Source of the DNA: Limosilactobacillus avistercoris
GTDB lineage: Bacteria; Bacillota; Bacilli; Lactobacillales; Lactobacillaceae
Direction of reading: 5' to 3'
Assembly: GCF_014836425.1 (NCBI RefSeq)
Contig: NZ_JACSQW010000021.1
Location: forward strand, 1 to 34,618
DNA length: 34,618 nt
Position 1 is the stretch's first letter; every line of letters begins with the position of its first letter. This document shows positions 1 through 34,618 of the stretch, piece after piece. The notes beneath the pieces are model-generated. The model was not told where the DNA came from, searched no databases, and was given only the letters and a program-made list of their open reading frames with translations. Made by a program: the position numbers and the translations under genes.

Positions 1-32
1 AGCTTTCTCGACTTCCTATTTCGCAATTAATT

Positions 33-79
33 GGCAAAATAAACAAACAGCTCATACCTCCTCAAAGGCACGAGCTGCT
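33..79 (-). terminator. Weak candidate terminator downstream of lysS
   Basis: Inverted repeat with arms near 48-53 and 72-77 (CAGCTC/GAGCTG) and a loop of about 18 nt. On the minus strand it is followed by a T-rich stretch (47 down to 33). It would end the lysS transcript. The loop is long and the T stretch is interrupted, so this is only a candidate. The same stretch has an AGGAGG on the minus strand (62-57) with a short open frame running off the window edge, so it may instead be the start of the next gene. Nothing else is recognisable in 1-161. Confidence 0.3.
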
Positions 80-161
80 TGATTGAAATTTATTCAATTT
101 TGTTTATCAGTACTTCTTGACGAAGAACCGAGAGATGTGGCTTATCTTATTTCAGATTAGT

Positions 162-1685
162 TTACTTCTTCTTATTCTTTTTCTTTGAACCGTCTTGCTT
201 TTTCTTTTCTGGACGCATTGTTGGGAAGAGGATAACGTCACGAACAGACTTAGCATCGGTCAAGAGCATTACTAAACGGTCAATTCCGATTCCAAGACCA
301 CCTGTAGGAGGCATCCCGTATTCAAGAGCTTCAACATAGTCTAAGTCTACTGGTTCCGCTTCGTCGTTACCATTAGCCTTTTCCTTTGCTTGCATCTCGA
401 AACGTTTCTTTTGGTCAATTGGGTCATTCAATTCACTAAAGGCATTCGCTAATTCGCTACCAGCAACGTACAATTCGAACCGGTCGGTCATCTCTGGGTT
501 TTCCTTGTTCCGTTTTGCTAGTGGAGAAACTTCAACAGGGTATTCGTAAACGAATGTCGGTTGGATCAAGGTATCTTCAACGAACTCTTCAAAGAAGGCG
601 TTTAAAATATGACCCTTTGTCCAGTAAGGCTTGTATTCAACCTTGTGTTCATCAGCCAACTTCTTGGCGTCATCATCAGTCATTGATTGATCGCTGAAGT
701 TAATGCCAGTCTTTTCCTTAACGGCATCTACCATTGTGATCCGCTTAAATTCCCCACCAAGGTCAATTTCGTGCCCTTGGTAGTTAACCTTACCATCATC
801 AGAAACAACCTTTGCAGCCGCCTTAACGATTCCTTCAGTCTCATCCATAACATCACGAAAGTCAAAGTAAGCAGCGTAAGTTTCCATTGTCGTAAATTCA
901 GGGTTATGGTGTGGATCCATCCCCTCGTTCCGAAAGATCCGACCAAGTTCATATACCCGTTCAAAGCCACCGACAATTAACCGTTTGAGGTACAATTCGG
1001 TAGCGATCCGCAAGTACATGTCAATATCCAAGGCATTGTGGTGAGTGATGAATGGCCGTGCATTGGCACCTCCAGCTTGGGTATTCAAGATTGGTGTTTC
1101 CACTTCAGTAAAGCCGTGTTCATCCATGTAACGACGAACAGCCTTGATGATCGCTGTCCGTTGGTGGAACCGCTTGAAGCTTTCTGGATTGGAAATCAAA
1201 TCAAGGTAACGCTGACGATAGATCGTCTCTGGATCAGTAACCCCTTCCCACTTGTTTGGCAATGGACGAAGAGCCTTTGATAAGAAGGTGATCTTGTGCG
1301 CACGAACGGTTAATTCACCGGTATCAGTCTTAATCACATCCCCTTCAATTCCAAGGAAGTCACCAATATCAGCGCGCTTAAAGATGTGGTATGGTTCATC
1401 CCCTACCATGTCTTTTCGAGCATATACTTGGATCTTACCGGTACGGTCAACAAAATCTGCAAAGCCGGCTTTACCACTGCTCCGCTTACGAGTCATCCGA
1501 CCAGCGATAATAACCTTTTCGCCCTTTTCGTTTAATTCTTCCTTGCTGTATTGGTCATACTTATCATGTAGATCTTGTGCAAGGTGATCACGTTTGAAGC
1601 GGCGACCAAACGGTTCAATTCCGGCTTCTTTAAGTTCATTCATCTTTTCGCGACGAACGCGCATTTGATCTAATTCTTGTGACAC
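162..1685 (-). CDS. lysS: Lysyl-tRNA synthetase, class II
   Basis: Charges tRNA-Lys with lysine, using ATP, in the cytoplasm. The 507-aa length is normal for bacterial class II LysRS. An N-terminal OB-fold anticodon-binding domain occupies about residues 55-145 and the class II catalytic core follows. Motif 2 appears as [14 protein letters not shown] and motif 3 as the C-terminal [14 protein letters not shown]. The tail is lysine-rich ([14 protein letters not shown]). The start is GTG at 1685-1683, preceded by a strong GAGGAGGAG at good spacing; no in-frame ATG fits better. It lies 19 nt downstream of dusB and probably shares the dusB promoter. Gene identity is close to certain. Confidence 0.97.
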
Positions 1686-1704
1686 TTACTTTCTCCTCCT
1701 CATA

Positions 1705-2715
1705 TTAAGCGTGCTGTCTTTGCGCCTTTTTTAATTCACGCTCAGCTGTTTGTTCAGCAAACCGATCAAAAATATCATTCATTTCTTGGCGAGTTTCTGC
1801 CTCTACCAAAGCAGCCTTAGTCCGTGCGGAACGCGGAATCCCCTTCAAGTAGTATGTAGAAAGACCACGGAATTCGCGAACACCGACATATTCACCCTTC
1901 AAATCAATCAACCGGTTAAGGTGTTCTTTAGCCATCTTAATCTTTTGTTCGGGGGTCGCTTCTGGAAGTAGTTCTCCAGTTGCAAGGTAGTGTTCGGTCC
2001 GCTTGAGCATCCATGGGTTCCCAAGGGCTGCACGACCAATCATCACAGCAGTTGCTCCAGTTTCCTCCAGGATTCGTTTAGCATCTTCTGGAGTCCGCAC
2101 ATCACCATTGGCCATAAATGGAATTGATAGATGATCTGCCACTTCTTTTAGTATATTCCAATCAGCGTGTCCCGTATACATCTGTTTTCGGGTTCGGCCG
2201 TGCATTGCAATTGCAGCCGCCCCAGCTCGTTCAGCAGCCATGGCATTTTCTACCGCATAAATATGCTTATCGTCCCAACCAGTCCGCATTTTTACCGTTA
2301 CTGGTTTTTTCACAGCATCGGTAACATAGGAAACCATTTCGTAAACCTTGTTCGGATCAAGTAGCCACCGGGCACCAGCATCCGTCTTAACAACCTTATT
2401 TACCGGGCATCCCATATTAATATCAATCACATCAGCTGCAGTATGCTCATCAACGTACTTTGCAGCTTGGACTAACGTTTCCTTAGTTCCACCAAAAATT
2501 TGAATTCCCATTGGGTGTTCACTTGGGTCAACATCCATCATGTTCAATGTCTTCTTGTTGCGGTACATAATTCCCCGATCAGAGATCATTTCACAGACAA
2601 CGTACCCTGCACCAAATTCCTTACTAATTACTCGGAAAGCAGAGTTAGTAACTCCGGCCATTGGCGCAACAACTACTTGGTTGGCAATTTCGACATCTCC
2701 AATATGCCACTTCAT
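1705..2715 (-). CDS. dusB: tRNA-dihydrouridine synthase (DusB type)
   Basis: FMN-dependent enzyme that reduces uridine to dihydrouridine in the tRNA D-loop. The 336-aa protein has a TIM-barrel start (VVAPMAGVTNSAFR), the catalytic cysteine in NMGCPVNKV, and the FMN-phosphate region NGDVRTPEDA followed by GRAALGNPW. These match the Dus family, and dusB next to lysS is the classic Firmicutes arrangement. ATG start with GAGGTG about 7 nt upstream. The last residues are Gln/Arg/Lys-rich. A good promoter lies upstream (2783-2811), so dusB and lysS probably form a two-gene transcript that may also receive read-through from hslO. Confidence 0.95.
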   Translation of the reverse strand: MKWHIGDVEIANQVVVAPMAGVTNSAFRVISKEFGAGYVVCEMISDRGIMYRNKKTLNMMDVDPSEHPMGIQIFGGTKETLVQAAKYVDEHTAADVIDINMGCPVNKVVKTDAGARWLLDPNKVYEMVSYVTDAVKKPVTVKMRTGWDDKHIYAVENAMAAERAGAAAIAMHGRTRKQMYTGHADWNILKEVADHLSIPFMANGDVRTPEDAKRILEETGATAVMIGRAALGNPWMLKRTEHYLATGELLPEATPEQKIKMAKEHLNRLIDLKGEYVGVREFRGLSTYYLKGIPRSARTKAALVEAETRQEMNDIFDRFAEQTAERELKKAQRQHA

Positions 2716-2782
2716 TTTTTCACCTCATTATTAAAATTAATGTGAACTGCACTGGCTAAATTCTTTGTTCAATAACCAAATT

Positions 2783-2811
2783 ATGATAGCACATCATTAA
2801 TCTTTAACCAA
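2783..2811 (-). promoter_or_regulatory. Promoter for dusB-lysS
   Basis: On the minus strand: -35 TTGGTT (2811-2806), 17-nt spacer, -10 TATCAT (2788-2783) preceded by TGC, which forms an extended -10. It overlaps the 3' edge of hslO and points at dusB, about 70 nt upstream of its start codon. Sequence match only. Confidence 0.5.
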
Positions 2812-2812
2812 A

Positions 2813-3724
2813 TTAATTGTCTTCTTTGGCGTCTTTTGAATCCATCTTGGCATAAATATCTTTCAATTCTTGTTCATTGAATTCATATTTCTTACCACAG
2901 AATTGGCAAACTGCTTCAGCGTGGTGATCTTCATTAATCATCTTTTCAAGATCCTTTTTAGCAATACTTGCCAAAGCGTTGGCAAACCGTTCCTTACTAC
3001 AATCACAACGGTATGCGACTGGCATCCGGTCAAGGATCTTCAATTGATCACCAAAGATTCGTTTCAGAATATCTTCTGGTGTATCACCATCACGAAGCAT
3101 TTCTGAAACTAGTGGTAAATTCTTTAATGTCTTTTCTAGTTTACTGATTTCTTCATCGCTGGCACCAGGAAGGACCTGAATCATAAAGCCACCGGCAACC
3201 TCAATTGATTCATCGGGATTTACGAATACAGAAAGCCCTACTGCTGATGGAATTTGTTCAGATTGGGCAAGGTAGTAAGTAAAGTCATCACCTAATTCAC
3301 CAGAAACCAGGTTAACCTGACCAGTGTATGGGGTCTTGTCTCCTGGTGCCATCTTGGTAACAGAAAGGGTTCCGTGCTTCCCAACGGCCCCAGAAACATC
3401 AATCTTTCCCTTATCATTTGCAGGTAGACTAATATGGTTGTTCCCCATGTACCCTTTAACCGTTCCTTGAGCTGTTCCGTCCGCAACAATAAAGCCAACC
3501 GGACCGTCACCTTGAATTTTTACGGTCATCCCTGCTTCACCTTGAAGACTCGCCGTAGCTAACAAGAGGGTTCCAATTAATGTCCGCCCAAGAGCCGCGG
3601 AAGAAGCACTCCAAGTATCATGAATTTCGTGAGCCTTTTCTACTAATTGGGTTGCGTTAACAGCATATGCTCGAAACTTACCGTCTTTACTCATACTCTT
3701 TACAAGGTAATCTGTTGATTTCAT
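2813..3724 (-). CDS. hslO: Hsp33 redox-regulated holdase chaperone
   Basis: Cytoplasmic chaperone activated by oxidation of a zinc-bound four-cysteine centre; it holds unfolding proteins during oxidative and heat stress. At 303 aa it has the usual length. The zinc site is complete: CDC at about residues 239-241 and CQFC at about 272-275. The N-terminal half carries the typical family segment ending in GPVGFIVADG. The tail is acidic and lysine-rich. ATG start with AAAGGATG upstream. It follows ftsH, with the ftsH terminator between, in the order ftsH-hslO-dusB-lysS conserved in Firmicutes. Confidence 0.96.
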   Translation of the reverse strand: MKSTDYLVKSMSKDGKFRAYAVNATQLVEKAHEIHDTWSASSAALGRTLIGTLLLATASLQGEAGMTVKIQGDGPVGFIVADGTAQGTVKGYMGNNHISLPANDKGKIDVSGAVGKHGTLSVTKMAPGDKTPYTGQVNLVSGELGDDFTYYLAQSEQIPSAVGLSVFVNPDESIEVAGGFMIQVLPGASDEEISKLEKTLKNLPLVSEMLRDGDTPEDILKRIFGDQLKILDRMPVAYRCDCSKERFANALASIAKKDLEKMINEDHHAEAVCQFCGKKYEFNEQELKDIYAKMDSKDAKEDN

Positions 3725-3754
3725 TTTTTGTCATCCTTTCATACTTATATGATA

Positions 3755-3804
3755 CAAAAAACAGGTGGAATATGACCAACCTTTGGCTTATTCCTCCTGT
3801 TTTT
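3755..3804 (-). terminator. Terminator after ftsH
   Basis: Near-perfect inverted repeat: arms of about 15 bp containing AAAACAGG-GGAATA (from 3756) and its complement ending at 3804, with one mismatch and a loop of about 16 nt. On the minus strand it runs into a T-run (TTTTTTGTAT). The arms also give a T-run on plus, so it could work both ways. It separates ftsH from hslO. Confidence 0.8.
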
Positions 3805-3812
3805 CAATCTGA

Positions 3813-5960
3813 TTATTTATCCTGTTCGTCTAAATCATCGGAATGATCATGACTGGCATCGCTAGCGGAAGTTGGAGCATCAGTAGCGTCACTAGCTGGA
3901 GTATCAGCAGCCGATTCTTCATTTTCATCACTAGCAGAACTACTTGCCTTAAGTTGTTCATGCTTTTCGTCTTCTAACCGTTCCAAAGCACGCTTGGATT
4001 CTTCAAAGGTTTGTGCACGAGCTTCTTCATCAGCAGCAGCGATATCCTTATCAGGCAGCTTCCCAGTCTTGTAAAGGCTAAGAATTTGCTTCTCATCAAG
4101 CGTTTCATACCTCAGTAAGGCTTCAGCAATGATCTTATGTTGTTCACGGTGAGTCTCAATAATGTGGAGGGCCCGTTCATGACCTTCACGAAGGATCCGC
4201 CGTACTTCTTCATCAACCAAGGCTGCAGTCTTTTCAGAGTAAGGTGATTGGTCATAACCTTGACCAGTAAATACTTGACCTGAACTTTGCAGTTCAACAG
4301 GACCAATCTTGTCACTCATCCCGTACTGGGTAACCATTGCCCGAGCAATTTGGGTTGCCTGTTCGAAGTCATTCGAAGCACCTGAAGATTGGGACTTAAA
4401 GATTAACTCTTCAGCCGCACGACCACCCATTAATCCGGCAATCTGCTCTTCAGCATTCTTCTTGGACATCAACATTTGATCTTCCCGTGGCAGCATAATT
4501 GCATAACCACCGGCACGACCACGAGGGACAATCGTAACCTTATGAACGACACGTGCATCATTCAAGACAAGACCAACAATCGTATGCCCAGCTTCGTGAT
4601 ATGCAACTGTTCGTCGTTCTTGCTTTGATTCAACTCGATCGTGCTTAGCTGGACCAGCGATTACCCGGTCTTCAGCTTCATCAAGATCGGCTTCGTCAAT
4701 TTGTGTCTTGTTTCGCCGTGCTGCTAATAAGGCCGCTTCATTCAGTAAGTTTGCCAAGTCTGCCCCAACAAATCCTGGGGTTTGCTTAGCAATTTCCTTC
4801 AAATCAACATTATCTGCCAATGGCTTGTTCTTAGCGTGAACACGAAGGATGGCTTCACGTCCCTTAACATCTGGACGACCAACTAAGATCTTCCGGTCAA
4901 AACGACCTGGACGAAGCAAGGCCGGATCCAGAACATCAGAACGGTTAGTAGCGGCCATAACAATGACCCCTTCATCACCTTGGAACCCGTCCATTTCAAC
5001 CAGTAATTGGTTCAATGTCTGTTCACGTTCATCGTGGCCACCGCCCATTCCGGCACCACGCCGACGACCAACGGCATCAATTTCATCGATGAAGATGATT
5101 GCTGGAGCGGCCTTCTTAGCTTGTTCGAATAAGTCACGAACACGACTAGCACCAACACCAACAAACATTTCAACGAAGTCAGAACCTGAAATTGAGAAGA
5201 ATGGCACTCCAGATTCACCGGCAACGGCCTTAGCAAGTAAGGTCTTACCAGTACCCGGAGGTCCCTCCAAAAGAACACCAGATGGGATCTTTGCACCAAG
5301 ACGGGTGAACTTCTTTGGATTCTTCAAGAATTCAACAACTTCAACCAGTTCTTGTTTTTCTTCCTCTTCACCAGCAACGTCAGAGAAACGAACTTTGTTT
5401 TTCTTGGCATCGGCAGGCTTTGCCTTTGTCTTCCCAAAACTCATTACTCCACGACCGCCGCCACCTTGACCAGCTTGGCCCATCATCATGTAGAAGAAGA
5501 ATATCATGATGATTAATGGTAAGACAGTCAACAGCAAGTTCATCCAAACACTGTTAGATTCCTCTGCTCGTGTACTGATTTTAACGTTTTCCCGGTCAGC
5601 ATACTTTTGTAATTGACTAACGGTTACATCACTTTGCAATACAGAACTTTGGAAGTGGTTGACTTTGCTGTTACGTTGCGTGGTAAAGCCAAAACTATTA
5701 GCAGAATTATTATTAGCAGATTGCGGCTTACGATAGGTACCTGTAATCTTGTAAACTCCACCATTTGGCTGTAGTTGAAAACTCTTAACCTTGTTACTCT
5801 TCAATTCAGAGATAAACTCTGTTTGTGAGACATTCTTACTTTGACCATTACTTTGGCTTCCACCAAAGAAGAAGTAAGCAATCCCCATAATACATAAGAA
5901 AATCACTGCGTAGAAGAGAACGTTATGAGTAAAATTATTGTTTCTCCGATTGTTATTCAT
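3813..5960 (-). CDS. ftsH: ATP-dependent membrane zinc metalloprotease FtsH
   Basis: Membrane-anchored AAA+ protease that degrades misfolded membrane proteins and unstable regulators. It has 715 aa. Two N-terminal membrane segments (about 12-31 and 139-161) flank an Asn/Ser/Gln-rich extracytoplasmic loop. The AAA+ module has Walker A GPPGTGKT (about 233-240), Walker [13 protein letters not shown] and the second region of homology ending in LLRPGRFDR. The zinc site HEAGH is at about 452-456, with the third ligand Asp in ASNDFEQAT. The C-terminal tail of about 60 residues is Ser/Ala/Asp-rich low complexity, longer than in B. subtilis. ATG start with GGAGG 7 nt upstream. A CtsR-like box upstream suggests stress control. 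Confidence 0.98.
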
Positions 5961-6021
5961 AACAACCTCCTATTCTACCAGCAACAATATTGTGGTTACA
6001 ATTGTAGTGACTATCATAGCA

Positions 6022-6040
6022 TAATTGACAAATATTGACC
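6022..6040 (-). promoter_or_regulatory. CtsR-like operator over the ftsH promoter
   Basis: On the minus strand 6040-6024 reads GGTCAATATTTGTCAAT: two heptads GGTCAAT/TGTCAAT separated by 3 nt. This matches the layout of the CtsR operator ((A/G)GTCAAA-NAN-(A/G)GTCAAA) with a few substitutions. A likely extended -10, TGCTATGAT, follows at 6021-6013, so the box covers the -35 region. CtsR control of ftsH has been reported in Lactobacillus plantarum. The site call is inference from sequence. Confidence 0.6.
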
Positions 6041-6177
6041 AGTCAATTATCACACCTAATAGACACCACCCAACAATGCCCAACTCTACATTTTTTAGAT
6101 TAATTTTTCCACTGATTTACCAATAATTAAAAAAGACAGATTATAAGCTAAACTTATTTAATCATTTAATTCAATTC
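6041..6177. other. AT-rich spacer between hpt and ftsH
   Basis: Part of the 280-nt gap 5961-6240. The gap holds the ftsH ribosome binding site, promoter and CtsR-like box on the left and the hpt terminator on the right. In between I see only AT-rich sequence without an open frame that has a ribosome binding site. Confidence 0.5.
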
Positions 6178-6216
6178 AAAAAGGCTTCAAAGCCCGGAAA
6201 CCTGAACTCTGAAGTC
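6178..6216 (-). terminator. Terminator after hpt
   Basis: Inverted repeat with arms 6183-6189 (GGCTTCA) and 6210-6216 (TGAAGTC), one G-T pair, and a possible GG/CC-containing loop. On the minus strand it runs into TTTTT (6182-6178). It would end the yabR-tilS-hpt transcript before ftsH. Confidence 0.6.
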
Positions 6217-6240
6217 TTGAAAATAATCGATTTCATTTAA

Positions 6241-6783
6241 TTAGTCCTTCTCATAAACGGCTGGCTTTAAAATCCCAACATAAGGAAGGTTCCGGTAGTA
6301 ACCCTTGTAATCCAGCCCATAGCCAACTAAGAACTCGTTTGGAACGTTAAAGCCGACATAATCAGCCTTTACTTCAACTTGCCGTCCTTCAGGCTTATCT
6401 AATAGGGTACAAACCTTAACACTCTTTGCACCACGTTCTTTTAAGAGGTCAATTAAGAACTTTAAAGTATGACCAGTATCAACGATATCTTCCATAATTA
6501 GAATTGAGCGTCCACGGATATCTGACTTCAAATCTTGAACCAGCTTTACCTCACCAGTTGAAGAGGTCCCACCGTAATAACTAGAAACGTCGATAAAATC
6601 AAGCTTGGCCATAATGTCCATCCGCTTAATCATATCAACAGTAAACAAAACAGCCCCGGTCATTACAGAAATAATCAATGGTCGCTGTTCTTTATATTCA
6701 GCGGTTAACTGCTTTGCAAGTTCATCCATCCGGCGGTTAATTTCTTCTTCACTGTACAATACTCGTTCAATATCGTTATTCAT
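6241..6783 (-). CDS. hpt: Hypoxanthine-guanine phosphoribosyltransferase
   Basis: Purine salvage enzyme converting hypoxanthine or guanine plus PRPP to IMP or GMP. Its 180 aa match the bacterial family. The PRPP-binding signature appears as ILIMEDIVDTGHTL; the catalytic-loop region SYYGGT and the C-terminal purine pocket (VGYGLDYKGYYRNLPYVG) are also present. The ATG overlaps the tilS stop by 4 nt (ATGA), so the two are translationally coupled. The order tilS-hpt-ftsH is conserved in Firmicutes. An AGAGGAG just upstream lies inside the tilS end. Confidence 0.97.
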   Translation of the reverse strand: MNNDIERVLYSEEEINRRMDELAKQLTAEYKEQRPLIISVMTGAVLFTVDMIKRMDIMAKLDFIDVSSYYGGTSSTGEVKLVQDLKSDIRGRSILIMEDIVDTGHTLKFLIDLLKERGAKSVKVCTLLDKPEGRQVEVKADYVGFNVPNEFLVGYGLDYKGYYRNLPYVGILKPAVYEKD

Positions 6784-8168
6784 TCTTTTCTCCTCTTCAA
6801 ATCACGTATGCCAATAACTAGCCGTTGCCATTGGTCAAGGTAATCGTCAGGTCGGGTAAACCAACCCCACTTCCGCCCAACGGCCCACATAATATTATTC
6901 TTAGCATCAGCAATCACTAGCTGCTGATTACGCTCTAATAACGGTACTTTCTGATCAATTAGAACACGACTAACCCTTTGATGACCACCATTTTTTAACG
7001 GTAGTCGATCTTGATCTTGCCACCGACGAATTCTTAACGGCAATTGCTCAGGCGCCAACCACATCTCTTGGTAATCAGCTGTTTTACCAAAAAAACTCTT
7101 GGTTGTTGCGACTGCAATTTGATAATCGTTCCCAATTGAATACCAACGGCCCAATTTTACCACAGAATTTATGGAAGTTTGAGCTTTTTGTGGTAATTGA
7201 TTAACATTTTTCAAAAATAGTTCGGAATAGTTCTTAAATAAGACTAAATTGGAGGCAATTTGACGACTAAATTGAGGTAAATGACGATTATTAATATCCG
7301 CAAGCAGCTGTTCAATAAAGCCCTGCTTCAAATTAGTCACCTTAGACCACTCTAACCACTTCACCAAAATTAATCGTTCCTTTGCTAATGGAAACTGTAA
7401 TAACTGTCTTAAATTAAGGTGACCATTTTCATCCGCAATCTTTTCTAATTGTTCCTTCGCAAACTGGTCTTCAAGTTCAACCGCTAACTCTAATTGCTCG
7501 TGATAACTGCTCAATGATTCAAGAAGGTTCGGGTTTTCTGCTTCCAATAGTGGAATGACCCGGTGGCGGAAACGATTTCGGCTAACCGTTAGTTCCTGGT
7601 TAGTTTCATCCTCATACCATTTCAGATGATTACTAATCGCGTATTCACGTAATTGTTGTTTGGAAAAGGCAAGCAAGGGCCGGACAAGCTTTCCGTTAGC
7701 AAAAGCCCGTTGTTCTTCGATCCCGATCAACTGGGGTAGCTGGCCGCCCCGCGTTAGCTTCATCAACATTGTTTCAGCTAAATCATTCTTATGGTGGGCA
7801 GTAATTAAAATTGACGCTTGTTCTTGTTCCATTACCCGCGCAAAAAAGTGATAGCGCATCTTTCGTGCTGCCTCTTCGATCCCTGTCGTTGGGTGTTCTG
7901 CCACTGGCCACTGGTGAACAACCAATTGAAGATTGTGCTCACTACAATAGTGACGAATGAACTGTTCTTCTTCCTTACTTTGCTTTCTTAGCTGGTGGTT
8001 TACGTGGGCGACAACTATCTGTGGTCGTAACGTTTCGGGGAGCCGTTGCAATAGGGATAGCAACGCCATTGAGTCGACTCCTGTTGAAACAGCCACAACC
8101 ACTCTTTTATTCTTATCAAAAAAGCGACCCTGTTGTAGGTGTCGCTTAAATTTATTGTTTAAATTCAT
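6780..8168 (-). CDS. tilS: tRNA(Ile)-lysidine synthetase TilS
   Basis: Converts the wobble C34 of the minor tRNA-Ile to lysidine, using lysine and ATP, so that the tRNA reads AUA. The protein has 462 aa from the chosen start. The PP-loop near residue 25 reads VAVSTGVDSMALL; the usual family motif is SGGxDS, so the first Gly is Thr here. An ITAHHKND segment follows, and the C-terminal TilS domain carries the RIRRWQDQDRLPL segment. The longer frame from 8198 is rejected: its extra ten residues lie in the yabR 3' end, while ATG at 8168 starts one base after the yabR stop with GGAG 8 nt upstream. The 3' end overlaps hpt by 4 nt. Confidence 0.95.
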   Translation of the reverse strand: MNLNNKFKRHLQQGRFFDKNKRVVVAVSTGVDSMALLSLLQRLPETLRPQIVVAHVNHQLRKQSKEEEQFIRHYCSEHNLQLVVHQWPVAEHPTTGIEEAARKMRYHFFARVMEQEQASILITAHHKNDLAETMLMKLTRGGQLPQLIGIEEQRAFANGKLVRPLLAFSKQQLREYAISNHLKWYEDETNQELTVSRNRFRHRVIPLLEAENPNLLESLSSYHEQLELAVELEDQFAKEQLEKIADENGHLNLRQLLQFPLAKERLILVKWLEWSKVTNLKQGFIEQLLADINNRHLPQFSRQIASNLVLFKNYSELFLKNVNQLPQKAQTSINSVVKLGRWYSIGNDYQIAVATTKSFFGKTADYQEMWLAPEQLPLRIRRWQDQDRLPLKNGGHQRVSRVLIDQKVPLLERNQQLVIADAKNNIMWAVGRKWGWFTRPDDYLDQWQRLVIGIRDLKRRKE

Positions 8169-8169
8169 C

Positions 8170-8664
8170 TTAACTCCGACGACCACCACGACCGCCACGT
8201 TTACCGTCAGTCTGACGTTTCAATGTTGAAAGCCGTGATTCACTTTCCTTTAAGTAACCAGCTAACATCTCATCGAAGTTTTCATGACGCCGTGATTGGT
8301 GATGACCTGAGTTGAATCCGCCATGGTAACCATGCTGATTTTGCCGATCAAAATTATTATTCCGTCGTTCACGATGTTCATGATGGAAATTGTTGCGATG
8401 GTGTTCACCGCGTCCTTCATCATGATGACGCTCTTCAGCATCTTTCATTGAAAGAGCAATCTTCCCATCATCGCCAACCTTAGTAACCTTAACCGTTACC
8501 GTATCACCGACTGACAACACATCATGAATGTCCTTTACATAATTATTTGAAATTTGACTAATGTGTACTAAACCAGTTTGGTTATCATCCAAATCAACAA
8601 AGGCCCCAAAATTAGTAATTCCTGAAACCTTACCTGAAACCTTTGCTCCAACTTCAACTGACAT
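8170..8664 (-). CDS. yabR: S1-domain RNA-binding protein (YabR-like) with His/Asn/Arg-rich tail
   Basis: A single S1 RNA-binding domain fills residues 1-75 (GAKVSGKVSGITNFGAFVDL through DGKIALSMKD). This is the YabR family found beside divIC and tilS; its exact role is not settled, but ribosome or RNA association is likely. Residues 78-135 are low complexity and rich in His, Arg and Asn, probably disordered and RNA-binding. The end is basic (KRGGRGGRRS). ATG start with GAGGAGG upstream at a long spacing of about 14 nt. The stop is 1 nt from the tilS start. An extended -10 promoter lies about 55 nt upstream. Confidence 0.9.
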   Translation of the reverse strand: MSVEVGAKVSGKVSGITNFGAFVDLDDNQTGLVHISQISNNYVKDIHDVLSVGDTVTVKVTKVGDDGKIALSMKDAEERHHDEGRGEHHRNNFHHEHRERRNNNFDRQNQHGYHGGFNSGHHQSRRHENFDEMLAGYLKESESRLSTLKRQTDGKRGGRGGRRS

Positions 8665-8715
8665 GAAATTAATTGATCCTCCTCAAGCCACAATATTTGT
8701 GATAAATGTACGTTG

Positions 8716-8724
8716 AGTATAACA
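8716..8724 (-). promoter_or_regulatory. Extended -10 promoter for yabR-tilS-hpt
   Basis: On the minus strand TGTTATACT (8724-8716), an extended -10 with TATACT. No clear -35 at the standard distance. It sits downstream of the divIC terminator, consistent with a separate yabR-tilS-hpt transcript. Confidence 0.45.
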
Positions 8725-8767
8725 TACTTCAAACCAGAAAAGGTGACAAAAACATTAATATGTAAGA

Positions 8768-8810
8768 AAAAAACAGGAACAAGTTAACCATGACCCTGTT
8801 CCTGTTTTTT
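8768..8810 (-). terminator. Bidirectional-type terminator after divIC
   Basis: Perfect 14-bp inverted repeat (8768-8781 and 8797-8810: AAAAAACAGGAACA and its complement) with a 15-nt loop. The A-tract gives a T-run on the minus strand. It ends 6 nt from the divIC stop codon. Confidence 0.88.
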
Positions 8811-8815
8811 CGTTA

Positions 8816-9172
8816 CTAATTATCTAAATTATAAACTGTCTCGCCCTTCTTCGTATAATTATACTTTGAGCGAATTATTTGTTGCAGATAATCGGGATTA
8901 TGTAGCTGCTTTTTCTCTTGTTTAAGGTCCTTCCCAATTTCCTTTTGGCGGGCTAATTGGGTCTTTGAAGTACGAATACTAGCATTAATCTTTGTTAAAG
9001 ATCGCTTACTTTGAATAATTTGTAATCCAAGAATTAAGAAGACAACAGTAAAGAAGAGCAGGATCAGTTTACAACGCTTAATACGTGTTCGTCGCACCAC
9101 CTGTTGATTAACAGTCATCTGTCTAGCATAAGGCGTATTAATTTGTGAAACTTTGCCAGAATGACTCTTCAT
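8816..9172 (-). CDS. divIC: Septum formation initiator DivIC
   Basis: Bitopic membrane protein of the divisome that partners FtsL and DivIB. It has 118 aa: a basic cytoplasmic N-terminus, one membrane segment at about residues 37-54 (LILLFFTVVFLILGLQII), then an extracytoplasmic coiled coil rich in Lys/Gln/Glu. The family's YARDKY-like segment reads IIRSKYNYTKKGE. ATG start with AGGGGGC upstream. The position between rqcP and yabR is the conserved Firmicutes order. It has its own promoter (9208-9237) in the gap after rqcP. Confidence 0.92.
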   Translation of the reverse strand: MKSHSGKVSQINTPYARQMTVNQQVVRRTRIKRCKLILLFFTVVFLILGLQIIQSKRSLTKINASIRTSKTQLARQKEIGKDLKQEKKQLHNPDYLQQIIRSKYNYTKKGETVYNLDN

Positions 9173-9207
9173 TTTTGTTGCCCCCTAATTTGACTTATCA
9201 CAGGTTA

Positions 9208-9237
9208 AGTATAACAGCCTTCGAGGAGGATTGTCTA
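9208..9237 (-). promoter_or_regulatory. Promoter for divIC
   Basis: On the minus strand: -35 TAGACA (9237-9232), 18-nt spacer, -10 TATACT (9213-9208), 36 nt before the divIC start. Each hexamer matches consensus at five of six positions. Confidence 0.55.
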
Positions 9238-9288
9238 TAAACAATCGAAATTATTAAATGTTTTATTAATATTTGTTCATTAATAACC

Positions 9289-9555
9289 CTAATCAAAATT
9301 TTCTGCATAGGTTTCATCAATAATTTTATACATATTTTCTGCTTCGCTTTTCTTGGTTGTTTCAACGATCTGATTAACCTTAACAGTTTCAGTTTTATTA
9401 CCAAACTTAATCGTTAACGTATCCCCTGCAACAACTTGGCTTGAAGACTTAGCTGGCCGATCATTAATTAGGATTCTTCCTTGATCAGCAATCTCCTTTG
9501 CCACCGAACGTCGCTTAATAATTCTTGATACTTTGAGAAATTTATCTAATCGCAT
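9289..9555 (-). CDS. rqcP: S4-domain protein RqcP (YabO)
   Basis: Small S4 RNA-binding protein of 88 aa. Family knowledge: YabO/RqcP works with RqcH in ribosome-associated quality control, adding alanine tails to stalled nascent chains. The S4 fold is clear: MRLDKFLKVSRIIKRRSVAKE, then DQGRILINDRPAK and the strand VVAGDTLTIKFG. The C-terminus is acidic. ATG start with AGAGGAT-type ribosome binding site in the 15-nt gap after mfd, so it is probably cotranscribed with mfd. The spoVT, yabM and yabN genes that separate mfd and yabO in B. subtilis are absent here. Confidence 0.93.
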   Translation of the reverse strand: MRLDKFLKVSRIIKRRSVAKEIADQGRILINDRPAKSSSQVVAGDTLTIKFGNKTETVKVNQIVETTKKSEAENMYKIIDETYAENFD

Positions 9556-9570
9556 GTCATCCTCTTCTTT

Positions 9571-12500
9571 CTATTTTTTCTGTTCTTGCTTTAAATCACT
9601 TAATGCAGTAATGAATTTCAGGAGCTGGTGAAGCCAATCATCAACCGTCATCTTTGGTTGAATCACTAAACGAACACTTAGTTGATGATCTTCCTCACCG
9701 ATTGTTGCCTTGAACTTTGTCTGCGCTAATTCCTTAATGATTTGCGGCGCTGTAATATTCCGACTCCCTTTTTCCGTAAAGGTAATCATAATTTGGTCCC
9801 GTTGCCGCTTAATACTAGCAATCATTGCCAAGTCAGCATGGAGCTTCAATTGACTAATTAAGAGAAGGTTCCCAACTGCCTTCGGATAATCTCCAAACCG
9901 ATCAATCAAGTCACCCTGAATATCAAGAAGCTCATCGTCATTGGCTGCTGTTCGAATCGTCTTATATAACTCGATCTTCTGTTGTTGGTCATTAATGTAA
10001 TCATCAGGCAAGTAAGCTTCGACACCAAGTTCAACCTCAGCATCTGATTTATCCACCTGCTTCTTTCCATGCTTTTTGGCAACTGCATCACTCAACATTG
10101 AAGAATAGAGATCATAACCAACTGAATCAATAAAGCCGTGCTGTTGTTTTCCTAAAAGATTACCAGCACCCCGGATAGATAGGTCACGCATTGCAATCTT
10201 AAAGCCAGATCCTAATTCAGTAAAATCGCGAATTGCTGCTAGACGCTTTTCACCGAGTTCAGTTAGGACCTTATTGGGTTGGTACATAAAGTAAGCATAG
10301 GCAACCCGGTTACTCCGGCCGATCCGTCCCCGAATTTGATACAACTGAGCTAATCCCATCCGGTCAGCATTTTCAACAAATAAAGTATTTACGTTAGGAA
10401 TATCAACCCCAGTTTCGATAATCGAGGTTGTTACCAAAACATCATAGCCGCCCTGAATAAATTCGTAGAGAACCGATTCAAGTTCATTTTCACTCATTTG
10501 GCCATCTATATAGCCTATCCGTGCTTCAGGAACCAATTGTTGAAGACGGGCAACAGTCTCTTCAATATCCATTACCCGGTTATGAAGATAGTAAACTTGT
10601 CCACTACGTTGCATTTCCCTAAGGATCCCATCACGGATTGCTCCTGCATTTTGTTCCATCACGTAGGTTTGAATTGGATAACGACCAGCAGGTGGTGTTT
10701 CGAGAACAGAAAGATCCCGAACTCCTAGCATTGACATATGGAGCGTTCGGGGAATTGGTGTAGCAGTCAAGGTCAACACATCGACATTATTCTTCATTTG
10801 TTTCAGTTTTTCCTTATGCTTAACTCCAAAGCGTTGTTCCTCATCAACAATTAACAAGCCGAGATCCTTGAAATGAACATCCTTTGAAAGGATCCGGTGA
10901 GTTCCAACAACAACATCTATTGAACCATCAGCCAATCCCTTTTCGGTCTTTTTAAGTTCCTTTCGCGTCTTGAACCGGGACATCAGGGCAATTTCAATTG
11001 GAAAGCCTTCAAAACGCTTCTTCATTGTGTCGTAATGTTGCTGAGCTAAAACAGTAGTCGGTACAAGAAAGGCCACTTGCTTACCACCAGTAACGGCCTT
11101 AAAGATTGCTCGCAAGGCTACTTCTGTTTTCCCGTAACCAACATCACCTACTAGTAGGCGATCCATTGGTTTAGGTTTCTCCATGTCTTCCTTAATTTCA
11201 GTAATACTCCGGAGCTGATCCCGAGTTTCAGAATAAGGGAAGTTAGCATCAAACTGTTTTTGCAAATAGTCATCCTTAGGAAAAGCATAACCCTTTTCGG
11301 TTTCCCGCTTAGCATAAAGATCAACTAACTCATCAGCGATATCTTCAACCTTAGAGGCAACCCGACGCTTCGTTTTAGCCCATTCATTACCACCAAGCTT
11401 GTTAATATGTGGCGTCTTTGATTCAGCCGAAACGTACTTTTGAACCAAGTTTAATTGGGTAACCGGAACAAAAATCTGCGCATTGTTTCGGTAGTTAATC
11501 ACCATGTAGTCTTGATGCACGCCATCGACTTCCATCGTCCGAATCCCGCTAAAGATCCCGATCCCGTGATTAACATGGACAACATAATCTCCTGGCTTGA
11601 GATCTAAGTAGTTCTTAATCCGCTCGGCATTAGCTAACTTTTGCGGACGGATCCGGCGCTTCTTTACCTGCTTAAACATTTCCCCTTCAGTAATCACTAC
11701 TAATCCCATCTGAGGAATTTCAAAGCCGTTTGCTAGGTTAGTGGGGACCAATTGAACAATATTTTGCTGAAGTTGGTTCAATTCGGTTGTGGTGACCTTA
11801 ATACCAAAATCATCCATTGTTCGTGCAATCTGGTCGCGACGCTCCTTACTGCTTGCCATTAAAATAACGGTTTGTCCTTGATCGATCCACCGTTGCATTT
11901 CTGTTTTTAGCAGGGGCATTTGGCCGAAGAACCGTTGCATTGTCCGACTTCCCAGGTCAGTCATTACCTTAAACCGTAATTGGCCCATCCCTTTACGGAA
12001 AAGTGCCCAGAAATCTTGAGCATGTTCATCCTGGCTCATGAGTTGACTAACATCATGACCAAGACTTGTCGCCTGGAGAAGTTGTTGGTGTTTAGCCTTA
12101 TCTTCTAGCCATCCTAACTCCTCCTCACTAATCTCTTTGGCAGTCTGCTTAATTCGCGTCCAATCATCAAAATGAACCACACCATCGACAGAAAGGTAAT
12201 CCAGCAAAGAATGCTTTTGTGAATAAATCAGATCAGTAAAGACCAACAATTCGTTAGTTAACTGGTGTTGCTTTAAGGCTGTTAATAATGGTTCAAACCA
12301 GTTTGCAAGTTGCTCTTGTTCATCTTCACCATCTACCTGTTCTTTTAGTTGGTGATACTGCTTGGTTAATTCTTTTTCCACCCGTGAAAATTCAGTAGCC
12401 GGAAGGATAAAGTCAGTTGCCGGAAGAATTTCGACTTCCTTCACGTTTTTGATACTTCGTTGCGTACTGGCATCAAAATATCTTAAAGAGTCAATTTCAG

Positions 12501-13089
12501 TATCAAAAAGGTCAACCCGCACTGGATCATCAGTGTTTAAGGCATAAATATCAATAATCGAGCCCCGGACAGCAAAGTCACCTGGTCGGAGAACCATTTT
12601 TTGTCGCTGATACCCCATTGAACTCAATTGTTCCGCTGCTGTTTCAGGATCAATCTCCCCACCAACTTTGAGAGTCAACCGAGCTTGGTCAAATAACTCA
12701 GGAGAGACAATATTTCGTCGCAATCCAGCAGTTGAAGCAAGGATAATTGCTGGTTTTTTATTAATCAATGCGTCCAGAGCTTGGACCCGCTGCAATCGAT
12801 AATTTGGTGAACTTGTTGCTACTTCGGCAGCAAGGACTTCCTCTACCGGAAATTGGTAGACCTCTTCTTCAGGTAATAAATTTTCCAAATCAGCAGCTAA
12901 TTCCTGCATATGGAAAAGACTATCGGTAATCACTAATTGTGGCTGGCCAAGTTTTCTTTTTAACGCTGCCAATAATAAAGTTCGTGCTGAACCGGAAATT
13001 CCAGTAATTAGTTGACGGTGATGTTGTTCAATCGCTGTAGCAACTTGTTTGAATTCCTTTGTCCGCGTACAAAAGTCAGTTAATTCCAA
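9571..13089 (-). CDS. mfd: Transcription-repair coupling factor Mfd
   Basis: Large DNA translocase that removes RNA polymerase stalled at lesions and recruits UvrA. Length 1172 aa is normal. Order: UvrB-like N-terminal module (about 1-350), a linker, the CarD-like RNA-polymerase-interacting domain near 495-560 (GDYVVHVNHGIG), and the RecG-like motor with Walker A GDVGYGKTE near 645 and Walker B DEEQRFG near 750. Motif VI reads QIRGRIGRSNR, and a C-terminal TRCF domain follows. The start is TTG at 13089-13087, preceded by AAAGGAGG 7 nt upstream; the conserved N-terminus begins there. It follows the pth gene, with a structured repeat between. Confidence 0.97.
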   Translation of the reverse strand: MELTDFCTRTKEFKQVATAIEQHHRQLITGISGSARTLLLAALKRKLGQPQLVITDSLFHMQELAADLENLLPEEEVYQFPVEEVLAAEVATSSPNYRLQRVQALDALINKKPAIILASTAGLRRNIVSPELFDQARLTLKVGGEIDPETAAEQLSSMGYQRQKMVLRPGDFAVRGSIIDIYALNTDDPVRVDLFDTEIDSLRYFDASTQRSIKNVKEVEILPATDFILPATEFSRVEKELTKQYHQLKEQVDGEDEQEQLANWFEPLLTALKQHQLTNELLVFTDLIYSQKHSLLDYLSVDGVVHFDDWTRIKQTAKEISEEELGWLEDKAKHQQLLQATSLGHDVSQLMSQDEHAQDFWALFRKGMGQLRFKVMTDLGSRTMQRFFGQMPLLKTEMQRWIDQGQTVILMASSKERRDQIARTMDDFGIKVTTTELNQLQQNIVQLVPTNLANGFEIPQMGLVVITEGEMFKQVKKRRIRPQKLANAERIKNYLDLKPGDYVVHVNHGIGIFSGIRTMEVDGVHQDYMVINYRNNAQIFVPVTQLNLVQKYVSAESKTPHINKLGGNEWAKTKRRVASKVEDIADELVDLYAKRETEKGYAFPKDDYLQKQFDANFPYSETRDQLRSITEIKEDMEKPKPMDRLLVGDVGYGKTEVALRAIFKAVTGGKQVAFLVPTTVLAQQHYDTMKKRFEGFPIEIALMSRFKTRKELKKTEKGLADGSIDVVVGTHRILSKDVHFKDLGLLIVDEEQRFGVKHKEKLKQMKNNVDVLTLTATPIPRTLHMSMLGVRDLSVLETPPAGRYPIQTYVMEQNAGAIRDGILREMQRSGQVYYLHNRVMDIEETVARLQQLVPEARIGYIDGQMSENELESVLYEFIQGGYDVLVTTSIIETGVDIPNVNTLFVENADRMGLAQLYQIRGRIGRSNRVAYAYFMYQPNKVLTELGEKRLAAIRDFTELGSGFKIAMRDLSIRGAGNLLGKQQHGFIDSVGYDLYSSMLSDAVAKKHGKKQVDKSDAEVELGVEAYLPDDYINDQQQKIELYKTIRTAANDDELLDIQGDLIDRFGDYPKAVGNLLLISQLKLHADLAMIASIKRQRDQIMITFTEKGSRNITAPQIIKELAQTKFKATIGEEDHQLSVRLVIQPKMTVDDWLHQLLKFITALSDLKQEQKK

Positions 13090-13180
13090 CTGGATTCCTC
13101 CTTTCTGCTTTTTTTATGGTTGTATTCAATTCTATATTCGATCAACTGAATAGGCTTGCTTTGCTGCGGTTTTTCAATTT

Positions 13181-13354
13181 CTACTGCAACATGGCTGAAA
13201 CGTGCTCACCCCGACCGCAAGCTCTATCTATTGCAACATGGTCAAAACGTGCTTCGCCCGAATTTTCTAGAGCTAGCGACCCCCTTCCTAGGCGCAAGTC
13301 GCCTTCGTCAGGAGAAATCGCTAGCCTTTCGGAAATTCTCTAGGGCGAAAGCAC
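13181..13354. repeat. Structured intergenic repeat: tandem 35-nt copies plus large imperfect palindrome
   Basis: Two direct copies of about 35 nt lie at 13181-13215 and 13228-13262, 47 nt apart; both contain TGCAACATGG and ACGTGCT and differ at a handful of positions. The second copy runs into a large imperfect hairpin: 13249-13279 pairs with 13318-13354, outer stem GTGCT-TCGCCC and inner stem GCTAGCGA. At the tip is a small hairpin AGGCG-CAAGT-CGCCT. It fills the pth-mfd gap and abuts the pth stop codon. It looks richer in G+C than the flanks. It may be a REP-like or MITE-like family, or a structured RNA or terminator of pth. I do not recognise a named family. Confidence 0.6.
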
Positions 13355-13355
13355 T

Positions 13356-13916
13356 CTAGTTGTATTCATTCATCAAACTTGCAAAGTCTTTGCCTTTAAC
13401 CCAGTCTTCAAGGGCGTGTTCGGCGGTGAGGACGGCTTGGTCAAAGTTTGGTCGTTCATCTTTAGTAAATTTGCCAAGGACATGGCTGACAACGGTTCCG
13501 TGTTGAGGATGATCAATTCCAACCTTAACCCGGTTGAACTTATTAGTGCCTAAAGCGTTGATGATACTCTTTAGTCCATTGTGACCACCTGAAGCACCAT
13601 GGGTTTTCAACCGGACCTTACCAACTGGCATATCAAGGTCATCATTAACCACTACTAAATCATCAAGATCAATATCATAGTAGTCAACTAGTGGACCTAC
13701 AGCTCTTCCTGAATCATTCATAAAGGTTGTGGGTTTAACTAGCATTACTTTTTCACCATCAATCATTCCAGTAACCGCCACTGCCTCTTGTTTAAGGTGA
13801 GTAAAGGCCCCTAAATGATAGTCTCGTGCTAATTGATCAACTACCATAAACCCAGTATTATGACGGGTTTCATCGTAGCGTGTTCCGATATTTCCTAAGC
13901 CAACAATCATCTTCAT
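13356..13916 (-). CDS. pth: Peptidyl-tRNA hydrolase
   Basis: Releases peptides from peptidyl-tRNAs that drop off ribosomes, recycling tRNA. The 186 aa fit the family. Present are the N-terminal GLGNIG and the catalytic His region YDETRHNTGFMVVD (His20). Also present are KPTTFMNDSGRAV, VVNDDLDMPVGKVRLK with the catalytic Asp, and GASGGHNGLKSI. ATG start with AGAGGGGGACG about 9 nt upstream. The TAG stop touches the repeat at 13181-13354. The upstream leader carries a terminator-like hairpin, so expression may be attenuated. Confidence 0.97.
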   Translation of the reverse strand: MKMIVGLGNIGTRYDETRHNTGFMVVDQLARDYHLGAFTHLKQEAVAVTGMIDGEKVMLVKPTTFMNDSGRAVGPLVDYYDIDLDDLVVVNDDLDMPVGKVRLKTHGASGGHNGLKSIINALGTNKFNRVKVGIDHPQHGTVVSHVLGKFTKDERPNFDQAVLTAEHALEDWVKGKDFASLMNEYN

Positions 13917-13946
13917 TATTTATTCGTCCCCCTCTAAGCGAAATGC

Positions 13947-14009
13947 AAAAAGGCCGCCTTACTTGCAGCCCCGTGCTTATTTATTTCATCTAATTCTGAT
14001 GTAGAATTA
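13947..14009 (-). promoter_or_regulatory. Structured pth leader with terminator-like hairpin
   Basis: On the minus strand the leader first forms TAATTCT/AGAATTA (arms 14009-14003 and 13997-13991, 5-nt loop). It then forms GGCTGC/GCGGCC (arms 13970-13965 and 13957-13952, one G-U pair), followed directly by TTTTT (13951-13947). The second hairpin has the form of an intrinsic terminator, yet it lies only about 12 nt before the pth ribosome binding site and no gene precedes it on this strand. It may be an attenuator or the end of a small RNA of about 70 nt. No known riboswitch class recognised. Confidence 0.45.
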
Positions 14010-14019
14010 CCTGCATGTT

Positions 14020-14048
14020 ATTATACCGTAGCTATGACTAAAACTAAA
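14020..14048 (-). promoter_or_regulatory. Candidate pth promoter
   Basis: On the minus strand a consensus -10 TATAAT (14025-14020). The -35 at the right distance (TTTAGT, 14048-14043) is weak. A transcript would start near 14013, just before the leader hairpins. Confidence 0.4.
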
Positions 14049-14133
14049 ACGATTCACGTTGATTACCATTCTCGACATTATTACATTAATTATTCTTAAT
14101 TCTCTCATCTTGTTCTAATATAAGTGAAAATAA

Positions 14134-14142
14134 TGTGTTATG
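14134..14142 (+). promoter_or_regulatory. Extended -10 promoter for cbpA
   Basis: TGTTATGAT, an extended -10, lies about 43 nt before the cbpA start. No convincing -35 at 17 nt; TTGTTC at 14109-14114 is too far upstream. Confidence 0.35.
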
Positions 14143-14184
14143 ATGTTTTATGCACTAAAACGTTTGTAGTAAAGGAAGAACATT

Positions 14185-14820
14185 ATGATTTTCAGTTCGC
14201 TCATTAAAAAGAAAGAAGAACTTACAACACTCCCTGAAAATGCGACCTTACAGGAAGCATTAACAGTTCTTGAAAATACCGGTTACCGGTGTGTCCCTAT
14301 TTTAGATAAATCAGGAAAGATTTTTCGGGGTAATATCTACAAGATGCATATTTACCGTCATAAGTCACGCAACGGTGATATGACTCTTCCCGTAACTTCG
14401 CTCCTTAAAAACTCCACTAAGTTTGTTTCAATTAACGCTGCTTTCTTCTCCGTATTCTTCGCAATTCGTGACTTGCCGTACATCGCTGTTTTAGACGAAA
14501 ATAACCAATTTTATGGTATCCTCACCCATAATCGTTTACTCCGGATGCTCGCCGCGGGCTGGAATGTTAATAACGGAAGTTACGTCTTAACAGTTGTTGC
14601 CCATGACGAACGGGGAGCCTTAATGAATGCTGCTAAAGAAATTACACGGTTCTGTCAAATCGTTAACGTCATCTCATTAGATCCTGACCATTCGTCAGTG
14701 AAACAAGTCCTTTTCACATTACCAACCGATGTCGATCATGACCGGATGGAACGGATCGTTCGCCGATTAACAAAGAAGGGCTTTGAAGTAACTGAAATTG
14801 AAGACTTACATAAAGCATAA
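14185..14820 (+). CDS. cbpA: Cyclic-di-AMP-binding CBS protein CbpA
   Basis: Cytoplasmic protein of 211 aa. A pair of CBS domains covers about residues 10-125 (ENTGYRCVPILDKSG and DLPYIAVLDENNQFYGIL), followed by an ACT-like C-terminal half. This architecture and the segment GNIYKMHIYRHK match the CbpA family, described in Listeria as a c-di-AMP receptor; its cellular output is not settled. ATG start with AAAGGAAG 9 nt upstream. It is a single-gene plus-strand unit, divergent from pth, and ends at a long palindrome and a strong terminator shared with codA. Cofactor binding is inferred from the family. Confidence 0.8.
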   Translation: MIFSSLIKKKEELTTLPENATLQEALTVLENTGYRCVPILDKSGKIFRGNIYKMHIYRHKSRNGDMTLPVTSLLKNSTKFVSINAAFFSVFFAIRDLPYIAVLDENNQFYGILTHNRLLRMLAAGWNVNNGSYVLTVVAHDERGALMNAAKEITRFCQIVNVISLDPDHSSVKQVLFTLPTDVDHDRMERIVRRLTKKGFEVTEIEDLHKA

Positions 14821-14825
14821 AAATA

Positions 14826-14944
14826 GGGAGGGAGCTGGGAATTAACCTCCTCGAGAGCCTGGTCGGCTAACCTAGAACGATGAATGATGATGTAATTATC
14901 AGAATCGTTCGTAGTTAGCCTCGAAGGCTCTGGTTGATTCCCGC
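14826..14944. repeat. Long imperfect palindrome downstream of cbpA
   Basis: Arms 14833-14881 and 14904-14944 can fold back over most of their length. Paired blocks are GGGAAT-AACC, AGAGCC, GGCTAAC and GAACGAT, separated by small interior loops; the terminal loop is about 22 nt. The left side begins GGGAGGGAGCTGGGA. No open frame or T-run goes with it, and a strong terminator lies further downstream, so it is not just the cbpA terminator. Probably an intergenic palindromic repeat of the genome or a structured 3' RNA. Confidence 0.55.
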
Positions 14945-14983
14945 GATTAGACTCTATAAGTTCAAAGAATATTAGTGACAGAA

Positions 14984-15030
14984 AATAAGGTGGTAAGAAA
15001 AAACAAAATGTTTTTTCTTACCACCTTATT
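14984..15030. terminator. Bidirectional terminator between cbpA and codA
   Basis: Perfect 22-bp inverted repeat (14984-15005 and 15009-15030, core AAGGTGGTAAG) with a 3-nt loop. T-run on plus (to about 15035), shorter T-run on minus. It serves the converging cbpA and codBA transcripts. Confidence 0.92.
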
Positions 15031-15033
15031 TTT

Positions 15034-16272
15034 TTATTCCAAGTTTATTTTCGTCTCTGCTGGTTTAGTCTGAGCAAGAATTTTTCCGTGACGGACATTA
15101 GCTAATACTTCAACATGCTTGTTTAAGGCATTGTAGAAATCAGGAGCATTTAGCAAAATGAAGTTCGCTGGTTTGCCAACCTCAATTCCATATTTATCAG
15201 TAATATGAAGCGTTTTGGCTCCATTATAGGTAACAAACTTAAAGGCATCTTGAAGTTGGTGGTAACCCATTAAATGTCCTGCATAAACACCCATCGTTAC
15301 TGCATCGAGCATGTTCCCATTACCAAGTGGGTTCCATGGATCTTGAACATCATCTTCACCAAAAGAAACATTCATCCCCGCTTCGGTTAATTCTTTTACC
15401 CGGGTCATCCCCCGTCGCTTTGGATAGGTATCAAATCGACCACCTAAATGGATATTGACCAATGGATTAGCTACAAAGTTAATCTCACTCATCTTTAACA
15501 GACGGAATAGCTTATAAGTATAAGCATCATTGTACGAACCCATGGCGGTGGTATGACTAGCAGTCACCCGATCCTTCATTCCTCGTTCATAGGCTTCAGT
15601 AGCCAAAACTTCAAGGTTACGTGAAGCTGGGTCATCGATTTCATCACAGTGAACATCAACCAGGCGATCGTAGTGATCAGCCAACTTCATCAGGAAGTGG
15701 ACTGATTGCCAACCATACTCGGTAGTAAATTCAAAATGAGGGATCCCACCAACAACGTCGAGTCCTTCCTTAACTGCTTGCTCCATTAATTCACGACCAT
15801 GAGGGAAGCTAAGAATTCCTTCTTGAGGAAAGGCAACTAATTGCAAATCAATTTGATCCTTTAATTCTTCTCGTAATTCGAGCAATGCTTGAGCAGCAAT
15901 CAAATGGGGATCAGTTACGTCAACATGGCTACGAATGTGCTGAATACCATGACCAACCATGTTTTTAATGGTTGCCTTTGCCCGCTTTTTAACATCTTCA
16001 ATCGAAAGATCCTGCTTTCGTTCGCTCCAGATACGAATTCCATCAAATAGTGTCCCCGTTTCGTTCCATTCGGGTTCACCGGCAGTCAAGGTTGCATCAA
16101 GGTGAACATGAGAATCAACAAATGGTGGTAACATTAATGCTTCGTTACCTTCAATTACTTGTTCACCTTCGCGTGGCTTAATTTCTGTTGCAATTTCAGT
16201 AAACTGACCATCAGTAACCCGAACATCTTTTAATTCTTCTTCGTTATCAACATGAACATTCTTAATTAGCAT
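15034..16272 (-). CDS. codA: Cytosine deaminase
   Basis: Amidohydrolase-superfamily enzyme converting cytosine to uracil and ammonia. The 412-aa sequence closely resembles E. coli CodA as I know it. Metal ligands HVH at residues 55-57, then FPQEGILSFPHG, the catalytic VDVHCDEIDDP, ASHTTAMGSYNDAY, and GEDDVQDPW with the metal and catalytic Asp pair. One difference: E. coli has His before the DD where this protein has Glu. ATG at 16272 overlaps the codB end by 11 nt, with AAGGAG inside codB. It is the second gene of a codBA operon behind a PyrR-like attenuator. A strong terminator lies just beyond its stop. Confidence 0.92.
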   Translation of the reverse strand: MLIKNVHVDNEEELKDVRVTDGQFTEIATEIKPREGEQVIEGNEALMLPPFVDSHVHLDATLTAGEPEWNETGTLFDGIRIWSERKQDLSIEDVKKRAKATIKNMVGHGIQHIRSHVDVTDPHLIAAQALLELREELKDQIDLQLVAFPQEGILSFPHGRELMEQAVKEGLDVVGGIPHFEFTTEYGWQSVHFLMKLADHYDRLVDVHCDEIDDPASRNLEVLATEAYERGMKDRVTASHTTAMGSYNDAYTYKLFRLLKMSEINFVANPLVNIHLGGRFDTYPKRRGMTRVKELTEAGMNVSFGEDDVQDPWNPLGNGNMLDAVTMGVYAGHLMGYHQLQDAFKFVTYNGAKTLHITDKYGIEVGKPANFILLNAPDFYNALNKHVEVLANVRHGKILAQTKPAETKINLE

Positions 16273-17638
16273 GACGTGCTCCTTTCCGGTCGTAAATGGC
16301 CATCAAAATGTAGTAAAGTACTCCGCTTAAAACCATATCAACAAAAGTTGCGCCAACTGTATTCGCAAAAATTGGCATCTGATGGACTGCAATAAAGAAC
16401 GCAACCCCTAAGGCAAAGACGAGGTATGCAATCCAATTAATTCCGTGGTGGTACCAGTACTTACCATTAATTAACCCGAGCTGCTTAACATCATAGTGAC
16501 GGTGCGCGCGAATGTAGAAGTCAGTGCAGATGATGGCAATTGTTGGTCCCAGAACCATTCCAACGTAATCAAGGAAGGATTCAAAAGTATCCAAGAAACT
16601 ACCAACGAACATTGGGATAAAAGTTACCACCGTTGCTAGGAGAACCACAATCCATAATGAATATTTCAAACGTAGGCGGATAAAAATATTGGATAAAGCT
16701 GAACCAGCTGCAAGGAGGTTAACCGCATTAGCAGTCATTGAAGTCAAGATAATTACTAAGAAGGCAACTACACCAAGGCCAAGTTTGCTTGCAATCGTTG
16801 ATGGATCTGAATTGTTTGCATTGTAGACGCCACTTGAGATTGCAATACTAATCGTAGAAATCAAACCAATGAAGGCAAACCATACGACCCCAATCAAGGC
16901 TCCCCAAAATGGTGTGTGAATTGCGTTATTTTTAATTGAAGTAAACCGGGTAAAGTCGGCCCCAGCAGTCACCCAGGCTAAGTTAAAAGCAGCAACATAA
17001 TCAATCGCTGCCCCTGTAGCCATTCGTGCATTAGCAGGAACGTGCCAATCAATAATTTGGCTCATCGAAACTGTCTTAAAAACAGCAACAGATTCCCAAA
17101 TCACAAAGATAAAGACAAGGATAATCCCAATTCGTTCAATCAATTGAACTGAACGGGAACCACTTGAAACACTGAGAATGTGAAGAACGCTCATAATTAA
17201 GATCCCCACAACTAAGCCCTTATCACCACCGGGCTGTCCCCAAATTGGCCAATGAAGTAGTTGATGGAAAAGAAGGCTAACCGATTGAGCAGCAATAAAA
17301 GTATTAACTGCCGTCCAGCCGATAAACTGGGTAATGTTAACTAATGAAGGCAGATAACTACCACGTTCCCCGAATGATGCTCGGCTAACTGCCATCGTTG
17401 AAACACCGGTTTTATAACCGATGTACCCAATCAAACTTAAGAAAACATACGATAAGGCTGATGAAAGAACTAGGACTTTCATCGCTACGGCAAATCCACA
17501 GGCTGCCAGGACACCCCCAACAAACCACGTTCCGTTATTTGCGTTTGCCCCAACCCAGGTTGCAAACATATCCCACCGGGTTGTTCGCCGACTTTTCACC
17601 GGGATACTTAAGATTGGCGTGTGTTGTTTATCTTCCAC
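16262..17638 (-). CDS. codB: Cytosine permease (NCS1 family)
   Basis: Membrane transporter of 458 aa with about 12 hydrophobic segments. NCS1-family traits include GADFTRF in the middle and SFGERGSYLPSLVNITQFIGWT after the second segment. Pairing with codA argues for cytosine as substrate; a related purine or pyrimidine base is possible. The start is GTG at 17638-17636 with AGGAGG 7 nt upstream. The 3' end overlaps codA by 11 nt. Expression appears to be set by the attenuator at 17655-17773 from a consensus promoter that starts 5 nt after the alr stop. Confidence 0.88.
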   Translation of the reverse strand: MEDKQHTPILSIPVKSRRTTRWDMFATWVGANANNGTWFVGGVLAACGFAVAMKVLVLSSALSYVFLSLIGYIGYKTGVSTMAVSRASFGERGSYLPSLVNITQFIGWTAVNTFIAAQSVSLLFHQLLHWPIWGQPGGDKGLVVGILIMSVLHILSVSSGSRSVQLIERIGIILVFIFVIWESVAVFKTVSMSQIIDWHVPANARMATGAAIDYVAAFNLAWVTAGADFTRFTSIKNNAIHTPFWGALIGVVWFAFIGLISTISIAISSGVYNANNSDPSTIASKLGLGVVAFLVIILTSMTANAVNLLAAGSALSNIFIRLRLKYSLWIVVLLATVVTFIPMFVGSFLDTFESFLDYVGMVLGPTIAIICTDFYIRAHRHYDVKQLGLINGKYWYHHGINWIAYLVFALGVAFFIAVHQMPIFANTVGATFVDMVLSGVLYYILMAIYDRKGARHAN

Positions 17639-17654
17639 AATCGTTCCTCCTAAT

Positions 17655-17773
17655 AAAAAATAGCCTTGAGTCCCGTAAAGAACTCAAGGCTAGCCAATTC
17701 GCGTGATCGACTATGGATCACTGCTTACTTATTCGGTAGTCTTTCGTAGTCTCACGGGGCTACATTAAAGGAC
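17655..17773 (-). promoter_or_regulatory. PyrR-type transcription attenuator ahead of codBA
   Basis: On the minus strand 17773-17739 forms a hairpin. The outer stem is GTC..TTT/GAAAGAC, then an internal loop AATG, upper stem GTAG/CTAC, and tip CCCCGTGAGA, which contains the hexaloop CNGNGA (CCGTGA, 17757-17752). That hexaloop, the TCC bulge and the GAGACT flank are the marks of the PyrR-binding loop of pyr operons. Downstream is a perfect 11-bp terminator (17692-17682 with 17671-17661) with T-run 17660-17655. A further hairpin GTGATC/GATCAC (17722-17704) lies between. Expected logic: PyrR with UMP lets the terminator form. Site assignment is by eye. Confidence 0.7.
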
Positions 17774-17789
17774 CTCTAAATTACATAAA

Positions 17790-17817
17790 ATTATAGCAGA
17801 TGGATTATTAATGTCAA
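17790..17817 (-). promoter_or_regulatory. Consensus promoter for codBA
   Basis: On the minus strand: -35 TTGACA (17817-17812), 16-nt spacer, -10 TATAAT (17795-17790). Both hexamers are perfect. Transcription would start near 17783, about 10 nt before the PyrR-like hairpin. The -35 lies 4 nt after the alr stop codon. Confidence 0.8.
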
Positions 17818-17821
17818 GGGA

Positions 17822-18946
17822 TTAATCAATATAAATACGGTGAACCCGGTTGCTAATGTTCGTCATGATTTCGTAATTAATTGTTCCTGCCTGGTCAGCC
17901 AGATCATTGGCCGTTATTTCATTATTTCCCGAACGACCCAGCAAAACTACCTTTGTGCCTACAGGATAATGCTTAGGCAGCCGAACCATCATCTGATCCA
18001 TGCAGACCCGACCAGCAATATCACAAAATTCACCGTCAATTAAGACCTTGTATCCTGTCATGCACCGTGGATAACCATCAGCATAACCAATTGGCAAGGT
18101 CGCTAACCACTCATCTTCTTTTGCAGTGTAGGTTGCACCATAACTCACTGATTCACCTGCACGAAGTTTTTTTACAAAACTAATACTGGTAACTAATTGT
18201 TCTACCGGCTTCAAATCTAATGTTGCATTTAATTCTCGACCGGATGGGTTCTGCCCGTACATAGAAATGCCCATCCTTACGGTATTTGCCGTAATCTTAT
18301 CGCGGTGCCACATCCCGGTTGCGGAGTTAGCCATGTGAACAAATGGTGGTAATACATCTAAACTATTTACAAACTGTTCCCACTTATTAACCTGCTTATT
18401 AAAATAACCATTATCAGCGCTATCCGCCGTTGCAAAGTGAGTGAACATCCCTTCAAATTCGAATTCAGGATATTTACGAAGAACGGCAACCGCCTCATTA
18501 AAGTCATCGACAGTCGTAAAACCAATTCGGCCCATTCCAGAATCAATACCTAAGTGAACCTTCAGTGGTTTTGTCCAATGTTGGACTTGTGCCATCTGGT
18601 GGTATGCTTCAAGCCAATCCAAAGAACCAACCGTTAACGATACCCCAGCTTCCGCGGCAATGTGGGCATTTTCAACTGGCGCTATCCCAAGAACTAAGAT
18701 CATCGCCGTTATCCCGTTATCCCGTAGTTCAAGTGCTTCATCAAGGATCGCTACACAAGCACCAGTTGCACCAGCGGCAATTGCTGTCTTTGCTACCGGA
18801 ACAAGACCATTACCATAGGCATTTGCCTTCACAACCGCTAAAATCCTACTATCTGGAGCTAACAACTTTTTCTGCTCATTAATATTATGCTTAATTGCGC
18901 CTAAATCAACGATTAACTTTGTATCACGTAAACGTCCACTAATCAT
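17822..18946 (-). CDS. alr: Alanine racemase
   Basis: PLP enzyme interconverting L- and D-alanine; it supplies D-Ala for peptidoglycan and for teichoic acid D-alanylation. It has 374 aa. The PLP lysine is Lys40 in VVKANAYGNG; the second catalytic Tyr is in the SYGATY region near residue 268, followed by LPIGYADGYPR and the C-terminal VCMDQMMV. ATG at 18946 overlaps the acpS stop by 8 nt, with AAAGGAG-like bases in the acpS end, so acpS-alr is coupled. No terminator separates alr from the codBA promoter, so the codB leader terminator probably also ends alr transcripts. Confidence 0.97.
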   Translation of the reverse strand: MISGRLRDTKLIVDLGAIKHNINEQKKLLAPDSRILAVVKANAYGNGLVPVAKTAIAAGATGACVAILDEALELRDNGITAMILVLGIAPVENAHIAAEAGVSLTVGSLDWLEAYHQMAQVQHWTKPLKVHLGIDSGMGRIGFTTVDDFNEAVAVLRKYPEFEFEGMFTHFATADSADNGYFNKQVNKWEQFVNSLDVLPPFVHMANSATGMWHRDKITANTVRMGISMYGQNPSGRELNATLDLKPVEQLVTSISFVKKLRAGESVSYGATYTAKEDEWLATLPIGYADGYPRCMTGYKVLIDGEFCDIAGRVCMDQMMVRLPKHYPVGTKVVLLGRSGNNEITANDLADQAGTINYEIMTNISNRVHRIYID

Positions 18947-19301
18947 CTTTTTCCTCCAAAATAATCTCTGTCATGACATTTACTGCAGTATGACTGACCG
19001 AAGCATGCACCCTACCATTAAATGGGGAGTGAGTAACAATCGGTGCCCCCAACTGATTATCTACTATTTCAATATCTTGAAAACCGACCGCACTACCAAT
19101 TCCGGTCCCGTACGCCTTAGAAAAAGACTCTTTTAATGACCACCGACCGGCCAAGTATTCAACAGCCCGTTGACCACCCATTTTTTCATACTGTGACCTT
19201 TCCGTTGGTGTCAGTATTTTAAGGACAAATTGGGGGTGCTTTTGAATCATCTCTTGAATCCGTTCGATCTCAGTAATATCGATCCCAATTCCTTTAATCA
19301 C
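18939..19301 (-). CDS. acpS: Holo-[acyl-carrier-protein] synthase
   Basis: Transfers 4'-phosphopantetheine from CoA to a conserved Ser of carrier proteins: ACP, and possibly the DltC carrier encoded next door. About 120 aa. The metal-binding IGIDITEI is at the N-terminus and the signature WSLKESFSKAYGTGIG near residue 60. Start choice: an ATG at 19307 has AGAGG only 2 nt upstream, whereas GTG at 19301 has the same AGAGG at 8 nt and yields the family-like beginning MIKGIGIDI; I therefore prefer the GTG. It overlaps alr by 8 nt. Divergent from the dlt operon. Confidence 0.93.
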   Translation of the reverse strand: MIKGIGIDITEIERIQEMIQKHPQFVLKILTPTERSQYEKMGGQRAVEYLAGRWSLKESFSKAYGTGIGSAVGFQDIEIVDNQLGAPIVTHSPFNGRVHASVSHTAVNVMTEIILEEKDD

Positions 19302-19340
19302 TGTCATGACCTCTTATAACTTAAAAATTTCGTTTCTTAT

Positions 19341-19368
19341 ATTATATTGAATTATTATTTTCTCACAA
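19341..19368 (-). promoter_or_regulatory. Promoter for acpS-alr
   Basis: On the minus strand: -35 TTGTGA (19368-19363), 16-nt spacer, -10 TATAAT (19346-19341), about 40 nt before the acpS start. It sits in an AT-rich segment with near-palindromic ATTATTATTTT/AAAATAATAAT. Confidence 0.5.
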
Positions 19369-19403
19369 AAAAATAATAATTCGCAAGATTACATTATTTT
19401 ACT

Positions 19404-19431
19404 TTGAACCTTAACGCAAATTATCTATAAT
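19404..19431 (+). promoter_or_regulatory. Promoter for the dlt operon
   Basis: -35 TTGAAC (19404-19409), 16-nt spacer, -10 TATAAT (19426-19431). Transcription would start near 19438, giving a leader of about 120 nt before dltX. It is back to back with the acpS-alr promoter. Confidence 0.6.
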
Positions 19432-19495
19432 AAATAGGTGTGAAAATTTAATTACGAATATCTTAAATTTTTGCATTAATAATTAACTAATTTAC

Positions 19496-19518
19496 CATAG
19501 CGAGCTAAAATCGCTATG
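19496..19518 (+). promoter_or_regulatory. Hairpin in the dlt leader
   Basis: Perfect 8-bp stem CATAGCGA/TCGCTATG with loop GCTAAAA, about 20 nt before the dltX ribosome binding site. A T-rich stretch (CTTTTTATAA, 19529-19538) follows 10 nt later, too far for a standard terminator. Function unknown; it could be an RNA stability element or a protein site. Confidence 0.4.
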
Positions 19519-19556
19519 TCACATTTGCTTTTTATAAGCGAAAGGAGCGATTCGTA

Positions 19557-19700
19557 ATCTTTAGTAAAAGTATTAAGAATCATCCTGCACTAACGTTCAT
19601 CTTAAAAACGGTATTCTACTTTATCGTTATTCTCCTATTAATCTACCTATATGGTTATTATGGAGCAGGTCAAGAACCGTTCATTTACAATGAATTCTAA
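19557..19700 (+). CDS. dltX: DltX, small D-alanylation protein, apparent ATC start
   Basis: 47-aa membrane protein, too short for many gene callers. One membrane segment (residues 14-31, about ILKTVFYFIVILLLIYLY) is followed by the diagnostic C-terminus ending FIYNEF, the conserved DltX motif needed for teichoic acid D-alanylation. It lies first in the operon, 16 nt before dltA. The frame has no ATG, GTG or TTG between the upstream stop (about 19505) and the membrane segment. AAAGGAG (19541-19547) sits 9 nt before ATC at 19557, whose product would begin [M]FSKSIKNHPAL. I therefore place the start at ATC. Identity is firm; the start is inference. Confidence 0.85.
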   Translation: MFSKSIKNHPALTFILKTVFYFIVILLLIYLYGYYGAGQEPFIYNEF

Positions 19701-19716
19701 TGTGGAGGAAATAGAA

Positions 19717-21243
19717 TTGAATACAAATATCGTTACTGCCTTTGACCAAGTCGCCAAGGATAATTCAACGCGGGTTGCTTATGATGAAATGGGAAAGCAA
19801 ACAAGCTATGGTGAGCTAAAAACTAATACTGATAGCTTAGCAGCTTGGCTTACTAAGCAAGACCTTACCCCAAAGAGTCCAGTCCTGGTTTTTGGTGATC
19901 ACCAAGTTGAAATGATCACTAGCTTCCTAGCTGCACTAAAGATGGGACACCCTTACATTCCCGTTTCAACTGATTCCGCCATTCCGCGGATCCAGTCAAT
20001 CTTAGATACGGCTAAGCCAGAATTAATTATCGCTGTTGATGATTTTCCAAGTGACAAGCTTAACTTCGATGCTCGAGTAGTTTCTAAAGAACAACTCGCC
20101 AGCGTATTAGCAGAAAAACAAGAATTTATTCCAAAGAATCCAGTTTCCGGAGATGAATTGGCTTATGTCCTCTTCACTTCAGGAACAACTGGCTCTCCTA
20201 AAGGAGTTGAAGTTAGCCATGATAATTTCAAGACCTTCGTTGACTGGGTTCTTGATACGGACTTTGATATTCCTGAACATGCTAACTTCCTTGGTCAACC
20301 ACCATACTCATTTGACTTATCTAATATGTACTGGTTGCCGGCCTTATTGAATGGTGGAACCATTAAGGCACTTCCGCACTCAGTAGTCGAAAACTTCGGG
20401 CAAATGTTTACCGCACTACCAAACTTAGATCTAAATGTCTTTGTTGGGACCCCTTCATTTGCGGATATGTTAATGTTGAGTCCTGCATTTAATGAAGATA
20501 AGATGCCAGACTTGAGTATTTTCATGTTCTGTGGTGAGGAGCTAACCGTTAAAACAGCCAAGGCACTTCAACAGCGGTTCCCTCACGCGCGGATTTTCAA
20601 TACTTATGGTCCAACCGAAACAACAGTAGCAATTTCTGGAATTGAAATCACACCAGAAATCGTTGCTAATAATGATCGACTTCCGGTTGGTTACGCTAAA
20701 CCAGGAGTATCACTTTCCATCTGGGACGGTGATAAGCAATTAACTGAACCAGGTCAAGAGGGAGAAATCATTATTAGCGGAAATAGCGTAGCCCGTGGTT
20801 ACATGAATAACCCCGAAAAAACTGCGAAGGCCTTCTTTAAGATTGATGGCGTTCCTGCTTACCGAACTGGGGATGCCGGAACACTTGATGCAGATGGTCT
20901 TCTTCACCACAAGGGGCGGATGGATTTTCAAATCAAGCTTCACGGATTCCGGGTTGAACTCGATGAAGTCCGGGCAAGTCTTGAGAAGAGTCCATTAATC
21001 AAGCAAGCTGTTGCTGCACCAAAATACAATAAGAATGGTCAAGTTGCCCACCTGATTGCTTACGTAATTCCTAAAGAAGAAGTTAAGGATCAGGAACAAC
21101 TAACCAAGGAAATTCGTGAAAGCCTTAAGGGATTGATCATGCCTTACATGATGCCAACCCAGTTTATTTACCGGGATTCATTCCCAATGTCTGCAAATGG
21201 CAAGATTGCAGTTAAACAATTAATTAAAGAGGCTAACCAATGA
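19717..21243 (+). CDS. dltA: D-alanine--D-alanyl carrier protein ligase
   Basis: Adenylates D-alanine and loads it on the phosphopantetheine of DltC; cytoplasmic. The ANL-family signature FTSGTTGSPKGVEVSH is present, with YGPTETTVAISG, YRTGDAG and the C-terminal catalytic Lys region SANGKIAVKQL. The start is TTG at 19717, with GGAGG 8 nt upstream, giving 508 aa, normal for DltA. A longer frame from ATG 19651 would overlap dltX and has no ribosome binding site. The stop overlaps the dltB start (ATGA). So the first two genes of this operon both use weak start codons. Confidence 0.96.
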   Translation: MNTNIVTAFDQVAKDNSTRVAYDEMGKQTSYGELKTNTDSLAAWLTKQDLTPKSPVLVFGDHQVEMITSFLAALKMGHPYIPVSTDSAIPRIQSILDTAKPELIIAVDDFPSDKLNFDARVVSKEQLASVLAEKQEFIPKNPVSGDELAYVLFTSGTTGSPKGVEVSHDNFKTFVDWVLDTDFDIPEHANFLGQPPYSFDLSNMYWLPALLNGGTIKALPHSVVENFGQMFTALPNLDLNVFVGTPSFADMLMLSPAFNEDKMPDLSIFMFCGEELTVKTAKALQQRFPHARIFNTYGPTETTVAISGIEITPEIVANNDRLPVGYAKPGVSLSIWDGDKQLTEPGQEGEIIISGNSVARGYMNNPEKTAKAFFKIDGVPAYRTGDAGTLDADGLLHHKGRMDFQIKLHGFRVELDEVRASLEKSPLIKQAVAAPKYNKNGQVAHLIAYVIPKEEVKDQEQLTKEIRESLKGLIMPYMMPTQFIYRDSFPMSANGKIAVKQLIKEANQ

Positions 21244-22454
21244 TTAATTGGCTTTCAAGTTTACCTAATTTCACTGCTTACGGGACACCTAACTACTTTA
21301 TTTACTTATTGCTTGCCTTGCTCCCGTTAGGCATTGGTCTTTATTTTGGCAAACGATTTCAGTGGTACGAAGCACTAATTAGTTTTATTTTTATCTTTCT
21401 GATGTTTGATGGAGCTAGTTGGCAACAATTATTCTCATTAATTGCGTACGTAATTTATCAAACATGTTTAGTGATGTACTACCATCATTACAGAAATACA
21501 AAGAATTCAGCAGGTGTCTTTTACCTGTTCTCATTTCTCTCCTTGATTCCAATTATTGTTGTTAAATTATCTCCAGCAATGGTTGGTCATAACTCACTTC
21601 TTGGTTTCCTTGGGATCAGTTACCTTACATTCAGGGCTGTCGGAACAATTATCGAAACCCGTGATGGAATGGTAAAGGAGATTACTCCTTGGCACTTTAT
21701 CCGCTTCATGCTCTTTATGCCAACAATTACTTCCGGACCAATTGATCGTTACCGGCGTTTTTCTAAGGACTATCAAAAAGTACCTGAACGCTCCGATTAC
21801 CTAAAACTAGTTGAAAAAGGTGTTTTTTACCTATTTCTTGGTTTTCTTTATAAGTTTGTAATTGCCTACTTCTTCGGTCAACGGTTCTACCCGCACTTTG
21901 AACAAGCAGCGATGAGCGATGGTTTCTTTTCCTGGAATATGCTTGGCGTTATGTACACTTACGGTTTCTACCTCTTCTTTGACTTTGCAGGATACTCCCT
22001 CTTTGCGGTTGCCATTAGTTACTTCATGGGCGTTAAGACGCCAATGAACTTTAAGCAACCATTTAAGTCGAAGAACATCAAGGAATTCTGGAACCGGTGG
22101 CACATTAGTTTATCATTCTGGTTCCGTGATTACATTTTTATGCGGTTTGTCTTTATGGCAACAAAGAAGCGCTGGTTCAAGAATCGAAATACATTGTCAG
22201 CTACCGCCTACATGCTTAACATGTTAACAATGGGGTTCTGGCACGGAATTACATGGTATTATATTCTATATGGCTTCCTTCACGGACTTGCCCTTGTCGT
22301 TAATGACTGGTGGTTACGTTATAAGCGAAAGCACCTGAAGAAGATGCCGCATAACAAGTTCACAGAATGTGTTGCCATTTTCGTAACATTTAACTTCGTA
22401 ATGTTTACGTTCTTACTTTTTAGTGGTTACCTTAATACTTACTTCTTTGGGTAA
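21240..22454 (+). CDS. dltB: D-alanyl transfer protein DltB (MBOAT)
   Basis: Polytopic membrane O-acyltransferase that receives D-Ala from DltC and passes it across the membrane for lipoteichoic and teichoic acid esterification. It has 404 aa and about 11 hydrophobic segments. The MBOAT core shows FWNRWHISLSFWFRDYIF and the active-site His in MGFWHGITWYYILYG near residue 335. The ATG overlaps the dltA stop by 4 nt, and the ribosome binding site lies in the end of dltA (AAAGAGG). The C-terminus ends LNTYFFG, typical of DltB. Confidence 0.97.
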   Translation: MINWLSSLPNFTAYGTPNYFIYLLLALLPLGIGLYFGKRFQWYEALISFIFIFLMFDGASWQQLFSLIAYVIYQTCLVMYYHHYRNTKNSAGVFYLFSFLSLIPIIVVKLSPAMVGHNSLLGFLGISYLTFRAVGTIIETRDGMVKEITPWHFIRFMLFMPTITSGPIDRYRRFSKDYQKVPERSDYLKLVEKGVFYLFLGFLYKFVIAYFFGQRFYPHFEQAAMSDGFFSWNMLGVMYTYGFYLFFDFAGYSLFAVAISYFMGVKTPMNFKQPFKSKNIKEFWNRWHISLSFWFRDYIFMRFVFMATKKRWFKNRNTLSATAYMLNMLTMGFWHGITWYYILYGFLHGLALVVNDWWLRYKRKHLKKMPHNKFTECVAIFVTFNFVMFTFLLFSGYLNTYFFG

Positions 22455-22482
22455 CCGACATTTATTTAGGAGGATTTTAACA

Positions 22483-22722
22483 ATGAAAGACGATATTATT
22501 AATATTTTAGCTGACGTAACTGGTCGAGACGCAAGTGACTTTAGTGACACTAGTGAAGATCTTTTTGCTGATGGATTATTAGACTCAATGGCTACAGTTA
22601 GTGTTCTCTTGGCACTTCAAGATCAATTTGGTATCCAAGTACCAGTTTCTGAATTTGACCGGAGCCAATGGAGTTCTGTTGATAAGATGGTTGATCGTGT
22701 AAAGGAGCTCCAAAATGACTAA
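22483..22722 (+). CDS. dltC: D-alanyl carrier protein
   Basis: Acyl-carrier-like protein of 79 aa. The phosphopantetheine attachment site is Ser35 in DGLLDSMATV. It shuttles D-Ala from DltA to DltB. The start is ATG 22483 with TAGGAGG about 9 nt upstream; a longer frame from 22423 overlaps dltB and would add 20 residues not found in the family. The stop overlaps dltD by 8 nt. Confidence 0.97.
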   Translation: MKDDIINILADVTGRDASDFSDTSEDLFADGLLDSMATVSVLLALQDQFGIQVPVSEFDRSQWSSVDKMVDRVKELQND

Positions 22723-24010
22723 CCGCAAGCGGCTGTGGTATATCTTTGGCCCAGTTATTCTTGCCTTTGTTCTAATTTTAATTCTTTTTACAATGCCACT
22801 TGGTAGCCATTATTCAGCTAAGACTGAACAACGTGCTGCTGCATCACTTAGTCCCGTAATTTTTAAAAATCAGAAGATTAAGCAACAAGCACTTTCCGAT
22901 AAAAATACTCGTTACGTTCCCTTCTTTGGTTCAAGTGAATTACGGCGCTTCGATAATTTTCACCCGTCCATTATGGCGGCACGTTATCATAATTACACCC
23001 CTTTCCTGCTAGGGCAACGTGGGGCACAATCACTCCCTCAATTCTTTAACATCACCACTATTGAAGGCCAATTAAAAGACAAAAAAGCTGTCTATATTAT
23101 TTCGCCTCAATGGTTTGTTAAAAAAGGGATTTTGCCTCCCGCTTTTAAATACTACAATGGCGAATTAGCCGATCTTACTTGGTTAAAAAAGGCTAATCCA
23201 AAATCACCCTATGATCGCTATGTTGCAAAGCGATTGCTTCAAATGATTGGTAATAATGGTACTGTAGCTGATAACGCTACTAAAATTGCCCAAGGGAAGC
23301 CATTAAGTGGTTGGAATAAAACAGTTCTTAACTTCCGCTTAACCTTACTCCAACACCAAGATGCATTATTCTCTGGTTTACAGTTGGATAATAACTATGA
23401 CCGTTTTGTTAAGCCAAAAGTAGATAAACTTCCGGCAAAATACAATGAAAAACAACTTCACAAGATGGCCATTGATAAGGCGGCTAAGGATACTGATAAT
23501 AACAGTTTCCACGTTAAGAATTCTTTCTATACAAAGAATGTTAAACCTCACTTGAAGAAATTAAAGAACTCACAGCGTCACTTTAACTACAACCAATCAC
23601 CTGAATATGGTGATTTACAAGTCGTGTTAAATCAATTTAAGAATAACAATACAAATGTAATGTTTGTTATTCCACCCGTTAACGGTCGTTGGGAAGCATA
23701 TACTGGCATGGACATGCAGATGTATTACCGCACTGTTAACAAAATTAAATTCCAACTTCAACAACAAGGTTTTAATAACATCCTGGATCTTTCCCACGAT
23801 GGGAATAAACCATATTTCATGGAAGATACTATTCATATTGGTTATGCTGGTTGGGTCAAATTCGATAGTGCAACAAGCAAGTTTATTGAACAACAGCAAC
23901 CACAACCACACTACCGGTTGAGTAACCAGTTCTTAACCCAGAAATGGGCTAACCTAATTCCAACTCAACAAAACCTTAATCAATTTAAGGTTCACGAATT
24001 AGATAAATAA
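22715..24010 (+). CDS. dltD: D-alanyl-lipoteichoic acid biosynthesis protein DltD
   Basis: Membrane-anchored SGNH-like protein, final D-alanyl transfer factor, 431 aa. One N-terminal membrane segment (about 9-28) precedes a catalytic domain outside the membrane. The nucleophile Ser is in FGSSELRRFDNFHPS near residue 71 and the Asp/His pair in DTIHIGYAGW near 375. The ATG is 8 nt inside dltC, with AAGGAG upstream. It is the last gene of the operon, followed at once by a strong terminator. The tail is Gln/His-rich. Confidence 0.96.
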   Translation: MTNRKRLWYIFGPVILAFVLILILFTMPLGSHYSAKTEQRAAASLSPVIFKNQKIKQQALSDKNTRYVPFFGSSELRRFDNFHPSIMAARYHNYTPFLLGQRGAQSLPQFFNITTIEGQLKDKKAVYIISPQWFVKKGILPPAFKYYNGELADLTWLKKANPKSPYDRYVAKRLLQMIGNNGTVADNATKIAQGKPLSGWNKTVLNFRLTLLQHQDALFSGLQLDNNYDRFVKPKVDKLPAKYNEKQLHKMAIDKAAKDTDNNSFHVKNSFYTKNVKPHLKKLKNSQRHFNYNQSPEYGDLQVVLNQFKNNNTNVMFVIPPVNGRWEAYTGMDMQMYYRTVNKIKFQLQQQGFNNILDLSHDGNKPYFMEDTIHIGYAGWVKFDSATSKFIEQQQPQPHYRLSNQFLTQKWANLIPTQQNLNQFKVHELDK

Positions 24011-24054
24011 AAAAAGACGTTAACGTCCAAGTTTCTGAATGTTAACGTCTTTTT
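24011..24054. terminator. Terminator between dltD and cshA
   Basis: Perfect 14-bp arms AAAAAGACGTTAAC (24011-24024) and GTTAACGTCTTTTT (24041-24054) with a 16-nt loop and T-runs in both directions. It lies between the converging dlt operon and cshA and so serves both. Confidence 0.92.
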
Positions 24055-24064
24055 ATTATGGCTC

Positions 24065-25567
24065 CTAGTCTTCTTTCCGATGACGAATGTTGAAAGAATG
24101 ACGACTAGAATGACTTTTACCGTGGTTATCGTTACGGTGAGAACGACGACCACCATTATTTCTTCTTCGGTGATTATAGTTATTATGGCGACGATCGCGT
24201 GGACCACGGTAACCATGTCCAGAGCGACCATTACGGTGGCTCCGTCGTGGCAATGGTCGCTCTGGGGTAATCTTAACTGGAACATCACTTGCTGGTTGCT
24301 TTGTCATTTCATTCAAAAGAGCAGCAACAAGATCGGTTGCATCATGAGTAGCTAATAACTTCTCAGCAGCTTCCTGGTAACGTTCTGTGGAGTCCTGAGC
24401 GATTAATTCATCAATATCATTAAAGGCACTTGCTACTTGGCCCTTAAAGGCTTCTTCAGCAGTTGGTGGCTTCAAAGGAAGCATCCGGACGCGAGTTAAC
24501 TTTTCAATCTCACGTAAGTAGTCCATTTCGTTTGGTGTTACAAAGGTTAAGGAAACACCATGATGTCCGGCACGGCCTGTCCGGCCAATCCGGTGGACAT
24601 AACTATCAGGATCAGAAGGAATATCATAGTTATAAACATGAGTAACTCCCGAAATATCTAATCCCCGCGCTGCAACGTCCGTAGCAACTAAAATATCAAG
24701 ATCGCCACGCTTAAATTGCTTCATAATCTTAGTCCGGCGTTCTTGACTTAGGTCACCATGAATTCCTGCAGCATTGTAACCACGGGCAACTAAACCACGA
24801 GATAATTCATCAACCCGTCGCTTTGTCCGGCCAAAAACAATTGTTAAGTCAGGATCTTGAACATCAATTAAACGGGTCATGATGTCAAATTTTTCGTAGT
24901 CACGAGCCCGAACATAATATTGATCGACAAGATCAGTGGTTAATTCCTTAGCCTTAATCCGTACCATCGTTGGATCGGTCATAAACTTAACACCAATCTT
25001 CTTAATTTCTGGTGGCATTGTTGCAGAAAAGAGCAGTGTTTGCCGATCAGCAGGCGTTTGGTTGATAATTGCTTCAATATCATCTAAGAATCCCATATTA
25101 AGCATTTCATCAGCTTCATCAAGAACTAATGTCTTAATATGATCTAATTTAACCGTATGCCGGTTTAAGTGATCACGAAGACGACCCGGCGTCCCCACGA
25201 GAACTTGTGGGTGTTGCTTCAAGTTACGGATTTGGCGACGAATATCTGCCCCACCGTAAACAACCTGAACGCGAACATGCTTATCCTTTCCTAAACGGAA
25301 TAATTCTTCTTGTGTTTGAATTGCTAATTCACGAGTTGGTGAAATAATAATCGCTTGGATATTTGGATTATCCGTATCAACATGTTCGATAATCGGCAAC
25401 CCAAACGCTGCGGTCTTTCCTGTTCCGGTTTGCGCTTGACCAATTACATCTTGACCCTTCAACACCATTGGGATGGTTTGTTCCTGAATCGGTGTTGCCT
25501 CTTCATAACCACTGCGCTTGATTGCCTTTAACAAACTATCTGACAATCCTAATTCACTAAACTTCAA
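24065..25567 (-). CDS. cshA: DEAD-box RNA helicase CshA
   Basis: ATP-dependent RNA helicase, in Firmicutes part of the RNA degradosome and cold response. It has 500 aa. Motifs in order: Q motif near residue 20, AQTGTGKTAAFGLP (I), PTRELAIQ (Ia), VLDEADEML (II), FSATMP (III), TDVAARGLDI (V), HRIGRTGRAG (VI). The last 60 residues are low complexity, rich in Arg, His, Asn and Gly, likely RNA-binding. The start is TTG at 25567 with AGGAGG 7 nt upstream. It follows murF across a terminator, in the conserved murF-cshA order. In many lactobacilli acpS-alr would come next; here the dlt operon lies between. Confidence 0.95.
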   Translation of the reverse strand: MKFSELGLSDSLLKAIKRSGYEEATPIQEQTIPMVLKGQDVIGQAQTGTGKTAAFGLPIIEHVDTDNPNIQAIIISPTRELAIQTQEELFRLGKDKHVRVQVVYGGADIRRQIRNLKQHPQVLVGTPGRLRDHLNRHTVKLDHIKTLVLDEADEMLNMGFLDDIEAIINQTPADRQTLLFSATMPPEIKKIGVKFMTDPTMVRIKAKELTTDLVDQYYVRARDYEKFDIMTRLIDVQDPDLTIVFGRTKRRVDELSRGLVARGYNAAGIHGDLSQERRTKIMKQFKRGDLDILVATDVAARGLDISGVTHVYNYDIPSDPDSYVHRIGRTGRAGHHGVSLTFVTPNEMDYLREIEKLTRVRMLPLKPPTAEEAFKGQVASAFNDIDELIAQDSTERYQEAAEKLLATHDATDLVAALLNEMTKQPASDVPVKITPERPLPRRSHRNGRSGHGYRGPRDRRHNNYNHRRRNNGGRRSHRNDNHGKSHSSRHSFNIRHRKED

Positions 25568-25580
25568 ATATGTTCCTCCT

Positions 25581-25622
25581 AAAAATTACCAGCCGACTAA
25601 ACAAGCTCTGTCTGTCGGCTGG
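25581..25622 (-). terminator. Terminator between murF and cshA
   Basis: Perfect 9-bp stem CCAGCCGAC/GTCGGCTGG (arms 25589-25597 and 25614-25622) with a 16-nt loop. On the minus strand it runs into TAATTTTT (25588-25581). It overlaps the cshA leader: the T-run ends directly before the cshA AGGAGG. So cshA transcription depends on read-through or on a promoter I did not find. Confidence 0.8.
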
Positions 25623-25631
25623 TCTTGCGAT

Positions 25632-27014
25632 TTATTTTGTTGTTAATTTTGCTAAAACTTTTTCTAAATGGATCCCGTGGCTAGCCTTCAATAGCACGAG
25701 GTCCTCAGCATTAATGGTTGCCTGTAAATCTGCAACTAATTGATCTAGTTCATCCGTCGAATAATGATGAATTGCTGAAGCAGGATAACCGTTATTCTCC
25801 AGTTCATTTTGAAGATTCTTCATTTCTGGGCCAACAAGGTAAACCTCTTCAATCTTGTCAGCATCAATGTTTCCAGCCAAACTAGCATGAAGCCGTGCCG
25901 AAGCATCCCCTAATTCAAGCATATCACCCAATACAGCGATCCGCTTCCCGCTCGTTGGTAATTCTTCAACTGTCTTCAAAACTTGCTTAGCAGCGGTTGG
26001 ATTTGAGTTATAAACATCACTTAAAATATGCTCACCCTGAGCACCTTCAATCCATTCCGCACGATTCTCGGTTAATTCGACATTCTTCAATGCCTTTTTA
26101 ATGTGAGCTGGTGTAATGTGGAGTTGTTTACCGACAGCGATTGCCGCTAATGCGTTATTAACATTATATTCACCAACCATTGGAATCGTGAATTCTTCGT
26201 CTGGCCACTCATTAACCTTAAAGTCAATTGACGCTTCGTGTTGCTTAACGCTAGTTGCGTAGAAATTATCCGTTAACTGACGCCCAAACGTAATCTCGTG
26301 TTGTTCAACATCAGCTGCTCGCTCTTGAAGAAGTGGTTCATCACCATTAAAAATAAAGGTGCCGTCTTCTTTCAAGCCGTGAGTGATTTCCATTTTAGCA
26401 TCGGCAATCTTATCACGCGTCCCAAAGAATTCAATATGAGCCTCACCAATCATTGTAATGACCGCAAAATCTGGTGAAACTAACTTACTCAGGAAATCAA
26501 GTTGTCCAGGACGATCCATTCCCATTTCAACAACGACAACTTCAGTGCTGGATTCCATATTCAATAGGGTTACTGGCACCCCAATCTCATTATTAAAGTT
26601 AGCGTGGGTTTTAGTAACGTTTAACTGGGTACTAAGGATTGAAGCTGTCATATCCTTAGTCGTTGTCTTACCATTACTTCCGGTAACCGCAACAACGATT
26701 GGATTAATCTTGTGCAAGTAGTACTTACTTAGTTCTTGTAACGATTCAAGCGGATCATCAACAACCAGAATTGGTTGATCATCTGCTACTGTTACATCAT
26801 GATCACTTGCCCATAGAGTAGCAACTGCGCCATTGGCAAAAGCACTTTCAACATATTGGTGACCATCTTGGGCCCCTTGAAGTGGAATAAATAATGCTCC
26901 GGAATCGAGTTGCCGACTATCAAAAGCCACACTCGTAATTTCAACATCTTTCCATTGTTCAATATTGTTTTCTGCGCCGATTGCCTTCGCAATTTCGGCC
27001 AATTTCATTTTCAT
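25632..27014 (-). CDS. murF: UDP-MurNAc-tripeptide--D-Ala-D-Ala ligase
   Basis: Adds the D-Ala-D-Ala dipeptide to the UDP-MurNAc-tripeptide, last cytoplasmic step of the peptidoglycan monomer. It has 460 aa. ATP-binding loop VTGSNGKTTTKDM near residue 110, then THANFNNEIGVPVTLL, EMGMDRPGQLDFL and the C-terminal domain from about 320 (ILSDVYNSNPTAAK, AVLGDMLELG). ATG start at 27014 with GGGAG 7 nt upstream; a second ATG two codons later is less well placed. It has its own extended -10 promoter. Confidence 0.96.
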   Translation of the reverse strand: MKMKLAEIAKAIGAENNIEQWKDVEITSVAFDSRQLDSGALFIPLQGAQDGHQYVESAFANGAVATLWASDHDVTVADDQPILVVDDPLESLQELSKYYLHKINPIVVAVTGSNGKTTTKDMTASILSTQLNVTKTHANFNNEIGVPVTLLNMESSTEVVVVEMGMDRPGQLDFLSKLVSPDFAVITMIGEAHIEFFGTRDKIADAKMEITHGLKEDGTFIFNGDEPLLQERAADVEQHEITFGRQLTDNFYATSVKQHEASIDFKVNEWPDEEFTIPMVGEYNVNNALAAIAVGKQLHITPAHIKKALKNVELTENRAEWIEGAQGEHILSDVYNSNPTAAKQVLKTVEELPTSGKRIAVLGDMLELGDASARLHASLAGNIDADKIEEVYLVGPEMKNLQNELENNGYPASAIHHYSTDELDQLVADLQATINAEDLVLLKASHGIHLEKVLAKLTTK

Positions 27015-27057
27015 GGAAAAGCTCCCTCTATCTCCTATATCTAAGTCTAGCTTTTTA

Positions 27058-27066
27058 ATTATATCA
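27058..27066 (-). promoter_or_regulatory. Extended -10 promoter for murF
   Basis: On the minus strand TGATATAAT (27066-27058), a perfect extended -10, 44 nt before the murF ATG. The -35 (TTTTTA, 27086-27081) is weak. Confidence 0.5.
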
Positions 27067-27102
27067 CGTCACGAATAGATTAAAAAGCAGCACGATAATA
27101 AA

Positions 27103-27147
27103 GTCACCAGGTGCTGAATCTCGATAAACGGATCGGCTCCTGGTGAC
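27103..27147 (-). terminator. Terminator after htpX
   Basis: Perfect 9-bp arms GTCACCAGG/CCTGGTGAC (27103-27111 and 27139-27147) with a 27-nt loop that can partly fold. On the minus strand it is followed by TTTATTAT. It ends the lemA-htpX transcript. Confidence 0.65.
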
Positions 27148-27175
27148 TATTAAATTGAAGATATTAAGTTAACAG

Positions 27176-28075
27176 TTACATTTCTTCTAGCCGCTTAATC
27201 CGGTCCTCAAGCGGCGGGTGGGTGTCAAAGAGGTGGGCAAACCATTTATGATGGCGGTTAAGCTCAGGATCACTAATGTATAGCGAGGAACTACTTGGCG
27301 CCACATCTTTCATCGGCTGTGCGTTTTGCAATTTCTCTAACGCACTGATAAGGCCATGGGGATTTCGCGTTAATTCTACAGAACCAGCATCGGCTAGGTA
27401 CTCACGATTACGCGACAATGCCATTTGAGCAATTGAAGCTGCTAAAGGTGCTAAGATAATCAGCAAGATTGAACCAATTATGGCAAAAACGCCAGCTGCA
27501 CCATTATCATCATCATTAGAGCTTCGTCTCCCTCCAAACCACCAAAAGTTACCAGCAAAGTTAACCAGGGCTGTAATTGCAGAAGCTAATGCTAAGGCAA
27601 TTGTCTGAAGACGAATATCATAGTTCCGGACGTGGCTCATTTCATGCCCCATAACTCCTTCCAGCTCTTCCCGGTTCATAATTTGGAGAAGACCAGTTGT
27701 TGCCGCAACGGCTGAATGCTGCGGATCATTACCAGTTGCAAAGGCGTTAGGACTTGGATCATCAATAATGAACACTCGCGGCATTGGTACTTGGGCAACC
27801 ATCGCCATGTCCTCAACCACATGCCATAGTTCTGGTGCTTCCTGTGCAGAATGAATCTCACGTGCATTGTTCATATTCATCACTACCTCAGTCGACTGGC
27901 TAATCATCACTGACATGTAGATAGCCACCAGAACTCCCGCAATAATAATTCCACCAACAGCAGTTCCAGCAAAAAGGTAGCCGATTGCTGCACCGATTAA
28001 AGCAACAAGGATAAAGAACCCGGTCAATACTAGGATCGTTTTCCGCTTATTACTTGCGATTTGTTGATACAACAT
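27176..28075 (-). CDS. htpX: Membrane zinc metalloprotease HtpX
   Basis: Stress-related membrane protease (M48B), 299 aa. Two N-terminal membrane segments (about 15-33 and 38-55) and two more near 160-180 and 195-215. The zinc motif HEMSH is in [15 protein letters not shown] near residue 144, and the third ligand is the Glu in [15 protein letters not shown]. The C-terminal [16 protein letters not shown] is typical. ATG start with AGGTGA upstream, 10 nt after lemA, so lemA-htpX is an operon as in many Firmicutes. Confidence 0.96.
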
Positions 28076-28085
28076 TTTAAATCAC

Positions 28086-28649
28086 CTAATCATCAAATGA
28101 AACCTTAGAAACTGACTTTGATTCCTTAGGTACTTGAAGGTAGTCCATTTGCTTAAAGTGGTGAATCTTAGCAATAATGTTACTTGGGAATGATTGGATC
28201 TTGGCATCCAAGTTAGCAACAGTTGAATTATACAATTGACGGGAATAAGCAATCTTATTTTCAGTGTTACTTAGTTCTTCCATCAATGATTGGTATTGGG
28301 TACTAGCCTTTAGATCAGGGTAGTTTTCCGCAACTGCAAATAATGACTGTAACGTTCCCGTTAATTCATTAGAAACTGCCATTTTTTGTGCTCGATCACT
28401 ATCAGGAATATTTTCTAGCTGACTCCGGAGCTGAGTAACCTTTTCTAAAGTACTTGCTTCGTATTTACTGTAACCTTTAACCGTTGATACCAAGTTAGGA
28501 ATTAAGTCATTCCGTCGTTGAAGCTGAACATCAATTTGACTCCAAGATTCTTGAGCGTGAGTTCGTAATTGAACCAAGCCATTATATAGGCCAGCGTACA
28601 AGGCGATTAGCAATATCACAATTACAATCATAACAATTGTCGCTATCAT
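28086..28649 (-). CDS. lemA: LemA family protein
   Basis: Small membrane-anchored protein of 187 aa. The N-terminal membrane segment (about residues 2-22) is followed by the LemA core: NGLVQLRTHAQESWSQIDVQ, QRRNDLIPNLVSTVKGY, then long helices. Biochemical role unclear; it is often paired with htpX as here. The start is ATG 28649 with GAGGAGG 8 nt upstream; a longer frame from 28685 adds 12 residues that are simply the translated ribosome binding region. An extended -10 promoter lies about 58 nt upstream. Confidence 0.93.
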   Translation of the reverse strand: MIATIVMIVIVILLIALYAGLYNGLVQLRTHAQESWSQIDVQLQRRNDLIPNLVSTVKGYSKYEASTLEKVTQLRSQLENIPDSDRAQKMAVSNELTGTLQSLFAVAENYPDLKASTQYQSLMEELSNTENKIAYSRQLYNSTVANLDAKIQSFPSNIIAKIHHFKQMDYLQVPKESKSVSKVSFDD

Positions 28650-28706
28650 ATTCTCTTCCTCCTCTTTTAACTTGTTATTTAACAAAATAATTTCTCAGTA
28701 CCCACT

Positions 28707-28715
28707 ATAATACCA
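28707..28715 (-). promoter_or_regulatory. Extended -10 promoter for lemA-htpX
   Basis: On the minus strand TGGTATTAT (28715-28707), an extended -10, about 58 nt before the lemA start. No good -35. Confidence 0.4.
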
Positions 28716-28810
28716 AATCCATGGTTACTGAGCGATAACCAGGTCACTAATTTAGCAAAATATTAGCAAATTCGGTATGATAGAGAAAAGTTCTCAATGA
28801 GGTGGTCAAA

Positions 28811-29281
28811 ATGAAGATTCTCTTTGTTTGTCTCGGTAATATTTGTCGTTCCCCAATGGCAGAAGCGATGTTTCGCCAAATGGTTGATGAAAAGAATTTA
28901 AGTAACCAGATTGAAATTGACTCTGCAGCAACCAGTAATGAAGAAGAAGGTAACCCACCACATCCCGGTGCACAAAAAGTAATGCGCCACCATCACCTAG
29001 ATCCAAGCGGCCTTATTTCACGGCCAATCACTAAGACTGACTTTGATTCTGCAGACTATATCGTTTGTATGGATGACATGAATAAGCGGAACCTCTTACG
29101 GATGGCACCAGTAAATGATCGCCATAAAATCTACCAAGCATATGATATTGTCCCGGGTAAAGCTGGAACCATTATTCCTGATCCTTGGTATACTCACCGT
29201 TTTGAAGATACATATCAAAGTCTTGCTGAAGCCCTTCCCTACTGGTTAACTAAACTAAATAATGAAGTTCAAGCTCAATAA
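28811..29281 (+). CDS. Low-molecular-weight protein-tyrosine phosphatase
   Basis: Cytoplasmic phosphatase of 156 aa. The P-loop CX5R(S/T) is at the N-terminus: CLGNICRS, with nucleophile Cys7 and Arg13. The general-acid loop DPWYT is near residue 125. Targets are unknown; relatives act on tyrosine kinases of capsule or stress pathways or on arginine-phosphorylated proteins. The start is ATG 28811, because GAGGTG at 28799-28804 serves as its ribosome binding site; a GTG at 28802 lies inside that site. A possible promoter -10 TATGAT is at 28776-28781. Confidence 0.93.
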   Translation: MKILFVCLGNICRSPMAEAMFRQMVDEKNLSNQIEIDSAATSNEEEGNPPHPGAQKVMRHHHLDPSGLISRPITKTDFDSADYIVCMDDMNKRNLLRMAPVNDRHKIYQAYDIVPGKAGTIIPDPWYTHRFEDTYQSLAEALPYWLTKLNNEVQAQ

Positions 29282-29294
29282 ATTTTCAGCAAAT

Positions 29295-29323
29295 TTCACT
29301 AATTTCTTGTGGTATAGTATAGT
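29295..29323 (+). promoter_or_regulatory. Promoter for the 38-aa ORF
   Basis: -35 TTCACT (29295-29300), 17-nt spacer, -10 TATAGT (29318-29323). An overlapping TATAGT at 29313-29318 is preceded by TGG, an alternative extended -10. It suggests independent transcription of the small gene. Confidence 0.5.
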
Positions 29324-29352
29324 TACGATTAATGGAAAGTGAGGCCCTCAAT

Positions 29353-29469
29353 ATGGCAAAGTATGTTGTAGAATTAAGTGAAGAAGATTACCAAATGATC
29401 AAGGATTGTCATTCAAAGAATCCTTCCTTAATGAAGGCAATGGATGAAGCCAAGAAGGTAGAAAAGTAA
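29353..29469 (+). CDS. Small hypothetical protein, 38 aa
   Basis: Open frame of 38 codons from ATG 29353, with GTGAGG 8 nt upstream, its own promoter and a terminator 28 nt after the stop. The product begins MAKYVVELSEEDYQMIKDC and ends in EAKKVEK. It is charged, likely helical, with no membrane segment or signal peptide; the one Cys is at residue 19. The MAKYVVELSEEDY start resembles small DNA- or protein-binding antitoxin-like proteins, but I do not recognise a family. A complete small transcription unit supports a real gene. Confidence 0.65.
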   Translation: MAKYVVELSEEDYQMIKDCHSKNPSLMKAMDEAKKVEK

Positions 29470-29495
29470 TTTACCTTAATTCCTAATAAATGCAG

Positions 29496-29546
29496 AGAGG
29501 ACTCCAGAGTTCGGATTTACCTAGCTTTGGAGCCCTCTTATTTTTT
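29496..29546. terminator. Terminator between the 38-aa ORF and srtA
   Basis: Inverted repeat around GAGGaCTCCAgAG (from 29497) and CTtTGGAGcCCTC (to 29537) with two mismatches and a 14-nt loop. The T-run on plus (29541-29546) overlaps the srtA stop region. It serves the small gene and can also stop srtA, which converges. Confidence 0.75.
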
Positions 29547-30264
29547 ATGAATTTCTTCCAGTTGTGTACTTACTGCTGAAGTTGTGTTGGACTTGTTGTG
29601 GAGCCTTATTAAACGACATCTTCTTAACATAACTCCCCCGGACCATTAAACGGTGAGCACCGGTTTCATCACACGTAATCAAGGTAATAATCTTGTCCTT
29701 GGTATTGTTAACAACTTCAACTTCTGATGGATCAATAATTTTCCGTTCATAAATCTTATATTCATAAACATTCTTCAAATCGGTAATATAGACCTTTTGA
29801 CCAACCTTAGACTTGGAGTAAAGTGGTGAGAAAAGAACCTTACTACCATTAGCCATGTTATGACCAGCTAACGCATAGTTACCCTCACCCATCTTCATGT
29901 TTGGCCGCATTGTTCCGGCCGCCAAAGCTAACGTTGTGTTGTCGACTCCGTTAGCAATTGGAATCGTTAGGTCAATGGCCGGGACGGTAATTTCACCAAT
30001 AATATTAATCGGCTGTTTCTTTGCCCGTGCCTTCGCAACTGTTTGGAGACTTAAATCTTGCGCATCACTATAGTCATAGTTAGCACTACTTTGCTTGGCT
30101 TGATTCTTTTGAATTGCTTGCCGAGTAATTTGTGGTCGGTAACTTTCCGTTAAGTAGTACTTTATCTGTTGGTTAAATATGAGGACTACTGCAACTAACA
30201 GTAGGATGACTACCGCAGTCCAGCGAAGCCAACCGCGAGCTCTTCTTTGCTTTTGTTGTTTCAA
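29545..30264 (-). CDS. srtA: Class A sortase
   Basis: Membrane-bound transpeptidase that anchors LPXTG proteins to peptidoglycan. 239 aa: basic N-terminus, membrane segment at about residues 15-31, linker, then the sortase barrel. Catalytic residues are His135 (LAGHNM), Cys198 (TLITC) and Arg205 (AHRLMVRG). TTG start at 30264; AAAGGAAA lies about 10 nt upstream and no ATG fits better. It is near a hydrolase and a transporter but not clustered with an LPXTG substrate gene. Terminates at the converging hairpin at 29496-29546. Confidence 0.93.
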   Translation of the reverse strand: MKQQKQRRARGWLRWTAVVILLLVAVVLIFNQQIKYYLTESYRPQITRQAIQKNQAKQSSANYDYSDAQDLSLQTVAKARAKKQPINIIGEITVPAIDLTIPIANGVDNTTLALAAGTMRPNMKMGEGNYALAGHNMANGSKVLFSPLYSKSKVGQKVYITDLKNVYEYKIYERKIIDPSEVEVVNNTKDKIITLITCDETGAHRLMVRGSYVKKMSFNKAPQQVQHNFSSKYTTGRNS

Positions 30265-30330
30265 CTTCAGAATTTCCTTTCATTTAGTAAGCTAGCAATA
30301 GTATAACCTGTTTTAAGTTTTTTGAATAGG

Positions 30331-31230
30331 TTAGCGATCATCATTATTCTGATTAGTTTCCCGCCGATTAACCGGATTATTAGGGTTCTTACCATCAAGG
30401 AGGTATTCCTCAATAATTTTCACAATTTGTTTATTCTGTGGAAGACTAGAATGCTGTGCTTCATCCCCAGTCACGGTCATCGTTGTATAATGGGCAACAC
30501 GTTTTTGAAAGATATATTTACCAGCTTGAACACTTTCCTCAGGAACTAAGCCGTCTGAATCATAATTTTCCGTGCCGGCAATTGAGAAGACGTTCAGTGT
30601 CTTGGGAAGTTTATTCCGGTATTTTTTCAATTCTGTAAACATCTGTGTTGGTGTCTCAATTGACTTTTCCGCAAAGTTATACGGTGTTCCCAAGGTCATT
30701 AAACTTTTAATCTTAATTTGGTCGTCATACTCTGAATAATAATGTTCTAACCAGTATGTCCAAATTAATCCACCATTCGAATGACCAAACGCCTTAAAAT
30801 TATTGAAATAGTATTGGTTAGTCAATTCACCGAATGCCTCATTTAACATTGAAGCTTGCTTTCTGATGTTAGAAAGACCATCTTTATTATTTTCAAAGCT
30901 AATAATAATAAACGGTTCGTTATCGTTTCGTGCAATCGTTCCGTTATAACTGATCTTTCCGTTATTATATACTTCCATCTTTAGAACACTATGTTTTTTC
31001 TGGGTATTCTTATTAAGGATTTGAATTAACTGGTTAAATCGCTCCTTAGTCGCAGAACTACCAGGAACCATAATTACCGGTGACATTCGTGACTTTTCTT
31101 GCAGTGCTAAATATTTGTTACTGTGTTTCATCCAAATATAGGTTGGCAAAGCGATTAAGACCAGTACAACAATTAACGAGATTAGAATTCGACGACTTTT
31201 CTTGCGTGGATTTTCCTCAATCTTGAGCAT
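30331..31230 (-). CDS. Membrane-anchored alpha/beta hydrolase (DUF915 type)
   Basis: 299-aa protein: basic N-terminus, one membrane segment or uncleaved signal at about 14-33, then an extracellular alpha/beta-hydrolase domain. The nucleophile elbow is GHSNGG with Ser151; the acid is probably Asp226 (DSDGLVPEES) and the base His260 (EAQHSSLP). The oxyanion region follows IMVPGSSA near 53. This fits the DUF915 family of cell-surface hydrolases of lactobacilli; substrate unknown. ATG 31230 overlaps the upstream PTS gene by 14 nt with GGAGGTGG upstream, so the two are coupled. Confidence 0.82.
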   Translation of the reverse strand: MLKIEENPRKKSRRILISLIVVLVLIALPTYIWMKHSNKYLALQEKSRMSPVIMVPGSSATKERFNQLIQILNKNTQKKHSVLKMEVYNNGKISYNGTIARNDNEPFIIISFENNKDGLSNIRKQASMLNEAFGELTNQYYFNNFKAFGHSNGGLIWTYWLEHYYSEYDDQIKIKSLMTLGTPYNFAEKSIETPTQMFTELKKYRNKLPKTLNVFSIAGTENYDSDGLVPEESVQAGKYIFQKRVAHYTTMTVTGDEAQHSSLPQNKQIVKIIEEYLLDGKNPNNPVNRRETNQNNDDR

Positions 31231-32533
31231 AATAATCCACCTCCGAAGGGTCTAAATACAGTTTCTGTTCAAAATGATCAATAATTTTAACAAACGGAAT
31301 GAAGCACCAAACATCTAAGACGAATAAAGCTAACGTAAAGATCAATACGAGCCAATTCCCATTACTAGCGATGAAACTAATTAACGGCCCCGGTGTCCCC
31401 ATTAAAACCGGATATGGTGTTGGTGGGATCAAATGGATCATAATTGCCCCAGCAGCAATCGCAATATTCACAACCGGTAATAATAAAATTGGGAACAAGT
31501 AAAGGGGATTCATAATAATCGGAAGACCAATCATTGCGGCATATTCTGAATTAAAGAGTGTGGGAATTAATGTCCACCTGGCAACCTGGTGTTGTCCCTG
31601 ACTCCGTGAAGAAATAATAATTGCGACGGTCAAAGCAAGTAACAATCCGTTGCCACCAAAATTAGCAAAGGAGTTATACAAGGAACCACCAAAAAACGGG
31701 TGAGGAACATTCCATGCCGAACCATGACGAAGGGCATAACTAAGGTTGCTAGCAAATGGTCCACCGCTTAAAATCATTCCTGAATTGGCAATGGAACCTA
31801 AACCGAGCCAATCAAATGTTGTTATTAACATTGTTCCGGCAATTGTTAGTAAAATCCCCTGGTTATTATGGCCAACAGAAATCATCTGGGAATAGACATT
31901 TCGCAGAACCTTACTTAGCCAACCAAAGTTAAGGATATACGTAAAAATCATTGCCAAAATAACAGACATTACTAATGGCTTCATTGCGTACAATGAACGC
32001 TCACGGACACTAATAATCTGGTTAGTCTTTTGAAAGTTACATTCAACACCTAGCCAATGATATATCTGTCCTACCGCATAGCCAACGATCAAGGCAATTA
32101 ATAAACTTTGCGTCCCTAAAAGACGCCAATTAAAATTGGTTGCCCGATCGATCGTAACGTGGCCATACTCAAATGCAATAATCAGGATCACTATAATTCC
32201 CGTTACCCCAGCGAGCTGAGAATCCCGATGGTAAATCCTCGCGGTATACTTAGCTGCTGCATAAGCTACTAATATCCCAAAAAGGTTAAAGATAATCTTA
32301 TCGATTCCGATAAAAGCAGACTGCAATCCAGTCATTAACCAATCAGGAACCCAATCACCGAAATAGACAATGTTATAGAACAAACCATTTTGACTGAGGA
32401 AAGTTCGGTAGATCATTTGCGAAAATGATCCTAATAACGCAAAGGGAAATAACATTGACAGCGTCTGGCGAACCACTCGAAAAAACGAGCAGCCGTTCAG
32501 CTTCATTATTGCCCATATGAAACGTCGAAGCAT
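31217..32533 (-). CDS. PTS sugar transporter EIIC, lactose/cellobiose type
   Basis: 438-aa membrane protein with about ten hydrophobic segments. It belongs by appearance to the EIIC family of cellobiose/lactose PTS permeases: the C-terminal third has IMNPLYLFPILLLPV and LIPPTPYPVLMGTPGP. No EIIA or EIIB gene is next to it, so it must use partners elsewhere or have another role. Substrate not assignable. Start taken at ATG 32533 with AAAGGAA upstream, spacing about 10 nt. The 3' end overlaps the DUF915 hydrolase gene by 14 nt. A -10-like TATAAT lies at 32570-32565 on the minus strand. Confidence 0.8.
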   Translation of the reverse strand: MLRRFIWAIMKLNGCSFFRVVRQTLSMLFPFALLGSFSQMIYRTFLSQNGLFYNIVYFGDWVPDWLMTGLQSAFIGIDKIIFNLFGILVAYAAAKYTARIYHRDSQLAGVTGIIVILIIAFEYGHVTIDRATNFNWRLLGTQSLLIALIVGYAVGQIYHWLGVECNFQKTNQIISVRERSLYAMKPLVMSVILAMIFTYILNFGWLSKVLRNVYSQMISVGHNNQGILLTIAGTMLITTFDWLGLGSIANSGMILSGGPFASNLSYALRHGSAWNVPHPFFGGSLYNSFANFGGNGLLLALTVAIIISSRSQGQHQVARWTLIPTLFNSEYAAMIGLPIIMNPLYLFPILLLPVVNIAIAAGAIMIHLIPPTPYPVLMGTPGPLISFIASNGNWLVLIFTLALFVLDVWCFIPFVKIIDHFEQKLYLDPSEVDYYAQD

Positions 32534-32614
32534 AAATCATCATTCCTTTTGAAAAGCTAATTTCATTATACATACCTTAGTGTTGTCTACACCGATTTAA
32601 ATAATAATTTAGAT

Positions 32615-32650
32615 AAAAAAAGACGTTGGGAAATCCCAACGTCTTTTTTG
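32615..32650. terminator. Terminator between rpmE2 and the PTS gene
   Basis: Perfect 15-bp arms with core AAAGACGTTGGG (ending 32630) and CCCAACGTCTTT (starting about 32635), tight loop of about 4 nt, and T-runs both ways (32642-32648 on plus). Very strong terminator after rpmE2. Confidence 0.93.
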
Positions 32651-32667
32651 AACAAGTAAAGTTAGTC

Positions 32668-32913
32668 TTACTTGAGACCGTACTTCTTGTTGAATTTGTC
32701 CACAGCACCATCTGCTTGAGTAAACTTTTGCTTACCAGTGTAGAATGGGTGTGAATCAGAAGTAACTTCAACTCGTACTAATGGGTATTCGTTACCGTCT
32801 TCCCACTTGATAGTTTCACTTGAGGTTACAGTAGAACCTGAAAGAAACTTGTAACCAGTAGATGCATCTTGGAATACTACTGGATGATAATCTGGATGAA
32901 TTCCTTGTTTCAT
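32668..32913 (-). CDS. rpmE2: 50S ribosomal protein L31 type B
   Basis: 81 aa, the zinc-free (type B) L31: no CxxC motifs, which type A would carry. Diagnostic segments are [25 protein letters not shown], the middle [18 protein letters not shown] and the end [13 protein letters not shown] start with AAAGGAGCG upstream at about 9 nt. Type B paralogues are often used under zinc limitation, but here no Zur-like site is evident to me. The order murA-rpmE2 matches the Firmicutes murZ-rho-rpmE cluster with rho missing. Confidence 0.97.
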
Positions 32914-33009
32914 AATTTATTACGCTCCTTTGCCATGAATCATTGCCTGAAACATAGATAATCAACCCTATCAGGATAACATGAATTAATTATCGATGCA
33001 ATAGACTAA

Positions 33010-34284
33010 TTAAATTTTTACTGAGCTATCGTCTTCAATAGAAACTTTTGCTCCTAAGCGGTTTAACTTCCAAACGATCCGGTCATAGCCCCGAAGGATA
33101 TTACCAGCATTATTAATTACTGTTTTTCCTTCTGCCATCAGGCCAGCAATCGTTAATGCAGCACCCGCACGAATTTCACCGGCACTTACTTCAGCACCAT
33201 GGAGGTGATCAGTATGTTTAACCACAATCATCCCGTCATGAGCTTCAATACTCATTCCCATCTTTTGTAATTCTGGAATGTGCTTAACTCGCTTTGGATA
33301 GATCGTATCAACGATCGTGCTATCCCCTTCAGCAAGTGACATTAAGGGAGTAAGTGGTTGTTGTAAGTCGGTCGCGAATCCTGGGAATGGCATTGTCTTA
33401 ACATGGATTGCCTTCAAATGTGTAACCCGAGGAACATAAATCTTATCGCTATCGATTTGGAGATCAACCCCCATTTCAATCATCTTACTGGTAAATGATT
33501 CCAAGTGTTCTGGAATCACGTTATGAACCATCACACCATCACCAACAGCCGCTGCCATTGCCAGGTAAGTTCCGGATTCGATCCGGTCTGCAATGATTGT
33601 GTGAGTATTCATTGATTGTAACGTATCAACCCCAGTAATCCGAATTGTATCGGTTCCGGCACCACGAATCTGTGCACCCATATTATTTAAAAATGTTGCT
33701 AAATCGATAATTTCCGGCTCTTTCGCGGCATTTTCAATCACAGTTGTTCCCTTAGCGCGAACCGAAGCTAAGATTGTATTAATCGTTGCCCCAACAGATA
33801 CCATATCTAAGAAAATCCGCGTTCCGTGAAGACCGTTTGGTGCATCAAGATGAACAGTTCCATTATTTTCACTAACAGAAGCACCTAACGCCTTAAAAGC
33901 TTTCAAGTGTTGGTCGATTGGCCGTGGTCCAATATTGTCCCCACCAGGAAATGTTAAAGTCGCCCGATGGAACCGTCCTAAAAGGGCACCCATAAAGTAA
34001 TAAGAAGCCCGTAAACTTTTAATTGCTTTGCTTGGAAGTTCAGCTTCAATGATCTGAGTCGGATCGATTTCCAAAAATCCGTGAGTAAATGATGATTTAA
34101 CATTCATCGATTCCAAAATGATCATTAAGTTGTGAACATCCAAGATATCTGGAACAGTATCAAATTCAACTGGAGTATCAGCTAGAATTGCTGCTGGGAT
34201 CAAAGCAACCGTACTGTTCTTGGCACCACCGATCGTAACTTCACCCGAGAGTCGGTTTCCTCCTTGAATGATCATTCTTTTCAT
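33010..34284 (-). CDS. murA: UDP-GlcNAc 1-carboxyvinyltransferase, Asp-type active site
   Basis: First committed step of peptidoglycan synthesis: enolpyruvyl transfer from PEP to UDP-GlcNAc. 424 aa. GGAKNSTV holds the conserved Lys22-Asn23. The active-site loop reads PGGDNIGPRPIDQH, so the usual catalytic Cys (E. coli Cys115) is Asp116, codon GAC at 33939-33937. Asp at this place gives fosfomycin insensitivity in known enzymes while keeping activity. The position next to rpmE2 suggests the MurA2/MurZ paralogue. ATG start; GAGGAAACACGGAC precedes it. Confidence 0.95.
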   Translation of the reverse strand: MKRMIIQGGNRLSGEVTIGGAKNSTVALIPAAILADTPVEFDTVPDILDVHNLMIILESMNVKSSFTHGFLEIDPTQIIEAELPSKAIKSLRASYYFMGALLGRFHRATLTFPGGDNIGPRPIDQHLKAFKALGASVSENNGTVHLDAPNGLHGTRIFLDMVSVGATINTILASVRAKGTTVIENAAKEPEIIDLATFLNNMGAQIRGAGTDTIRITGVDTLQSMNTHTIIADRIESGTYLAMAAAVGDGVMVHNVIPEHLESFTSKMIEMGVDLQIDSDKIYVPRVTHLKAIHVKTMPFPGFATDLQQPLTPLMSLAEGDSTIVDTIYPKRVKHIPELQKMGMSIEAHDGMIVVKHTDHLHGAEVSAGEIRAGAALTIAGLMAEGKTVINNAGNILRGYDRIVWKLNRLGAKVSIEDDSSVKI

Positions 34285-34349
34285 GTCCGTGTTTCCTCAC
34301 TTAAAACTTCTATATTTTTATAATATTTTTAATTTAATTTTAGCTAAAT

Positions 34350-34379
34350 ATTGACAGTTTCTCAATCAAAACAGTCAAT
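34350..34379. promoter_or_regulatory. Inverted repeat upstream of murA
   Basis: ATTGAC-A-GTTT and AAAC-A-GTCAAT flank a 7-8 nt centre (34350-34379). The region contains TTGACT on the minus strand (34379-34374), a possible -35. AT-rich sequence and candidate -10s such as TATTAT follow towards murA. Could be an operator for an unknown regulator. Otherwise 34285-34464 shows no gene. Confidence 0.35.
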
Positions 34380-34464
34380 AACAATGATAATTAAAAATTT
34401 AACAAATTACAACCTTTTGTAGGCAATCTTAAATAATTTTGAATGGTTATTTGGGTATACACTT

Positions 34465-34500
34465 TCTGGTATGGATAGAGATTCCATTCCAGATTTTTTT
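34465..34500 (+). terminator. Plus-strand terminator without an obvious gene
   Basis: Stem TCTGGTATGGA (34465-34475) with TCCATTCCAGA (34483-34493), one T-T mismatch, 7-nt loop and a T-run of seven (34494-34500). No plus-strand gene or open frame with a ribosome binding site lies upstream in 34285-34464, so the source transcript is unknown. Confidence 0.6.
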
Positions 34501-34504
34501 ATAC

Positions 34505-34531
34505 AAAAAAGAGGACATTTGCTGTCCCCTC
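34505..34531 (-). terminator. Minus-strand terminator of a gene beyond the window
   Basis: On the minus strand GAGGGGACA (34531-34523), loop GCAAA, TGTCCTC (34517-34511), then TTTTTT (34510-34505). It should end a minus-strand gene lying to the right of the window. Confidence 0.7.
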
Positions 34532-34539
34532 GTTATACA

Positions 34540-34618
34540 ATGGCAGATTGTAAAATTTAAGTTGAACATTTAAGTGGACAGAAAAACCCATCAAGGTCTT
34601 TAATGGTGTTACCACAAC
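34540..34618. mobile_element. Possible end of an insertion sequence at the window edge
   Basis: The sequence from about 34540 (GGCAGATTGTAAAATTTAAG, then TTGAACATTTAAGTGGACAG) resembles the terminal regions of lactobacillus insertion sequences, perhaps IS30 family. No transposase frame is visible in the 79 nt available and no partner inverted repeat can be seen. Tentative. Confidence 0.25.

Follow-up and report, generated by a model that had tools for sequence, protein, structure and literature searches.

The window analysed here, a stretch of 34,618 nucleotides from Limosilactobacillus avistercoris, carries a dltXABCD operon on the forward strand whose dltX frame opens without ATG, GTG or TTG. 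The features of this locus are as follows.

19404..19431, + strand: candidate dltXABCD promoter, TTGAAC - 16 nt - TATAAT, with 10/12 consensus matches
19496..19518, + strand: predicted leader hairpin 1 (CAUAGCGA ... UCGCUAUG), from the 131-nt window fold
19524..19542, + strand: predicted leader hairpin 2, immediately upstream of the start-region hairpin, from the same fold
19540..19547, + strand: extended Shine-Dalgarno (SD) sequence GAAAGGAG, 8 bp to the 16S 3' end, duplex -12.1 kcal/mol
19543..19586, + strand: predicted hairpin over most of the SD, the spacer and the AUC, its 3' arm being dltX codons 4-10; same fold at 14/14 ATC loci
19557..19559, + strand: proposed AUC start codon of dltX, ATC in 14/14 genomes
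19557..19700, + strand: dltX, 47 codons plus TAA
19717..21243, + strand: dltA, with a TTG start
21240..24010, + strand: the dltB-dltC-dltD block
21240-22454, + strand: dltB
22483-22722, + strand: dltC
22715-24010, + strand: dltD

The 47-aa frame at 19557-19700 is the sole DltX match in the window genome, scoring 70.9 bits to Pfam DltX (PF12459; cut-off 25), which bears out the identification made in an earlier note on this DNA from its FIYNEF end. DltX is a very small membrane protein that cells require for adding D-alanine to their wall. This end, followed by TAA at 19698-19700, conforms to the FXYXXF acyl-shuttle motif with its tyrosine, as defined in the available text of PMC12148441, and is found in all 14 genomes described below in which the start position reads ATC. 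dltX lies directly upstream of dltA at 19717, then dltB, dltC and dltD, and dltA-D are present at 14/14 ATC loci. The dltA start codon is TTG in 13 of these and ATG in Candidatus L. intestinipullorum. The candidate promoter is weak on its own, since the region holds six promoter-like sites against a shuffle mean of 3.1. Genes for alanine racemase (alr) and an acpS-type phosphopantetheinyl transferase occupy 17825-19307 on the minus strand, divergent from dltXABCD, and could provide D-Ala and activate DltC. An Rfam search gave no match above the gathering score, the best being an S15 leader (18.1 bits against 39.5) at 19647-19755, outside the start region.

DltX was sought in 50 Limosilactobacillus genomes, sampled at one genome per species, of which 49 had a match. 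These yielded 50 loci, one of them an extra, frame-shifted copy and the other 49 intact. The start position of the intact loci is ATC in 11, ATG in 31 and GTG in 7, and the 11 ATC loci hold no canonical codon that would yield a 40-48 aa product. A scan of named GTDB contigs (35 loci) returned eight contigs already in the set and three further ATC genomes, giving n = 14: the window, L. vaginalis, L. fastidiosus, L. urinaemulieris, L. portuensis, Candidatus L. merdavium, isolate UW, L. viscerum, L. panis, isolate S11A, L. oris, Candidatus L. intestinipullorum, and genomes G030 and G028. The earlier note had named ATG at this same codon in relatives among the observations that would count against an ATC start; the alignment across the genus instead places the ATG and GTG starts one codon downstream of the ATC, in a different SD context. 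Outside the genus, 120 loci were read among 151 genomes with a match, and a canonical candidate start was present in 120/120, yielding 40-56 aa in 119 and, from one ATG, 60 aa; a crude SD scan found no SD for 40/120 of the canonical codons so chosen. The gene is the same across Lactobacillaceae, the first of dltXABCD, and the difference lies in the start, ATG or GTG in 38/49 genus loci and with a canonical candidate in every locus sampled outside the genus.

Within the window, the ATC at 19557-19559 is preceded by the spacer CGATTCGTA at 19548-19556 and by the 8-base SD at 19540-19547, so that the clear SD 9 nt upstream reported in the earlier note was recovered. The same note had seen no ATG, GTG or TTG between the upstream in-frame stop and the membrane segment, and indeed there is none among the 16 sense codons from that stop to the ATC, nor in codons 2-20. 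The SD is identical in 14/14 ATC genomes (duplex -12.1 to -12.4 kcal/mol), with a spacing of 9 nt in 13 and of 8 nt in S11A, so that a near-cognate ATC under a strong SD at normal spacing is conserved between species in all 14. The 16S tail used for pairing, GGATCACCTCCTTTCT, was confirmed in 4/4 other Limosilactobacillus genomes tested and was not found in the window's own draft assembly. The open frame upstream of the ATC is free of canonical codons in 11/14 genomes; in the other three there is a TTG at -15 (urinaemulieris), an ATG at -13 and a TTG at -10 (merdavium), and a GTG at -3 that overlaps the SD (S11A). Each of these occurs in one genome only and none is common to all 14; downstream, canonical codons occur in viscerum (GTG, codon 19) and in S11A (TTG, codon 16). 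No conserved ATG, GTG or TTG able to serve as a start therefore exists across the 14 genomes, and the AUC is most likely the dltX start, as the earlier note had proposed from the arrangement of the sequence.

Initiation at another near-cognate or distant codon, namely the AUA, GUA or CUG just before the ATC, the AUU at codon 6 or a codon far upstream, has to be considered, given that AUA and AUU are near-cognate too, that the AUU at codon 6 is invariant, and that merdavium, urinaemulieris and S11A do have upstream canonical codons. However, this is highly unlikely: the codon preceding the ATC varies (ATA in 7, GTA in 6, CTG in 1), as do the next codons, the AUU at codon 6 lies 24 nt from the SD, and ATC is the only near-cognate codon common to all 14 at an SD-compatible distance. 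Furthermore, an in-frame TGA two codons before the ATC in 7/14 genomes leaves no canonical start before codon 19 there, and therefore no start further upstream can serve in those seven. The alternative that dltX is decaying or untranslated in the ATC species, with other proteins taking over its role, would accord with the missing canonical start and with the frame-shifted extra copy on L. panis NODE_344 (L077). It can be given hardly any weight: dltX is under purifying selection, with a mean dN of 0.064, a mean dS of 0.92 and a ratio of 0.07 in 84/91 pairs (the other seven having no usable dS), which argues against decay, and the FIYNEF end is invariant in 14/14 with an intact dltABCD downstream. 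A sequencing error or a mutation private to the window strain, both raised in the earlier note, is refuted, since 13 other genomes have the identical ATC, among them single-contig assemblies (G028) and named type strains. The SD-ATC arrangement is the same across a 4-fold tree length of 6.6, and the mutation is not recent, since the 14 genomes that share the ATC fall into two groups which are not a single clade.

These two groups, vaginalis and oris/panis, are separate on both dltABCD and rpoB. A clade of all ATC genomes was rejected on dltABCD (AU p 1.8e-57; 14 ATC and 13 other taxa, 27 in total, L065 being dropped for want of a dltC match) and on rpoB (AU p 1.65e-10; 10 ATC and 14 other taxa, with a match in 24/26 genomes), which rules out a single ATC origin without reversal. 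The ATC may have been gained twice, gained once and then reverted, or passed on through exchange of the start region. One plausible path is that an ancestral canonical start at codon 2 stood beside an in-frame ATC, was replaced by it and then disappeared; the ATC TTG that is still read in the frame-shifted L. panis copy can be noted alongside this path.

The constancy of the ATC was set against the variation of the operon. Measured at the 4-fold sites of dltA-D, the tree of the 14 ATC genomes is 6.6 substitutions per site long; of 43 conserved Ile codons in these genes, a single one reads ATC throughout the 14 and a single one ATT. The noncoding SD-ATC spacer has 6/9 invariant columns compared with 16/323 4-fold sites (binomial 1.1e-6). 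ATT at dltX codons 6 and 43 is also invariant, and of the codons invariant in amino acid, 10/27 in dltX after codon 10 are invariant in nucleotide as well, compared with 50/784 in dltA-D; the constancy of the ATC is locally less striking because synonymous conservation is this high along all of dltX. Codons 5-10 do not stand apart within the gene (4/6 against 10/27 after codon 10, Fisher p 0.36). By itself, the constancy of the ATC is suggestive of selection on the start codon and, given that the whole of dltX is unusually conserved at synonymous sites, falls short of proof. The spacer and start together (window 19548-19559) form a short palindrome, GATTCRTAATC, in 13/14 genomes, which could also be a DNA site. 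Coupling to an upstream ORF was considered as well, as a window ORF begins with ATG at 19516 and its TAA overlaps the ATC (TAATC); this was dropped because the leaders of two other loci (L005 and L008) have no ATG-started ORF in that frame.

Folding of the start region adds a feature beyond the earlier note, a predicted hairpin over the SD, spacer and AUC. In 67-nt folds around the start the same hairpin appears at 14/14 ATC loci (MFE -11.4 to -15.7 kcal/mol), and in the window it pairs AGGA, GAUUC, UAAU and CUUU with AAAG, AUUA, GAAUC and UCCU. The predicted probability that the AUC is unpaired is 0.02-0.07 in 13/14 and 0.36 in intestinipullorum. The hairpin is retained in the 131-nt folds made for five ATC loci; for the window (19490-19620) this fold has a z of -3.47, with 0/200 shuffles as stable. 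After duplicate start-region rows were collapsed (urinaemulieris and portuensis equal the window, G030 equals panis and G028 equals oris), 10 distinct sequences remained, in which variation is concentrated in loops and bulges: 7/10 unpaired columns vary compared with 5/34 paired (Fisher 0.0017), and the contrast holds for noncoding and third-position columns outside the SD, where 4/4 unpaired and 3/14 paired columns vary (0.011). Codons 6-9 of the 3' arm are nucleotide-invariant in 14/14, whereas variation is seen at the third base of codon 5, which is bulged. None of the 17 pairs changed on both sides among the 10 sequences, and little could covary since 13/17 pairs never vary; the helix is thus not backed by the compensatory changes that mark a structured SD-sequestering element. 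Against codon-resampled sequences the dltX start fold falls in the lowest 3.6-24%, which supports it weakly; the start regions of dltA in these genomes, by contrast, show no excess stability over their resampled counterparts. Among 25 other start regions in the window, four fold at least as stably and three bury the start as deeply. Weak folds (MFE -1.8 to -8.6) were obtained for the pontis ATG locus and for five GTG loci of the pontis/kribbianus type. Most loci of the reuteri group have start folds as strong (about -13) through other pairings, so that structure at the start is also seen outside the ATC species. An RNA thermometer was rejected on the model, the accessibility of the window SD being 0.22 at 20 C and 0.23 at 57 C, with small changes in three other loci. 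From these models we infer that the hairpin may form and matter.

Taken together, the likely reading is that the vaginalis and oris/panis groups possess a functional dltX whose AUC start and predicted burying hairpin would together hold DltX low. The initiator tRNA would read the AUC as formyl-methionine, and the 8-bp SD at normal spacing would make such initiation possible. AUC matches the initiator anticodon at two of its three bases, the third pairing poorly, and inefficient initiation is therefore to be expected. The predicted hairpin would bury the AUC and most of the SD. Given that the rare AUC start sits inside this predicted hairpin, DltX production in the ATC species may be held low, which supports, as a possibility, the limitation of synthesis suggested in the earlier note. 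The start and hairpin would keep the acyl shuttle low relative to DltA-D, which use ordinary start codons. IF3 selects against weak third-base pairing in a reconstituted system (PMC10158994), and a Bacillus subtilis rny-lacZ fusion with an AUC start mutant retains expression at much lower levels (PMC10303841). Staphylococcus aureus AUU and AUA starts with extended SDs give about 10% of AUG output in poor medium, and ccpN up to 30% in rich medium (PMC13009471). The C-terminal tyrosine of DltX receives D-Ala from DltC through DltB and hands it on to DltD (PMC12148441); in B. thuringiensis DltX is needed for D-alanylation, and changing the dltX ATG to TGA abolished complementation, reported as 'data not shown' (PMC5541007). 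Since DltX carries D-Ala and is needed for D-alanylation, low DltX could cap the modification.

It is possible that the AUC is the start and has no regulatory meaning, being a tolerated weak codon fixed by drift and rescued by the strong SD, with the hairpin following from conserved codons. The codon-resampling rank, the uniform synonymous constraint within dltX, the lack of covariation in the hairpin and the equally structured start regions elsewhere in the window all speak for this, as do the ATG and GTG species, which manage without an AUC start. Nevertheless, it is unlikely, given that the ATC is invariant in 14 genomes at a 4-fold tree length of 6.6 although ATG is one change away, and that the noncoding spacer is conserved. 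An AUC start that would lower DltX output is still the preferred reading, the effect on output being expected from the properties of the codon. A bolder possibility, itself rather doubtful, is that the AUC and its burying hairpin form one conserved translational valve that would cap the acyl-shuttle microprotein separately from DltABCD, with D-alanylation of teichoic acid then following either the capacity for initiation (IF3, free 30S) or some factor able to open the hairpin.

The nearest parallel within these genomes is infC, encoding IF3, with a near-cognate AUH start under a good SD: an apparent AUA start under GGAGG was found in 29/30 loci read (for example L051, about 1484) of the 46 genomes with a match. 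Because the infC product is itself the factor that tells near-cognate starts apart, a feedback loop is closed there. The codon in dltX is AUC and the gene belongs to the cell wall, so that any IF3 effect would be one-way. The S. aureus infC start is likewise AUA in the available text of PMC13009471. The view in the earlier note that ATC and ATT starts are known mainly from infC proved too narrow, as conserved non-canonical starts under extended SDs are described in the same text for cvfC1 (AUU) and ccpN (AUA) of S. aureus and relatives (PMC13009471). Like DltX, the cvfC1 product is a small protein and its gene is first in an operon (PMC13009471). These are other genes with other codons, supported by retapamulin ribosome profiling and reporters where dltX is supported by sequence, and the available text describes no start-region hairpin such as that predicted for dltX (PMC13009471). 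Escherichia coli pcnB (AUU) is similarly reported to have its expression limited by an inefficient start codon, and differs in gene, codon and lineage.

Naturally used bacterial AUC starts are hard to find: the accessible parts of the literature on AUC or ATC initiation codons concern mostly mitochondria or eukaryotes and contained no natural bacterial case, and those of the open-licence literature on dltX, dlt operon leaders and Limosilactobacillus non-canonical starts gave no report of an AUC start in dltX. A case spanning 14 genomes, in a covalent-carrier gene needed for D-alanylation, would offer a natural test of pathway tuning by start-codon choice. Gene finders restricted to ATG, GTG and TTG would miss or mis-start dltX in the ATC species.

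Two records of the survey deserve separate mention. Genome G034 (L009, L101), a single contig, has coding sequences chained without intergenic DNA at these places: alr, acpS, dltX and dltA abut on one strand and infC is cut to an internal ATG, the latter being the exception to AUA among the 30 infC loci. The record looks like an artificial concatenation and therefore gives false start contexts; L009 is counted among the 31 ATG loci, and its upstream context is not natural. In L. panis DSM 6035, dltX and dltA occur a second time on NODE_344 (L077 4942-6693; also L050), with about 78% identity to the L. panis operon; this locus is a remnant or a contaminating contig. Its frame-shifted dltX has the same SD and ATC with TTG as codon 2, and an opposite-strand ORF follows dltA.
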